Assembly (NCBI GenBank): GCA_024278935.1
Contig: JAJRSF010000014.1
Span: forward strand, 1 to 64,000
Reading direction: 5' to 3'
From: Candidatus Zixiibacteriota bacterium
GTDB taxonomy: Bacteria; Zixibacteria; MSB-5A5; GN15; FEB-12
DNA length: 64,000 nucleotides
Translations under genes and position numbers: made by a program
Part shown: piece after piece, positions 1-64,000 of the stretch
How the letters are laid out: each line of letters opens with the position of its first letter
Position numbering within the stretch: position 1 is the first letter of the stretch
Notes under the pieces: generated by a model
Database searches by the model: none
Seen by the model: the letters and a program-made list of their open reading frames with translations, nothing else
Told to the model about the DNA's origin: nothing

Positions 1-1495
1 CCATATATGCTGAATCACCAAAATTCGTCACAATATTGCCAAAATTATCAGCAGGAATTTGCCAATAGAACCAATCGGTGTATGGGTCATTGTCAGCACC
101 AGAGGCAGAATGTTCACATCCGTTTGGACCGCAATTATCATGTATAAAAGAACCGTAAGACGACAAATTAAAAGTTGAATCACCATCACCAAAAATCCAG
201 GGAATCAATCGTAACTCTTCTGCCGGGTTGTCTCGGTTTATTCTCCAAAGTTCAAATGGTACCCAGTACGCAAGATTGTCGGTAAATGCATTTACAGCAT
301 ACCCACCACCAACACCCGGGTTATCGTTTGAACCGGTGAACCGTATTTCCCAATCATATCCTTCAAATCGAGCCAATCTATCTGGGTCTACTCTAAAAGT
401 TCTGTCATAAAATGTTAGGTATGACCCTCGATTACCACCACCACTAGTACCGCCATTATCACCTGTATGGATTCCCCATGCCCCTTGACCGACTTGTTGT
501 TCCCATGATGGGTTTTCATCATTGGGAGTTGGAAAACCTTGAAAAGCAAATGCCCCCGATTCAGGTGGGTCTAATACTCCGGCACCATTTGCAATTGCTT
601 CAAAAAAGAGAGTTCTATCTCGACCAAAACTAAAAGTAAGCTGAAATCCTTCAATAATATCTGATGTGTCCGAAGTTTGGTTATCAAACAAAGTGTCGCC
701 CGAAGTTGTATTTATAAGTGTCCAATAATCGGGAGTAGTATCATTATAGTTGAGGATCACCATATACTCATCACCGGTAATTTGACTGGTATCAACAACC
801 TCTCCTTGTACTGTACCTTCTGATAAAATTGTCAGAAAATCTGTATAAATTACAGTATCAACACCAATTTCATATTGTGCATATGTCGTCTGATGAATCT
901 CAATTCCAAGTGGATTAGAATTTAAATTGGTATGTTGAGCAGTGTCGGCATCATTAAAGACAGACCAAAGCATCTGATGACCTTTCAACAGGGGGTTGCC
1001 AAGAGAATCAACTGGAGCACCTTGGTCAACTGGCCAATTTGTGTAATCTTCGTTTGGGTTATCAGCTAAAGAATCAAAATATAATTTATAAACTTTAAAC
1101 TCAGGTCTATCTGTTTGAAAAGTACCATTGAGCATTGGACCGGGTACATACTCAGAAGAATATTCAGAGATAGAAACATGAATAGAATCATTTATCTTAC
1201 CACCCAGCCATATCCCGGCAGCATAGAGTGGAGAGCTGACATTAAGACGATTTTCTAAATCGTACATATTCCCAAATGGATAAAAAGTCCCGTAATCATA
1301 TCCAATTACACTGCCTAAATCACGTCCAAAATTTCCATGATTGGTGACAAACATTAGTATCTTATTGGCATTGATAAAAGTTTCATTATCAACTGACAAT
1401 GACATGTTTGAATGCTGTTGAGATTGTTTTGAATCAGGCGGTAAAGCAAAAGCGGTGAGAGAACAAATTAGTAAAACAAATAATATTTTTTTCAT
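1..1495 (-). CDS. Secreted protein, 3' part truncated by the window edge; absent from the supplied ORF track
   Basis: Reverse strand from ATG at 1495 reads MKKILFVLLICSLTAFALPPDSKQSQQHSNMSLSVDNETFINANKILMFVTNHGNFGRDLGSVIGYDYGTFYPFGN... and stays open to position 1; signal peptide-like N-terminus. Confidence 0.85.
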   Translation of the reverse strand, partial: MKKILFVLLICSLTAFALPPDSKQSQQHSNMSLSVDNETFINANKILMFVTNHGNFGRDLGSVIGYDYGTFYPFGNMYDLENRLNVSSPLYAAGIWLGGKINDSIHVSISEYSSEYVPGPMLNGTFQTDRPEFKVYKLYFDSLADNPNEDYTNWPVDQGAPVDSLGNPLLKGHQMLWSVFNDADTAQHTNLNSNPLGIEIHQTTYAQYEIGVDTVIYTDFLTILSEGTVQGEVVDTSQITGDEYMVILNYNDTTPDYWTLINTTSGDTLFDNQTSDTSDIIEGFQLTFSFGRDRTLFFEAIANGAGVLDPPESGAFAFQGFPTPNDENPSWEQQVGQGAWGIHTGDNGGTSGGGNRGSYLTFYDRTFRVDPDRLARFEGYDWEIRFTGSNDNPGVGGGYAVNAFTDNLAYWVPFELWRINRDNPAEELRLIPWIFGDGDSTFNLSSYGSFIHDNCGPNGCEHSASGADNDPYTDWFYWQIPADNFGNIVTNFGDSAYM

Positions 1496-1560
1496 ATATA
1501 CCTTCCCATTTATATAATAAATATGTATAAAATACATAGTTTTGTCAATGATATAAAAAA

Positions 1561-1592
1561 AGCGTGTACTAGCTTAAGTACACGCTTTGAAA
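1561..1592. terminator. Rho-independent-type hairpin
   Basis: AGCGTGTAC tagctta GTACACGCT between two minus-strand genes. Confidence 0.6.
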
Positions 1593-1609
1593 ATCTGGTT
1601 TATTACTGA

Positions 1610-2203
1610 CTATTGATAGTACGGATTCAACCCCGAAGCATGATCGGTCGCATCGAGCACTTCAGTAATTTCTGGAATCAACTGTTGAATTGATTTTGCG
1701 ATACCTTGTTTCAAAGTAACGTTTGCCGATGAACAACCTTGGCAACCACCACCTAAACGGACAAACACTTTCGTATCTTCAACATATGCAAGTTCTACAA
1801 AACCACCATGTGATGCTATCTGCGGATTGATTTCGTCTTTAAAAAGTTTTTCAATTTTAACCCGAATATCTTTTTCCGACGGTTTCATCGTTTCGGCTCT
1901 GTCGGAAATAAGTGTCACGCCGGAATTGATAGTATCCCGAATTGCGATTCCGATTTGCTTGCCTAATTCTGGCCATGGAGCTGTAGAATTTTTCGCAATC
2001 GTTAGCGTATTGTCTGAGACTAACACTTGACCGATTCCATCTATCGCAAAAAGAGCTTCCAAGAGAGGAGAGCCTTTCGCCATATCTTTGGTGCGACAGT
2101 TACAGCTTTTGTCGACAAAAAGAGGATGGTCGACAATAAATTTACAAACCTGCGGATCCAAAGTAGGCTCACCGGTTATATTGATTTTTTTTTCTTCATT
2201 CAT
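1610..2203 (-). CDS. NifU/Nfu-type Fe-S scaffold protein
   Basis: Nfu N-terminal-like region and C-terminal GGCQGCSSA CxxC motif, adjacent to Mrp. Confidence 0.85.
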   Translation of the reverse strand: MNEEKKINITGEPTLDPQVCKFIVDHPLFVDKSCNCRTKDMAKGSPLLEALFAIDGIGQVLVSDNTLTIAKNSTAPWPELGKQIGIAIRDTINSGVTLISDRAETMKPSEKDIRVKIEKLFKDEINPQIASHGGFVELAYVEDTKVFVRLGGGCQGCSSANVTLKQGIAKSIQQLIPEITEVLDATDHASGLNPYYQ

Positions 2204-2220
2204 TTTTAAATCCTTTTGTT

Positions 2221-3372
2221 CTATAGAGAGAACGAATCTTCTTTTTTCTCACCAACACATGTTGCACATTCACAAAGTGTCCGTAAATTTTCATATATAT
2301 AAATTCCAGTATTATGACCATCGGAAAATCCGATAGACAAACCATATCGACCAACTTTATTTAATGTAGTAACTTTAATATCAAGAGGAACTGTCCGTTC
2401 ATCCAAAATTTTCTTACCGGTATCTTCATCAACACAGGCAGCACAAGGGCATTGTAAACGTAAGTTGTATGGTGTATACATAGCCTCATGTTTGTCCGGC
2501 CATACGATTGCAAGCTTGCCATCTTTGGCAGTATCAATAGTAGTAGGTTCGACTGCTAAAATATTAGCTAGGTTTTCATCTATAGATTTTTTGAAATTGT
2601 CAGACAATGCAAGCAATGCTTTGGCAGCAGGAGTATCAGTGCTGTTGACCAAAACAGGAGTGCCGTTGTCACCGGCCATCATAATTTCAGGGTCAAGCGG
2701 GAGAGAACCGAGAAACGGAATGTCCATACTTTCAGACATTGCTTTTCCACCACCACCTTTGAATACTTCGGTAAGCTCACCACAATGGTTACAGGTAAAG
2801 CCGCTCATATTTTCAATAATCCCAACAATAGGAACCTTGACTTGTTCAAACATCTTCAAACCTTTTTTGGCAATCCCCAAAGCAACTTGCTGAGGTGTTG
2901 TCACAATAACCGCACCGGTTAATGATGCCTGCTGGGCAAGTGTCAACTGTACATCGCCGGTTCCGGGAGGCAGATCAATCAGAAGGTAATCAAGTTCGCC
3001 CCACATAACAGAGTTGATAAATTGTTGAATCATTTTCATAGCCATCGGAGCCCGCCAAATGACAGGTGTATCTTCGCCGACTAAAAGTCCCATCGAAATA
3101 AAATCAACGCCATGATTACTCATTGGTTTGAGCATATCATTGACAACTTCCGGCTGTCCCTTTTTTGCTCCGAGCATACCGGGTTGCGATGGGCCGTAAA
3201 TATCAGCATCCATCAGTCCGACTTTATGACCTGCCTTGGCAAGTGCAACTGCGAGGTTAGCAGAGACTGTTGATTTTCCTACACCGCCTTTGCCTGAAGC
3301 AACGGCGATAATGTTTTTGATACCCGAAAGACCGGGTTTGACTGGTTTATCAAAGAATGACTTGTTTGACAT
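2221..3372 (-). CDS. Mrp/NBP35-family P-loop ATPase with C-terminal DUF971-like domain
   Basis: [11 protein letters not shown] deviant Walker [13 protein letters not shown]-terminal CPCAACVDE...CECATC. Confidence 0.9.
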
Positions 3373-3543
3373 TAAAGTCTGTCCTTATATTTTTAAAACG
3401 CTCATATCTCTTATTTCAGGATTGAAAAAAATCAATTCCTGCTATCTAACTTGTAACATGTATACGATAATTTTGTTCATTTCAAAGTGAATTTTTTTGC
3501 GATAATAGGTTAATTTTGCCTATCTTGTTGACCTAAGTCAACA

Positions 3544-4671
3544 CTAACTTGAAATCTGTTTAAAAAGCCGAAGAAAGTTTCCGCCGAGTATCTTCTGAAT
3601 ATCAGATTCTAAATAATTTCGTCTCTGAAGTTCTTTGGTGACTAGTGGCATTTTTGAAATATCTTCAAGCCCAACTGGTGTCTCAAGTATTCCGTCGAAA
3701 TCAGAACCAAGGGCAATATGATCTGCCCCGATAAGATTTTTAATATAGTCGATATGATCACAGATCGTTTCAATAGTCACCGCATAAGGTTCGACCACTT
3801 TTTTCCATCGGTCATAAAATGGTTTAAATTTCTGCAGAGTTATCTGATAGTTCTCTTCGTTTGTCTCCGATGAATAGGGAAGATTAGCTTTTTTATATTC
3901 GTCAGCATTTTCTTTCAAAAATTGCATAGCCGCATCGCAATATTGGTTTGATAAAAATATCGGACAAAAATTCATCCCGACAACTCCGCCATTGTCGGCT
4001 AATTTCTTAAGCTGTTCGTCATTAAGATTCCGATCATGCGAACAGAGTGCATGGGCGTTGGAATGCGATGCAATAATCGGCTGCGATGTATGCTGCATGA
4101 CATCGTTGAATGCTTTGACAGAAATATGTGAGACGTCGATAATCATGTGCAGCTCGTTCATCTTTTTGATAACATCAATACCAAAATTTGTCAACCCAAA
4201 CCGCTCCGCCATCTCATCGCTTGAGCTTGAACACCAATCATGGGACTTGGCATGGGTCAGAGTCATATACATAATATCGTTTGTTGCAAAATGTTCTAAG
4301 TTGTCAAGAGAACTTTCAATCGCCATACCATTTTCAATTGCCGCTAAAACAGCAATTTTATTATCATCAAAAGCTTTCTGAATTTCAGCATAAGAACAGC
4401 ATAATTTGATTTCATCTCTGTCATGAAAACTACTTTTTAAAGTAGCCAGTAGACTGTCGGTATATATGAAGCGTTCATCTTCGGGGATTGCTGAATCTAA
4501 AAAGAGTGCAAAAATCTGAAGGTTCACTCCGCCGTCTCTCATACGAGGGACATCAATATGATAATTCTCATTCCGTTTAAAAAAATCATAGCCACGTTTT
4601 ATCTGATGTATCGAATCGCAGTGTAAGTCGGCAACGATTGTTTCATGATGTAATTTTTTATAATCTGTCAT
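3544..4671 (-). CDS. Membrane dipeptidase (peptidase M19 family)
   Basis: ADLHCDSI, DVSHIS, ASHSNAHALC, ALGSDFDG motifs. Confidence 0.9.
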   Translation of the reverse strand: MTDYKKLHHETIVADLHCDSIHQIKRGYDFFKRNENYHIDVPRMRDGGVNLQIFALFLDSAIPEDERFIYTDSLLATLKSSFHDRDEIKLCCSYAEIQKAFDDNKIAVLAAIENGMAIESSLDNLEHFATNDIMYMTLTHAKSHDWCSSSSDEMAERFGLTNFGIDVIKKMNELHMIIDVSHISVKAFNDVMQHTSQPIIASHSNAHALCSHDRNLNDEQLKKLADNGGVVGMNFCPIFLSNQYCDAAMQFLKENADEYKKANLPYSSETNEENYQITLQKFKPFYDRWKKVVEPYAVTIETICDHIDYIKNLIGADHIALGSDFDGILETPVGLEDISKMPLVTKELQRRNYLESDIQKILGGNFLRLFKQISS

Positions 4672-4700
4672 CAGTTATCTCTTCCTAAAATAGTTTGCTC

Positions 4701-6020
4701 TTATTCTATCCCAAGTTTTTTCATTTTTTTATATAAGTGTGACCGTTCCAACCCAAGCTCTTTGGCAGCTTTTGAAATATTTCCATCATGACGACTAATA
4801 GATGCTTCTATCTGCTGTCTCTCAAATGTAAGTACGGCATCTTTTAAATTGGTCGTCTGCACTTTCGGAACATACGGCAGAATCTCGGCGATGTCATCTC
4901 TACTTATATTTTCATTATCACAATATATATTTATCCGTTCAATCAGATTTTTTAACTCTCGAATATTTCCGGGGTAATCAAATGCTTCCAGATAAAGTTT
5001 TGCCTCGGCGGAAAGTTTTTTAACTGCCGACTTTGTCTCGTGAGCAAAGTACTGTAAAAAATAATTAGCCAGTAAAATTATATCGCTCTTGCGTTCCCGA
5101 AGCGGAGGTATCTCAAACTTGACAACATTCAGACGGTACAACAAATCCTCGCGAAATTTATTCTCAGCTACTAACTTGAGAAGGTCTTTATTCGATGCTG
5201 CCATTATATTACAAGTAATCATCTGCTCTTTATCAGACCCAACCGAAATAATAGTTTTCGTTTCTATTACTCGCAAAATTTTCGCCTGAGCCTCAAGGGG
5301 CATCTCGCTGATTTCATCTAAGAAAATCGTTCCTTTATCAGCCTCTAAAAATTTACCTTTGCGAGCTTTTGATGCTCCCGTAAAAGCACCAACAGTATGA
5401 CCAAACAGTTCCGACTCGACCAACTCCGATGGAAGAGCTGCGCAGTTGACCGCTACAAAAGTACCATCGGCATACTGGCTATGTGAGTGTATCATATGGG
5501 CGACAAGTTCTTTCCCGGTTCCATTTTCACCGGCGATTAAAAAACGTGTCGTTCGAGGTGCTGCTTTGGCAATATCTTGTTTAAGCTTTTGTATGTTTTG
5601 TGACTCACCTATAAAAGAACCATAGACGATTGTCTTTAGTCGTTTGTTCTCTGTGATGAGGTTCTCTTTTTGCAAAGCATTTTCAATTGTAATCAAAACT
5701 CGGTCAAGCGATAACGGTTTTTCTATAAAATCATAAGCACCTATTTTTATTGAATTAATAGCTGTGGTAATATCGGCATGCCCGGAAATCATAACTATCA
5801 TCTGGTTTGGGTTCTCTTGGAGTAACTCGGTAAGAAGATTTATACCGTTGCCGTCAGGGAGCATAACATCGAGAAATATCAAATCAAAACCGGCGTTAGC
5901 AAATTTTTTCCCCTGTGTTATATTTTCAACCGTTACACATTCGTGCGAACGACGTTCCAAGGCTGACTTTAGCGATGAGCGGATCTGCTCTTCATCATCA
6001 ATTATTAATACTCGTGCCAT
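4701..6020 (-). CDS. Sigma54-dependent NtrC-family response regulator
   Basis: Receiver domain (DLIFLDVMLPDG), AAA+ domain with GENGTGKE and GAFTGA, C-terminal HTH (ISKAAKELGLERSHLYKKMKKLGI). Confidence 0.95.
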   Translation of the reverse strand: MARVLIIDDEEQIRSSLKSALERRSHECVTVENITQGKKFANAGFDLIFLDVMLPDGNGINLLTELLQENPNQMIVMISGHADITTAINSIKIGAYDFIEKPLSLDRVLITIENALQKENLITENKRLKTIVYGSFIGESQNIQKLKQDIAKAAPRTTRFLIAGENGTGKELVAHMIHSHSQYADGTFVAVNCAALPSELVESELFGHTVGAFTGASKARKGKFLEADKGTIFLDEISEMPLEAQAKILRVIETKTIISVGSDKEQMITCNIMAASNKDLLKLVAENKFREDLLYRLNVVKFEIPPLRERKSDIILLANYFLQYFAHETKSAVKKLSAEAKLYLEAFDYPGNIRELKNLIERINIYCDNENISRDDIAEILPYVPKVQTTNLKDAVLTFERQQIEASISRHDGNISKAAKELGLERSHLYKKMKKLGIE

Positions 6021-7619
6021 TTATACTGTCGGTAAAGTTATGACAACTTCACCGCCTCCATCTTTTCTGTTTTGTAAAATCATCGTTCCATTATGGTCTA
6101 ATATAATTCGATGACAAATTATTAAGCCTAACCCACTGCCATTTTCTTTGGTTGTTTCAAACGGCATAAATGAATTTTTTAGTTTTGCTTCGGAGAACCC
6201 TGTACCATTATCAGAAATAAGTATCTGCAATCTATTCCCTATCTCTCTGATAGAAACAGATACAATTGCATTCTCTTTTGATTCAAACCCATTTTTTATC
6301 AGGTTTATAAAAAGTTGTCTAAATGTATCGTTATCAAGTTGCACAATTATGTTTTTTATATCAGACTTAATTTGCAATTTCTGATTTCTAATATCGTTGG
6401 CGTATAGCTCTTGTAACTCTTGCATGAAAGTATCAAAATTTGTTTTCTGTAGCTCCGATTGTTTCATGCGAGCAAACGATACAAACTCATCCAAGAGCAA
6501 CGTCATTCGTTTAACTTCTTTTTTTATTGTCGATGTTGTCTCGTCGAGGGTCTTGTCAAAGTTTGGAAGTTTTTCATAATACGATGAACGCAGGTCATCG
6601 GCAGCAATCGAAATAGGCGAGAGTGGGTTTTTTATTTCATGAGCTAGTTTCCGACCAACAGTTTCCCATGCCGCAATTTTTTCAACAGTGCTTAGCTTTG
6701 TTTGTGTTATTTTTAATTTTAATACCATCTCAGAAAACGAATCAGCAAGCTCGGAGAATTCATTTTTTTCATATGCCATAACGGTCGTGTCAAAATTCCC
6801 ACCTGCTACATCGGCGAATGCAAACTGCAGATTCTCAATTTCCTTTTTAGTTTTACCCGTTAAGTATAACCCGACTAAAATCGCCAGAACCATCATACAT
6901 ATAGTTACGATAGTTATGATTTCAGAAACAGTCGTGAAAAATTGTCCGCTGTCATCTGTTGAAAAATGCAGACGAATAGTGATGTTGTCTCTTTGTGAAG
7001 AGAGTAATACTGTTTCAAAGCTATCATCAATTAGCTCTTCTTGCTTTAAATTTTCTAAAGAATCAAATTGAATCGTTACCGATGCATCCGATATGTTTTC
7101 GATTAAGTAGACTAGCGAATAATCGACATACTGCCCGGCATACAAATAGAATGTTGAATCTATCGGAACGACATATGTAAGAGCGGCGTGGTCACCCTGC
7201 AGGTCGGTTTCTTTGGTAAGCAGATTTCTGTTCTGTAAATTTTTAATATCAACAATCCGGTTTTTACTCTCTACTAATTTTCCAAACGAATAAAGCGAAT
7301 TTCCGTCGCTATCAGTTATATGTAAAAAACGAAAGCGATACTTGTCAAAAATTTCAGAACGTTTTTCTAAGTTCTTCTTTTTTGATCTCAGAATTTTGAG
7401 GAAGACAGAATCTTTTGAAAGCTCCTGAACGTTATATCGAACCCGTCCTTGTTCGGACAAAATAAACGCTTCCGCTTTCTCAACTGATTGCTCTACTTTT
7501 TCTCGCTGCTCAATCTCAATCGAACTCTCAGTTGAAAATTTCAGAATCGAGAGAATAATAATCGGAGGAAGTACAGCGATGACAATCAATAGCATTCTCA
7601 ATTTAGATGTATAGCTCAT
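6021..7619 (-). CDS. NtrY-like membrane sensor histidine kinase
   Basis: HAMP-like region, HEIKNPLSPI H-box, DNGTGF and GSGLGL; directly upstream of the regulator. Confidence 0.92.
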   Translation of the reverse strand: MSYTSKLRMLLIVIAVLPPIIILSILKFSTESSIEIEQREKVEQSVEKAEAFILSEQGRVRYNVQELSKDSVFLKILRSKKKNLEKRSEIFDKYRFRFLHITDSDGNSLYSFGKLVESKNRIVDIKNLQNRNLLTKETDLQGDHAALTYVVPIDSTFYLYAGQYVDYSLVYLIENISDASVTIQFDSLENLKQEELIDDSFETVLLSSQRDNITIRLHFSTDDSGQFFTTVSEIITIVTICMMVLAILVGLYLTGKTKKEIENLQFAFADVAGGNFDTTVMAYEKNEFSELADSFSEMVLKLKITQTKLSTVEKIAAWETVGRKLAHEIKNPLSPISIAADDLRSSYYEKLPNFDKTLDETTSTIKKEVKRMTLLLDEFVSFARMKQSELQKTNFDTFMQELQELYANDIRNQKLQIKSDIKNIIVQLDNDTFRQLFINLIKNGFESKENAIVSVSIREIGNRLQILISDNGTGFSEAKLKNSFMPFETTKENGSGLGLIICHRIILDHNGTMILQNRKDGGGEVVITLPTV

Positions 7620-7772
7620 ACATTTCTTTCCATATAATTTCTACTCTTTATACAAACGTACTTTAAATCAGATTCAAATAAAAGGATAAAATGACACACT
7701 TCTGATGATTTGCTTAAAAACGTCATAACTTGTTCATATACAATAGAATAGTAGAGAAATACTATCTCGGCT

Positions 7773-7790
7773 TGTGTCTAAACGGACACA
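7773..7790. promoter_or_regulatory. Inverted repeat, possible enhancer-binding protein site
   Basis: TGTGTC taaacg GACACA about 65-80 bp upstream of a sigma54-like motif. Confidence 0.35.
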
Positions 7791-7854
7791 CTATTTGCTT
7801 TATTAGACCTACCCTGAAATTGCAACCCTTTACCAGACAACGCATAACAGCGTT

Positions 7855-7870
7855 TGGCATCTCCTTTGAT
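7855..7870 (+). promoter_or_regulatory. Candidate sigma54 (-24/-12) promoter
   Basis: TGGCATCTCCTTTGAT versus TGGYAYRNNNNTTGCW, 2 mismatches, upstream of the 7921 CDS. Confidence 0.35.
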
Positions 7871-7920
7871 ATAACAAAGGTCAGAACTTAAAAAAACCTC
7901 AAATCATTAAGGAGTATCTC

Positions 7921-8991
7921 ATGAAAAAACAAAACACACTTTTAATCGCATCGCTCACCATTCTCATATTTGCCTTTGGTGTTGTCGGATGTTCAAACGA
8001 CGAAACAAAAGACGATAGCAACCATGTTATCGCCGAAGTTCTCGACTCAGTCAAAGAAACAATTTCAGAAGAAATCGCTAACGCTGTTGTTGGTGAAATT
8101 ACAACAGAAGCAGCCGATTCTGATGAACTCGCTGTTGAGCCACTATCAGCAGAAAACATTCAAAGCTTCAGTGAAGTAATGCTGCACAATCAAAAACTGT
8201 ACGCCGTTGGTGAAAACGCTCTCTATGTCTATGACTATAAAAGTAAAACAGAAAAGAAATATGCTGTCGAGGGAGAACTCAACGCAGTAGTATTTTTCGA
8301 TGGTGCTATCTACGCCGGGGGAGATGAGCTTTACAAATTAAACGACACAACGTTAGAATTTGTCGACAACGAATACGACGGAACTATCACTACCCTATAC
8401 AATTACGGCTACCAGCTTATGGTAGGAACCTCCGACGGGTTGTACCGTAGAGGAATTTTTGGTAAAGATAAACTAATGGATAATATCACGGTTTCAGCGA
8501 TCACAGAAGATAACTCCGGTTTGTGGATTGGCTCAATGGGTGAGGGACTGTATCGCTGGGACGGTGAAAATTTTCAAAAACGTTTCTTAAGAAGAGACAC
8601 ATCATTGTTTGATTTTGTCAATGCTATCGACTTCAAGCATGACCATCTCTATTTAGGATGCGATAATGGCATGTATGTGTACGATGGTGGCAAATGGACA
8701 ACCCTTACAACCGATGATGGGCTCCCGTCAAACAACGTTCGAACTATCGATGCCTCAGATTGGACAGTCTATGTCGGTACTGACAAAGGTGTTGTCGGCT
8801 ACTTTGAAAAAGAGCTTTCTCCGGTCAATTTACTAGATGAAAAACTCGTAAATGATCTCCAAGTTCGAGGTCGAAAATTGCTCGCTGCCCCAGAATATGA
8901 TGGAATTATTGAGAAAAATGGTAATTCACTCAAAACTATAATTCAGCCGTTTATCCTCGATAATTTACAAATACTCTCATTAATCATGTAA
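7921..8991 (+). CDS. Lipoprotein with beta-propeller-like repeats
   Basis: Lipobox-like FGVVGCS; repeats such as LWIGSMGEGLYRWDG, LYLGCDNGMYVYDG, VYVGTDKGV. Confidence 0.75.
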   Translation: MKKQNTLLIASLTILIFAFGVVGCSNDETKDDSNHVIAEVLDSVKETISEEIANAVVGEITTEAADSDELAVEPLSAENIQSFSEVMLHNQKLYAVGENALYVYDYKSKTEKKYAVEGELNAVVFFDGAIYAGGDELYKLNDTTLEFVDNEYDGTITTLYNYGYQLMVGTSDGLYRRGIFGKDKLMDNITVSAITEDNSGLWIGSMGEGLYRWDGENFQKRFLRRDTSLFDFVNAIDFKHDHLYLGCDNGMYVYDGGKWTTLTTDDGLPSNNVRTIDASDWTVYVGTDKGVVGYFEKELSPVNLLDEKLVNDLQVRGRKLLAAPEYDGIIEKNGNSLKTIIQPFILDNLQILSLIM

Positions 8992-9048
8992 TACGGGCTA
9001 TTATAGCTAGTTTTAGGCTATTTTTGAAGAGATTATATCAGCAAAAAC

Positions 9049-9074
9049 CTCCCGATTAATTCGGGAGTTTTTTA
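9049..9074. terminator. Rho-independent terminator
   Basis: CTCCCGAattaaTTCGGGAG followed by a T run. Confidence 0.75.
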
Positions 9075-9291
9075 AATTAATAGCTTGCCTATTAATCAGA
9101 ATGTATTACTTTTATCTACACGAAACAATAATTTTTAATTTAGAGTACAAATTTTTTGAGATTTAAAAACAACATAATAACTTTAACACAATCAACAAAT
9201 AATCACCCCGACAGAATTGTATTAAATAAGTACAAAAATAGATTTGTCTGTTTTTGCGCTCTGTCATGGAATTATTTAGAGGAGATTTAAC

Positions 9292-9501
9292 ATGTCAGAA
9301 CGCGAACAAGGTGTAGTAAAATGGTTCAACTCAGAAAAAGGGTATGGATTTGTCACAAGAGAAGATAACAGTGACATTTTTGTTCATTTTTCTTCCATCT
9401 CTAAAGAAGGTTTCAAATCTTTAGACGAAGGTCAAAAAGTTGAATTTGCAGTTACTAATAGTGACCGCGGTTTACAAGCTGTTGACGTAACACTTGTTTA
9501 A
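9292..9501 (+). CDS. Cold-shock domain protein (CspA family)
   Basis: [24 protein letters not shown]; long 5' leader. Confidence 0.97.
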
Positions 9502-9522
9502 ATACAAATTACGTTTTTAAAA

Positions 9523-9550
9523 AAGCGGAACCTTATGGTTCCGCTTTTTT
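9523..9550. terminator. Rho-independent terminator
   Basis: GCGGAACC ttat GGTTCCGC followed by T8. Confidence 0.85.
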
Positions 9551-9645
9551 TTATTAATAAATTTATCGATTATTCTATTCCAACAAGCTACCACCAAGTC
9601 ACCGTGAGCTTGTCGAAGGGCCAAAATTTCCTGACTGCTCTTAAT

Positions 9646-10839
9646 CTATTCTTCTGTCGAGTCAGGTGGAGTCGAAACTTTCTTACTGCCTTTATACATT
9701 TCATACCGCAGGAAACGACATTCTATCGGACCGTTAAACATCTTACGTTTCATCGATGGTTTCAAGCCGACAAATTTAACCGCCTCAAGATTTCCGCTAA
9801 ATATAAATGCATCGTAGCCATCAAAATTCTGCTTCAACGTATCGCCAATCATCGAGTAGAGTGAGTCAATAGCGGGGATATCCAGACGTTCACCATAGGG
9901 AGGATTCGTAATCAACATACCATCTTCTTCCGGTGGGAACTGATTTTCAAATCGCATCTTCTCAAAAATAATCTTATTGTGTAACCGTACTCTTGAAGCA
10001 TTATTTTTTGCTTTATCAATGACATACTTATCTTTATCAGATCCAACAATCGGAAATTTGAGCTCATCTTTCACTTCAGCTTTAGCTTCTGCGATGACTT
10101 CATCAAACAACTCTTCATCAAAATTATTCCAATTCATAAAAGCAAAATGTTTCCGATACAACGATGGTGCCATGTTCAAGGCAATCATTGCCGCCTCAAT
10201 CGGAATCGTACCCGACCCACACATAGGGTCAATCAATGCTTGCTCACCGTCGTAACCCGCAATCAGCAGAAGACCGGCGGCGAGGTTCTCGTTCATCGGT
10301 GCTTTTGAAAGTTCTACCCGATAGCCACGTTTGTGCAGGGGAACCCCCGATGAATCAAGTGAAACAGTTATAATATTTTTATTCACATGAATATTGATTT
10401 GTATATCAGGATCGTTTGTATCTACCGATGGTCTCGCGCCTGTCTCTTCACGAAACTGGTCAACGATTGCATCTTTGGCAAGTTGCCCGGCGTACATCGA
10501 ATTATCAAATGCTCTTGAGTGATTCACCAAAGCATCAATTGCAAATGTTTCATCAAGCCCGAACAGGCTCATCCAGTTTATTTTTTTAATTTCATCATAA
10601 TAGTCATCTTTGGATGAAATCGTAAATTGAGAAAGGGGTACTAAAATCCGCCCGGCAGTTCTGAGATGCACATTTGCTTTGTATAAAAATTTCTTATTAC
10701 CGGAAAAAGTTACAACCCGATTTTGTGCCTCGATATCAGATGCACCCAATTCTTGTAATTCTTTTACCAGTATTTCTTCAAGCCCATAGATTGTTTTGGC
10801 AATCATTGGGACATAATCGTTTTGTTTGTTTTCGCTCAT
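9646..10839 (-). CDS. THUMP-domain class I RNA methyltransferase (RlmL/YcbY-like N-terminal half)
   Basis: MSENKQNDYVPMIAKTIYGLEEILVKEL start, DPMCGSGTIPIEAAMIA, TNPPYGERL. Confidence 0.88.
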   Translation of the reverse strand: MSENKQNDYVPMIAKTIYGLEEILVKELQELGASDIEAQNRVVTFSGNKKFLYKANVHLRTAGRILVPLSQFTISSKDDYYDEIKKINWMSLFGLDETFAIDALVNHSRAFDNSMYAGQLAKDAIVDQFREETGARPSVDTNDPDIQINIHVNKNIITVSLDSSGVPLHKRGYRVELSKAPMNENLAAGLLLIAGYDGEQALIDPMCGSGTIPIEAAMIALNMAPSLYRKHFAFMNWNNFDEELFDEVIAEAKAEVKDELKFPIVGSDKDKYVIDKAKNNASRVRLHNKIIFEKMRFENQFPPEEDGMLITNPPYGERLDIPAIDSLYSMIGDTLKQNFDGYDAFIFSGNLEAVKFVGLKPSMKRKMFNGPIECRFLRYEMYKGSKKVSTPPDSTEE

Positions 10840-10934
10840 ACGGTATAGTATGGAAAAATCTGATAATTCCAAGAAAAATAAAAAAGCTGCCTTCTTTGGA
10901 GGAACACAGCTTTGTGGGGATAAAGAGAAGATTT

Positions 10935-13325
10935 TTATTTCATCAAGGTCATTTTCTTTACATCGGAAAATTCATCTGTTGAAAGCTTATATAAATAGAT
11001 TCCACTTGCAAAGTCAGAGGCATCCCATTTTATAAAATAAGTGCCGACGGATTTATAGCCATTAACTAATGTACTGACTTTTTGTCCTAAAATATTAAAA
11101 ACTTCAAGGGTAACATTACTGTTTTTTGGTAATGTAAACGAAATCTCAGTTGTTGGGTTAAATGGATTCGGATAATTTTGATTGAGTACATACTCATTAG
11201 GAAGTGAAGGACGTATCTCATCATCAGTAATATCAGTTGCGACATTATCTTTAGTCCATCGAGCGATATTATTTGATTCTATACCACCTGCCATAAAGAA
11301 TTGTCCAAAAACATATAGATTACCTTGAAATACTTGTAATTTACTAACATATGGCGAAAAAGAATCCCATCCAGGATAGGAAGTTATCCCAGAACCAAGA
11401 GGAGAAAAAGTAGCACCATCCCAAATAGCAATATTATTAGCAGCTACTCCGCCAATAGAATCAAATTGTCCACCAAGAACCAATTGATTATTATATACTT
11501 TCACAGAAATGATAGAATACTGTGACTTACTAAATATGTCTCCAGTACCTATTGATGACCAATTACTCCCATCCCAAAAAGCAATTGTCTCAGCATTTAC
11601 TCCATCAATTTCATTAAAATAACCAGTAACAATTAGTGTATCATTTTTAACTATCATGTCACCCATATATGTATATTGGTGATCAGTAGAAGTAGCTAGT
11701 GCTGTCCAGGTAGAACCATCCCACATTGCAATATTTTTAGCTGGCATAGTACCAATAGAATCAAACTGACCAGCAACAATTAGGTTATTCCTATATATAA
11801 TAAAATGACCCACAACTCCGTTTGGCTGATCATCAAATGGAACCCAGTTATTGTTTTCACGGTAGGCGAGTGTTACGGTGTCCGAGCCAATAGTTAAGTA
11901 ACTTCCTCCAACAATAAGCTTATTATTGTAGTGGATAAAATCATGAGGGTTACACATTGACTCAAAGCCTATATCGGTCCACGTTGTCCCATCATACATT
12001 ACAGCTGAGTTGGCATTAATTCCACCAATTTCAGAAAAATAACCTCCTGCATATAGTGTATCGTTATGGCTGTATAATCCCGCAACATTTACAGCATCAG
12101 AAATTCCTAAGGCAGTCCAATTGTCACCATCATATAATGCTATTTGATCCGAGGTTTCATTACCTACATAATCAAAACCGCCTCCAACTACAATTTGGTC
12201 CTGAAATATTGCAGATTCATAGGTATAATCCAATAACCCATCATCATAATTAATAATCCACTCGTTTGTATTCCACATTGCACTTCGGTGCTGATAGAGT
12301 TGTCCTTTTAATTTTGCATTACCAAATACAAATAGTGAATCGCCCCATTTTGCGATAGATAAATCAGTACCTAGTAAATTTTCACCTATTGATTCCCAAC
12401 CAGTTCCGTTCCATGTTAAGATTGTAGCATCAGTTAATAAAGAATCATAATAGGTTGTAGATACAGTAATTTGATTATTATAAATTTCTAAATCATTGAC
12501 TGTATTTATAGAGTCAGATTGAGGTAAAAAAGTTAAACTATCTAGACTATTTATTAAACAAATTTTGTTGTTATCTTTTAAATCGCCTGCTATGACAAGC
12601 ATTGTATCCCATACAATAATATCAGTAACACTTGTACCGAGAGAATAATAAAAATTATCCCATCCATTACTATCACGTCTTGCTACGATATTTATACTTT
12701 GTAAATCTATATGTGTAAAGTTTCCACCGACAATCAATTGATCATTATATACAGCTAGTGAATTAATTATTCCGTTAAAAGTACCATCTAATTTACCCCA
12801 AGATGAACCATCCCAAACAGCAATTGACCAAGCATACGAATTGCTTGCAGTCTGAAGCCATCCTGCTACAAATAAAGAATCATTCATAACAACCATAGCT
12901 TCTATATTACCTGTTAGTCCGGTATCAAGAGTTGACCAAGATGAACCATCCCATTCAGCAATAGAAATCCCATTATACTCGTGACCACCAACAATGAGTT
13001 TGTTATTAAATTCTACCATTGATCTTCCATACAATGAAACTCCAGTGTCAAGTGGAAAATACTCAACGCTATCCCAAGCTAGGATATTATAAATTTCAAG
13101 ATATCCAGGATGCATAGATAATCGACCGCATGAAATAGGTAGATTCTTATAAATAATCATATCATATACTATTTCACCAGCCGAAGTTCCCGATTGACGC
13201 GAAAAGCCTCTATCCCAATAAATATCATCTGGATGGTCTTGTGCATGTATTATTGGTGTGGCGATAATACAAATTATCATGAGTATTGATATCATAATTC
13301 TTATTGAAGTTATATTTTGAGACAT
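10935..13325 (-). CDS. Secreted repeat protein with T9SS-type C-terminal sorting domain
   Basis: Many IAxWDGSxWxxLG / LxVGGxF repeats; C-terminus NQNYPNPFNPTTEISFTLPKNSNVTLEVFNILGQKV...GIYLYKLSTDEFSDVKKMTLMK. Confidence 0.9.
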   Translation of the reverse strand: MSQNITSIRIMISILMIICIIATPIIHAQDHPDDIYWDRGFSRQSGTSAGEIVYDMIIYKNLPISCGRLSMHPGYLEIYNILAWDSVEYFPLDTGVSLYGRSMVEFNNKLIVGGHEYNGISIAEWDGSSWSTLDTGLTGNIEAMVVMNDSLFVAGWLQTASNSYAWSIAVWDGSSWGKLDGTFNGIINSLAVYNDQLIVGGNFTHIDLQSINIVARRDSNGWDNFYYSLGTSVTDIIVWDTMLVIAGDLKDNNKICLINSLDSLTFLPQSDSINTVNDLEIYNNQITVSTTYYDSLLTDATILTWNGTGWESIGENLLGTDLSIAKWGDSLFVFGNAKLKGQLYQHRSAMWNTNEWIINYDDGLLDYTYESAIFQDQIVVGGGFDYVGNETSDQIALYDGDNWTALGISDAVNVAGLYSHNDTLYAGGYFSEIGGINANSAVMYDGTTWTDIGFESMCNPHDFIHYNNKLIVGGSYLTIGSDTVTLAYRENNNWVPFDDQPNGVVGHFIIYRNNLIVAGQFDSIGTMPAKNIAMWDGSTWTALATSTDHQYTYMGDMIVKNDTLIVTGYFNEIDGVNAETIAFWDGSNWSSIGTGDIFSKSQYSIISVKVYNNQLVLGGQFDSIGGVAANNIAIWDGATFSPLGSGITSYPGWDSFSPYVSKLQVFQGNLYVFGQFFMAGGIESNNIARWTKDNVATDITDDEIRPSLPNEYVLNQNYPNPFNPTTEISFTLPKNSNVTLEVFNILGQKVSTLVNGYKSVGTYFIKWDASDFASGIYLYKLSTDEFSDVKKMTLMK

Positions 13326-13446
13326 TGGTACCTCCATCATCTATCGTTGTGTCTTCTAAACAGCGATAGAATAGTATGCAAAGTATTAGTTGTCAAAATA
13401 AAACAAGATAAGTTTCTATACTATTAGCACCACACACGACAAAAAA

Positions 13447-13474
13447 GCAGGTCTCAAAAGCGAGACCTGCTTAC
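13447..13474. terminator. Rho-independent-type hairpin
   Basis: AAGCAGGTCTC aaaagc GAGACCTGCTT. Confidence 0.65.
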
Positions 13475-13521
13475 AAATATATTTAGGAACAGGCATGCCG
13501 GTTCCTTATGAAATTTCTAAA

Positions 13522-14307
13522 TCAATGACCTGTGAATTTGGCTGGGCGTTTTTCTAGGAACGCTTCCATACCTTCATTCTTATCACCGGTACCACAAGTC
13601 TGGGCAAAGTTTGCTTTTTCCAAATCACAGCCGGCAGTCAGAGTTCCATCAAGACCACGGTTGATAGATTCTTTAGCAAGTTCGATTGCGATAGGACCTT
13701 TGGATGCAATCTTGTTCGCCATTTTCAAAGCGTTGTCCATCAGTTCATCATGTGGATAAACTTCATCAACAAGCCCAATACGATACGCTTCGGCTGAGTC
13801 AATAATATCACCTGTCAGAATCAACTGCATCGCTTTTCCACGACCAACAATACGAGGCAGACGTTGCGTGCCACCATAGCCAGGGATAATTCCAAGATTT
13901 ACTTCCGGTTGTCCGAACTTTGCTTTTTCAGATGCTAAACGAATATCACATGCCAAAGCAAGTTCACATCCGCCACCTAAGGCAAAACCATTAACAGCAG
14001 CGATAACAGGTTTTGGAAAATTTTGAATCGTTTTCATCAGATACAATCCACGAGCCGAAGTTTCATTGCCACCACGGACATCTAAGTCGGCAAGTTCGGT
14101 AATGTCGGCACCAGCCACAAACGCTTTTGCTCCGCCACCGGTAACGATGACGCATTTGATTTTTTCATCTGACCAATAGTAACTGAAAAACTTTTGAAGT
14201 TCTTCGATCGTCTCTTTGTTTAAAGCATTCAAAGCACGTTCACGATTGATTTGTACAACCACGACTTCATCTTTTACTTCAACGACTAAATTATTATAAC
14301 TATTCAT
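13522..14307 (-). CDS. Enoyl-CoA hydratase/isomerase (crotonase family)
   Basis: AFVAGADITEL, NGFALGGGCELALACD, PEVNLGIIPGYGGTQRLPR. Confidence 0.93.
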   Translation of the reverse strand: MNSYNNLVVEVKDEVVVVQINRERALNALNKETIEELQKFFSYYWSDEKIKCVIVTGGGAKAFVAGADITELADLDVRGGNETSARGLYLMKTIQNFPKPVIAAVNGFALGGGCELALACDIRLASEKAKFGQPEVNLGIIPGYGGTQRLPRIVGRGKAMQLILTGDIIDSAEAYRIGLVDEVYPHDELMDNALKMANKIASKGPIAIELAKESINRGLDGTLTAGCDLEKANFAQTCGTGDKNEGMEAFLEKRPAKFTGH

Positions 14308-14386
14308 AAACTCTATCCTTATGTCAATGAGTCATACTGAGCAACCTGCAGGTTGGAGCGGAGTCGAAGTATACTCATTTATATGT

Positions 14387-15241
14387 TTATTTTTTTGTGT
14401 AATCGTAAAAACCTTTACCGGTTTTTTTACCTAGATACCCGGCGTTTACCATACGACGTAACAATGGCGAGGCAGCGTAATGGGAATCTTTGAATTCGTC
14501 AAACATAATATCAGCAATATATAAAATTGTATCTAACCCGATAAAATCAGTGAGCGTAAGAGGTCCCATCGGATGACCACATCCGAGCATCATACCATTG
14601 TCGATATCTTCTTTGCTGGCAAGTCCTCGTTCGTACATTCTGACAGCATCTAACAAGTACGGTACTAAAAGTACGTTGACAATGAAGCCGGGAGAATCTT
14701 TGGCAGTCACACATGCTTTGCCTAATGATTCAGCAAATTGGAAAGCAGCATCAAATGTTTGTTCCGATGTGTCGAGAGTTTTGACAACTTCACAAAGTTT
14801 CATAATTGGAACCGGGTTGAAAAAATGCAGTCCGATAAACTGGGATGCTCTTTCAGTAACGGCAGCCATGTCGCCGATAGAAAGTGACGATGTATTCGAT
14901 GCGAAGATCGCTTCAGGTTTACAAATTTTGTCAATGTTTGTATACAGTTGTTTTTTTACAACCATATTTTCAATAACAGCTTCGCAGATTAAATCACAAT
15001 CAGCAAGCGAATGTAAATCAGTCGTACCTGTGATATTGCTTAAAACTTTTTCTTTATAGGCAGCATCAGCTTTACCTTTTTCAATTGCTCTGTCTAAAGA
15101 TTTGGTGATATATTTGAGACCGGTGCGAAAGGCATCATCGGACACTTCCACTGCAACGATTTCATACCCGTTACCAGCGGCAACTTGTCCAATGCCTGAA
15201 CCCATTTGTCCAAACCCTACAATACCTACTTTTTTAATCAT
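14387..15241 (-). CDS. 3-hydroxybutyryl-CoA dehydrogenase
   Basis: GFGQMGSGIGQ Rossmann motif, ASNTSSLSI, GLHFFNPVPIMKLCEVV, GKKTGKGFYDY. Confidence 0.93.
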   Translation of the reverse strand: MIKKVGIVGFGQMGSGIGQVAAGNGYEIVAVEVSDDAFRTGLKYITKSLDRAIEKGKADAAYKEKVLSNITGTTDLHSLADCDLICEAVIENMVVKKQLYTNIDKICKPEAIFASNTSSLSIGDMAAVTERASQFIGLHFFNPVPIMKLCEVVKTLDTSEQTFDAAFQFAESLGKACVTAKDSPGFIVNVLLVPYLLDAVRMYERGLASKEDIDNGMMLGCGHPMGPLTLTDFIGLDTILYIADIMFDEFKDSHYAASPLLRRMVNAGYLGKKTGKGFYDYTKK

Positions 15242-15260
15242 TCTGAAAACTCCTGTTTAT

Positions 15261-15737
15261 TTATTTAACAAATCTTATCATTCGTAAACCTGATGTATAT
15301 GATGTCGTGCTTGCTATTTCAAATTTATTTTTCATGAAGCAGGCAAGTGCGATTGGGTCTTCATGAAAAAGTTTTATGACAACTTTGGCAATACCCGGAC
15401 GAGAGGCAGCTCTTTGATAAAGCAATTCAACTAATTTACTTCCATATCCTTGCGACCGTTTATACGGTTCGACTAAAATATGTCCGAGTTCAAAAGCCAT
15501 TTCTTCCTCGCGACGCCATAGTTCGCCGTATGCGACCGGCTTCCCTGAGTCAATTAAAAGGTATGACTTCACTGTTGAGCGTTGCCAGGTTTTTATAATG
15601 TTTTCAGGCGGCGGAAAATCTTTGCCACGGCAGACAAACTGAAAAGTCTCTTCACAGTCGATCCATTTACGGACATATTCACCGTATTCTTCACTATATG
15701 GTATTAAATCAGCTTTTACTTCCAAAGGGTTTGCCAC
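15261..15737 (-). CDS. GNAT-family N-acetyltransferase
   Basis: LGHILVEPYKRSQGYGSKLVELL motif A-like. Confidence 0.8.
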   Translation of the reverse strand: MANPLEVKADLIPYSEEYGEYVRKWIDCEETFQFVCRGKDFPPPENIIKTWQRSTVKSYLLIDSGKPVAYGELWRREEEMAFELGHILVEPYKRSQGYGSKLVELLYQRAASRPGIAKVVIKLFHEDPIALACFMKNKFEIASTTSYTSGLRMIRFVK

Positions 15738-15987
15738 TTTTCATCCTTAATTTAGGCTCTTAGTATACACAATTTTTGATTGACGGGCAACAAGTCGTCA
15801 ACGATTCTTGTGAAAAAAATAACCCTCAATCAAATCAAACTCTGCTTTTCTTAAATAGAGTAAACGCAAAAATTACGGAAACAAAGCATGGATAGATATT
15901 GTCGATATTATCCTTGACGTAAATAGCCATGTTGGATATATTTAGTCCATAAGAGAAATGAAAACATCATTGCCTTTGGAGGGTAAG

Positions 15988-16833
15988 ATGAAATCTGTTT
16001 TAAAAATTGCGGTATTTTTTACGATTGTATTAGTCACATCACAATCAAAAATTTATGCACAGTCCGGAGTTTCTTTAGACCGTGTAGCTCAGTTACGGGA
16101 TGGTGCTGTTGCTGTTGATGTGCCAGCCTCATTTTTTATTCGTTTTAACAATGATTACCCTGGTGATGTGCATGGTTTCTCACTTGCGTTCAGATTTTAT
16201 CTCTCAAATAATGGAGAACTCGCAAATGGTGCTTTTACACCAATGACTCACAATATTATTAATACTCAAGATTGGACCTCATTTTTTACTCTACTTCCAG
16301 TTGTAACACAAAATTATTCTACAAATGGATTCGCTTCCGACACTGTTGGTATTAGAGGTGTTGAAAGTTTTCTTTTGTCATCGCCATCAGGTTTTTCTTC
16401 GCTTGCCGGAGGTGGGTTACCTATAGGGTTTAATGATGTCGTTCTTAATTTAGAAACAACACCATTATCAGCTCACATTGGAGATTCTCTTTGTATCGAC
16501 TCATCTTATTATGCACCTGCAAATGCATGGCACTGGCATCTTGAAGGAAATATCAGATTCGAAGATCTGCCTTGGTCAGGACCACATTGTTTTGAAATTG
16601 TAGAAAAGTGTTGTGTCGGTATCCGAGGTAATGTCGATTTGTCGTCAGGAGAAGAAGTCGATATCTCTGATTTAGTGATGCTTGTTGATTTTATTTTTAC
16701 CGGTGGCTTTGAACCATATTGTCCAACAGAATCTGATCTTACAGTAGATGGCGAGGTTGATATTTCTGATTTAGTTGAATTGGTTAGTTTTATTTTTACA
16801 AACGGACCACCACCACTTCCTTACCCTAAGTAA
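15988..16833 (+). CDS. Secreted protein with C-terminal dockerin-like double repeat
   Basis: Signal peptide MKSVLKIAVFFTIVLVTSQSKIYA; CCVGIRGNVDLSSGEEVDISDLVMLVDFIFTGG...DGEVDISDLVELVSFIFTNGPPPLP. Confidence 0.85.
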   Translation: MKSVLKIAVFFTIVLVTSQSKIYAQSGVSLDRVAQLRDGAVAVDVPASFFIRFNNDYPGDVHGFSLAFRFYLSNNGELANGAFTPMTHNIINTQDWTSFFTLLPVVTQNYSTNGFASDTVGIRGVESFLLSSPSGFSSLAGGGLPIGFNDVVLNLETTPLSAHIGDSLCIDSSYYAPANAWHWHLEGNIRFEDLPWSGPHCFEIVEKCCVGIRGNVDLSSGEEVDISDLVMLVDFIFTGGFEPYCPTESDLTVDGEVDISDLVELVSFIFTNGPPPLPYPK

Positions 16834-16904
16834 CAAGTGATAAAAATTTGTTGAATTGATAAAAAATAAATAGTTCATAAACCGTCTCAGTTTTGGAGGG
16901 CGTT

Positions 16905-17699
16905 ATGCGTCAAATGAGTAAGTTACTTTTAACAATAATTATTTTTAATATCTGTTTAATGCCTACACAAAGTTTTGGACAAGTAAGTATTTCTGTTGTA
17001 AATGTTGAAGGGGTCTCGGGAGACAAAATCAGACCGGACGTTCCAATTGTCTTTTCTTTACGATGGACGAATAATACGGATACATTGATTACTTTCTCAA
17101 ATGGTTTTCGAATGTACCTAAAAAATAATATTGAACTACCAGCAGGTCAATTTCAACCTATGACTTTAGATACATTACCAGTTGGATTCTCAAATATGTT
17201 TAAATTTTTTCAATTTCGTTACTTTAGTGTTGATGGTTTAGGGAGTGATTCAGTAGCAATGTTTGGTGACAGATTATTTTCACACCCTGGGTTACCAATA
17301 GGATTTGATGAAGTAGCGAATTTAATAACTACTTCAGTAACATCAGATTTTGCTGGAGATACTCTTTGTCTTGATTCAGTTAGAATAGATAATTTATTTT
17401 GGGTCTGGTATTTTAATACAAGTCGTAAAGATAACCCCACATGGTCGGGGCCGCATTGTTATGAAATCCTACCAAGTTGTTGTGTTGGTATTCGTGGCAA
17501 TGTTGACTTGTCCTCTGATGAAGGAGTTGATATCTCAGATCTTGTTATGTTAGTAGGTTTTGTGTTTACAAATGGAACCGAACCGTATTGTTCTATAGAA
17601 TCCGATGTGACTGCTGATGGTGAGGTTGATATTTCCGATTTAGTTTCGTTAGTCGATTTTATCTTCACCAACGGTCCACCACCACCTGCTTGCCCGTAA
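16905..17699 (+). CDS. Secreted protein with C-terminal dockerin-like double repeat (tandem paralog of previous)
   Basis: CCVGIRGNVDLSSDEGVDISDLVMLVGFVFTNG...VDISDLVSLVDFIFTNGPPPP; same architecture as 15988..16833. Confidence 0.85.
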   Translation: MRQMSKLLLTIIIFNICLMPTQSFGQVSISVVNVEGVSGDKIRPDVPIVFSLRWTNNTDTLITFSNGFRMYLKNNIELPAGQFQPMTLDTLPVGFSNMFKFFQFRYFSVDGLGSDSVAMFGDRLFSHPGLPIGFDEVANLITTSVTSDFAGDTLCLDSVRIDNLFWVWYFNTSRKDNPTWSGPHCYEILPSCCVGIRGNVDLSSDEGVDISDLVMLVGFVFTNGTEPYCSIESDVTADGEVDISDLVSLVDFIFTNGPPPPACP

Positions 17700-17750
17700 G
17701 TATTGATTGATTTAATTGAAGTTTATTTCAGCTGACAAAATGAATATTTT

Positions 17751-17787
17751 GTCAGTTCCTGATTCGCTTGCGAATTGTGAACTGACA
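17751..17787. repeat. Dispersed intergenic palindromic repeat, copy 1
   Basis: GTCAGTTCCTGATTCGCTTGCGAATTGTGAACTGACA; near-identical copy at 63838..63874. Confidence 0.85.
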
Positions 17788-17792
17788 TACAC

Positions 17793-18365
17793 TTAATTGC
17801 AAAATCGTTCGGTGAGTTTGATCTCATCTAAAGTTCTATAGATAGGACCTTCTTGAGTCAAGGTCGATTGAATAAGTTTTACACTGTTAAAATTTATCGG
17901 AAGATTTTCAAACTGATAACTCGCAAGGTACTCGGTCAACCCACTTAAGTCGTCGTACGATTTTACTCTTCCAAGTGTAAGATGCGGTGTAAATGGTTTA
18001 CTGTTTTTCTCAAACCCAACAGCTACGCATGCATGTTCAATTGCTTGAGCCAGTTTGATAACGACATCTTTATTCTTTTCTAAATCTGTCCAGATAACTT
18101 TTGGTTTTCGTAAATTCGGAAAACCACCTAAACTTGAAAATTCAGATTCAATAGCTTGAAAATTTGCAACTGACTTGTTAAGTTCTGTCTTAATACTCTC
18201 GACCATATTTGGATCAGTGTTCCCAAGAAATTTTAAAGTAATATGCATATTCTTGGCATCGACCCATTTTACTTTTCCACCATGACTTTTAAAATCTGTA
18301 ATTATCGCAGAGAACTTCTGCATAATGTCATGATCTATAGTGAGTGCTATAAATAATCGTATCAT
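17793..18365 (-). CDS. thpR: RNA 2',3'-cyclic phosphodiesterase (2H family)
   Basis: NMHITLKFLG and FTPHLTLGRV HxTL motifs; overlaps cinA by 4 nt. Confidence 0.92.
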   Translation of the reverse strand: MIRLFIALTIDHDIMQKFSAIITDFKSHGGKVKWVDAKNMHITLKFLGNTDPNMVESIKTELNKSVANFQAIESEFSSLGGFPNLRKPKVIWTDLEKNKDVVIKLAQAIEHACVAVGFEKNSKPFTPHLTLGRVKSYDDLSGLTEYLASYQFENLPINFNSVKLIQSTLTQEGPIYRTLDEIKLTERFCN

Positions 18366-19603
18366 TTTATATCCAATATATCGTGTCGTAACATTTCAAG
18401 TGCCGAATATGATGCCCGTATCCGATTCGCATTTCGATTAGTTCCAAAATTAAATCTTGTTGCCGTAGTTCCATGCTTAGATGATAAACCTATATAGGTC
18501 GTCCCGACAGGTTTCTCATCGGTGCCACCATCAGGTCCCGCAATCCCGGTAATCGAAAGAGCGTAGTCAGTATCAAGTAGCTTGCGACAACCATCAGCCA
18601 TAGCAATAGCACACTCTTCGGAAACCGCTCCATGTTCTTCAATGATTTTTTCAGCAACTTTGAGCTGATTGATTTTCACTTCATTGGCATATGATACAAT
18701 CGAACCGATGAACCATTTTGATGATCCGGGTATCGATGTTACCAAAGAACCTAAATAGCCTCCGGTACAAGACTCGGCAGTTGCCAGAGTTTTATCATTA
18801 TCTTTTAAAAGCTGTCCGATAATTTCTTCAAGCTTATCAAAATCTTTTCCATAAACATATTTCCCAATGACAGAATCAAGATACCTTTTTAAATCATAAG
18901 CACGGGTTTTCGATTCTTCCTGTGTTTTTGCTGTTGAGATAATTCGGAGATCAACACCGGAATACGACGGAAGATAGGCGAGTTTCACACCTGACTCTAG
19001 TTTGAGTTTTGGAGTGATAAGTTCAACAAGCTTTGATTCGCCTGTTCCTGTTGTGCGAAGTTTCAGAACTGTGATAGATTCATTGTCTGATATATTTTGT
19101 AAAAATGGAATAACTTCATCGTCGAGAATCTGCTTCATCTCCTGAGGAACTCCCGGGAGAGAAATAAATGTCCGCCCGTTTTCTGAAATACAAAGCCCAA
19201 CTGCCGAACCATGTTTGTTCGGGAAAAATTTTGCTCCTTGAGGGAGAAGAGCCTGATTCTGATTTATTGCAGGCATTTCAATATTACGAATTTCATACCG
19301 TTTTTTTAAATCAACCAGAACTTCTTCATGGAAAATCAAATTCCGTTTAAAAACTTTTACAATCGCTTTTTTAGTGTTGTCATCATCGGTCGGTCCAAGC
19401 CCACCTGTTGTAATAACAATTTGAGCACGGTTTAATCCAAGCCGAAAAGCTTCTTCCATCTGATCAACAGAATCACCAGTCGAACTCATATATCTAACAC
19501 GAAGCCCTATTTGAAGCAACCGCTCAGCCATATAGGCAGCATTGCTGTCTATTATATCACCGGTGAGTAGCTCATCACCTATTGTCAGTATTTCTATATC
19601 CAT
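18362..19603 (-). CDS. cinA: CinA family protein (molybdopterin-binding-like plus nicotinamide-nucleotide amidase domain)
   Basis: EILTIGDELLTGDIIDSNAAYMAERL, TTGGLGPTDDD, TAESCTGGYLG. Confidence 0.95.
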   Translation of the reverse strand: MDIEILTIGDELLTGDIIDSNAAYMAERLLQIGLRVRYMSSTGDSVDQMEEAFRLGLNRAQIVITTGGLGPTDDDNTKKAIVKVFKRNLIFHEEVLVDLKKRYEIRNIEMPAINQNQALLPQGAKFFPNKHGSAVGLCISENGRTFISLPGVPQEMKQILDDEVIPFLQNISDNESITVLKLRTTGTGESKLVELITPKLKLESGVKLAYLPSYSGVDLRIISTAKTQEESKTRAYDLKRYLDSVIGKYVYGKDFDKLEEIIGQLLKDNDKTLATAESCTGGYLGSLVTSIPGSSKWFIGSIVSYANEVKINQLKVAEKIIEEHGAVSEECAIAMADGCRKLLDTDYALSITGIAGPDGGTDEKPVGTTYIGLSSKHGTTATRFNFGTNRNANRIRASYSALEMLRHDILDIK

Positions 19604-19604
19604 C

Positions 19605-20075
19605 TTATCCTAACGTTATTTCAAAATATGTGAGTCCGAACAAAACAGCCTGTGTAAACAAATTAGCATAAACACCGGCCGCGATATCATCCATTGTAAC
19701 ACCCCAACCCCCAGGAAGTTTCTCAAATTGATCTGCCGGATATATTTTTATAACATCAAAAACTCTGAAAGCAAAAAATGCTATACTATAAGACAAAAGC
19801 GAGAACGGTAAGAATAGAAATGTGACAAACATACCTGCCCATTCATCCATGACAATAGATTTCCCGTCATGTCCAAAATAGTTCTCTGCTTCACCTGCCG
19901 ACCAGACTGATAATGCAAAAGCAATAAGCGTTGCTGCTATCATCATAAGATTGTCGCCTTGAATCAAATAATATCCAATCAACCAAGCGGGGATAGTACC
20001 CCATGTGCCTGAAAATGGTCGGATATACCCGGAGTACATTCCTGTTGCGGTAAAAAGAACGAGAAATTTCTTCAT
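19605..20075 (-). CDS. pgpA: Phosphatidylglycerophosphatase A
   Basis: SGTWGTIPAWLIGY, DEWAGMFVTF, FRVFDVIKIYPADQFEKLPGGWGVTMDD. Confidence 0.93.
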   Translation of the reverse strand: MKKFLVLFTATGMYSGYIRPFSGTWGTIPAWLIGYYLIQGDNLMMIAATLIAFALSVWSAGEAENYFGHDGKSIVMDEWAGMFVTFLFLPFSLLSYSIAFFAFRVFDVIKIYPADQFEKLPGGWGVTMDDIAAGVYANLFTQAVLFGLTYFEITLG

Positions 20076-20662
20076 TATTTAAGCACCGTTTTAAGCATAT
20101 AAAAGTATTTTACGGTATAATCTATCCCTGTCCATACCGTGATAACTGCTGTGACCCACATTGAGATATTAAAATAATAATGATAATCAAAGAGCAGAGT
20201 TTCATAAAAAGATGAGTCATAATAAGCTAGACCATCCATCAGAGTTATATATATCAGCATAACACCAACAAGGGTAAGTTGTAAAAATGTTTTCGACTTT
20301 GCCCAAAATGTCGGGGAGATAACAACACCTCGATAAGCAGCTAGCAGTCGTAAGCCGGTAATAGAAAACTCCCGACCGATTATTAAAAAGACCGGTAATG
20401 CTGTCACATAGCCCAGTGAAATAAATGAGATCAATGCTGCCGATACTAATATCTTATCAGCCAATGGATCCATAAATTTACCAAAGCCGGTTATGATATT
20501 ATATTTCCGAGCGTAGTAGCCATCGGCCATATCAGTCAGGGCAGCAATGATAAACAAAAACATCGCAACAAGACGCATCTGGAATTCTTCCACGACAAAA
20601 AAACCGATAAATATCGGGGCTATTATAATGCGTAAAATTGTTAATTTGTTAGGTGTATTCAT
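20075..20662 (-). CDS. pgsA: CDP-diacylglycerol-glycerol-3-phosphate 3-phosphatidyltransferase
   Basis: DMADGYYARKYNIITGFGKFMDPLADKILV (DG..AR..G...D..D motif); 1-nt overlap with pgpA. Confidence 0.95.
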   Translation of the reverse strand: MNTPNKLTILRIIIAPIFIGFFVVEEFQMRLVAMFLFIIAALTDMADGYYARKYNIITGFGKFMDPLADKILVSAALISFISLGYVTALPVFLIIGREFSITGLRLLAAYRGVVISPTFWAKSKTFLQLTLVGVMLIYITLMDGLAYYDSSFYETLLFDYHYYFNISMWVTAVITVWTGIDYTVKYFYMLKTVLK

Positions 20663-20695
20663 AGATTGTCAAGGTACATGCAGAATAGGGGAGTG

Positions 20696-20758
20696 TCAAG
20701 CTGTTGTATAGCAGACTCAAGCTGTTGTCTAACAGAGTCAAGCTGTTGTCTCTTAGCT
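20696..20758. repeat. Three tandem 21-bp direct repeats upstream of the pgsA operon
   Basis: TCAAGCTGTTGTATAGCAGAC / TCAAGCTGTTGTCTAACAGAG / TCAAGCTGTTGTCTCTTAGCT. Confidence 0.9.
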
Positions 20759-20769
20759 ATATTATAAAA

Positions 20770-20806
20770 AAGGTGAAAGCCAAAGACTCTCACCTTTTTT
20801 TATAAG
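20770..20806. terminator. Rho-independent terminator
   Basis: AAAAAAGGTGAaAG...CTCACCTTTTTTT. Confidence 0.75.
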
Positions 20807-20812
20807 GAGGGA

Positions 20813-21070
20813 TTAATTATTTGCGATTAAATACGCAATAATATCATTGACCTGTGCGACGCTCAGTTTTGCTTTCTCACCATAACGGTTTACCATCGCC
20901 GGCCATTCAGCATCGGTTTTCATATCTGTCTTAGGCAAAATATGGCAGGTCTGACAATTTGACCGAAAAGCAATTTCACCGGGCGAACGGCTCTCTTTTT
21001 GTAAGTCAGATTTTTGACATGATATTGTTATTACCGCAACCATTATAAGCATAATTAGAAGACGTACCAT
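20813..21070 (-). CDS. Small c-type cytochrome-like lipoprotein
   Basis: Lipobox ITISCQ; single CQTCH heme-binding motif; C-terminal helix DIIAYL. Confidence 0.8.
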   Translation of the reverse strand: MVRLLIMLIMVAVITISCQKSDLQKESRSPGEIAFRSNCQTCHILPKTDMKTDAEWPAMVNRYGEKAKLSVAQVNDIIAYLIANN

Positions 21071-21801
21071 TAGAGACCAATCCCCATAATAAAGCGTACG
21101 CTTGTGTCATTGGCGTTGTCATTTAAACCAAAGAGCATACCAACGGTATAATAGTTATCCCCAATCGCATATGAGACTGTCGGTCCTACTGCTGTTTTCT
21201 ATTTATTCTCTTTGCCTGCTTCTGTGTAAAAATACTGACGAGTGGATGATTCTATTCCGAATGAAAATTTAAAATTCGGTGCATACGAAAGCCCGGCATC
21301 AAGACCGATTTCTGTATAAGAGTCAAAGCCGGATGCCCATAAATATTCAACTACCGGATTTATCGAAAAGTTTGTTTTGCTAAAATCTTTTCCTAACAGA
21401 AGTTTTCCTTCCAGCTTATTTTGTCCACTTGCGTTGACCGCTTTGCGTCGGTACTCAACATAGAGGACAGGATCAAATGACATTTCACCCTGCAGGGCAA
21501 AACGAAACCGTCCACGTATTTGAAATGCATCCCATTTAAAAGATTCACCGGCAGTTTGTGTAAAAATCTGATAAAGACCAAGATCAAATTCAGGGGAGAT
21601 ACCCTGTTCAATCTCAATCCGATATTCCCATTTATCGGCTTTGTTATCATTGCTTGAGATAGTTTGGTAAAACTCTAATTCTGTTGCTTCAGGGGCAATA
21701 GTGATTGTCTGATATGTCCAAACATATTTCCGACGGTCGGCTTGAACCGATGGAACAGCAAAGATGATGACGAGTGCGAGTAGCAGTAACTTTTGAAACA
21801 T
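21070..21801 (-). CDS. Outer-membrane beta-barrel-like protein interrupted by an in-frame TAG
   Basis: Track ORF 21199..21801 stops at TAG (21201-21199); the same frame continues KTAVGPTVSYAIGDNYYTVGMLFGLNDNANDTSVRFIMGIGL and ends at TAA 21072-21070, overlapping the next ATG. Confidence 0.8.
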
Positions 21802-22188
21802 TTTAAAATCTCCTTTAGTTATTTCATGTAATGAAAATGAAATTCATTTTCATTTAGCTTATGCGAGAGTATAGTTAGTTACGATTATCTTGTCAATACA
21901 TTTTTGTGAAAAAAAGCACATAGAAGAGAATTAAAACAGTAAAGTGTTGTAGCTCAACAAGATTGGCTTGAAAATAATAAGGTGTTATTTGATATAAATA
22001 GTTGAGTGGAAATTGATGAGTGTAAAAAGCGGTAAAAAAAACCCAAGCAGATTGCGGTCTGCCTGGGTGGACGATATTAGGTAATCCACAGAAAGAGTAA
22101 CACTTTCCGATTGCATAAAAAAAATAACATATAATCAGCATTTTGTCAAGGGAAAAATGCTGAACCTGCTGATGCTATTTGAAAGAAG

Positions 22189-23139
22189 CTACTCTGTTAC
22201 TGACTTTAAAATAGTACCATTATATCCTACGGCAAACATTGTCCCATCAGAAGAACCCCATATTCCGAATAAATGATCAGTTGTTTCACTATTTTGTTCT
22301 ATCCAATTATCTTCATTTAGATAGTATATCTTACCAAAAGTACTTACAAAGTATGCACTTTTATATCCTGTAGTCCACACCCCTTGTATATCGTAAATAT
22401 TTGAAAATGGATTCGCCAATATTTCAAAAGAAATTCCGTTGAAGTAAACCACCCTTGCTGGATAACCTACTATAAAAACATTTCGCATACTTGTTCCATG
22501 TACATCTCTGAAAATACTCGGCGTAACACTTTGGGTTCCAATATTATTATTAATAGAAAGTGCAATTCCACCGCTTCCACCAACAAGTAAGTAATTAGTT
22601 GATATTTTCTCTGTGAGTGGATAGGCTAAATCTGAAATTCCCCAAAGACTTAATACGGAAAATTTGGTATTCAGGTGGTGTGATTTTAAAATACCATTAT
22701 TAAAAGATGCTACCGAATTAATCCCATCTTGAATGAAAATAGATGAATTATTAATACCGGCTATATCACTAAAGTTATCTTGAGAGTTTGTTAGAATTCT
22801 TTCCCAAGTTACACCATTAAAATGCATAATAAGACCGGACTTGCCTACAGCATACACATTCTGAGCACTATTACCCCATAGAGCATGAATATAGTAACTC
22901 GAGGGCATTTCAATCTTACTCCAATCAGATCCATTGTAATGAAAAATATTTCCTTCTCCGATGGCATAAACATTATTTGATGAAGTTCCCCAAACAGAAT
23001 GAAAGTTAGTTAACGTATGAGAATCCATAGAGACCCACTTTGTGTCTTCTGATCCGGTACCAGTTGAATTGTTACCACATCCTAAAATAAGCAATGCTAC
23101 TAGAGCTAAAAAATAGTTGAATGATATATTTTTTTGCAT
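22189..23139 (-). CDS. Lipoprotein with propeller-like repeats
   Basis: Lipobox LLILGCGN; repeated FHSVWGTSSNNVYAIGEGNIFHYNG, IHALWGNSAQNVYAVGKSGLIMHFNG. Confidence 0.75.
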   Translation of the reverse strand: MQKNISFNYFLALVALLILGCGNNSTGTGSEDTKWVSMDSHTLTNFHSVWGTSSNNVYAIGEGNIFHYNGSDWSKIEMPSSYYIHALWGNSAQNVYAVGKSGLIMHFNGVTWERILTNSQDNFSDIAGINNSSIFIQDGINSVASFNNGILKSHHLNTKFSVLSLWGISDLAYPLTEKISTNYLLVGGSGGIALSINNNIGTQSVTPSIFRDVHGTSMRNVFIVGYPARVVYFNGISFEILANPFSNIYDIQGVWTTGYKSAYFVSTFGKIYYLNEDNWIEQNSETTDHLFGIWGSSDGTMFAVGYNGTILKSVTE

Positions 23140-23295
23140 ACTTCTCTCTCAAATTATTTTTAATATTTAAAAAGTTAATCAAATCCTTTCTCTTATGTCA
23201 AGTAAAGAATAGCAATTTATACACTATTTGATTGACAACACGAAATTTTTGGAATATCCTTTTACCTTGATAAAAATATTTTCGGGGATTGTAGT

Positions 23296-24045
23296 ATGCG
23301 ATTTATAAAATATAGTTTAATTATTCTTCTTATAATGTTTTATAGTTCATCTGTAAGTGCATTTTCTGCTAAATTTGTTTCTATCGATGAATATGGATTT
23401 ATCGGAGGCACTACTCTTTCAAGATTTACTAATTCTGACTTTACAGAAAATAATAAAACTAGAAAATCAAATCTGTTTGCTAGTTATTTTATAAGTAAAC
23501 ATATTAATGACTCCTTATCTTTGCAGTTGGAATTTTCTATTAAGCGAAATAGTACGAAACTCAATTATATAAATTATTGGTTTAATGCTAAAATTAACAT
23601 TGATGAGAATATCACTCTAACATATTTTGAAATGCCGTTATTCGCGAAGATGCCTTTCTCAAGTTCTCAAAATTCTAAAGTCCAAATTTATGGGGGACCA
23701 TTTGTTGGCTTACTCCTTAAGAGTAATAGGAATGGTAGTTTTACCGTGAGTGGAAGTACACTAATTCAAGCAGATAGTTACTCAGGCTCAATTCCAAACA
23801 GTAAAAAAATTCAATATGGTATTACTTTAGGTACAGATTTTCGATTAAAAACCGGAAAGAGAAAATGGTTTCTTATGATTCGTTATAGCTATTATATAAG
23901 CAACATGTTTAAGAAATTACCATTTGATTATATACCTGATATTGGTGAACATCCTGTTATAAGTCAAAATCAATTAGACTTTTTGAAATTGAAGTATAGT
24001 CAATGGTCAATAGGTATAGGATGGAATTTTAATCTGTTAAAATAG
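23296..24045 (+). CDS. Predicted outer-membrane beta-barrel protein
   Basis: Signal peptide; alternating hydrophobic strands; YGGPFVGLLLK. Confidence 0.6.
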   Translation: MRFIKYSLIILLIMFYSSSVSAFSAKFVSIDEYGFIGGTTLSRFTNSDFTENNKTRKSNLFASYFISKHINDSLSLQLEFSIKRNSTKLNYINYWFNAKINIDENITLTYFEMPLFAKMPFSSSQNSKVQIYGGPFVGLLLKSNRNGSFTVSGSTLIQADSYSGSIPNSKKIQYGITLGTDFRLKTGKRKWFLMIRYSYYISNMFKKLPFDYIPDIGEHPVISQNQLDFLKLKYSQWSIGIGWNFNLLK

Positions 24046-24055
24046 AGAATTTATT

Positions 24056-24666
24056 ATGAAGAGAACAAAAAATATACATGTCTTATACTAATTACTTTTA
24101 TTTGTATATTTATTACGATGAGTTGTTCAATTACTATATCAATTCCTTCTGAGCAGATAGACAGTGATTTGAACCAGGAACTAATAACAAGTATTTTATT
24201 ACCGTCTTCAATTGCTGGATACTACCTGGAGGAATTTGAACTAATAGCATTTGATAGTAATTTTGCTGTATATAATGTATCAAATAATACAATCTCAGGA
24301 AAAGGAATTGACGGGCAATTAATTACAATGAATATTGATTCACTTTATGCAATCAAAATGAAACAAATAGATATTTTAAATGGAGTTAACTTAACTCCTA
24401 CACAATTTAAGGCTGAAATTAAGAAATCACCTTCTAAGAAATACAATCCATGTTGGGATAATGTAATATTCAAAAAGAAATCTGTTACCATTAATACCAA
24501 AAAGAAAGTTATCACAGGGACTTCAATAAAAGGGAAGAGCATTAATATCCCATTATCTAAAGTGTATGAAGTTCAAATGAAACAAAGAAGCATTTATAAA
24601 ACAGTTAAAATTATATTTACCGGGGTCGGGGGTTATCTGTTATTGGATGAACTAAAGGAATTTTAA
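24056..24666 (+). CDS. Hypothetical lipoprotein, signal peptide separated by an apparent -1 homopolymer frameshift
   Basis: ATG at 24056; one extra A in the A6 run 24067-24072 gives MKRTKKYTCLILITFICIFITMSCS joined to track ORF 24118..24666. Confidence 0.75.
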
Positions 24667-24667
24667 G

Positions 24668-25420
24668 ATGGATTTACAATTTAAAATAACGTACGCCACA
24701 GACCAACCGAACCAACTCGAACTGACCGATCCGCTAACAGAAAAAGCATGGCCAACTTATATGCTCAACGATCCCGTTGCCAATGTCAACTGGTCAAAAC
24801 TCTTTGACTTTTTCCCCGAGTATCAATTCATATTCGTAGACCCGGACAATGATGAGATAGTTGCTATCGCAAATTCAATCCCGCTTGCATACAAAGACAG
24901 CTTTGAAAATTTTCCAGAAACAGGATGGGACTACATTCTCCAAAAAGGTGTCGATGATTTCAATAACAAAACAGTTCCAAATATCATGTCAGCCCTCTCA
25001 ATAGTCATCACCCAAAACTATCTCGGTAAGGGAATCAGCAAACTTGTACTACAAGAAATGCGAAAAATAGGTATAGCCAAAAATTTTTCAAGTCTAATAG
25101 CACCGGTGCGACCAAACCTCAAAACTTTGTACCCCATCATACCTATCGAAGAGTATATCACTTGGAAAAATAAAGATGGTAATCATTTTGATGCTTGGCT
25201 CCGTGTCCATGAATCTATCGGCGGTAAAATTATCAAAGTCTGCCACGAAGCAATGCGTATACCCGGCTCACATTCTGAATGGGAGTCATGGGCAAAAATG
25301 AAATTCCCCGCAACAGGTAGCTACACCGTCAAAGGTGCTTTGGTACCAGTCGAAATCGACAGAGAAAATGAGACTGGTCTTTATATAGAGCCAAATGTCT
25401 TGGTTGTCCATACAATCTGA
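24668..25420 (+). CDS. GNAT-like acyltransferase, hypothetical
   Basis: FVDPDNDEIVAIANSIP and SIVITQNYLGKGISKLVLQEMRKI resemble a GNAT core. Confidence 0.5.
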   Translation: MDLQFKITYATDQPNQLELTDPLTEKAWPTYMLNDPVANVNWSKLFDFFPEYQFIFVDPDNDEIVAIANSIPLAYKDSFENFPETGWDYILQKGVDDFNNKTVPNIMSALSIVITQNYLGKGISKLVLQEMRKIGIAKNFSSLIAPVRPNLKTLYPIIPIEEYITWKNKDGNHFDAWLRVHESIGGKIIKVCHEAMRIPGSHSEWESWAKMKFPATGSYTVKGALVPVEIDRENETGLYIEPNVLVVHTI

Positions 25421-25595
25421 TCAATTCTTAAAAAGTAAAATTAGCATAATTGGTAAATCGACAATTTGAATATAGAAAATGTACTTTCGATAAAAAGATG
25501 GCTCAAATTTGGAATCGAACAGTCGTTTTAAGGCAGGGAAACTGGTTTTATCTACCCCTTTTCTCCTAATTTAGAAAGTAAAATTTACACACAAA

Positions 25596-25634
25596 TCAAC
25601 ATCTTATCCACATGAATTGTGGATAAGATGTTGA
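25596..25634. promoter_or_regulatory. Perfect 17-bp inverted repeat containing two opposed DnaA boxes
   Basis: TCAACATCTTATCCACA tgaat TGTGGATAAGATGTTGA; DnaA boxes 25604-25612 (+) and 25618-25626 (-). Confidence 0.8.
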
Positions 25635-25874
25635 CACTATGTGGCTACCTCTGTAAGCGTAAGGACAGTAAACGATTAAGTTTGTGGCAAAATAAATTGC
25701 CATATAGGCAACAACGTAACAATAAAAATAGACTCCGTAAGCACCTTAATAGCAACACATTAACTGTGCGGTTAAAATGATTGCACGTTTGTTTAAATCA
25801 AATAGTAAAATGGTTATATCATCACATTTTCATAGCTTGTTATCACACAACAGAATACGAATTTTCTCAAAAAA

Positions 25875-25921
25875 ACACTATTTTTAGTGGTTTGCAATTA
25901 TTGAACCACTATATATAGTAT
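25875..25921 (+). promoter_or_regulatory. Tandem NrdR-box-like operators
   Basis: ACACTATTTTTAGTGG (25875-25890) and CCACTATATATAGTAT (25906-25921), 31 bp start to start, compared with NrdR box ACACWATATATWGTGT. Confidence 0.75.
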
Positions 25922-26050
25922 CTACTGAGAGAGGACGGGATGCCTGAAGTTTTAGTACTCTCAATAGTTATTTTTAAGGATAAAAAAACGAAGAATCGTA
26001 AAAATCACCAATGGATGGTGTAGTTTACAGTAGTTAACAGGAGGTATACA

Positions 26051-29000
26051 TTGAAATTAAAGCGCTTTTTCACTCGAGAAGGTGAATCGCCATATAGTAG
26101 AATAAATTTTGTCAAAAAAACATCTGAAATTAAAAATCCAGATGGTTCGACAGTATTTTTGCACGAAAATATCGACGTACCGGAAAATTGGTCACAAGTT
26201 GCGATTGATATTTTAGCGCAAAAATATTTCCGAAAAGCTGGGGTTCCTCTTTTTGATAAAAAAGGAAAACCATCTCTTGACGAAAATGGTGATCAGAAAA
26301 CAGGTGGCGAACAAGATGCCAAACAAATTTTCCATCGTCTTGCCGGATGTTGGAAATATTGGGGCGAAAAACATAATTATTTTGACACCGAAGAAGATGC
26401 CCAGGTTTTCTATGACGAACTTTGCTATATGCTCGCATCACAAATCGCTGCACCAAACTCACCACAATGGTTCAACACAGGTCTGAACTTTGCCTATGGC
26501 ATAACAGGCTCATCTCAAGGCCACTATTATGTAGACCCTGAATCACACACACTACAACAAGCTAAAAACGCTTACGAACATCCACAACCGCATGCTTGTT
26601 TTATTCAATCGGTCGCAGATGACTTAGTAAACGAAGGCGGCATTATGGATCTTTGGGTTCGTGAAGCACGTCTATTTAAATATGGTTCTGGAACAGGTTC
26701 AAATTTCTCAAATATTAGAGGTTCGAAAGAACCTTTATCAGGCGGCGGCAATTCATCAGGGCTGATGTCGTTTTTGCGCATTGGAGATCGCGCAGCCGGC
26801 GCCATAAAATCTGGAGGTACTACAAGAAGAGCAGCCAAAATGGTCTGTCTCGATTTAGACCATCCCGATATTTTAGAATTTATTGATTGGAAAGTTATCG
26901 AAGAACAAAAAGTTGCCGCTTTAGTAACTGGCTCAAAAGTTATTAAACAACAACTTAAAAATGTTTTCGATGCTGCCCGTATTTCAGGTGACAACGGTAA
27001 TTCTGTCTATGAAATTGATCCGGAAAAAAATAAAAATTTAAAAGCAGCACTAAAAACTGCTAAACAATTTATGGTTCCGCAAACCTATATCAAAAAGTGC
27101 TCGACTTAGTTTCGCACGGTATAGGTGATATCAACTTTATAGAGTTAGATACCAACTGGGACTCCGAAGCATACCTTACTGTCTCAGGACAAAACTCAAA
27201 CAATTCAGTTCGTATACCAAACGAATTCTTTGAAAAACTAAACAACGGCGAAAACTGGGAAATGATAAACCGTACCGATGGTTCGGTCGCAGCAGAAATT
27301 CCAGCCTCGGAAATGTTTGACAAAATTTGTTCCTCTGCCTGGTCATGTGCTGACCCTGGGGTGCAGTATGATACGACTATCAACGAATGGCATACTTGCC
27401 CATCCGATGGTCGGATCAACGCATCGAACCCATGTTCGGAATATATGTTCCTCGACGATACCGCATGTAACTTAGCATCAATCAACTTAATCAAATTCTT
27501 AAACGATGATGGTACATTCGACGTTGATGGTTACCTGCACGCAATTCGTATTTGGACTGTTGTTTTAGAAGTTTCGGTGCTGATGGCATCGTTCCCATCA
27601 AAACCAATCGCACAAAAATCATTTGACTACCGTACTCTCGGTTTAGGTTTTGCCAACTTAGGTACTCTTCTTATGCGTATGGGAATCCCGTACGATTCAT
27701 CGGAAGCATACTCATGGTGTGGCGTTTTATCAGGTCTCTTAACCGGTGAAGCATATGTTACATCTGCTGAAATGGCAAAAGAACTTGGTGCTTTCCCTGC
27801 CTTCTATCGCAACCGTGATGCTATGCTCAAAGTGATGCGTAACCATCGTCGTGCTGCCTACAATGCCGACAAATCTGAATACGAAGATCTCACAGTCAAA
27901 CCAACAGGTATCAATCCAAACTATATTCCTGAAGACTTAGTTTCTCGAGTCAGAAAAATTTGGGACCATGCTGTTGAACTTGGTGATGTCCACGGATATC
28001 GTAACGCCCAGTCAACCGTTATTGCTCCAACAGGAACTATCGGACTCTTGATGGACTGTGATACAACTGGAATCGAACCTGACTTCTCACTAGTTAAATT
28101 TAAAAAATTAGCCGGTGGCGGATATTTCAAAATCATTAATAAATCTGTTCCGGTTGCTTTACAAAAACTTGGGTACACCGATGAAGAAGTCGAAGAAATC
28201 ATCGCCTATGCAACCGGTCATAAAACTTTCAAACAAGCACCATTCATCAACCATGAATCTTTAAAAGCAAAAGGGTTCGGTGATGAAGAGATTGAAAAAA
28301 TTGAAGCACAGCTTCCAAACGCTTTTGATATCTCTTTTGTCTTTAACAAATTTACCCTTGGTGAAGAGTTCCTAAAAGATACCTTAGGCTTTACCGAAGA
28401 GTGCTACGATGATTGGAATTTCTCTCTCTTAGGTGAACTTGGTTTCACCAAAGAACAAATCGAAGCATCCAACGAATTTGTCTGTGGAACTATGACAGTC
28501 GAGGGTGCTCCTCATTTAAAAACTAAAGACCTTGCGATATTTGATTGTGCCAACAAGTGTGGTAAAAAAGGTGTTCGCTTTATCAAGTTTGAATCACATA
28601 TCCGCATGATGGCATCATCGCAACCATTTATCTCCGGTGCTATTTCAAAAACTATCAATATGCCGGCTGAAGCATCTATCGACGATGTCAAAAAAGCCTA
28701 TCGCATGTCTTGGGAAACTATGACAAAAGCGATTGCTCTCTATCGTGATGGTTCCAAACTCAGCCAACCGCTCAATGCTGCACTCTTTGATGATGACGAT
28801 GATGTCGACGATGAACCACTCACTGTCGCAAACGTATCTGAAAAAATGGCACAAAAAGTTATCTATCGTTACATTGCCAAGCGTCGCAAAATGCCTAACC
28901 GTCGTGCAGGCTACACCCAAAAAGCAGTTGTCGGTGGACATAAATTGTATCTCCGTACCGGCGATTATGCCGATGGTACCATCGGTGAAATCTTCTTGGA

Positions 29001-29723
29001 TATGCATCGTGAAGGTGCTGCCTTCCGTTCAATGATGAACTCATTTGCGATTGCTGTTTCATTAGGATTGCAACATGGTGTCCCGCTTGAAGAATATGTC
29101 GAAGCATTTTTGTTCAGTCGCTTTGAACCAAACGGAATGGTTACAGGCAACAAATCAATAAAAATGGCAACATCGATTATAGATTATATCTTCCGCGAAC
29201 TTGCTATCACCTATCTCGGACGAAATGATCTTGCTCATGTATCAGAAGAAGATTTACATGGCGACACTCTTGGAAATCCAGCCGATGAAACGATGGAGTT
29301 TGTTGAAGAAGAAACAAAACCGTCAGCTTCAAATGCTCAAACAGGTGTTCGCAAAAAATCTGATATTCAAACAACACATATTTCTCGGATCAAAAAAATT
29401 GTCCAACCAAATAGCTCTACACAAGATGATGAAAAAGGAATTTCATATAAAAGTGACACAGGAGATATAACAAATGGTAACACGATGGGGGCTCAGACTA
29501 CGTCTCAAAACGCTGCAAAAACAGCGGCGGTGCTTGGGAATGCATCAGCGACAGGAAAAAAAATCGCCGATGATCGAGGACAAAACTCTTCGAAGAAATC
29601 AGAGAAGCAAGACTAAAAGGTTACGAAGGTGACATGTGTTCTGAGTGCGGACAATTTACGATGGTTCGCAACGGCACCTGCCTCAAGTGTGACACTTGTG
29701 GAGCAACCTCCGGCTGTTCCTAA
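26051..29723 (+). CDS. nrdJ: Class II (adenosylcobalamin-dependent) ribonucleotide reductase, broken by two apparent -1 frameshifts
   Basis: Track ORFs 26051..27109 and 27097..29616, plus a third frame encoding the C-terminus [45 protein letters not shown] to TAA 29721-29723. Motifs [43 protein letters not shown] then TTG start. Confidence 0.93.
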
Positions 29724-29732
29724 AAATTGTTT

Positions 29733-29789
29733 GTAGGTCGTGGTTCCGTTGAATTGAAATCGAGAGATTTCAATATCGAGAAACCCGAC
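29733..29789 (+). repeat. GTAG-footed REP-like element, copy A
   Basis: GTAGGTCGTGGTTCCGTTGAATTGAAATCGAGAGATTTCAATATCGAGAAACCCGAC; homologous to 47683..47739. Confidence 0.85.
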
Positions 29790-29829
29790 AATCTTATAAA
29801 ATTTAATTATCGCTTTTCCTTGTGAATGA

Positions 29830-29853
29830 AGCTCGCAGCCCACACTGCGAGCT
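29830..29853. terminator. Rho-independent-type hairpin
   Basis: GCTCGCAG cccaca CTGCGAGC followed by TTTTATTTT. Confidence 0.7.
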
Positions 29854-29949
29854 TTTATTTTGCAGCTAAGTCACTCTGAGCTTGTCGAAGGGACAACACA
29901 GCAGACTTTACGAACGCCCATAGGGAGTGTGTCGATACCATCTTTAAAA

Positions 29950-29978
29950 TTGACAAGCAAGTAGTCATTTACTATAAT
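29950..29978 (+). promoter_or_regulatory. Consensus sigma70 promoter attached to a dispersed repeat
   Basis: TTGACA (29950-29955), 17 bp, TATAAT (29973-29978). Confidence 0.8.
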
Positions 29979-29999
29979 AAATTATAACTATAAAATTCA

Positions 30000-30860
30000 T
30001 TGGAGAGTTGGTTGAAAAAAACACTCATCGTAATAGCATCTATTATATTGATAATTTTAATTATTTTTATTGCATTTGTTCTTAATGGTATGAATTCTGT
30101 TTATTTTGATGGAAAGGATTTTCAATATAAAGGGAAGTATAAAGAAGCAATAGAGTGTTTTACTGAAGCAATTGAAGAAGATGGAATATTTAAAACTAAT
30201 GCGTACCTTCATCGCGGGCAAGTATATGCTAAAATTAAAGAATTTGAGAAATCCTTGGCTGACTTTGACTCAGCATTTTTTGAATCTCCACAAAATTATT
30301 CTGCTTTAAATAATAAAAGCGATACATATTTACTTATGGATGAGTTTGAAAATGCTCTTATGCTAATCAATAGATCTATCAATGTAGAGAGTACTGATGA
30401 AGCACATATAATAAAAGGAAAAATTTTATGGAAGATGGGGGATTTAGATAATGCTGAGAAAGAATATGAAATAGCTATACAATTTGATAGTAGTTATTAT
30501 TTCCCTTACTTTAAAAGAGCATTTTTCTATTCACAAAATCATGAATTTGAAAAATCTATAGCCGACTTGACTATTTCTATTGAGTTAGATTCTGAATATT
30601 CTAGATCGTATAATAATAGAGGTTGGTCATATCTTTCGTTAGGAGATTATGATAAAGCTCTTATAGATATTCAAAAATCAATCTCTCTTGATTCGACTAA
30701 TGCTTTTACTTATCATAGTCTAGCTACTTTATATTTTAAAATAAATGATAATGATAACGAACTTGATGCACTAAATAATTATCTTATATACAAAACAGGT
30801 GAAGAACCACATCCACTTGATTCAATAACATCACGAATTGAGGAGTTAAAAAATTATTGA
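30000..30860 (+). CDS. TPR repeat protein with N-terminal membrane anchor
   Basis: Tandem 34-aa repeats, e.g. SRSYNNRGWSYLSLGDYDKALIDIQKSISLDSTNAFTYHSLATLYFK. Confidence 0.88.
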   Translation: MESWLKKTLIVIASIILIILIIFIAFVLNGMNSVYFDGKDFQYKGKYKEAIECFTEAIEEDGIFKTNAYLHRGQVYAKIKEFEKSLADFDSAFFESPQNYSALNNKSDTYLLMDEFENALMLINRSINVESTDEAHIIKGKILWKMGDLDNAEKEYEIAIQFDSSYYFPYFKRAFFYSQNHEFEKSIADLTISIELDSEYSRSYNNRGWSYLSLGDYDKALIDIQKSISLDSTNAFTYHSLATLYFKINDNDNELDALNNYLIYKTGEEPHPLDSITSRIEELKNY

Positions 30861-30906
30861 TTATTACAACTACTCAGATACTGTCTTTCCAAAGCCCCGC
30901 CTAATT

Positions 30907-31851
30907 TCACTCCGTCGAACAGCTCGGAGCAACTCCACCCGTAAAAATAAAATCAACAAAGCCGACCAGATCAGAAATATCAACAGCACAGTCACAAGTA
31001 AAATCCGCCTCGTCATTTGTAAGAGTCGCACCATCGGTAAAAATAAAATCAACCAATGCTACCAAATCATAAATATCGTAATCTTCTGTTGCCAGAGAAT
31101 ACCCACATGTCGGCAGCAGCGTAAAAGACCCTTGATTAATCTGTACATAGTTCATATCAAGTATCGCAGTAGTATCAAGGACAATATACATTGAATCACA
31201 CAGCGAAGGATCTATAGGCACACCAATAACCCTAGGTACTCTTTGATATTCTAGGCAGGTCTCACCCACCCATGTTATACACTCATAACAAGTTGTATCA
31301 GTATAGATATTATAAGTCAAGCCAATCGACTCACCAGAAGGTTTAATAAGTGAAAAATGCCAACTAGGTTCAGTACTCATATCTATGCGAGCAAGAGAAT
31401 CTTCAGGAGGAAAAACAAATGTGTCTACTACTTCAAGGTATAACCGAATAAGAAGTTCATCGTTTTGAGGTGGAATGAGAAAATTGTAATCTAATGTATA
31501 ACCGACCGATGTAATCAATATATCTCGTCCATTCCCACCTAAAGAAGTCGTATGGACACCCCATTCCGGCATTATATAACTAGATGTATCATAAAGATAT
31601 TTTAGAGGAACATCACCTTCTTGAAATTTCACTATTTCAAACCCACCAAGTTGAAGCCAGAGTTGGAAACCTATAAGTGTATCAACAAGATTTGATATTG
31701 TAATATCTAATGGAACTAACTTTTCACCGGTTTGACCAGATACGTCGCCAACTGTTAATGTGATATTTTGAGAAAAAATGAGTGATGGTACAAAGAGGAT
31801 AACAAAGAGAGCAGTAATAAAGATATTTTTTGAACGGTTGTTAAAGGACAT
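30907..31851 (-). CDS. Secreted cohesin-like/dockerin-like repeat protein
   Basis: NITLTVGDVSGQTGEKLVPLDITISNLVDTLIGFQLWL N-terminal half; C-terminal YDIYDLVALVDFIFTDG...VDISDLVGFVDFIFTGG. Confidence 0.75.
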   Translation of the reverse strand: MSFNNRSKNIFITALFVILFVPSLIFSQNITLTVGDVSGQTGEKLVPLDITISNLVDTLIGFQLWLQLGGFEIVKFQEGDVPLKYLYDTSSYIMPEWGVHTTSLGGNGRDILITSVGYTLDYNFLIPPQNDELLIRLYLEVVDTFVFPPEDSLARIDMSTEPSWHFSLIKPSGESIGLTYNIYTDTTCYECITWVGETCLEYQRVPRVIGVPIDPSLCDSMYIVLDTTAILDMNYVQINQGSFTLLPTCGYSLATEDYDIYDLVALVDFIFTDGATLTNDEADFTCDCAVDISDLVGFVDFIFTGGVAPSCSTE

Positions 31852-32122
31852 AAAATTCTCCGCATTGATTTGAGTTCTATAATTAATCCTTTAACTATTG
31901 AGTATAAAATTATCCCTTAATTTTTAAACGCATATTATTTTAGAATAGTATGTCTATATTATATCAATTTTGCGTAAATCTGTCAACAGAATTTTGAAAA
32001 TCCGACTCTCAGGTCAATAATCGACCATGATATCGACTCTTAAAATATTCCGAAACATATTTAGACAAACCCTCGTATCTACAACAACTAACAAAAAAAC
32101 AAGTTTGTACTAAGGAGTTAAG

Positions 32123-33226
32123 TTGTATGATAAAAAAATATTTCTTACTGTTTTGTTTCTAGCAGTCTGTTCCGCAGTCCTCTACTTTGCCATTGATGGC
32201 TCTGCTGAAGAAAACAAAGCATTCAAAACTTTTGCTGTTGAAAAAGGTTCGATTATTGATAAAGCCTTGGCTGTAGGCAAAATAGACCCACGCAAAGAAA
32301 TTTCTGTCAAATCAAAAATGCCCGGTATTGTAAAAAAGATTTATGCTGATATCGGCGATATTGTCAAAGTCGGCGACCCGTTATTTGAAATCGCTCCCGA
32401 CCCAACCCCGATCGAATTAACACAAGCCAAGCGTGAAGTCGAGATAAGACAAGTCACTTTCGACAATGCCGAAAAAGAACTTATCCGTGTCAAAACTTTA
32501 AAAGAACAAAAATTCATCGCACCGCAAGACTTTGATTCCAAAGAAGCATTCTGCGAAGAATCACGTCTGCGTCTTGAACTCGCCAAAGAAAAACTTTCAC
32601 TTATTCAATCAGGCAAAACAAACTCAAACGACAATTCTGTTTCAAACATAATATTCTCAACCGTCGCAGGTACCATTTTATCTCGCATGGTTGAAGAGGG
32701 CGACCCGGTTGTCCCGCTTACATCTTATCAGGCAGGTACTGCTCTTATGACAATCGCCAAAATGGATGACCTTATTTTTAAAGGGAACGTCGACGAAATC
32801 GATGTTGGGAAAATTCATGTCGGTATGGTAACTGAAATTGAAATCGGTGCCTTATCATCCGAAGAACGGATCGAAGGTAAGCTCACAAAAATTTCTCCAA
32901 AAGCACATAAAGAAGATGGTTCCACCATGTTTGCAGTTGAAATAGAAATTGACCAAACAGGTGCCACTCAACTTCGGGCAGGTTACTCCGCTAACGCCGA
33001 TGTTATCATACGCAAAAAAGTAGACATCTTGCTTATACCGGAACGACTGCTTATAGCAAGAGATTCATCATACTTTGTTGAAGTGTCCGACACTATGAAT
33101 GTTGTCACCGAGCATGAAGTAACAACAGGTCTCTCCGATGGAATCAGAATTGAGATTACCGATGGAGTCGAAGAGGGTGATCTTATTGTCGAACGTCCAC
33201 CAAAAGAAATTTCAATTGAAGACTAA
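32123..33226 (+). CDS. HlyD/MacA-type periplasmic adaptor (membrane fusion protein)
   Basis: IDPRKEISVKSKMPGIVKKIYADIGDIVKVGDPLFEI biotinyl-lipoyl-like domain; hairpin region; upstream of ABC permeases. Confidence 0.88.
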   Translation: MYDKKIFLTVLFLAVCSAVLYFAIDGSAEENKAFKTFAVEKGSIIDKALAVGKIDPRKEISVKSKMPGIVKKIYADIGDIVKVGDPLFEIAPDPTPIELTQAKREVEIRQVTFDNAEKELIRVKTLKEQKFIAPQDFDSKEAFCEESRLRLELAKEKLSLIQSGKTNSNDNSVSNIIFSTVAGTILSRMVEEGDPVVPLTSYQAGTALMTIAKMDDLIFKGNVDEIDVGKIHVGMVTEIEIGALSSEERIEGKLTKISPKAHKEDGSTMFAVEIEIDQTGATQLRAGYSANADVIIRKKVDILLIPERLLIARDSSYFVEVSDTMNVVTEHEVTTGLSDGIRIEITDGVEEGDLIVERPPKEISIED

Positions 33227-33243
33227 AGAAAGAACCAACTAGC

Positions 33244-34482
33244 ATGTTTCCAATTGTAACTATAAAACAATTTCTCAATGACCTTCGCCGTCAGAAACTT
33301 CGTTCTGCGATGACTATGTTCGGTATATTCTGGGGTACCTGTTCTATCGTACTCCTCTTTGCCTTTGGAAAAGGTATAACCGAAGCACAACTGAAATCAC
33401 AGCTCGGCATGGGTGATAATATTGCAATCTTCTGGCCGGGGATAACATCGAAAAAATTCGCAGGACTTCCAAAGGGAAGGCGGATCCGTCCTACGCATGA
33501 TGATATTTCTCTTGTCAAACAGAAATCTCAATTACTAAATAGAATCTCTCCAGAGTTTTCAAGATGGAACGTTAATCTTAAATATAAAAACGAATCAACA
33601 GCAAGACAGATAATTGGAATCTGGCCGGAGTTTGGCGAAATGAGAAATATTATTCCTGAATATGGTTCCCGGTTTATAAATCAAAGAGATATCGACGAAC
33701 AACGTCGTGTAATTTTTATCGGGAACCTTCTGAAAATTGATCTCTTCGGTGAAGAGAAAGATGCTGTCGGTGAAAGAATTTTAGTTAACGGAATGCCGTT
33801 TACCGTTATCGGTGTAATGAAAGAAAAAAAACAGGACAGTTCCTACGGAAGTCGTGATAGTCGTAAAGGGATTATCCCATCATCAACTTTTCAAACAATG
33901 TATTCAAATAGACATATGAATAATTTTGTCGCACAGGCAAAAAAGACAACAACGATGGAAATTGCTCGAAAAGAAATTTATGAAATCTTAGGTACAATAT
34001 ATAAGTTTGACCCATCCGACCATGAAGCACTTTCAGTCTGGGACACTTCCGAAAGTTTTGCATTCTTAAAAACATTCTTCACAGCTTTCTCAGGGTTCCT
34101 TGTTGCTATTGGAGTCGCTACTTTGATAACAGGTGCAATCGGCGTCTCAAATATTATGTATGTTGTACTAGAAGAACGTACCAAAGAGATCGGTATCAAG
34201 ATGGCTCTTGGTGCAAGAAAAAGTTATATTATGTTCCAGTTTGTTTTTGAAACTATTCTGATAACTTTTGTCGGTGGTGTGTTAGGATTTCTATTTGCCT
34301 GGGGCATCATTGCTGTTTTCCCAATGTTGCAATTAGAAGAATTTATCGGAACCCCTCGTATAAATATTTTTGGGGGAATTTTAATCACCTGCATTCTTGG
34401 AGTCATCTCGCTTATCGCAGGGTACTTCCCAGCCAGAAGAGCTGCCAACTTACAACCTGTACAAGCACTAAAATTGTTCTAA
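33244..34482 (+). CDS. MacB/FtsX-like ABC transporter permease 1
   Basis: MacB periplasmic core-like N-terminal region; GVSNIMYVVLEERTKEIGIKMALGARKSYI. Confidence 0.92.
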   Translation: MFPIVTIKQFLNDLRRQKLRSAMTMFGIFWGTCSIVLLFAFGKGITEAQLKSQLGMGDNIAIFWPGITSKKFAGLPKGRRIRPTHDDISLVKQKSQLLNRISPEFSRWNVNLKYKNESTARQIIGIWPEFGEMRNIIPEYGSRFINQRDIDEQRRVIFIGNLLKIDLFGEEKDAVGERILVNGMPFTVIGVMKEKKQDSSYGSRDSRKGIIPSSTFQTMYSNRHMNNFVAQAKKTTTMEIARKEIYEILGTIYKFDPSDHEALSVWDTSESFAFLKTFFTAFSGFLVAIGVATLITGAIGVSNIMYVVLEERTKEIGIKMALGARKSYIMFQFVFETILITFVGGVLGFLFAWGIIAVFPMLQLEEFIGTPRINIFGGILITCILGVISLIAGYFPARRAANLQPVQALKLF

Positions 34483-34491
34483 GGAAGAGAT

Positions 34492-35739
34492 ATGAATATT
34501 TCTGTTATATATAATGTTTTCGTGAGAGATTTTCGTAAACAAAAAACAAGAATCGCACTCACACTTTTTGCCCTTGGATGGGGAACATTTTCCATTATGC
34601 TTTTATTAGGATTTGGAAAAGGACTCCAAGACCAAATGGGTTTGCAAAAAATGGGGATGGGAAGTAATATCATGGTTGTATGGGGCGGACAAACTTCGAT
34701 ACCTTTTAAAGGGATGGGTAAAGGTCGAAGAATTTCGCTCTATCCTGAAAGTATAGAATACCTCAAAAAAAACGTTCCAGAAATTTTAGATGTCGGCGGT
34801 GAGTATGACCGTTGGGGAATCCGTGTCACATACAACGATGTTGTTTTATCTGAACATGTCAATGGCGTAACTCCGAACTATGAAAAGCTCAGACATTTTA
34901 TTCCACAAAACGGTGGACGAATGATAAACGATTTAGATCTGAAACTCAAAAGGAAAGTCGCATTTCTTGGATGGGAAGTCAGTGAAAGAATTTTCCAAGA
35001 TGAAGATCCTATAGGTAAACAAATTATGATGAACTCTATGCCGTACACTGTAGTTGGTGTCATGCAAGAGAAGATGGTAATGGGCAACTATAGCGGATCT
35101 GATGATAGCAGAATCATAATTCCGCTTACTACTTATAAAGCGACCTATGGTGATCCTTATTTAGATAATTTAGTTTGTCAACTCTCAAAAGGAGCTGATT
35201 CCAAAGCTATTGAAAAGAAAATTTTTGCTGCTTTTGCGGATAAATATAAATTTGATCCAACCGACGACAGAGCTTTGTCAATATGGGATACTATTGCCGG
35301 AGCAAAAGAATTTAACAACATCATGTTTGGTATAAATATTTTCTTCGGATTCATCGGCGGTCTCACATTATTAATCGCAGGTGTTGGTGTCGCAAACATC
35401 ATGTATGTATCAATCAAAAAACGTACCAGAGAAATCGGTATAAAAATGGCACTCGGTGCCAGACGTTCATATATCATGATGCAATTTTTACTGGAGTCAT
35501 TGTTGATAACATTCATCGGCGGCTTTGGAGGAATGTCATTTAGTTACATTCTCACCGAAACATTTAGACGGATACCTATTGAAAGCGATGTGCTCGATAT
35601 GATGGGACGTCCAACCATATCCCTAGATATTGGAATAATCGTAATTACAATTTTAGGTATCATGGGAGTTATGTCGGGGATCTTCCCGGCAATGAAAGCA
35701 TCATCGGTTTCACCGGTAGAATCACTTAGGTACGAATAG
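34492..35739 (+). CDS. MacB/FtsX-like ABC transporter permease 2
   Basis: GVANIMYVSIKKRTREIGIKMALGARRSYI; paralogous to permease 1. Confidence 0.92.
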   Translation: MNISVIYNVFVRDFRKQKTRIALTLFALGWGTFSIMLLLGFGKGLQDQMGLQKMGMGSNIMVVWGGQTSIPFKGMGKGRRISLYPESIEYLKKNVPEILDVGGEYDRWGIRVTYNDVVLSEHVNGVTPNYEKLRHFIPQNGGRMINDLDLKLKRKVAFLGWEVSERIFQDEDPIGKQIMMNSMPYTVVGVMQEKMVMGNYSGSDDSRIIIPLTTYKATYGDPYLDNLVCQLSKGADSKAIEKKIFAAFADKYKFDPTDDRALSIWDTIAGAKEFNNIMFGINIFFGFIGGLTLLIAGVGVANIMYVSIKKRTREIGIKMALGARRSYIMMQFLLESLLITFIGGFGGMSFSYILTETFRRIPIESDVLDMMGRPTISLDIGIIVITILGIMGVMSGIFPAMKASSVSPVESLRYE

Positions 35740-35758
35740 AGAGGAGTGCAAATAAATT

Positions 35759-36436
35759 ATGATACGAATGACAAATATTGAAAAAGAATATCTCACCGGA
35801 GCGGTGAAATTCAAAGCCCTCAAAGGGATCGACTTACATATCACCAAGGGTGAGTATGTTGCAATCGTGGGACCATCCGGTTCAGGCAAATCTACCATGA
35901 TGAATATTATCGGATGTCTGGATATTCAAACAGCAGGCGGTTTTCTCCTTGATGGGCAAGACATAGCAACTATGACCTCTAACCAGCTTGCAGATATTAG
36001 AAACCAAAAAATCGGATTTGTATTCCAGGCTTTTAATTTGCTTCCCTATGCAACCGCTTATGAAAATGTTGAAGTACCTCTCTTGTTTGCAAAAACTAAT
36101 AGCAAATATAGAAAAGAACGCATTATAGAACTCTTACACAAAGTTGGGCTTGGCGATAAAGTTAATAACAAACCAACCGAGATGTCCGGTGGTGAAATGC
36201 AACGAGTCGCTATCGCACGAGCCTTAGCCAATGACCCCGATATTATTCTAGCCGATGAACCAACAGGGAACCTTGACTCGGCATCAGGTGCTGCAATCGT
36301 AAATATTTTTAATGAACTGCATACTATGGGCAAAACAGTTGTAATGATTACTCATGACATGTCGCTTGCTGATAAAACCGATCGAATCATACGCCTCAAA
36401 GATGGCATGCTCGAAAAAATAACAGCCGTCGCATAA
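35759..36436 (+). CDS. ABC transporter ATP-binding protein (MacB/LolD type)
   Basis: GPSGSGKST Walker [16 protein letters not shown] signature, [12 protein letters not shown] Walker B. Confidence 0.96.
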
Positions 36437-36465
36437 AATTTACACCTTTCATGCACTATGCAAAT

Positions 36466-36500
36466 AAGCTGGTCAGATTTATTTCTCTCCAGCTTTTTTG
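36466..36500 (+). terminator. Rho-independent terminator of ABC operon
   Basis: AAGCTGG...CCAGCTT then a T run. Confidence 0.7.
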
Positions 36501-36910
36501 TTTGCAATGAGTTATCCACAATCTTTTATTAAGTTATTTTGCTGTAAAAATAAGAGGGTATTACAGATACAGCAAATTGGGTTCGTTTTCTCAAATTTAC
36601 GTTTTTTAAATTAAGTAACTTCTTCAAAATGGGTTCGTTTCGCATATAAAGGGAACCTAATATATACGTTTTTCTGCACTTTCACGACATAAGTAAAACA
36701 GGCATAGCCTGTTACGACGAAATGGCTTTGCTTAAAAAAATGGCTTAAGCCATTTTTGCTAATATTTCTTGTAGTGATTTTGTGCATCTCAAATTCTCTT
36801 TCAATATAAAGTTGTTCATAGTAAGAGAAGCGTTTTGAAACAGGGGAGAGGGTGTAGGGAATTTGTAATGTGAAGAAAGGGGAGATGAAGTTGTTCGCAT
36901 ATTAAGAAAT

Positions 36911-36932
36911 CCCACCATAAATGGTGGGCTAC
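36911..36932 (-). repeat. GTAG-footed REP-like hairpin
   Basis: Reverse strand GTAGCCCACCATTTATGGTGGG. Confidence 0.8.
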
Positions 36933-36951
36933 CAAGCTGTTTGTTTCAGTT

Positions 36952-37000
36952 GTAGGTCGGCGTTCCTCACGAACACCGATAGGTGGATGCAGAACCCGAC
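36952..37000 (+). repeat. GTAG-footed REP-like element
   Basis: GTAGGTCGGCGTTCCTCACGAACACC...AGAACCCGAC. Confidence 0.75.
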
Positions 37001-37020
37001 AGATGATTGAATTCACACAA

Positions 37021-37097
37021 CAGTCATTGCGAACGACCGCAGGGAGCGTGGCAATCTCATCTTTAAAATTGACAACCAAGAAGTATATTACTATATA
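37021..37097 (+). repeat. Dispersed GTCATTGCGAACGACC...GGCAATCTCATCTTTAAAATTGACA repeat with promoter
   Basis: Homologous to 29903..29978 and 38289..38341; TTGACA 37069-37074, 17 bp, TATATA 37092-37097. Confidence 0.75.
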
Positions 37098-37141
37098 TAA
37101 AATATGTTACTTTTTGCTATTAATCTTTCAGGAGGGACAAT

Positions 37142-38188
37142 ATGTCCAAGTTTATCTTAATACTAACTGTTATGTTTATCCTTTTCATCTCATGTGATAA
37201 CACAAATAAAATTGTCGACCCACTACCGGTAGAAAATTTAGCATACCAATTTTCTGACTATATACACTTTGATACCACCAATGCTTATTTAGTTGGCGAA
37301 GCCTATAGTAATTTCCCCAATCAAAATACAGAAATGTATCTGTATTGGGAAGGTGTAGTCGGGGAACAATTCATTGATGTCGATAGTAATGGAGTCTATG
37401 ATCGGGGAATTGATCTTTTTATAAGAGATACAACCGCTGAGAACATGGATTTAAACCATGATGGAATATACAATGGTCCAGACCAACCTTGGCAATATAA
37501 TGTGCCTTTTGATGATATAAATGGGAATGGTCTTTATGACGGAACTCTTTTAAATTATCCTCGACCTTTATATTCTGTTGGAAAACCATTTTATGATTAT
37601 AATAATAATGGGAAATGGGATAATAATTTACCTTATAAGTTTCATATTTATGGTTGTAATTCTTTGACAAATGATTCATCAAAAAACTATTCTTTTGTCT
37701 TTGTAGACTCAACTTTTAAATATGTATCAGATTCAAATCTGACATATTGGTTGAATAGTGTAAATGGTTTTTCTTATAGATCCTTAAAATTATCTTTTGA
37801 AGTACTTGATAATAATCATTTAACTTTTAAGTTTCCTGGGAGTGATTATTATGAATACTTAGATTATCTGGTAGACTCTAGTGTAATTACTACTGATACT
37901 TCTGAGTTTTTTGGGTCAATTAGTTATGGACCTCGATTTTCAATAACGAAAGAAACTATCTTAGGTGAAGAATTAGAATATAATAGTATTTTGTATTCAG
38001 ACCTCCTATTAATTAGATTGTCATATTTTAGTACTGTGGAAAACAGAGATTTATCTTTAGAGTTCTATTTTTCAAAAGAACTAGGGTTCATAGCATTCAT
38101 TAACGATTTGGGGGATAGTTCTTATGGGAAGAAGTCTTATTATTTTATAGAGAAATTTCCAACAATACCTTATCCGCTTACCAAATAA
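37142..38188 (+). CDS. Hypothetical lipoprotein with Asp/Asn-rich calcium-binding-like loops
   Basis: Lipobox ILFISCD; DVDSNGVYDRGID, DLNHDGIYNG, DDINGNGLYDG, DYNNNGKWD loops. Confidence 0.7.
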   Translation: MSKFILILTVMFILFISCDNTNKIVDPLPVENLAYQFSDYIHFDTTNAYLVGEAYSNFPNQNTEMYLYWEGVVGEQFIDVDSNGVYDRGIDLFIRDTTAENMDLNHDGIYNGPDQPWQYNVPFDDINGNGLYDGTLLNYPRPLYSVGKPFYDYNNNGKWDNNLPYKFHIYGCNSLTNDSSKNYSFVFVDSTFKYVSDSNLTYWLNSVNGFSYRSLKLSFEVLDNNHLTFKFPGSDYYEYLDYLVDSSVITTDTSEFFGSISYGPRFSITKETILGEELEYNSILYSDLLLIRLSYFSTVENRDLSLEFYFSKELGFIAFINDLGDSSYGKKSYYFIEKFPTIPYPLTK

Positions 38189-38220
38189 AAAAAACGGAGT
38201 CGTCAATGACTCCGTCTTTA
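38189..38220 (+). terminator. Rho-independent-type hairpin, shares sequence with 39097..39127
   Basis: AAAAAACGGAGTCGTCAATGACTCCGTCTTT. Confidence 0.7.
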
Positions 38221-38405
38221 GTAGTAAGCAAGAACCTCGCCAAGACGTACTGCGAGCCTTTAGTGGTTCTGCCAATTTTCGATTCAGCAGTCATTTCGAA
38301 CGACCAGTGGGAGTGTGGCAATCTCATCTTTAAAATTGACAATCTAGGAAGTTATGTCGTTTATATAATATGACCATTTAAATAAAAACTGGAGAGATAC
38401 CACAA

Positions 38406-39077
38406 ATGGATTCTAAAACCATAAGTTTATTTTTACTCATATTTCTTTTTTGCAGTAACTTTTCTTATGCTGGAAATTCTGATACAACCTATGCACATTT
38501 AAACCAACGGTATCGTTCTTTGTGGCAAGAGAGAAACAGTACTTTTTCATCTACCGGAATTCATATTCTTGCTAAAGAATATAATATAGCGGATAGAATA
38601 GGTTATAAAATAAATGGGATGGCACCGTTATATAACCATACATGGTATAGAGAAGGTGATGTTACCCGTTACAGTTTAAGAGAAGTTGTTAATTTTATGT
38701 TAGTAACTTTTGCTATGAGTGAAGGGGAAAACACGGGTGGTGAACATCCGAAATTTTATCCTAAAACAGCATTGACTTATTTAATGTTTCTTCCAAATTC
38801 AGAGATTCGTTACCAATTAAATAAAACTACCTTTCTAAGTCTTGGAACAGAAACGAATTATTTTTTCTTTCGAATCAAAGGTAAGGATAGAGGAATGATA
38901 ACTTCGATAAAATTTGAAATACCAATAGAAATTCATCGTTTAGATGAAACCGATAGAGTTTTGCTAGCACCCTTTATAAAAACCAATACATTTATCAATT
39001 ATGAGGGTGACAATAAATGGTATGGTTGGTCATTCGGTCTAAAATTAATTTCAACGACAGATTCAATATTTGATTAG
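38406..39077 (+). CDS. Hypothetical secreted/outer-membrane protein
   Basis: Signal peptide MDSKTISLFLLIFLFCSNFSYA, beta-rich. Confidence 0.6.
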   Translation: MDSKTISLFLLIFLFCSNFSYAGNSDTTYAHLNQRYRSLWQERNSTFSSTGIHILAKEYNIADRIGYKINGMAPLYNHTWYREGDVTRYSLREVVNFMLVTFAMSEGENTGGEHPKFYPKTALTYLMFLPNSEIRYQLNKTTFLSLGTETNYFFFRIKGKDRGMITSIKFEIPIEIHRLDETDRVLLAPFIKTNTFINYEGDNKWYGWSFGLKLISTTDSIFD

Positions 39078-39163
39078 TACGAAAATAATTATGCCATAAA
39101 AAAACGGAGTCGTCAATGACTCCGCTTTCATGTAAAGCATTGTGTAAATTTAAAAAGTATCTA

Positions 39164-40645
39164 TTATTTCAAAAGCAACATTTTCTTTGTGTGTGAAAAT
39201 TCTCCATACTGCAGTCGGTACAAATAGACTCCCGACGCAATCACAGAACCTTGTTCATTGGTTCCATCCCATTCATAGCGATAGTTCCCGGCAGGAAGCG
39301 AAGACTCCGCCCAATACGAAACAACTTGTCCTAGTATATTATAAATCGTCAGCGTTACATCGGCACGATTCGGAATTGAATATTCTATCGAAGTAGATAA
39401 ATTAAACGGGTTCGGATAATTCTGATTTAGATCAAACCCATCAGGCAGAAAATCAGCAATAATAAATTCATTTATATCAGTAACTTGGTCACCCTTCACT
39501 TTCAAAAGATAGACATCCGAGCCACCTGCTGAATACGAAAATGATTTCCCGACAACAATAATATCACCGTTATCATCAAAGGCAATACTCTGGGCTTCAT
39601 CAGACTGCGAACCACCAAAATATGATGACCACATCGGCGAACCAATCGGGTTTGTCATAATCAAATACGCTTCGATATTACTTGTGAATGATTCAGTTTT
39701 TCCTGTCAGAACAAAATTCCCCGATGTTAACTCCTGTACCGAATATCCACGGTCATCATCAGCTCCGCCATAGGCATGGTCCCATTCAAAATTCCCAAAT
39801 GGGTCAGTCTTTACAAGGTAGGCATCAGTCTCACCATTGCCATACGATGCTGTCGCACCAACAAATATAAATCCGCCATCAGCAGTAACTTCGACCGAGT
39901 AGCCAAAATCAGCACTACTGCCACCGTAAGTATTTGTCCAAAGGGAATCACCATTTTTATCAGTACGGATAACATAGACCGAGCTATACCCAACTCCATA
40001 AGAACCTGTTGAACCGATAAAGATATACCCCGAGTCAGATGTCTGCCGAGCGGCAAATCCTGATTCACCTCCGGCACCGCCGAATGTTTTTTCCCATTCT
40101 AAATTACCAAGAGAATCTGTCTTTATTAAATAGGTATCGTTAAAACCGTTACCGTAAGAATTTGTCGTTCCGCCGATAATATATCCTTTGTCAAAAGTCT
40201 GTCTGACCGACTGACCATCTTCTGAGCCTGTACCGCCAAAAGTTTTTTCCCATTCAACTGTTCCTAAAGAATCAACTTTGACAAGGTAGACATCTTTTGA
40301 AATTTTATTGATTGTCGTCAAGCCGACCATTATAAATCCACCATCAGATGTTTGCTGAATGTCAAATCCAAAATCAGTAGAATCACCACCATATTGTTTT
40401 GTCCAAAGAACATCGCCATACTGATCAGTCTTGACCAGATAAATATCTGAAAGCCCGGCACCATATGAATAGGTCGAACCCAAGACAACAATACAACTAT
40501 CAGGCAGTACCTGAACGCTGTTGCCCATCTCGTTGAACATCCCCCCAAAGTTTGTTTCCCAAACCATTGTTTGCGAATTCACTGGTTGCGACAAAGTTGC
40601 GATAAGTATCAGAGTTGTCAGAGCATATCCAATATGCTTAAACAT
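39164..40645 (-). CDS. Secreted beta-propeller protein with T9SS-type C-terminal sorting domain
   Basis: About seven repeats of WxxTYGGxxxDxGxSVxxTxDGGFIxxGxTxSYGxGxxDxYLVKTD; C-terminal NQNYPNPFNLSTSIEYSIPNRADVTLTIYNILGQVV...GVYLYRLQYGEFSHTKKMLLLK. Confidence 0.92.
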   Translation of the reverse strand: MFKHIGYALTTLILIATLSQPVNSQTMVWETNFGGMFNEMGNSVQVLPDSCIVVLGSTYSYGAGLSDIYLVKTDQYGDVLWTKQYGGDSTDFGFDIQQTSDGGFIMVGLTTINKISKDVYLVKVDSLGTVEWEKTFGGTGSEDGQSVRQTFDKGYIIGGTTNSYGNGFNDTYLIKTDSLGNLEWEKTFGGAGGESGFAARQTSDSGYIFIGSTGSYGVGYSSVYVIRTDKNGDSLWTNTYGGSSADFGYSVEVTADGGFIFVGATASYGNGETDAYLVKTDPFGNFEWDHAYGGADDDRGYSVQELTSGNFVLTGKTESFTSNIEAYLIMTNPIGSPMWSSYFGGSQSDEAQSIAFDDNGDIIVVGKSFSYSAGGSDVYLLKVKGDQVTDINEFIIADFLPDGFDLNQNYPNPFNLSTSIEYSIPNRADVTLTIYNILGQVVSYWAESSLPAGNYRYEWDGTNEQGSVIASGVYLYRLQYGEFSHTKKMLLLK

Positions 40646-40793
40646 TTTGTGTATCCTTTGGTTAAAATCTCGACTGTATAAATTTTGAACAGTCTTTTTA
40701 TACTGTTTTTATCGGTATGTGGGGCAAATACCTTACTGTTTCATATTGAAATAATGCAAAAAGATCAAATGAGGGAAAAACCCTATACTGATT

Positions 40794-40831
40794 GAAACAT
40801 CCCACACTTTTTAACTAATTTCAGATGTTTC
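40794..40831. promoter_or_regulatory. Inverted repeat, candidate upstream activating sequence
   Basis: GAAACATC (40794-40801) / GATGTTTC (40824-40831), 53-90 bp upstream of the -24 element. Confidence 0.4.
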
Positions 40832-40883
40832 GACCTTTCCCTATCCTGCTAGTTGACAACGACATAAAGCTAGCTTCAGCTAG

Positions 40884-40899
40884 TGGTATGGCTCTTGCA
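40884..40899 (+). promoter_or_regulatory. Sigma54 (-24/-12) promoter
   Basis: TGGTATGGCTCTTGCA matches TGGYAYRNNNNTTGCW at all constrained positions. Confidence 0.7.
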
Positions 40900-40949
40900 C
40901 TTTTATTGTTTCAGAACGAAATGAACAGTTTGAAAGTCAGGAGATTTAT

Positions 40950-41480
40950 ATGTTTCAAAATCTTTTTAAACTAATTTTGTGTTTATTGTTGTGTATTGCA
41001 GTGGTGACCCCCACGGCAGATGCACAGGAATATGGTACAATCCAAGCTTTAGCCACAGTGGTGACCTCGCTTTCGGTCGTTGGGTCAAACAATTTACAAT
41101 TTGGGGCAGTGACACCGGGAATCAACAAAACGGTAGATAAATCGACAGTTGGCTCAGCAGGAGAATGGACTATTACCGGAGTAGCAAACGCCGAAGTGAC
41201 ATTAGATATCACTCTGCCGGACTCACTGGTAACGGTCGATTCACTCGCTTTCATGAGAGTTTCCTTCACAAATACAGATGCATCCTACGATGACGGCACC
41301 GGTGGCGGGCAAACAACTCCGGCAGGAATTCTTGACCCGGCAAATTTTGCGACCCTTCGATTAGGGCTTGGTGCGACCTTAAATGTCTGGATTGGTGGGA
41401 CAGTTATGCCATCTATTTCCCAAACCGGGGGAGACTATGCATCCGATGTCGTACTGACTGTCGCATATACCGGTAATTAG
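40950..41480 (+). CDS. Secreted DUF4402-like protein
   Basis: Signal peptide; ALATVVTSLSVVGSNNLQFGAVTPGINKTV...DYASDVVLTVAYTGN. Confidence 0.65.
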   Translation: MFQNLFKLILCLLLCIAVVTPTADAQEYGTIQALATVVTSLSVVGSNNLQFGAVTPGINKTVDKSTVGSAGEWTITGVANAEVTLDITLPDSLVTVDSLAFMRVSFTNTDASYDDGTGGGQTTPAGILDPANFATLRLGLGATLNVWIGGTVMPSISQTGGDYASDVVLTVAYTGN

Positions 41481-41638
41481 CAGCCAAATAGGTTACTTAT
41501 TTTTATCCTATCTATTTTTTGGATACTTTGAAAAAGTGTCCCTTTTGCTGTTGCATTTATTTCTGCTAAAAAAGTGCTTGAGAAGATGCCTCTGATACAG
41601 TATCATTTATGCAATCACTGTAACAAAGATTGAGGCTT

Positions 41639-43027
41639 ATGTACGAAAAACAGAGAACAATAAAAAAAGATATTTCCATCACAGGAATCGGACTCCACAC
41701 CGGCGTCAACTGCACTATGACTTTTAAACCGGCTCTGCCTGATACCGGCATTCGCTTTGTCCGTGCAGACATTCCTGACAAACCTTGGGTCATCGCCGAT
41801 GTTGACCATGTCGTAGATATTTCACGTGGCACGACTCTTCAAAAAGGGGAAGCAAAAGTATTCACTGTCGAGCATGTCTTGGCAGCTTTTGCAGGACTCC
41901 AAATAGATAATATGATTGTCGAACTCGATAATATCGAACCACCTGTTTGTGATGGTTCTGCAAAACCATATGTTGACAAACTTCTTGAAGCAGGTATCGA
42001 AACCCAAGACGCCGATAAATTCTACCTTGAAATTGATACACCTATGGCGTACTCAGAATCGGAACGCGATGTTGATTTAGTCGTGGCACCATCTGATGAT
42101 CTACGAATCACCTTTATGATTGATTATAAAAACCATGCGCTCGGAACTCAATATACTACTCTTGTAAATCTAGAAAAAGAGTTCGTTGAAGAATTTGCAC
42201 CTGCCAGAACTTTCTGTTTTCTTTCAGAGCTTGAAATGTTAAAAGATGCCGGCTTAATCAAAGGTGGCGGGCTTGATAATGCGATTGTAATTTATGATTC
42301 CGATCAAGGACAAATTGAAGTAGACCGTATTCGCAAAGCTCTAAATTTAAAAGATAAATGTTTTGTCGGCGACAATGGTATTATCAATGATATCCCGTTG
42401 AGGTTTCCAAACGAACAGGTCCGTCACAAAACTCTCGACCTGCTTGGTGATCTGATGCTTATCGGGGTACCATTTAAAGGACATGTTCTCGCCGCACGTT
42501 CAGGGCATAAAGCAAATGTTGCTTTGGCAAAACGGATGCGAAGTTTATACAAGAAGAAAAAAATTGCCGCAAAACTTGGTTCAAGTAATGCCAATGTCTA
42601 CGATATAAATGCAATTTTCAAAATGCTTCCACATCGATACCCGATGCTTCTAATTGACAGAGTTCTCGACCTTGAGCCTGGTAAAAGAGTTACCGCTATG
42701 AAAAATGTCACTATCAACGAACCATTTTTTAACGGACATTTTCCGAACCATCCTATTATGCCGGGTGTTTTAATTATTGAAGCGATGGCACAAGCGGGCG
42801 GAGTTCTGATGATGAACGCTGTTGATGATCCCGATTATAAAGTCGTTTATTTTATGTCTATTGATAAAGCTAAATTTCGTAAACCTGTTATCCCTGGTGA
42901 CCAATTAAAATTTGAACTTGAAATGGTTTCGTTAAAACGTTCAATTTGTAAGATGGCAGGGAAAGCGTATGTTGATGATAAACTTGTCGCAAGTGCCGAA
43001 TTTATGGCAATGGTGGTGGATAAATGA
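41639..43027 (+). CDS. lpxC-fabZ: Bifunctional UDP-3-O-acyl-N-acetylglucosamine deacetylase / 3-hydroxyacyl-ACP dehydratase
   Basis: LpxC motifs ([32 protein letters not shown]) fused to FabZ motifs ([36 protein letters not shown]). Confidence 0.95.
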
Positions 43028-43797
43028 GTGAAATACACAAATCAGCAATCATATCTCCAAAAGCGGAGATTGGTGAAAATGTAAAAATTGGACCGTTCAC
43101 AATTGTCGAAGATGGTGTTATTGTCGGTGATAACTGTGATATTAAATCTTCAGTTCTTTTAGCCGAGGGAACTATCCTTGGGAAAAATGTAAACGTCTTC
43201 CATGGTGCCGCTATTGGTTCTGCTCCCCAAGATCTGAAATTCGGTGGTGAAAACACAAATGCGATAGTCGGCGATGGAACCACTATCCGTGAGTATGTTA
43301 CTTTTAACCGTGGCACTACTTATCATAACCGTTCTGAGTGTGGCAAGAACTATCTCCTCATGGCGTACTCGCATGTTGCCCATGATTGTCTGATTGGCAA
43401 CAATGTCATCATGGCAAACTCGGTCAACTTAGCAGGTCATGTCGAAGTGCATGACAATGCTATCTTAGGCGGTCTGCTTCCGGTACATCAGTTTGTAAAA
43501 ATCGGTGCTCATTGTATGGTCGGTGGTGGCTTTCGGGTGCAACAGGATATCGTGCCTTATGCATTAGTGGGTGGTTACCCGCTGAAAATTGTTGGTATGA
43601 ATTCGATTGGACTCAAACGTCGTGGTTTTTCTAAAGAAGCTTTGCAATCTATTGATCGGACATATAAACTTTTATTCTTTAGTAAACTCAACACAACTCA
43701 GGCGATTGAAAAAATTAAAAACGAAACCGATGTGACCCCTGAAGTACAAATTGTTTTAGACTTTGTCGCAAACTCCGACCGCGGTATCGTAAAGTGA
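43024..43797 (+). CDS. lpxA: Acyl-ACP-UDP-N-acetylglucosamine O-acyltransferase
   Basis: Left-handed beta-helix hexapeptides, [27 protein letters not shown]. Confidence 0.95.
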
Positions 43798-43850
43798 CAA
43801 TAAAATAATTATTTTATTGTCATCCCAGCGAAGGCTGGGATCTAGATTTT

Positions 43851-43900
43851 GTAGGCAGAACCAAACAAGCTTAAACGCTTTTTACGGTTCTGCCTTTTTT
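43851..43900 (+). terminator. REP-like hairpin acting as terminator
   Basis: GTAGGCAGAACC...GGTTCTGCC followed by T6. Confidence 0.75.
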
Positions 43901-44035
43901 AAAATATCTTTTAGATACAATTCGTTCACAGTCGTCTAATATATATGGGCATCTTCATACACAAACAGTTTGAAGATACCGGCAAACCATTCAAAAGTTG
44001 ACAAAGTAGGGAATTATCGTATCTTAATGTAACAT

Positions 44036-44092
44036 ATGAGCATGAACTCATAAGATGAGCATGTACTCATAATATGAGCATCTGCTCATAAA
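44036..44092 (+). repeat. Three tandem 19-bp palindromic units, each also a 5-codon ORF
   Basis: ATGAGCATGAACTCATAAG ATGAGCATGTACTCATAAT ATGAGCATCTGCTCATAAA. Confidence 0.92.
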
Positions 44093-44104
44093 TTGGAGGA
44101 GAAA

Positions 44105-47100
44105 ATGTTAAGAAGAACTATCAGTTTTATCTGTCTTATGATTATTATAAGTGGGTTTTCAGAAAAAGCAGTATCGTTGGATAAAAACTCTCAAGATGAC
44201 AACTATAAATTTAATTCATCGACCTATTCCACAAGTACAGAGTCAATAGCAATCCCCGAAATTCAATGGCCTCTAAGTATCGGTGTTCAGCGAACAGGCA
44301 AAATCAATGCATCTTTCAACGACCAAGGTCAGTTTGGAACTGGGTTTAGTGATTTTAACTCTACGCCAAGTATATCTTTTGAAACTCCTTCGTACTCAGG
44401 TTTAGAATATCTTTTTGGCGGTCTTATCTGGGTTGGTGCTATTGTTGGAAATGATACATTAGTATCTACCGGAGCCGATGGATGGCAAGGAGGTTATGAA
44501 GAATTTGGAGCTGATAATACCTTTGATCCTAATCTCGAAAAATTACAGTTTCCATCAGATTATTCAATGAGAGCTGAATTTACAGACACTGTTATTGATG
44601 GTATCCAGCTGGATTTCTCAAGAGGGACTCCGCATATCCCTCTCAACGTAAAAATTGCTAATAGGTCTCATATCTGGCGTGTTGATACTTTGGACAATGC
44701 TATTTTCTACGACCTTCTTATAACCAACATTGGTGACCAAACTCTTGAACAAGCGTATATCGGCTTCTATTTTGATTGTGATGTTGGTCATACATCTATG
44801 TCTGGATATGAGAGAGCCAGCGATGATCTTAGCGGCAGTTTAAGAGATAACGGAATCGCTTATATAATTGATAACGATGGTGACCCATCTGCTGGTTCTT
44901 TTAATTCAACTAGTCCTACAAAAGCTTTTGCTTTCAAACTGCTCGCATCATCTTTTCCAGTAATAGATACAAACTATAACTGGTGGGTTAGCGGAACAAG
45001 TGATGATACTGATTTTGGACCAAGGTTACGAGGTATCCCCGAAGATCCTTTCCGAGATTTTGGTACTGGTTTTATTGGAACTCCAATGGGGGATGCAAAT
45101 AAATATTATATAATGAGTCATAAAGAATGGGACTATGACCAATATGACATCGCAACAATAGGTTCATCTGACCCTGACTGGATGGAGCCAAATCCATCAG
45201 GAGTTACTTCTTTGGCAGTAGGAGTAGATTCAAGATTTCTCTATTCCTTCGGACCATTTGATTTAGCACCGGGACAATCAGAACGAATTATCTTTTCAAC
45301 ATTTACTGCAGATTCAATTCATCAAGACCCAACTAATTTAGACAATTTACCACACAATCCTACCGCCTATAAAGCTAATTTAAATCTTGATAATATTGCA
45401 TCTATCGGTTCTGCTATAATTCAAGCAGTAGACTCTATATTAAATCCATTAATACAACCTGCATGGTTAGAAATTTTTGACTATAACAAAATCAGCTTTG
45501 ACCCATATGTCTTTGATGATGTCACCGGCTACAATGTCTATGCTACTTCGGTAGATGCTTCGGCTTTTACATTTCCGGGTGCAATCCCACCATGGTATAA
45601 ACCGACATCGCCATTTTATGTCGGAAGTTCAATTGATTCTGTATCTGTCGATACGCCCGATGGCTTAACCGCTGTGAATGTCAGCTATACATCTGTCTTT
45701 GGCGAAAGTGAATTATCGCAATCAGCCTTTATAAATATGCCAGCCGCTGTTACACCAACTATCAGAGAGTACTCTACAACAACTACAGAGTCGTCAGTTT
45801 TACTTTCGTGGTATATCCCTGACACTGTCTTGCAACCTGACCATTTTAATATATATAAATTCGCTAGCTATGATGACTTCAAACAAGTGTATAGCAAACC
45901 GTATTATAATGAAGGTTCTCCAAATAATTTTACTACAGATAGTATCGAAGTAGATGGTACCTGGTGGTTCTACCAATCAACAATAGATACACCGTATACT
46001 GTTGTTGATGGAAATGAAAGAGAATTTATCGAGAACAATTTTGATGAGGAGTTCATCTATATTATTGTGTCAGTCGATCAGTTTGGATTTGAATCTGGCT
46101 ATGCAACGACAACTACATACCTCATGCCCGAGAGAACCAAAGATTTATTGATCATTATAAATTCCGAAGTTGCCACACTTTCTACATCTGCTAATCTGAT
46201 AATTGATTATTACAATGCACTCTTACAAGGGTCAGGAATTAGCTATGAATTCTTCTCAGTCTTAGATAGCTCCAGTGCTGCAGCATGCCCGTCGGTTTCG
46301 TACTGTCCAACATGGCAATTCATGTCTGCATATGATTATGTTTTAATAGATGAAACCGAGTATGCCGACCAATATTGGAAATATGAAATACTTTCGTTTA
46401 TAACAAACGGGGGGAAGCTTATTAACTTCGGAGCTCTATCGGAATTTAACTATAACAATCATAGTACAACTCCGGGATGGTACGATAATAATTTTTTGAA
46501 CAAAACAATGTTTGGAGTTGATTCAATTTTTAACATGGGGCATCTCTATAATTATCCAAACCCAATCGAAGAAAACAGATTTGGTTTTAATGTTGCCAGA
46601 AGCGAAGGCGGTCTTTTTGCTGATTTACAATGCGATACTGTTCGTTTCCCGCTAGATCCTAAATGGCAGATTATCGTAAACGATAACCCAACCAACGAAC
46701 CTCTGCATGTGACAACATTTATGCCATCGGAAAATTCTGTCGTCACTCATCGTTATAATTCTTTATACCCTGCGACATCGTACATGGAAAATATGGCGGT
46801 CGGACTCAAACATGTATTCAGCGATGGGTTTGACTCAACCGAAGTGTATACCTATGGATTCCATTTATATTATATGCATCTTAATCAATCAAGAGATCTG
46901 CTTGGAACTATCTTAGGAGTAGTTATCGACACAACTTTCACCTGTTGTATACCACCAATACGGGGCAATGTCGACAGCGACTTATCTGAACAAATTGATA
47001 TCTCAGACTTAGTATATTTGGTAGACTTTATCTTTACTAATGGACCTCAATCTGTCTGCAATCAAGAAGCAAACATTGATGGTGATATCGGAGAGCATAT

Positions 47101-47173
47101 AGACATCTCAGATTTAGTTTACTTAGTAGACTTTATTTTCACAGGAGGCCCCCCCCCACCAGGTTGCTTCTAA
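44105..47173 (+). CDS. Large secreted protein with C-terminal dockerin-like double repeat
   Basis: SD GGAGGAG then MLRRTISFICLMIIISGFSEKA; C-terminal PIRGNVDSDLSEQIDISDLVYLVDFIFTNG...HIDISDLVYLVDFIFTGGPPPPGCF. Confidence 0.88.
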   Translation: MLRRTISFICLMIIISGFSEKAVSLDKNSQDDNYKFNSSTYSTSTESIAIPEIQWPLSIGVQRTGKINASFNDQGQFGTGFSDFNSTPSISFETPSYSGLEYLFGGLIWVGAIVGNDTLVSTGADGWQGGYEEFGADNTFDPNLEKLQFPSDYSMRAEFTDTVIDGIQLDFSRGTPHIPLNVKIANRSHIWRVDTLDNAIFYDLLITNIGDQTLEQAYIGFYFDCDVGHTSMSGYERASDDLSGSLRDNGIAYIIDNDGDPSAGSFNSTSPTKAFAFKLLASSFPVIDTNYNWWVSGTSDDTDFGPRLRGIPEDPFRDFGTGFIGTPMGDANKYYIMSHKEWDYDQYDIATIGSSDPDWMEPNPSGVTSLAVGVDSRFLYSFGPFDLAPGQSERIIFSTFTADSIHQDPTNLDNLPHNPTAYKANLNLDNIASIGSAIIQAVDSILNPLIQPAWLEIFDYNKISFDPYVFDDVTGYNVYATSVDASAFTFPGAIPPWYKPTSPFYVGSSIDSVSVDTPDGLTAVNVSYTSVFGESELSQSAFINMPAAVTPTIREYSTTTTESSVLLSWYIPDTVLQPDHFNIYKFASYDDFKQVYSKPYYNEGSPNNFTTDSIEVDGTWWFYQSTIDTPYTVVDGNEREFIENNFDEEFIYIIVSVDQFGFESGYATTTTYLMPERTKDLLIIINSEVATLSTSANLIIDYYNALLQGSGISYEFFSVLDSSSAAACPSVSYCPTWQFMSAYDYVLIDETEYADQYWKYEILSFITNGGKLINFGALSEFNYNNHSTTPGWYDNNFLNKTMFGVDSIFNMGHLYNYPNPIEENRFGFNVARSEGGLFADLQCDTVRFPLDPKWQIIVNDNPTNEPLHVTTFMPSENSVVTHRYNSLYPATSYMENMAVGLKHVFSDGFDSTEVYTYGFHLYYMHLNQSRDLLGTILGVVIDTTFTCCIPPIRGNVDSDLSEQIDISDLVYLVDFIFTNGPQSVCNQEANIDGDIGEHIDISDLVYLVDFIFTGGPPPPGCF

Positions 47174-47192
47174 CTAATTTGATTTAAGATTT

Positions 47193-47243
47193 GTAGGTCA
47201 GGTCTTACACACTCATTGAGTGTTCCGAGACCTGACTTTTTTC
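47193..47243 (+). terminator. GTAG-footed hairpin/terminator
   Basis: GTAGGTCAGGTCT...AGACCTGACTTTTTT. Confidence 0.8.
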
Positions 47244-47300
47244 TACCCTTGATGTTGCAATTGTGATTGACATTTTTTAATTTTAATAAGATGTTATATC

Positions 47301-47648
47301 ATGGTTGAAAAAAGAACTGTCCTGAAAAAACATATCCCACCTAAGCGAGATAATATAGTTTTATCTGTTGGTGAAAAAGTCGAAGTTGGCAAAGAATATA
47401 CCAGTAACCAAGAGTGGAAAAATTGGGTATGGTGCATCTCAAAAAATTCAAATTTAACAGGATGGGTTCCAAAACAGTATTTACGTATAAACGGAAATGT
47501 TGGAACGGTTGTTAAAGCATATTCTTCAGTAGAACTCTTAGTTACAAATGGCGATGAACTGACTGTACATTTTTATCTGAATGGATGGGGATGGTGCACC
47601 GACACAAACGACAACCAAGGCTGGGTTCCACAAGAAAATTTTGAATAA
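47301..47648 (+). CDS. SH3-like domain protein
   Basis: Repeated W-rich SH3-like units: WVWCISKNSNLTGWVPKQYLRI and WGWCTDTNDNQGWVPQENFE. Confidence 0.7.
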   Translation: MVEKRTVLKKHIPPKRDNIVLSVGEKVEVGKEYTSNQEWKNWVWCISKNSNLTGWVPKQYLRINGNVGTVVKAYSSVELLVTNGDELTVHFYLNGWGWCTDTNDNQGWVPQENFE

Positions 47649-47682
47649 AAAATCATATTATTATGAAATGTTCAGATATTTT

Positions 47683-47914
47683 GTAGGTCGTGGTTCCGTT
47701 GATTTGAAATCGTCAGCTTTCAAAATCGAGAAACCCGACTCAATGTCATGTATAAAAGTAGCCGTAGGTCGAACCTCCTGTAGTTTCGACTGTAGTAGAA
47801 GTAGGTCAGGTCTTTCCGAGACCTGATTTTTTTAATAGGGAACTGGTTTGCCTGTTCCGCAACCCGGATAAAATTTTATGCTATAAAAAAAGGCGGTTCG
47901 CAAACCGCCCCTAC
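47683..47914. repeat. Cluster of GTAG-footed REP-like hairpins
   Basis: 47683-47739, 47764-47790, 47801-47826 (plus T7), 47836-47860 and 47892-47914 (reverse strand). Confidence 0.8.
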
Positions 47915-47985
47915 ATGTTAGAAGTACAGAACTTCGGACTTCTAAATTTTTGTGAGCATACTTCGACAAGCTCAGTATGACTTAA

Positions 47986-50958
47986 CTACCCGGCGGCACC
48001 GTGGCATTTTTTATATTTTTTACCAGAGCCGCATGGACAAGGATCGTTCCGTCCTACTTTCGGTTGGTCACGTTTGATTGTCTGGGCTTGGTTGCCTGCC
48101 TGCGATGCTTGAGCCATTGGGTTCTCACCCTGACCTTGTACCTGTGCAGCTTGTCCGGCGGCGTAACCCATGTTGGATGCATCTTTGTGCGATGCGTTCA
48201 TGGCAATGTCAGCCTTACTTTTTTCAGGAACGTTAACTTGCAGTTTATAAACCAGATTAACAATTTCTTTATCAACATTGTGAATCAGTTCTTCAAAAAT
48301 ACCGAACGCTTCTTTTTTATAAATGTCAATCGGTTTACCCATGGCACCATGGTAGGCGCGTAGCCCGATTCCCGTGCGAAGTTCTTCGATCTCTGCTAAG
48401 TGGTCACGCCAATGTTGGTCGATAGTTGAGAGAACTGCGTAGCGTTCAAGATGTCGCATCACTTCATCACCATAGGCAGTTTCTTTTTGCGTATAAATAT
48501 GCGTCACTGCTTTTAAGACATTTTCTTTGAGCGATTCATGAGTAAGTTTTGCAATATCTTCTTCTTTGAATTGCAAGTTAAGCAAATATATTTTTGTAAG
48601 CTCTTCAGTCAGTCCTTTTAAATTCCAATCTTCAGGATGATCTTTTTCAGGGCAATGTACTTCAAGCATCCCGTCTAAGACTTCCTCAATCAGCTCAACA
48701 ACTTCATCTCTGATAGACTCTCTTTCAAGAGCAGCGAGCCGACGTTCATAAATCCATTTACGCTGGACGTTCATGACATCATCGTATTCCAAAGTATGTT
48801 TTCGAATGGCATAGTTCTGTGCTTCAATTTTTGTCTGCGCTCGCTCAATCGCCGATGTTACCATCTTGTGTGCGATAACTTCGCCATCTTCCAGCCCGAG
48901 CTTATCCATGATAGAACCGAGTTTGTCGCCACCAAAAAGTCGCATTAGATCATCTTCCAATGAAAGGAAAAAGAGCGATGACCCCGGGTCACCTTGACGT
49001 CCGGCACGACCACGAAGCTGTCTGTCAATACGGCGAGACTCATGCCGTTCTGTTCCGACAATATGCAGTCCACCTAAATCAATAACACCATCACCAAGTC
49101 GAATATCAGTACCACGACCGGCCATGTTGGTTGCGATAGTTACACCGCCAAGCCGTCCTGCGTTAGCAACAATTTCAGCTTCCGATTGATGCTGTTTTGC
49201 ATTCAGTACATTGTGTTTGATACCGCCACGTTTTAAAAGACGAGAAAGTGTTTCGGATACATCGACTGTAACAGTACCAACTAAAACAGGCTGACCTTTT
49301 TCATTTCGTTCTCGCACTTCATTGACAATCGCATTGTATTTTTCACGGCGGGTACGGAAAATCTGATCTTCCTGATCGTCACGGATGATAGTTTGATTGG
49401 CAGGGATTACCATGACATCCATTTTGTAAATATCAAAAAATTCTTGTGCTTCAGTTTCCGCAGTACCGGTCATCCCGGCAAGTTTGTCATACATACGATA
49501 GAAATTTTGTAATGTTATCGATGCCAGCGTTTGTGTCTCTGCTTCAATGCGGACATTTTCTTTTGCTTCGATAGATTGATGTAGTCCGTCGGAGTATCTT
49601 CGTCCCGGCAACACACGCCCGGTGAACTCATCAACAATCATTACCTTGCCATCTTGTAACACATATTCGGAATCTTTTTCATAGAGAGAGTAGGCACGTA
49701 AGAGTTGATTGATCGCATGCACTTTTTCAGACTTGTTGGAGTGCATCGCATAGACTTCTTCAGATTTTTTCTGACGATCTTCAGCGGAGAGTGATTCATC
49801 TCCTTCAATTTCAGAAAGCATTGTAGAAATATCAGGGATGAGAAAAAGTGATTGTTCATCTGGTGTTAGTTGCTCAGTTCCTAAATCGGTCAAAGCAATA
49901 GAGTGTTCTCTTTCGTCGATGAAGTAGTAGAGACGGTCGTCAATTTCGTTTAGTTTTTTGTCTCGGATATAATCAGCTTCAACATCGGAAAGCAATTTTT
50001 TCATTCCGGTTTCTTTGAGAACCTTGAGTAGTTTACTATTTTTTGGAGCACCGCGGTTGGCAGCGAGTAGAAGAGTTCCTGCTTCAAAAAGTTCATCATG
50101 ATCGGCACCGCCTTCGGTGTAAATAATTTTTTCAGCTGTAGCAATCATGTCATTAATCAGGCGTGCTTGTTTGCGTACAAGATTTTCAACTGTTGATTTA
50201 ATCTGTCGATAACGGTCATGTGATGAATTTTCAACTGTTCCAGAAATAATCAAAGGCGTACGAGCTTCATCAATAAGAATCGAATCGACCTCATCAATAA
50301 TCGCATAATGATAATTACGATGCACTCTGTCTTCGGCTGTCTGTGCCATATTATCACGAAGATAATCAAAACCAAATTCGTTGGCAGTTCCAAAGGTGAC
50401 ATCGCATTCATATTTTTCTTTACGCTGGGCATTGGTCATTTGGTTTTGGATAACTCCAACAGTCAGACCAAGGTACTCATAGATACGTCCCATCCACTCA
50501 CTATCACGACGAGCAAGGTAGTCGTTCACGGTAACAATATGAACCCCTTTGCCGGTAAGAGCATTAAGATATGTTGGGAGAGTTGCGACGAGAGTTTTTC
50601 CCTCACCGGTTGCCATTTCAGAAATTTTTCCTTGATGCAGGGCAATACCACCGATGAGCTGTACATCAAAATGCACCATATTCCATTCAATATCAATATC
50701 GCAAACCGACCATGTTTGACCACAATGACGGCGCGAGGCATCTTTGACAACTGCAAAAGCTTCCGGTAGGATATCTTCGACAGTTGCGCCATCGGCTAAA
50801 CGCTTTTTGAATTCTTCAGTTTTGGCTATAAGTTCATCATCGGAGAGAGAAGCAAGTTTTTGATAATGTTCGTTTATTTCGTCTACTAAAGGCTGAATTT
50901 TTTTGACATCTCGTTCATCTTTAGTTCCGAACATCTTTTTGATTATATTTCCAAGCAT
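47986..50958 (-). CDS. secA: Preprotein translocase ATPase SecA
   Basis: [17 protein letters not shown] start; [25 protein letters not shown]-terminal [18 protein letters not shown] zinc motif. Confidence 0.98.
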
Positions 50959-51042
50959 ATTTGTCCTATCTATTTTTTCTGTTATACCACAGATAGGATA
51001 CAAAAATTCAATTATTTAGGCAAGAGGGGAATATTAAGTTTG

Positions 51043-51276
51043 CTATTTATTAAAGTGATAGAAAATTTGCAATAAAACACCGGTCAAAATCATCATATGA
51101 CCGAATATATGATACTTATATCCAATAGGTGTGTACCAACTTTGACGTTTAAATAAAAAAACAGTTTCACAATTTGAGTGATATGGGTGCAATTGAGTTC
51201 TTTTAGTAGAAGCAACCCAAAGAAATACTAAACCAAACAGAGTTAAAACTAATTGAATGTAAATTAGTATAATCAT
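51043..51276 (-). CDS. Small membrane protein, hypothetical
   Basis: Two hydrophobic helices. Confidence 0.5.
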   Translation of the reverse strand: MIILIYIQLVLTLFGLVFLWVASTKRTQLHPYHSNCETVFLFKRQSWYTPIGYKYHIFGHMMILTGVLLQIFYHFNK

Positions 51277-51301
51277 TTATAAACCTCCATATTATGAACT
51301 A

Positions 51302-51972
51302 TTATTTGTAATAACTTTTTGGTACATAAGGTTTTTTCTCTTTTGGAATATGCTTTGATGCTTCAATTAAAACGGTGTCTATTTCTATATTCTGTAGATA
51401 ACTTGAGTAAGTATTCAAGAATTGAGCACAATCTTCATCGAAACGTTCAAGAATAATATAACTATTTTCATACTCAGAAGCAGAAATTCGACCTCCATAA
51501 ATAATTTTATTTTTTTTAAATGTCAGTTTTGCTCCAATTTCTTTTTTTTGTCTTTTTCTAATGGAAGCAGATAGAAGAAGATAGGGATTGGATCTCGCTT
51601 ATGAACATTGAATAATGTCAAATTTTTTGTTATTATATTTATGTCTTCGTCTTGAGCTGAAAATTTATATTCCCAAATTCGAACACCTTTTTTAATTATA
51701 TTTTCATTTCTATTAATATCTTTAAATCCATCAAGAGCATAACTAAAAATCAGAAGCCCATATCCTTTTTCTAGTCGGGAAAAATCATATTTTGCATCAA
51801 GTCTTATCTCTTGAGGTTTGTGAGTATAAAATTTATAAGTTATCCCCAAAGAAGGCTCTTTTATTCGATTTGCTACACAAGAGCTGAGTATACTGAGAAG
51901 TAAAATAATTAAGATAAAAACAGAGATATTATTTATTATTTGTTTGCCGATTGAAAATATAGTGTGAATCAT
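51302..51972 (-). CDS. Hypothetical lipoprotein interrupted by an apparent -1 homopolymer frameshift
   Basis: Track ORF 51523..51972 (lipobox LSSCVA) ends just after an A8 run; one extra A extends it as DKKKEIGAKLTFKKNKIIYGGRISASEYENSYIILERFDEDCAQFLNTYSSYLQNIEIDTVLIEASKHIPKEKKPYVPKSYYK to TAA at 51304-51302. Confidence 0.8.
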
Positions 51973-52083
51973 TTATAAACCTCCATCTTATGAACATAAT
52001 CTATTAAAAATCAACCCCAACAACAAGCAAATTTCTTTGAAAACAACTTGTCATTACAGCCTGACTTCCATAGCTTCCCTTAT

Positions 52084-53001
52084 ATGAGTGAGTTCCTAAA
52101 AGGTATCGTTGTTGCCACGAAAGCTCGGATGTTTGAAGTTCGGGTCGACGATGGCAGCCGTCTCAAATGCGAGGTACGCCAGAAAGTTAAATTTGAAGCA
52201 AAGTCGACTACGCCAGTCGCTGTCGGCGATGATATCTTGCTTTCACTTACTGAAAATGGGCGAGGTGTTATTGAGGAAGTCTTACCACGAAGATCAAACT
52301 TTGGGCGACCATCCAAAGGTATCGAAGACAAGCTCCAGATAATTGCCTCCAATCTTGACCGTTTGGGGATTGTTGTTTCGGTCAGCTCACCGCCACTCAC
52401 AACCGGCTTAATTGATAGGTTTATAATTGCCGCTCAAATTGGGCAGATGGAACCGTTGATTGTTATCAATAAATCTGATTTGAAAAGAGATGATGACTTT
52501 GATCAAATATATTCTGACTATAAATCACTCGGCTATGAACTGTTTTTAACATCGGCAGAAAATGAAACCGATGATGGAATCGACGAGTTGAAAAAATATC
52601 TCGCCGACCATCGCACACTTTTTGCGGGACATTCCGGCGTTGGGAAATCGACTCTTCTAAACAAACTGATACCCGGATTGGATTTAAAAACTAAAAAAGT
52701 ATCATCCTACAACGACAAAGGTCAGCATACGACAACATCGATAGAGCTGTATGAACTATCAACCGGTGGATTTATTGTTGATTCGCCCGGCTTAAAAGTG
52801 ATGGGTTTATGGGAGTTAACCAAACGAGATTTGCCTTTTTATTATGCCGAGTTTGAACTGTTTCGAGAAGGATGCAAGTTCACAAGTTGCGCTCATCGTC
52901 ATGAACCAAAATGTGCTGTGAAAGATGCCGTCGAAAATGACAAGATTTCCCGCTACCGCTATGAAAACTATCTTTCAATCCATGACTCACTTGAGAATTA
53001 A
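52084..53001 (+). CDS. rsgA: Ribosome small subunit-dependent GTPase A
   Basis: Circularly permuted GTPase: [26 protein letters not shown]-terminal CxxCxHxHEPKC zinc site. Confidence 0.95.
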
Positions 53002-53074
53002 GTATCAGCCAATTCGTTCCGATAAAATTTAATAAGATATACATGAGCCTATAAAAATAAAGTTAGAAAAAAAT

Positions 53075-55234
53075 ATGCCAAAATTTAAACTCGCCATAGG
53101 TCTGCACAATCATCAACCGGTCGGAAACTTTGACTTTGTTTTTGATGAGTCCCATCAAAAAGCATACAAACCATTTGCCAATCTGCTTGCTAAATATCCG
53201 AACATTCGCATATCGCTTCATCAGTCTGGAATCTTATGGGACTGGCAGGAAAAACATAAACCGGAATATATAAAAAAAATACAAAAGTTGGTAGATAAGA
53301 AACAGATCGAACTTATGTCCGGTGGATTCTACGAACCTATTCTCGTTTCAATCCGAGAGCAAGATTGTTATGGTCAGATTCAGAAACTTGATAGCTATAT
53401 TAAAAATCGGTTTCAGACAACCCCCAAAGGTGCCTGGCTAACTGAACGGATATGGGAACCGCATCTTCCGAAAATTCTCAATAATGCAGGGGTAAAATTT
53501 ATTCCTGTTGATGATACCCATTTTATCTATGCCGGGTTTGATGAGTCTCAACTAACCGGTCCGTTTGTGACCGAGTTTGAGGGGAAAGAGCTGACATTGC
53601 TACCGATTTCAAAACGGATGCACTATCTGATTCCGTTTGGAACTGTCGATGAGCTGATTGCTGAACTGAAACAGATGGCGGAGAAAAATCCGAACGGTAT
53701 GGTAATCTACGCCGACGATGGTGAAAAATTCGGCTCATGGCCTAAGACATATGAACATTGTTATAAAGATAAATGGTTACAAAACTTTTTCGATGCGGTC
53801 ACTTCCAATTCTGACTGGCTAGAGATCGTTCCGCTTTCAGAAGCTGCCAACGCTCAGCCTGTCGGGCGGGCGTATCTGCCGTCGGCTTCTTATGCCGAGA
53901 TGCTCCACTGGTCTATTCCGTCGAAACCGTTTATCGAATACGAAAATTTTGAAAAGTTTTTACAAGAGCAGGGGGAAGATGAAGCGTATGGTCGTTTTGT
54001 TCGGGGTGGTCATTGGCGGGGATTCTTGACCAAGTATGAAGAAGTAAACCTGATGCATAAAAAGATGTTATACATCTCACAAAAATTAGAAGCGTTAGAA
54101 TCTAAACATAAAAAGTCAGAACAATTTAAGCAGGCACAAGATAATCTATACGCCGCCCAATGTAATTGTCCTTATTGGCATGGCGTTTTTGGCGGGCTGT
54201 ATCTTCCGCATATTCGTACCGCAATCTATTCGCATTTGGTTGAGGCAGAGTCGTTGATTGCACAGCTTGAGAAGAATCCACTTTCAATAAAAATGTTAGA
54301 TTTTGATATAGATGGTCATGATGAAATTATTGTCGAGACAGATAAGCTTACATCGGTTTTTAAACCGCAATTCGGTGGCACTATGATTGAGCTTTCGATG
54401 CTTGATAAAAAATTCTCACTGACCGATACACTGACCCGTCGCAAAGAGGGCTACCATCTCAAACTCGAACAAGCAGTCACCGAAGATAAAGCAGGCGAGT
54501 CAAAATCTATACATGATTTAGTGTTGACTAAAGAGGAAGGGCTATCAGATTTTCTACTGGAAGCTTGGTATCTTAAACGTTGTTTTATCGACCATGTTTT
54601 TACAGGCGATGTTGACTTTGATAAGTTTCAGTCTAACAAGTTTGGTGAGCATGGTGACGTTGTGCTTGAAGCATACGATTCAAAAATAAAAGGTAACAAA
54701 GTCATTCTCACTCGTCATGGAAATCTGAGACGTGCAAACGATGTTGTTGGTTTGACGATTTAAAAATCTTTTACGTTCACCGATAATTCAGAATCAATTG
54801 ATATCGTCTACAAACTAACTGCTGACATTGATACACCGATAGATATAAATTTTGGTATAGAAAATAATTTTAATTTTCAGGCAGGACATGCTATTGATAG
54901 GTTTGTGCTAATAGATAATGTGCAACCAAAAGATGGCTATCTTGATTCTGATGGTGAACATACCGACTCGCATTCAATAGCGATGATTGACCAGTACCGT
55001 GATGTTGGCGTTGCTTTGTGTGCCGAGACAAAATCGAATATATGGCATCTTCCGATATTTACCGTCTCGCTTTCCGAGAGTGGCTTTGAAAAAGTCTATC
55101 AGGGAACGACGATTGTGCATCAGTATAATTTAAAAGTCTCTGACAAACCGCTTGAGCTGAAAGTTACGTTGGTAACCGGCAATGAGCAATCGGTGCGAGA
55201 ATTGTTGGAAACATTACAAACTGCGGTTTCTTGA
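53075..55234 (+). CDS. GH57-family alpha-amylase/4-alpha-glucanotransferase-like enzyme, interrupted by in-frame TAA
   Basis: GLHNHQPVGNFDFVF, GAWLTERIWEP, YADDGEKFGSWP; the same frame continues past TAA 54761-54763 as KSFTFTDNSESIDIVYKLTADIDTPIDINFGIENNFNFQAGHAIDRF into track ORF 54905..55234. Confidence 0.88.
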
Positions 55235-55249
55235 GAATTAAACAAGTAT

Positions 55250-55278
55250 GTAGGGCAGAACCCTTTAGTGGTTCTGCC
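55250..55278 (+). repeat. GTAG-footed REP-like hairpin
   Basis: GTAGGGCAGAACCCTTTAGTGGTTCTGCC. Confidence 0.75.
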
Positions 55279-55295
55279 AATGAAAAAGAAACGAA

Positions 55296-55700
55296 TTAAA
55301 ATTCAAATTCATTTCCTATGTCTAATTCAAAAACATTGAATTTTTGATGGTTTGTATATGTAGAAAATGCAGAGAATGGGGATAAATCTTGTTCAGTAGT
55401 ACCAAATGGAATCATCATATCTAGAATAAAGTTTGTACTTCCAATATTGGTCTTGAAAGGGGTAGATAGCTTTACATGAAATCTCGATATACCTTGATCA
55501 ATAGTAGAAAGTGTCGAGTCAATAATTCCACTGAAATTACTAGAATAAATAGAAGTTTTATAGTTCTCATAATTAATACCCATGAAAAGTTTGATCTTTT
55601 GCTGATGCTTATGGGTAGCATTTTCAGCAGAAAGAATACTTGTGGAAATTAGTAAAACAAAAAGTATTGTTGATGAAATTTTGCTAAATTGAGTCTTCAT
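55296..55700 (-). CDS. Small secreted beta-rich protein, hypothetical
   Basis: Signal peptide MKTQFSKISSTILFVLLISTSILSA; C-terminal ELDIGNEFEF. Confidence 0.55.
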   Translation of the reverse strand: MKTQFSKISSTILFVLLISTSILSAENATHKHQQKIKLFMGINYENYKTSIYSSNFSGIIDSTLSTIDQGISRFHVKLSTPFKTNIGSTNFILDMMIPFGTTEQDLSPFSAFSTYTNHQKFNVFELDIGNEFEF

Positions 55701-55961
55701 CGAATTTTCCTCCTATGGTAAAATGTTTTGGTTTTATTTGTGTTAATATTATACATTAAAAATAATGTAAATCAAGAGGAAAGGGTATGGAGTTGTCTAT
55801 TAAAGACAATAGAATTAACTTTCAAATACTTGTAAGAATGAACATCTTGTCGGGTTCAGCAACTTGTAAACAATTTGCTTGGAACACCGTCATACAGCTA
55901 GTATTAACTTTCATCTACATAATCCACTTGTCTTTTAGAGCGAATTCGATATATTCTAATA

Positions 55962-56702
55962 ATGATTAAAAAAATTGCCGAAATAGCATCAAATTGCAAA
56001 CGTATAGTAGTCCTGACTGGGGCAGGAATTTCTGCCGAGTCGGGCGTTCCGACATTTCGGGGGAAAGATGGTGTCTGGGCAAATTTTAAGCCCGAAGAAC
56101 TCGCTTCAGTTGCAGGGTTCATGGAAAATACAGAAATTGTATGGGAGTGGTATAATTGGCGACGTGAATTAATGGAAAAAGTGAAGCCGAATAAAGGGCA
56201 TATCGCAATCACCAATTTAGAAAAACTCTCGCCTAATTTTTCATTGATAACTCAAAATGTCGATGGACTCCATACAATTGCCGAGACTCAAAATATATTA
56301 GAACTCCATGGAAATATCAGCCGTAACAAATGTTCGGTCTGTCATCTGATAGTCGACGAAAAGCTGGTTATCGACCCAAGCAATATACCAACATGTAAAA
56401 AATGCGGTGGCAAAATTCGCCCTGATATTGTATGGTTTGGCGAAATGCTAGATGAACAGCTTATCAGTCAGGCGATGGTTGATTCTGAACAAGCGGAAAT
56501 ATTCTTTTGTATCGGCACATCAGCCGTGGTACATCCTGCCGCTTCGCTTCCGTCGATAGCAAAACAGCGTGGAGCTGTTCTTGTTGAAATCAATACCGAA
56601 GAAACAGTCCTGACATCACAGGCTGATTATTTTGTACAAGGCAAATCAGGTGAAATTCTCCCTGAAATCATACAGTTGGTTCAGGAAAAGAAATCAATTT
56701 AA
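55962..56702 (+). CDS. Sir2-family NAD-dependent protein deacylase
   Basis: TGAGISAESGVPTFRGKDG, TQNVDGLH, CSVC...CKKCGG zinc site, GTSAVVHPAA. Confidence 0.95.
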   Translation: MIKKIAEIASNCKRIVVLTGAGISAESGVPTFRGKDGVWANFKPEELASVAGFMENTEIVWEWYNWRRELMEKVKPNKGHIAITNLEKLSPNFSLITQNVDGLHTIAETQNILELHGNISRNKCSVCHLIVDEKLVIDPSNIPTCKKCGGKIRPDIVWFGEMLDEQLISQAMVDSEQAEIFFCIGTSAVVHPAASLPSIAKQRGAVLVEINTEETVLTSQADYFVQGKSGEILPEIIQLVQEKKSI

Positions 56703-56754
56703 GTTGCATCTGAGACTGGTTTTCAGTAGTATAAGAGATAGAATATTGCTAAAT

Positions 56755-58877
56755 ATGACAAAAAAAAACCTAACATATCTTACACTCTTTTTGTGCCTCA
56801 CAGTATTTCTCAGTCTTTCAGGCTGCGTATATTACAACACCTTTTTTAATGCGAAAAAAGCATTTAATGAGGCAGAAAAAATACGTGCAAGAACAAAATA
56901 CACTTCGGATACCGGTGGTAATAAGCAATATCAATATGCCATTGAAAAGGCACTCAAAGTAATTGAAAACCATCCCAATACAAAATATTACGATGACGCT
57001 CTCTATGTAATCGGTGTTTCATATTATAACACAAAGCAATATGCCAAAGCAGGTCGACGACTAAGAGAATTGATTGCAAATTATCCTGAATCACCTTACA
57101 TAAAAGAATCGGAACTCTACTTAGCGAAGACAAAATTAAAATCTCGCGAAGAAGAAGAAGCGATGGTCTTGTTTGAAGATATTTTTAATTCCGATTATGA
57201 AAGAACATTAAAGTCCGAAGCTGCGATGGGCTTAGGGCAATATTACTATAATAATAATCAATTTCTTGATGCCCAGCCTTATTTTATGTCGGTCCGTGAT
57301 TCATTAGGTAATGATATTGAAAAAAAGAGAGCCCAACAATATATTGCCGATGGTTATTACAGACTCTTTTTATTCGATGATGCTTTAGGGGCTTATCTGC
57401 AACTTGCTGAGATGGATCTAGATAAAAAAGAAAAATATCATGCCATGTTTACTGCCTCTCAAGCAGCTTTTAGGTTAATGAGAATCGATGATGGGATGGA
57501 TTACTTAAACTCACTTTTAGAAAATGAAATTTACTTTAGTTCTTTTGGTGAGCTTAAATTAGCAATTGCCCAGGGAAAAGAATATGATGGCGAGTTTGAA
57601 GATGCCGAAGAGATTTATTTAGAGCTTAAAGATATTCAAAATAAAAAAGTTGCCTCCGAGGCAAATTACCAACTTGGACTCATAGCACAACTCGACAACG
57701 ATGACCTACTTCTTGCAAAAGAATACTATGACACTGCCACAAAATTATATCGTGCGAATGAATCCGGTGAAGATGCTTTGTATCGTTCTGTTGAAATCGG
57801 GAAACTTGCGATTTTTGCCCGTACACTCGAAATTGATTCAACAACGACACAGGAAAATATAGACGATGCCGCCTTTACACAAATCCAGTTAGCTCAAATT
57901 TATTGGTTATCTTTAGATAAACCGGATACCGCTATGATGGAAATGCAGTATGTTATTGACTCATTCCCAACTGCCTTTGATGTACCAACGGCGATGATTG
58001 CTCTTTCGCAGATGTATAAAGAACATAAAAATGACTCGACAGCATCTGACTCTATACTACATTTAGTACTGGAAAAATATCCGACATCTGATAGAGTTCC
58101 TGAAGTGCTGGACTTATTAGATTTAAAAGGAACCGCCGCAGATACCGGATATGCAAAATTATATTTAGACAAGGCGGAAGCTTTTTTGCCGATGAAAACA
58201 ATATGGATTCATCAAAATATTACTACCAATATATTGTAGACAACTTTCCCGAGTCAGATATTTATCTGCAAGCTCGGTTTGCTCTCTTATGGCTAGTCGA
58301 AGAATATCAAGCCCCCGGTGATTCAACTCTGTTTTTTGCTTACAACGCATTTATCGATTCATTCCCGGGAACTCCATGGGCAAACGAAGCGAATAAAATT
58401 GTCAGACTTGCAAATAGAGAAAAAAAGAGAGAAGATCAGGGTGATTCAACTCGTACTGATGACAGGAACGACAATGAGAGTGAAAATTTGCTCGCGGGTG
58501 GCAACTCAGATGGTGAAGAAGAATATGTTGAAGATGAATATCTCGATCCTTTTGTAGCACTATATATTGATCCAAAAGGAAAAAAAGCACAGGTCATGAG
58601 ACTGGAACCAATGCAAACAAGACGGGATTTTGTTTACCCTCCGGAAGCGTACCGTGAGGGATGGGAAGGGGATTTATATTTTCAAATCTTACTTGATTTC
58701 TCTGGTGAAGTTGCTGATTATAAACTGAAAATAAAATCGGCTCACGAAGCAATAGATAGAGAGGCTTCGGAATCGGTAGCGACTATGATTTTTGACATGA
58801 TTGATATACCACCTGAATTACAAGAATCCTGGTTTGTGTATAAATTCTCAGTTATAAAACCGGATAAGATACGATGA
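56755..58877 (+). CDS. TPR lipoprotein with C-terminal TonB-like domain, split by an apparent -1 homopolymer frameshift
   Basis: Lipobox SLSGCVYYN; TPRs; one extra T in T6 58182-58187 reads KLYLDKAEAFFADENNMDSSKYYYQYIVDNFPES into track ORF 58203..58877; C-terminal PPEAYREGWEGDLYFQILLDFSGEVADYKL. Confidence 0.85.
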
Positions 58878-59662
58878 TAAAACCAACTTGTGATGACACC
58901 ATACTCGAAAAAAAACGAAACTTAAAAAACAGATATTTTTCATTTACGTTCAAACCTTTTTCACTTGTTAAAAAATGTAAGCCCGGGCATTTTGTGCAAT
59001 TAGAACTGCCCAATACAGATATTTATTTTAGAAGACCTTTCTCTATCGCATCGGTAACATCAGATGGTGATATTGAAATTATATTTAAAATTTTCGGCAA
59101 AGGTACCGCCTTGCTCGCAGAACTTGCCAAAGGAGGCACAGTCAATCTGCTTGGACCTCTTGGTAAGTCGTTTACTTTTCCAAAAAAGAATGAACAAACA
59201 ATTATTATAGCCGGTGGTGTCGGGTTTCCTCCGCTGATGTATCTTGCTGTTGAAATGATAGCCAAAGGATACAACCCAAAATCTATACACTTTTTCTACG
59301 GCGGAAGAACAACCGATGACATCATTGAAAAAAGCCGTATCAAAAAACTTGGCGTCAATTTTTATCCAGTTACCGAAGATGGGTCCTACGGCACTAAAGG
59401 ATTGGTGACCAAACCGGTCGAAGAATTTATACAATCATCAGATTCAAAAATGAGAATTTACTCCTGTGGACCTACCGGCATGCTCAAAGCTGCCGATTCT
59501 CTCGGACTAAAATATTCCGTTCCGGGACAACTTTCGCTTGAAGCTCCAATGCCATGCGGTGTTGGTATCTGTCTTGGCTGTGTTGTAGAAAAAAACGATG
59601 GGACTCATGCAAGGGTTTGTTGTGATGGACCAATTTTTGAAATCGGGGAGATTAAATTATGA
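58874..59662 (+). CDS. pyrK: Dihydroorotate dehydrogenase electron-transfer subunit
   Basis: RRPFSIASV, GGVGFPPL, C-terminal CGVGICLGCVV...RVCCDGPIF Fe-S cysteines. Confidence 0.93.
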   Translation: MIKPTCDDTILEKKRNLKNRYFSFTFKPFSLVKKCKPGHFVQLELPNTDIYFRRPFSIASVTSDGDIEIIFKIFGKGTALLAELAKGGTVNLLGPLGKSFTFPKKNEQTIIIAGGVGFPPLMYLAVEMIAKGYNPKSIHFFYGGRTTDDIIEKSRIKKLGVNFYPVTEDGSYGTKGLVTKPVEEFIQSSDSKMRIYSCGPTGMLKAADSLGLKYSVPGQLSLEAPMPCGVGICLGCVVEKNDGTHARVCCDGPIFEIGEIKL

Positions 59663-60576
59663 AACCTGATTTAAAAGTAAATATCGCAGGCGTTGAGTTT
59701 GCAAATCCGCTCATGACCGCATCGGGATGTTGTGGCTACGGCGAAGAGTTAGCAGATATCTTTCCGCTTGCAAAGCTCGGTGCTTTGGTTACAAAATCTA
59801 TTTCGCTCAACCCTCGCTTGGGTCACCCACCTCCACGTACAGCCGAAGTCAGATCGGGAATGCTCAATGCGATTGGTTTAGCAAATGTTGGTATCGAAAA
59901 ATTTATCTCTGATAAAATTCCATTTTTAGATAAACAACCAACAAAAATAATTGTTAATGTTGCAGGTTCCAAACTAGCAGAATATGTTGAAGTCTGTTCC
60001 AAGCTGAATGACTTTGAATCTGTCAGCATGATAGAGCTTAATATCAGTTGTCCAAATGTTGACGAAGGTGGCATGGAGTTTGGTTCCGACCCGGTAATGA
60101 CTGAAAAATCTCTCAAAGCAGTCAAAAAAGTTTTCGACCGTCCGATTATTGCCAAGCTCTCACCAAATGTAACATCAATTGTTGAAATAGCAAAAGCTGC
60201 CGAACAAGGTGGTGCCGATGCCTTCTCGGTGATAAATTCACTTGTTGGTATGGCTGTGGATGCTGAATCATGGCATACAAAAATCACCAATAATAAAGGT
60301 GGTCTGACCGGACCTGCTATTAAACCAGTTGCTCTTCAGATGGTTCACGCCGTATATTCTCATAGTTCTCTGCCAATCATCGGAATCGGCGGTATTCAAT
60401 CGACGACCGATGTTATCGAATTTCTACTGTGTGGTGCGACTGCGGTGCAAATCGGAACGGCACTGTTTAAAGACCCAATGCTGTTTATTAAAATTGAAAA
60501 AGAATTGTTACAATATATGAAACGAAAAAAATGTAACACAATATACGATCTCATCGGAAAAGTGAGGAAATACTAA
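59659..60576 (+). CDS. pyrD: Dihydroorotate dehydrogenase (class 1B-like)
   Basis: NPLMTASGCCGYG, NISCPNVDEGGMEFG, KLSPNVTSI, GIGGIQSTTDVIEFLLCGATAVQIGTA. Confidence 0.95.
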   Translation: MKPDLKVNIAGVEFANPLMTASGCCGYGEELADIFPLAKLGALVTKSISLNPRLGHPPPRTAEVRSGMLNAIGLANVGIEKFISDKIPFLDKQPTKIIVNVAGSKLAEYVEVCSKLNDFESVSMIELNISCPNVDEGGMEFGSDPVMTEKSLKAVKKVFDRPIIAKLSPNVTSIVEIAKAAEQGGADAFSVINSLVGMAVDAESWHTKITNNKGGLTGPAIKPVALQMVHAVYSHSSLPIIGIGGIQSTTDVIEFLLCGATAVQIGTALFKDPMLFIKIEKELLQYMKRKKCNTIYDLIGKVRKY

Positions 60577-61391
60577 TGTCCGCTGTTGAGAAACTACAAG
60601 CTATACAAGAAAAAAATAAATCATACATCTGTTTAGGTCTGGATTTAGATCCTAAAAAAATGCCACCCGATTCTACTCTTTCAATAAAAAGTATGTATGA
60701 ATTTGCCATGAATATTATCGAGGCAACCAAAGATCATGTCTGTGCCTATAAACCGAACCTAGCTTTTTATGAACACTTAGGACACGACGGTCTTTCGCTA
60801 CTTGAATCTATCGTCAAACGTATGCCTGAAAATATCCCGCTTATCTTAGATTGCAAACGTGGGGATATTGGTAATACAGCTTCGTTTTATGCCGAAGCAA
60901 TGTTTGATAAAATGAATGCCGATTGGGTGACTTTAGCTCCATATATGGGTTATGATTCGATGCGTCCATTCTTGGAATATAAAGATAAAGGTATTTTTGT
61001 TCTTTGTCTGACTTCAAATTCCGGTTCAAAAGATTTCCAACTTCTTGATGTAGGTGGCAAACCTCTCTATGAAGTCGTTGCCGAAAAAGTTGACTATTGG
61101 AATAAAGAAAACAACTGCGGTTTAGTTGTTGGTGCGACAAATCCTGAACAGTTAAAAGATATACGAGTTATTGCCAAAGATATGCCGTTGTTAATTCCGG
61201 GTGTTGGAGTTCAAGGTGGTTCGCTTGAAAAATCACTTCTCTATGGAACCGACAATTTCACAAAACCGGCGGTGATAAATGTCTCACGCTCAGTCTTGTA
61301 TGCATCCAATGGTGCCGACTATGCCGACAAAGCTCGCGATGAACTTATCAAACTGAACAATCAATCAAAAAAATTAAAGCTGGTGAACTGA
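60576..61391 (+). CDS. pyrF: Orotidine 5'-phosphate decarboxylase (subfamily 2)
   Basis: LGLDLDPKKMP, YKPNLAFYE, ILDCKRGDIGNTA, GVGVQGG; likely continues in frame with the downstream low-complexity ORF after one missing base. Confidence 0.94.
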   Translation: MSAVEKLQAIQEKNKSYICLGLDLDPKKMPPDSTLSIKSMYEFAMNIIEATKDHVCAYKPNLAFYEHLGHDGLSLLESIVKRMPENIPLILDCKRGDIGNTASFYAEAMFDKMNADWVTLAPYMGYDSMRPFLEYKDKGIFVLCLTSNSGSKDFQLLDVGGKPLYEVVAEKVDYWNKENNCGLVVGATNPEQLKDIRVIAKDMPLLIPGVGVQGGSLEKSLLYGTDNFTKPAVINVSRSVLYASNGADYADKARDELIKLNNQSKKLKLVN

Positions 61392-62416
61392 CCGAAACTA
61401 CGGTTGAAAAATCAGAACCTACCCAACAAGAATCTGCCACAAAAACACAGGTACAAGGCTTCCCTCCCCCAGCTCCGCAGCAACCTACGCAACCTGAAAA
61501 ACCTGCTGAACAGGTAACTCCTGCACCTGTAAGTGAACCTGAAAAACCTATCGAAACAATAGAACCGACAAAGTCGGCTGAACAGGCAATGCCTGTCGAA
61601 GAAGCAAAACCTGCTGAACAGGCAAAACCTGCTGAACAGGCAAAACCTGCTGAACAGGCAAAACCTATCGAGACAATAGAACCGACAAAGCCGGCAGAAC
61701 AGACAAAACCTGCTGAACCGGTAACTCCTGCACCTTTAAGTGAACCTGAAAAACATATCGAAACAATAGAACCGACAAAGTCGGCTGAACAGACAATGCC
61801 TGCTGAACAGGCAAAACCTGACGAAGAACAGAAACCGACAATGCCAACACCTGCACCTCTGCCGAAGCCTCCACCATTACCTCAAGTGAATAGAGAACAT
61901 CAGCATACAAGTTCTGAGAACCATAAGAATCATGAACAGGTAATGCCTGTCGAAGAAGCAAAACCTGTCGAAGAAGTAAATCAGGCGAAGCCTGTAAAAC
62001 CGACAATGCCAACACCTCCGCCTCTACTTAAGCCTCCACCATTACCTCAAGTGAATAGAGAACATCAGCATACAAGTTCTGACAATCATAAGAATCATGC
62101 ACAGGCAAAACCTGTCGAACCTCGAAAAACTCCACCGCAAATGCCAACACCTCCGCCTATACTTCCACCAAACCCGGAAGTTATGCGACGGAACCGTGAA
62201 GAGCAGGAGCGTCGTTTGAAAGCGTTGCAGGAACAGAAACAGCAACAGCAAAACGGCGATGATACTTCTACAAATGATTCAACTGAGAGTAGTAATTCTT
62301 CTGACGGAGAAAATCGTTCGGAGCAGAACAACCAATCTTCTCATGATGGAAATCAACAGCAGAACAATCAACAGCAGAATTTCCAATCAAGAAGACATAA
62401 CCGAAACAAACGATAA
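61374..62416 (+). CDS. Low-complexity P/E/K/Q-rich tail, probable C-terminal extension of PyrF
   Basis: Frame open from before the A7 run 61367-61373 to 62416 with no start or SD in 61392-61588; track ORF begins at an internal repeat ATG (61589). Confidence 0.65.
61600..62105 (+). repeat. Nested coding tandem repeats
   Basis: 18-bp GCAAAACCTGCTGAACAG units, and a ~105-bp unit (MPTPxPLxKPPPLPQVNREHQHTSSxNHKNH) present twice, near 61840 and 62005. Confidence 0.85.
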
Positions 62417-62435
62417 ATATTTTTAATTTATAAAT

Positions 62436-62470
62436 AAAAAACGGACACTATCTCGTGTCCGTTTTTTTTG
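62436..62470. terminator. Rho-independent terminator
   Basis: AAAAAACGGACACtatctcGTGTCCGTTTTTTTT. Confidence 0.85.
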
Positions 62471-62550
62471 TTTGCAATTTGTAGGAGACCGCTTACCTGT
62501 TCCGCATATCAACAACTTGGAATCTTCAGATGCTTACTACTATTTAGTAG

Positions 62551-63111
62551 TTACCAATCTTTTTCAAAGCGAAGTAGCGAATAGACAAACTTACCGTAGT
62601 ACTCACCATTGAAATAATGATGTTGCCGAAGGGTTCCATCTTTGTGAAATCCGAGCGACTCCACAAGTTGAATCGTAGGCGAATTAAACTCTGCTGTTTC
62701 GGCGTACACTTTATTTAAGTTTCTGAAATCATATAAAAATGAAATTAATAACTGCATCGCTTCTTTGCCATAGTCATGGTTCCGATAAAGCGGGTCAACC
62801 AAAATTCCAAGTTCTGCTGAACGGTTTACATCATTGTAGTTAAAAAACGAAATCTTCCCGATATGGGTATCGTCTTCTTTGAGCATAATAGCAAAGGCTT
62901 GTTTATATGGAGATTTCTCAGGTTTTTTGAACCGGTCGGCAATATCGTTTTCATTGGTGAAAGCTAATGGATGTACGGTCATGGAGTGCGGTTCAGATTT
63001 GTTAAACCAGTCTAAATGACGACGGGCATCATCGGCTGTTTCAGGTGTCAGGTAAATTTTTCTTCCAATAAACGATGGTTGGGTTGGGTACTCTTTTTTT
63101 TCTTTAGCCAT
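62551..63111 (-). CDS. RimJ/RimL-type GNAT N-acetyltransferase
   Basis: AELGILVDPLYRNHDYGKEAMQLLISFLYDFRNLNKVYAETAEFNSPTIQLVESLGFHKDGTLRQH. Confidence 0.9.
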   Translation of the reverse strand: MAKEKKEYPTQPSFIGRKIYLTPETADDARRHLDWFNKSEPHSMTVHPLAFTNENDIADRFKKPEKSPYKQAFAIMLKEDDTHIGKISFFNYNDVNRSAELGILVDPLYRNHDYGKEAMQLLISFLYDFRNLNKVYAETAEFNSPTIQLVESLGFHKDGTLRQHHYFNGEYYGKFVYSLLRFEKDW

Positions 63112-63140
63112 TGTTCACTCCGTTTATTTAAAACCTAGAT

Positions 63141-63674
63141 TTACTTTCTTATCTTTTTATCATCAAATGCTATAGCTTCTTTTATCGTATTGATAGCATC
63201 AAGCCGACCCCGAAGATTATCAATAACAACTTCTTTATGCTCAAGCTTTTTATAATCTTCAAAAAACCGCTGAAGTTCTTTCATAACATGTGGAGGAAGT
63301 GCTGAAATATCATGGTACGAATTATATGCAGGGTCAAAGCGATGCACGGCAATAATTTTATCATCCTGTCCTTTTTCATCAGACATGGTAATCATTCCAA
63401 TCGGCAAACACTCAACTAAACAAAGCGAGGCAAGCGGTTCCTGGCAAAGCACCAGCACATCAAGCGGGTCATCATCATCGCAATAAGTCTGCGGAATAAA
63501 ACCATAGTTAGCAGGGTAATGCACCGAACTATAAAGCACACGGTCGGCAAAAAGCATTCCGGTCTCTTTATGTAGCTCATATTTATTTTTTGATCCCTTA
63601 GGAATTTCAATTATAGAAATAAATGCTTCATCAATATTATCGCCGGGGGAAACGTCGTGCCACGGATTGCCCAT
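63141..63674 (-). CDS. ppa: Inorganic pyrophosphatase (family I)
   Basis: MGNPWHDVSPG start; EIPKGSKNKYELHKETG, HYPANYGFIPQT, DDDPLDVLVL. Confidence 0.96.
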   Translation of the reverse strand: MGNPWHDVSPGDNIDEAFISIIEIPKGSKNKYELHKETGMLFADRVLYSSVHYPANYGFIPQTYCDDDDPLDVLVLCQEPLASLCLVECLPIGMITMSDEKGQDDKIIAVHRFDPAYNSYHDISALPPHVMKELQRFFEDYKKLEHKEVVIDNLRGRLDAINTIKEAIAFDDKKIRK

Positions 63675-63754
63675 ATTTGTTGCTCCTTTAAATTTTGCAC
63701 GTAGTATAAGGGAGAGAGCCGATTGGGGCAATCTTAATTTTTTATAATTGTTGT

Positions 63755-63809
63755 GTAGGGAACTGGCCTGCCTGTTCCTAAGTGAGGTTCAGGCAGGCCT
63801 GAACCCTAC
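63755..63809. repeat. Two REP-like hairpins, one on each strand
   Basis: GTAGGGAACTGGCCTGCCTGTTCC and reverse-strand GTAGGGTTCAGGCCTGCCTGAACC. Confidence 0.8.
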
Positions 63810-63837
63810 AAAAATAAATCATTTAATTGTCTGTTTT

Positions 63838-63874
63838 GTCAGTTCCTTATTCGTATGCGAATTGAGAACTGACA
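63838..63874. repeat. Dispersed intergenic palindromic repeat, copy 2
   Basis: GTCAGTTCCTTATTCGTATGCGAATTGAGAACTGACA; compare 17751..17787. Confidence 0.85.
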
Positions 63875-63949
63875 GGCTAATGGTCAGGGCATGACCAAAT
63901 AACAATATTTAAAATTTGACAATCTGCTATCTTTTTGGGTAATTAAAGC

Positions 63950-64000
63950 ATGAGTAAAAATATTCTATTTATAGGTGTGCTGTTTCTGCTTTTCTTTGCA
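63950..64000 (+). CDS. 5' end of a secreted or membrane protein, truncated by window edge
   Basis: MSKNILFIGVLFLLFFA... signal peptide-like and open to the end. Confidence 0.45.
   Translation, partial: MSKNILFIGVLFLLFFA

What the first reader, a model, noticed from the sequence alone, without database searches (positions are those of the whole stretch)
29870..38369. Dispersed repeat that carries a sigma70 promoter half-site ahead of three orphan genes
Three copies (about 29903-29978, 37021-37097, 38289-38369) share a GTCATT(G/T)CGAACGACC..GGGAG(T/C)GTGGCAATCTC core followed by CATCTTTAAAATTGACAA, outside the hairpin core. TTGACA is followed at 17 bp by TATAAT in copy A and TATATA in copy B; copy C is less clear. 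Each lies directly upstream of an unrelated accessory gene (TPR protein 30000, lipoprotein 37142, secreted protein 38406). This looks like a mobile or recombinogenic promoter cassette.
Basis: partly seen in the sequence, partly recalled or inferred. Interest (0 to 1): 0.72.

Follow-up and report, generated by a model that had tools for sequence, protein, structure and literature searches.

The report
Palindromic repeats fused to gene promoters
In one genus of uncultured deep-sea bacteria a short scattered palindromic repeat is sometimes joined, at a nearly fixed distance, to what looks like a working gene switch (promoter), and the same unit sits in front of quite different, mostly unknown genes, so it may be a natural way of giving new genes a ready-made promoter.

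Summary
All three copies exist, and CATCTTTAAAATTGACAA occurs exactly three times in the 3.4-Mb genome, all here. Copy A's -35/-10 match is perfect, B's good; C has TTTATA at 18 nt.

The core is a REP-like palindrome family of this Zixiibacteriota genus (82 copies examined in four genomes). Most (67/82) lack TTGACA, so the generic repeat is no promoter carrier. But 15/82 have TTGACA 7-10 nt past the element's 3' end: the commonest hexamer there, never mirrored at the 5' side, ~1e-15 against local background. Of these, 12 have a same-strand ORF start 34-73 nt later (13/67 without TTGACA; p=2e-5). Similarity continues into the -10 region; the link is confined to this genus.

At conserved slots the cassette stays while the gene changes: G000 C64 and G003 C3 align through the promoter to the start codon (z=21.5), then encode unrelated proteins (z=1.1). 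Copy C versus G002 is similar.

Best reading: a genus-specific, promoter-bearing REP variant that works like Neisseria Correia elements, serving lineage-specific genes. Transcription, mobility and route of spread are unshown; no transposase is linked and no clean empty site was found.

The parts
29904..29938 (+). Copy A, degraded REP-like palindrome core
   Evidence: weak fold z -0.45
29939..29956 (+). Copy A tail plus -35 box, CATCTTTAAAATTGACAA (TTGACA 29950-29955)
   Evidence: exact match
29973..29978 (+). Copy A -10 box TATAAT, 17 nt from TTGACA
   Evidence: 12/12 sigma70 match
30012..30860 (+). TPR-repeat protein gene behind copy A (listed ORF starts 30000; TTG at 30012 more likely)
   Evidence: absent from the same slot in G002 and G003
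37023..37060 (+). Copy B palindrome GTCATTGCGAACGACCGCAGGGAGCGTGGCAATCTCAT
37058..37075 (+). Copy B tail plus -35 box (TTGACA 37069-37074)
37092..37097 (+). Copy B -10 box TATATA, 17 nt from TTGACA
   Evidence: sequence
37142..38188 (+). Lipoprotein gene behind copy B (no Pfam family)
   Evidence: orthologue with the same promoter, but a broken frame, in G002
38195..38214 (.). Palindromic terminator-like CGGAGTCGTCAATGACTCCG after the copy B gene; a second copy at 39105-39124 is conserved in G003 (and as a variant in G002) beside the backbone gene
38290..38327 (+). Copy C palindrome GTCATTTCGAACGACCAGTGGGAGTGTGGCAATCTCAT
38325..38342 (+). Copy C tail plus -35 box (TTGACA 38336-38341)
38360..38369 (+). 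Copy C -10 region TTTATATAAT (TTTATA at 18 nt, TATAAT at 22 nt)
   Evidence: motif TTGACA-N18-TTTWTA shared with other cassettes
38406..39077 (+). Secreted protein gene behind copy C (no Pfam family); distant paralogue of the gene behind the C64 cassette
   Evidence: replaced by a Sel1-repeat gene behind a similar promoter in G002

Best explanation
The feature is a promoter-bearing variant of a REP-like palindromic repeat family of this Zixiibacteriota genus. The repeat (clamp GTCATTGCGA / GTGGCAATCTCAT, a freely varying and mostly self-complementary centre, a T-rich tail) is joined, 11-14 nt past GGCAATC, to a sigma70-type -35 box followed by a -10 element. Inferred mechanism: the T/A tail next to the -35 box acts like an UP element; the promoter drives the single lineage-specific gene behind it; the palindrome offers short homology through which cassettes are copied, homogenised within a genome, or rejoined to other genes. 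Shown by sequence: the junction, its statistical reality, its link to gene starts, its restriction to the genus, and conservation of the cassette with a different gene at two slots. Inferred: transcription, UP-element action, and the route of spread (homologous recombination between short repeats, or mobilisation in trans).
For: TTGACA is the commonest hexamer 5-12 nt past the element (15/82), at offsets 7-10 only, and never mirrored on the 5' side; binomial P 5e-16, or 6e-12 if reduced to 12 loci. Same-strand ORF start 25-110 nt on in 12/15 (34-73 nt) versus 0/15 in mirror and 13/67 of copies without TTGACA. The 34 nt past TTGACA resemble each other across 19 cassettes (0.395 versus 0.313, sd 0.006), even between different loci of one genome (G002-C and G002-C6, z 9.4). 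About 35 ordinary TTGACA promoters in 464 kb of the same genome show no such tail outside the window copies. Genus-restricted. Cassette kept, gene different: C64 versus G003 C3 upstream z 21.5, coding z 1.1; C versus G002-C upstream z 10.2, coding z 1.0.
Against: No expression data. Most copies of the repeat lack the promoter. Spacing between repeat and -35 varies by 3 nt and the tails differ. Similar promoters also follow two other palindrome families, so repeat and promoter may be separate things brought together. The seven exact 18-nt copies all lie in one syntenic block, so part of the spread is local. The gene sample is small (14 genes) and ORF calls are simple.
Confidence: 0.55

Rival explanations
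1. Insertion or survival preference: ordinary REP-like elements insert directly upstream of pre-existing promoters, for instance at T-rich DNA before the -35 box. They neither supply nor move the promoter.
For: Variable tail and spacing before TTGACA; different palindrome centres at orthologous promoters; two other palindrome families in the same position before similar promoters.
Against: Identical CATCTTTAAAATTGACA in seven copies with unrelated genes; similarity runs on into the -10 region between different loci; the about 35 ordinary promoters of the genome are not preceded by the repeat.
Confidence: 0.22
2. Local duplication only: A, B and C (and their counterparts in G002 and G003) descend from one promoter region duplicated inside the RNR-to-propeller block; the look-alikes elsewhere are coincidental.
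For: All exact 18-nt copies lie in this block in three species; B and C of G002 share about 100 nt including sequence upstream of the palindrome.
Against: Further cassettes on other contigs: G000 C63 and C64; G002 C6, C9, C18 and C22; G003 C3, C13, C18, C84 and C92; G001 C123, far above chance.
Confidence: 0.12
3. The palindrome is a regulatory operator: a transcription factor binds the conserved clamp directly upstream of the -35 box and controls a regulon of secreted and accessory proteins.
For: Fixed orientation and position next to the -35 box; several targets are secreted or membrane-type proteins.
Against: The centre takes 63 distinct sequences of many lengths while keeping self-pairing, so the clamp halves have no fixed distance; most copies lack the promoter; the palindrome is degraded in copy A beside an intact promoter.
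Confidence: 0.06
4. Chance: TTGACA next to a repeat in AT-rich intergenic DNA.
For: Copy C's -10 spacing is not canonical; TTGACA is common in the intergenic DNA.
Against: Binomial P below 1e-11 even after collapsing likely orthologues; strict one-sidedness.
Confidence: 0.01

Closest known systems
CGTC-tagged REP superfamily, including Neisseria dRS3 and Rickettsia RPE-4/RPE-6 (Di Nocera 2013, PMC3733652)
   Same: Short intergenic palindromes with an unpaired GTC-type tag (TGTC is a listed variant), a stem that begins with A-T pairs, a short unpaired tail, heterogeneous stems and loops, and no transposase gene flanked by the repeat.
   Different: Tag here is mostly AGTC or TGTC; the centre is longer and far more variable (10-37 nt, 63 types in 82 copies); the tail is CTCATCTTTT rather than CCA; and one subset is joined to a promoter. 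That paper did not analyse promoters, calling such analysis speculative without experiments.
Correia repeat enclosed elements of Neisseria (review PMC10969869; PMC3898611)
   Same: Short dispersed non-autonomous element that places a sigma70-like promoter in front of neighbouring genes.
   Different: [quoted passage not shown] here a ~35-55 bp single palindrome with a one-sided promoter and no target duplication seen.
Neisserial intergenic mosaic elements with dRS3 (PMC3898611)
   Same: Palindromic repeats beside variable surface-protein genes, proposed to promote gene exchange.
   Different: Repeat arrays of 200-2700 bp without a phased promoter; here usually single units with a promoter.
Putative mobile promoters / promoter propagation (term found in PMC8049555 and PMC9208149)
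   Same: Near-identical promoter regions in front of non-homologous genes in one genome.
   Different: Those reports are general surveys or models; here the unit includes a defined palindrome and can be followed at orthologous slots.
RAYT-linked GTAG REPs / REPINs
   Same: Dispersed intergenic palindromes; Y1 transposases are present in all four genomes.
   Different: No GTAG tag, and none of ten Y1 loci is flanked by this element.

Membership tests
CGTC-tagged REP | Unpaired CGTC (or TGTC/CCTC) tag at one end | tested here: inconclusive
   GTC is conserved, but the preceding base is mostly A or T
CGTC-tagged REP | Stem that starts with complementary AT residues | tested here: met
   ATTGC...GCAAT in nearly all copies
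CGTC-tagged REP | Stem of 8-9 bp with a loop of 4-5 nt | tested here: not met
   Clamp of about 5 bp plus a variable centre of 10-37 nt
CGTC-tagged REP | Not flanking tyrosine transposase genes | tested here: met
   0 of 10 Y1_Tnp loci carry the element
GTAG REP / REPIN | GTAG tag and a flanking RAYT gene | tested here: not met
   No GTAG at the ends; no flanking RAYT
Correia element / MITE | Terminal inverted repeats of about 26 bp and TA target-site duplication | tested here: not met
   Single palindrome; no duplicated target seen beside the copies
Correia element / MITE | Carries a promoter that is active in the host | not testable with these tools
   Promoter sequence present in a subset; activity needs 5'-end mapping
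Integron gene cassette | A recombination site on both sides of each gene | tested here: not met
   Repeat on the 3' side of only 2 of 14 genes
Known Rfam RNA element | Match at gathering score | tested here: not met
   0 matches in the window

The most novel reading that the evidence does not exclude
The repeat-promoter cassette is an anchor for gene exchange: recombination in the palindrome or promoter replaces the gene right behind the start codon, so that fast-changing secreted, lipoprotein, Sel1/TPR and nuclease genes are swapped behind a constant promoter, without an integrase.
Probability: 0.2. Interest if true: 0.75.

Novelty: new variant of a known kind. Interest (0 to 1): 0.5.

Why it matters
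How newly acquired or newly born genes obtain a promoter is an open question. Here palindrome, promoter and gene can be told apart across sister species, with homology that runs to the start codon and stops there, so promoter capture can be tested directly. It also adds a REP type with one-sided, phased promoters in an uncultured phylum, where almost nothing is known about transcription.

Tried and rejected
Rfam: no match in the window at gathering thresholds. RAYT-driven REP: Y1 transposases are present but not flanked by the element. Two-sided, transposon- or integron-like unit: 3' repeats at only 2 of 14 genes. Intrinsic terminator: the palindromes of A, B and C are not called as terminators, and the T run is separated from the stem by CTCAT. 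General promoter context of the genome: rejected, ordinary TTGACA promoters lack the tail. Clean empty sites: comparison of the flanks of all fetched element loci gave none. Shared terminator behind B and C as part of a unit: the second copy belongs to the conserved backbone gene. Listing all tails by an open-ended pattern mostly returned duplicates and another genus. Literature: the literal repeat sequence is found only in primers and the like; no paper on Zixibacteria promoters was found.

Full report
SETTING. The window is contig C11 of a 3.4-Mb, 68-contig genome, called G000 here.

OBSERVATION. Copies A, B and C lie where stated. ATCTTTAAAATTGACAA is exact only at these three places in the whole genome. 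The -35/-10 pairs are TTGACA-17-TATAAT (A, 12/12), TTGACA-17-TATATA (B), and TTGACA-18-TTTATA or -22-TATAAT (C). Copy A's palindrome is degraded although its tail is perfect.

THE REPEAT FAMILY. The core belongs to a REP-like family with ends CATTGCGA and GGCAATC(TCATCTTTT) and a variable centre: 14 copies with exact ends in G000; with ends ATTGCG and GGCAATCTCAT there are 7, 22 and 29 in sister species G001, G002 and G003. I collected 82 copies from these four genomes. Sixty-three distinct centres fold better than shuffles (mean z -2.5), for example GGCGATTTATCGCC, GTCCGCCTTGGCGGAC and GTTCGCCTTAGCGAAC, so pairing is kept while the sequence changes. The GAACGACC-NNN-GGGAG centre of B and C is a weakly paired subtype. 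Most copies end TCATCTTTT and have no promoter.

THE PROMOTER FORM. Fifteen of 82 copies have TTGACA starting 7-10 nt past TCAT; no other hexamer is as common there, and no mirrored case exists on the 5' side. Against the local background rate the binomial probability is 5e-16, or 6e-12 if reduced to 12 loci. Counting also copies with degraded ends (A, C64, and the G003 copies at slot A and on contig C18), 19 cassettes were aligned. The 34 nt past TTGACA resemble each other beyond composition (mean identity 0.395 against 0.313, sd 0.006). One group has TTGACA-17-TATAAT or TATATA with a leader (A, B, G002-B). Another has TTGACA-N18-TTTWTA (or TATTTA) and an ATG about 4-5 nt later, which would give leaderless messages (C64, G003 C3, G003 C84, G002 C6); C and G002-C share the motif, but their genes start further down. 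Of the 15, 12 have a same-strand ORF start 34-73 nt past TTGACA and none in mirror; 13 of 67 copies without TTGACA do. In 464 kb of G000 about 35 TTGACA promoters show that sigma70-type promoters are normal in this organism; outside the window copies none has the repeat at the cassette position. The joined form is limited to this genus: among 61 genomes searched, matches outside it are about one per two genomes and lack the CATCTTT tail; the longer pattern was found in this genus only among 99.

COMPARATIVE ANATOMY. The backbone ribonucleotide reductase - HlyD - MacB - MacB - ABC - beta-propeller protein - DUF4402 is shared by G000, G002 and G003. In the reductase-HlyD slot G000 has copy A with a TPR gene; G003 has the cassette but neither that gene nor a clear -10 box; G002 has no cassette. 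In the ABC-propeller slot G000 has B-lipoprotein and C-secreted protein; G002 has B-lipoprotein (frame broken) and C-Sel1 protein; G003 has one cassette followed by an Mrr-like nuclease gene. At the C64 slot the cassette and about 150 nt before it are homologous to G003 C3 (z 21.5 and 13.2), but the coding sequences are unrelated (z 1.1); G002 has a third gene there without a cassette. C versus G002-C: promoter z 10.2, coding z 1.0. B versus G002-B are orthologous throughout (z 8.5 and 11.8). The centre of the palindrome differs between species at these sites (GAACGACC type in G000, GAGGAACGAAGTGAC type in G002 and G003), and the two G002 copies share about 100 nt including sequence upstream of the palindrome. 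This suggests homogenisation within a genome.

WHAT IT IS NOT. No transposase is linked, no Rfam family is matched, no regular repeat follows the genes, and no clean empty site was found. Similar promoters also follow two other palindrome families, so promoter and palindrome can be decoupled.

INTERPRETATION. I favour a promoter-bearing variant of a REP-like family that serves lineage-specific genes (0.55). Sequence shows the junction, its non-randomness, its link to gene starts and its persistence while genes change. Transcription, UP-element action and the route of spread are inferred. The main rival is preferential insertion of REPs just upstream of promoters (0.22). The closest known things are CGTC-tagged REPs (PMC3733652) for the palindrome, Correia elements (PMC10969869) for the function, and neisserial mosaic elements (PMC3898611) for exchange of neighbouring genes; full membership is met for none.

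Noticed in passing
82 element copies in G000-G003, e.g. L027, L036, L047, L153: The palindromes keep a conserved clamp while the centre takes 63 distinct, mostly self-complementary sequences of 10-37 nt, including nested hairpins; orthologous sites can carry different centres. The process that creates this is unexplained.
   Followed up: partly
L151:1694 (+), L137:157 (- strand coordinate), L035:1202 (+): Similar TTGACA promoters (TTGACA-N18-TTTATA type in L151 and L035) stand directly behind other palindrome families: dRS3-like GGAATCCAG repeats and the TGAGC..TCGAAG repeat.
   Followed up: partly
L105:9240, L179:3079, L071, L107:9408: A promoter type TTGACA-N18-TTTWTA (or TATTTA) with ATG 4-5 nt later suggests leaderless transcripts in this genus.
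   Followed up: partly
L100:6437-7185: The G002 orthologue of the lipoprotein gene is broken (frame change and an internal stop) while its cassette promoter is intact.
   Followed up: no
window 29730-29789 and 47680-47739; 13483-13508, 47836-47858 and 63756-63781; 29864-29890 and 47961-47987: Other dispersed palindromic repeat families (GTAGGTCG..GAAACCCGAC, GGAACAGGC..GCCTGTTCC, CTCTGAGCTTGTCGAAG) crowd the same intergenic regions.
   Followed up: no
window 16573-17695, 30907-31080, 46987-47149: Repeated dockerin-like segments (DISDLVxLVDFIFTxG) at the ends of several secreted proteins; one such gene lies in different slots of the same syntenic block in G000 and G003.
   Followed up: no
window 61498-62164: Long imperfect 18-nt tandem array inside an ORF (AEQAKP-type peptide repeats).
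   Followed up: no
window 63916 and L095 (G002 C23:35460): Another nearly identical promoter region, TTTAAAATTTGACAATCTGCTATCTTTTTGGGTAATT, before a gene start in both genomes; in G002 it follows a copy of the same REP family.
   Followed up: no

Follow-up and report, generated by a model that had tools for sequence, protein, structure and literature searches.

In a genome of Candidatus Zixiibacteriota, a promoter for a gene encoding a secreted, dockerin-tailed protein is followed by three tandem 19-bp palindromic units, which are probably three operators in a row; the repressor bound to them would be a dimeric helix-turn-helix protein, most likely from the TetR family. The array is a real cis-element of an already known kind, found in a new place. 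The first-pass annotation of the window (the whole 64,000-nucleotide stretch analysed) had offered three explanations, namely a triplicated operator, an RNA structure hiding the Shine-Dalgarno (SD) sequence, and tandem leader peptides. Tandem pairs of this dyad are a mark of TetR-type regulator promoters in unrelated bacteria, which supports the operator; the other two explanations fared poorly.

The Promoter, the Array and the Downstream Gene

The features discussed below are as follows (coordinates refer to the window).

43998..44003, + strand: -35 hexamer TTGACA; the same pair is found upstream of three homologous genes
44020..44025, + strand: -10 hexamer TATCTT; predicted start at about 44031-44033, an inferred position
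44036..44092, + strand: whole array, three 19-bp units, at about +3 to +60 as counted from the predicted start
44036..44051, no strand: operator-like dyad 1, ATGAGCATGAACTCAT, half-sites ATGAGC and ATGAGT
44055..44070, no strand: operator-like dyad 2, ATGAGCATGTACTCAT, half-sites ATGAGC and ATGAGT
44074..44089, no strand: operator-like dyad 3, ATGAGCATCTGCTCAT, a perfect 7-2-7 palindrome
44095..44101, + strand: SD sequence GGAGGAG of the downstream gene, duplex energy -9.3 kcal/mol
44105..47173, + strand: target gene, starting with the ATG at 44105, for a secreted 1022-aa protein with C-terminal dockerin-like repeats

The promoter pair, TTGACA-16-TATCTT, spans 43998-44025. It is credible because three genes of relatives that are homologous to the target (L018, L023, and L024) are preceded by identical hexamers, again 16 bases apart. 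The promoter-like pair that had been noticed from 43998 onward, the SD sequence near 44095 and the ATG of the dockerin-tailed gene are all present. A Pfam scan of the target protein returned no match. Used as a query, the protein matches 67 places in the genome (G000), mostly through the C-terminal dockerin-like repeat alone; in other words, this genome encodes dozens of dockerin-tailed proteins that are otherwise varied in sequence. Upstream, a terminator-like hairpin (ATCCCAGCGAAGGCTGGGAT, 43822-43841) follows lpxA and forms the boundary between the lpx operon and the dockerin gene. Elsewhere in the window, a proline-/lysine-rich repeat protein of the AEQAKP type is encoded by several tandem repeats of 18 bases (61577-61980).

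The units of the array lie at 44036-44054, 44055-44073, and 44074-44092, and Tandem Repeats Finder (TRF) describes them as a repeat of period 19 with 3.1 copies and 87% matches, so that sequence and program agree with the earlier description of three tandem palindromic units between the promoter pair and the SD/ATG. The pattern ATGAGCATNNNCTCATAA has three exact matches in the window against an expectation of 0.27 when up to two mismatches are allowed, and three exact tandem units set against this expectation are judged not to be a product of chance. Every unit contains an ATGAG-N6-CTCAT dyad. The annotated ATGAG...CTCAT arms are therefore present throughout, whereas the extended perfect palindrome is confined to the third unit (ATGAGCA-TC-TGCTCAT); in units 1 and 2, the symmetry is perfect in the outer five bases only. 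Likewise, the claim that variation is concentrated in the fourth codon of each unit holds in part, because the varying positions are 9-11 (the end of codon 3 and the start of codon 4) together with linker base 19. All six ATGAG arms are intact, and conserved arms with variable centres fit what is expected of sites for a dimer. In the six half-sites, base 6 is always C or T, and the next base is A in five.

Uniqueness of the Array

In the 3.4-Mb genome there is only one further exact ATGAG-N6-CTCAT, and it lies inside a coding region. We also examined 23 weaker dyad sites as possible further members of a regulon; none is at a regulator promoter, and most are inside genes. A dispersed repeat or mobile element (REP/MITE) was rejected because the genome holds no other copies of the array.

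Among relatives, none of the 133 further genomes of the phylum that the search covered contains a dyad pair with any spacer of 1-9 bases. Within the order, no 19-bp-spaced pair turned up, even when two mismatches were tolerated. In three genomes of the same genus, the stretch after lpxA is other DNA and the target gene is missing, and homologs of the dockerin gene with about 40% identity have no tandem palindromes upstream; conservation in front of orthologs is thus not a measure that applies cleanly here. Given these absences, the array is, as far as the genomes compared can tell, local to one species and one gene.

Such a distribution, together with the lack of an array at homologous genes whose promoters have identical hexamers, is what one would see if a palindromic 19-mer had been duplicated locally by chance and had no function. 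We consider this improbable, because the units differ from one another in the centre and the linker while all the arms are spared, and because the sequence matches sites that are enriched beside regulator genes elsewhere.

The Same Dyad in Other Genomes

A scan of 85,462 species genomes (a 264-Gb collection) for paired ATGAG-N6-CTCAT found 49 loci, compared with about two expected, an estimate made by base counting (4^20 and nine spacings). TetR-type open reading frames (ORFs), which were sought with a profile built from ten adjacent regulators, abut the dyad pair in 16 of the 49 loci and are the commonest neighbour; these loci belong to the Actinomycetota, Chloroflexota, and Eremiobacterota, and many of them come from related Actinomycetota. 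TetR_N is also the commonest Pfam family (n = 11) among 47 neighbouring ORFs scanned. Several loci (L051, L071, and L074) have the layout typical of a repressor promoter, with TTGACA, a dyad, a TATAAT-like element, and a second dyad in succession.

The half-sites resemble those of the array closely. Base 6 is a pyrimidine (ATGAG-Y) in 64 of 64 TetR-linked half-sites and in six of six in the array, as against 40 of 92 in the loci linked to neither TetR nor the Acidimicrobiia group described below, and the base that follows is mostly A in the TetR-linked half-sites. The 16-mer of unit 3 is identical to sites in the TetR-linked pairs L077, L087, and L090 (Micromonospora and Nonomuraea), and the dyad of unit 2 is one base away from ATGAGCATGTGCTCAT, the commonest site of the TetR-linked Nonomuraea and Catenulispora loci. 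The nearest arrays are accordingly those of Nonomuraea, Micromonospora, and Catenulispora (L065, L077, L078, L085, L087, L090, and L097), in which the same 16-bp dyad, of the form ATGAGCA-NN-TGCTCAT and in some cases letter-for-letter identical, stands in tandem. They differ in having two copies at a 21-22 bp period and a TetR gene, whereas here there are three copies at 19 bp and a dockerin gene. The periods of the TetR-linked pairs as a whole are 17, 20, 21, 22, 24, and 25 bp, and none is 19 bp.

Other loci found in the scan have neighbours of different kinds. On a Saprospiraceae contig (L058:711-774), three tandem ATGAGTAnnTACTCAT-type dyads with a 24-bp period (three times 8) lie upstream of a ParG-like gene that adjoins a ParA gene, probably as a partition-site or operator array. 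Ten loci, Acidimicrobiia and related ones (L052, L054, L057, L064, L069, L075, L088, L089, L095, and L098) have two dyads at an exact 17-bp period with a common flank; one of them (L095) is beside a Gp49/HigB-type toxin gene, and these arrays are probably autoregulated toxin-antitoxin promoters. In a member of the Peregrinibacteria (L094:307-343), two ATGAGY-N4-RCTCAT dyads precede lexA and may represent a LexA box that has not been described for these bacteria. Because the ATGAG...CTCAT core also occurs at lexA, ParG-like, and toxin loci, the core alone is no proof of a TetR-type reader. A literature search on the exact motif found nothing relevant.

Mini-ORFs and RNA Structure

Each unit can also be read as a five-codon ATG...TAA ORF (MSMNS*, MSMYS*, and MSICS*), each in a different frame, just as the first-pass annotation described. 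These mini-ORFs are a by-product of the palindrome symmetry. When a 16-bp dyad opens with ATG and closes with TCAT, its final T is base 1 of codon 6, and the two chance bases that follow decide whether a stop codon (TAA, TAG, or TGA) arises, which is expected in 3/16, or 18.75%, of cases; a five-codon ORF is in fact present in 37 of 196 ATGAG-N6-CTCAT units (18.9%; both strands of 49 unrelated loci). The best SD duplex energies of the three mini-ORFs are +0.6, -1.9, and -1.9 kcal/mol, resembling random ATGs (mean -1.4), compared with -9.3 for the real gene. The proposal that three tandem translated leader peptides couple or attenuate the expression of the downstream gene can point to the three readable ORFs, the last of which stops just before the SD sequence. 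It is nevertheless scarcely credible: there is no SD sequence on any of them, the ORFs occur at the chance rate in other arrays, the first ATG would sit a few bases from the predicted transcription start, and the peptides differ from unit to unit and contain no run of regulatory codons, so that both hallmarks of a leader-peptide attenuator, a ribosome-binding site and regulatory codons, are absent from the mini-ORFs. This is a general trap, since palindromes that begin with ATG and end with CAT create short ORFs on paper, and a mini-ORF within an operator should be taken for a leader peptide only when a ribosome-binding site accompanies it.

At the RNA level, the leader folds with -26.6 kcal/mol, compared with a mean of -18.1 for shuffled sequences (z = -2.76). 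It does not hide the SD sequence, whose mean unpaired probability is higher with the array (0.63) than with shuffled arrays (0.44), and an SD-sequestering RNA switch was rejected for this reason. A 5' stabilising hairpin is possible. Its proposed form makes the whole array one long hairpin, in which unit 1 pairs with unit 3 and unit 2 forms the tip, and which stabilises the mRNA or tunes its translation; the folding energy speaks for it, and so does the predicted 5' end of the transcript, which would be a few bases away. We give this stem-loop only a small probability as the explanation of the array, because such folding is common to any tandem palindrome array, the inner positions of the arms in units 1 and 2 do not pair within their own unit, and the SD sequence is left open. 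Moreover, Rfam gave weak sub-threshold matches only, none of which covers 44036-44092, and related copies from which covariation could be read are absent among the genomes searched.

A Probable Triple Operator and Its Possible Reader

The repeat and its symmetry, its location behind the promoter, the fact that it is unique, and its agreement with sites that adjoin TetR genes in other genomes can be read directly from the DNA. Three exact dyads stand at one promoter, and there is no counterpart at a regulator promoter elsewhere in the genome. As in TetR operators, the dyads are short (about 14-17 bp), have symmetric half-sites, and lie near the promoter that would be controlled. On this sequence evidence, the array is probably the operator of some dimeric protein, and the chances that a TetR-family protein in particular reads it are about even. 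We infer that a protein binds, what kind of protein it is, that it represses rather than activates, and that a signal releases it.

The array would thus act as a cis-acting DNA element immediately downstream of a sigma-70-type promoter. One dimer would occupy each 16-bp dyad, contacting half-sites of the form ATGAGYA on either side of two central base pairs, and the 19-bp spacing would place neighbouring dimers about 1.8 helical turns apart, where cooperative binding is possible. With repressors bound, the stretch from about +3 to +60 would be covered, so that promoter escape or early elongation would be blocked, and a signal that released them would switch the dockerin gene on.

The right operator of lambda, with OR1-OR3, likewise has three dimer sites in tandem at a promoter, which resemble one another without being identical. 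The array differs from it in spacing, sequence, and regulator, and has no divergent promoter or regulator gene. Within the TetR family, a close published parallel is SCO7222 of Streptomyces coelicolor, which represses SCO7223, leaves footprints on three copies of TGGAACGNCGTTCCA, and forms three protein-DNA complexes (PMC3511530). Its three palindromes, like those of the array, are nearly identical, vary in the centre, and lie by one promoter (PMC3511530). The half-site differs, however, and the SCO sites fall into two groups whereas the array is one tight tandem; furthermore, the gene for SCO7222 is divergent and adjacent, whereas no regulator gene adjoins the array. QacR and CprB provide a further parallel, since more than one dimer of these TetR-family proteins binds a control region, and does so cooperatively (PMC4150764). 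There, two dimers sit on one overlapping site, whereas the dyads of the array are separate and in tandem.

The TetR assignment would be firmer with a TetR gene next to the array or a TetR gene elsewhere in the genome carrying the same site, and neither was found in the assembly, which is 95% complete: no regulator gene adjoins the array at this locus, and the array dyad is missing upstream of all four TetR_N genes that were found in the genome (C37:1541, C33:89025, C45:45276, and C33:171226). Operators may, of course, be far from the gene of their regulator. One of the TetR genes in this genome (L115) has a perfect palindrome, ATGACTA-AC-TAGTCAT, about 240 bases upstream of its TetR_N domain (G000:C33:89425-89440). 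This site shares the 7-2-7 build of the array units but not their sequence, and is probably the operator of L115 itself.

The same DNA could instead be read by another dimeric family, such as an Xre-type antitoxin, LexA, MarR, ArsR, or a ribbon-helix-helix protein. Pair arrays do precede lexA (L094) and, in three copies, the ParG-like gene (L058), the Acidimicrobiia array L095 is near a toxin gene, and the lexA promoter of this genome has one ATGAGCA half-site in its spacer. We regard a reader from another family as somewhat unlikely, because a pyrimidine at base 6 is an unbroken rule for the TetR-linked sites only. A LexA (SOS) box was rejected, since the genome's own lexA promoter has that half-site only and no full dyad (best score 1.7, compared with 25-28 for the array units). 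An ArsR/SmtB operator was rejected as well; the ArsR promoters checked have no such dyad, and the genome's ArsR genes lend it no support.

Significance

More specifically, a densely packed three-dimer operator with a 19-bp period in the initially transcribed region might give steep, all-or-none control of one secreted dockerin protein, by a regulator that has this single target in its genome. We think this whole reading unlikely, but if it were true, the array would be a one-gene switch for the display of an extracellular protein in a little-studied lineage. In any case, the array provides something concrete to test as the control element of one of the many dockerin-tailed proteins that this lineage secretes.
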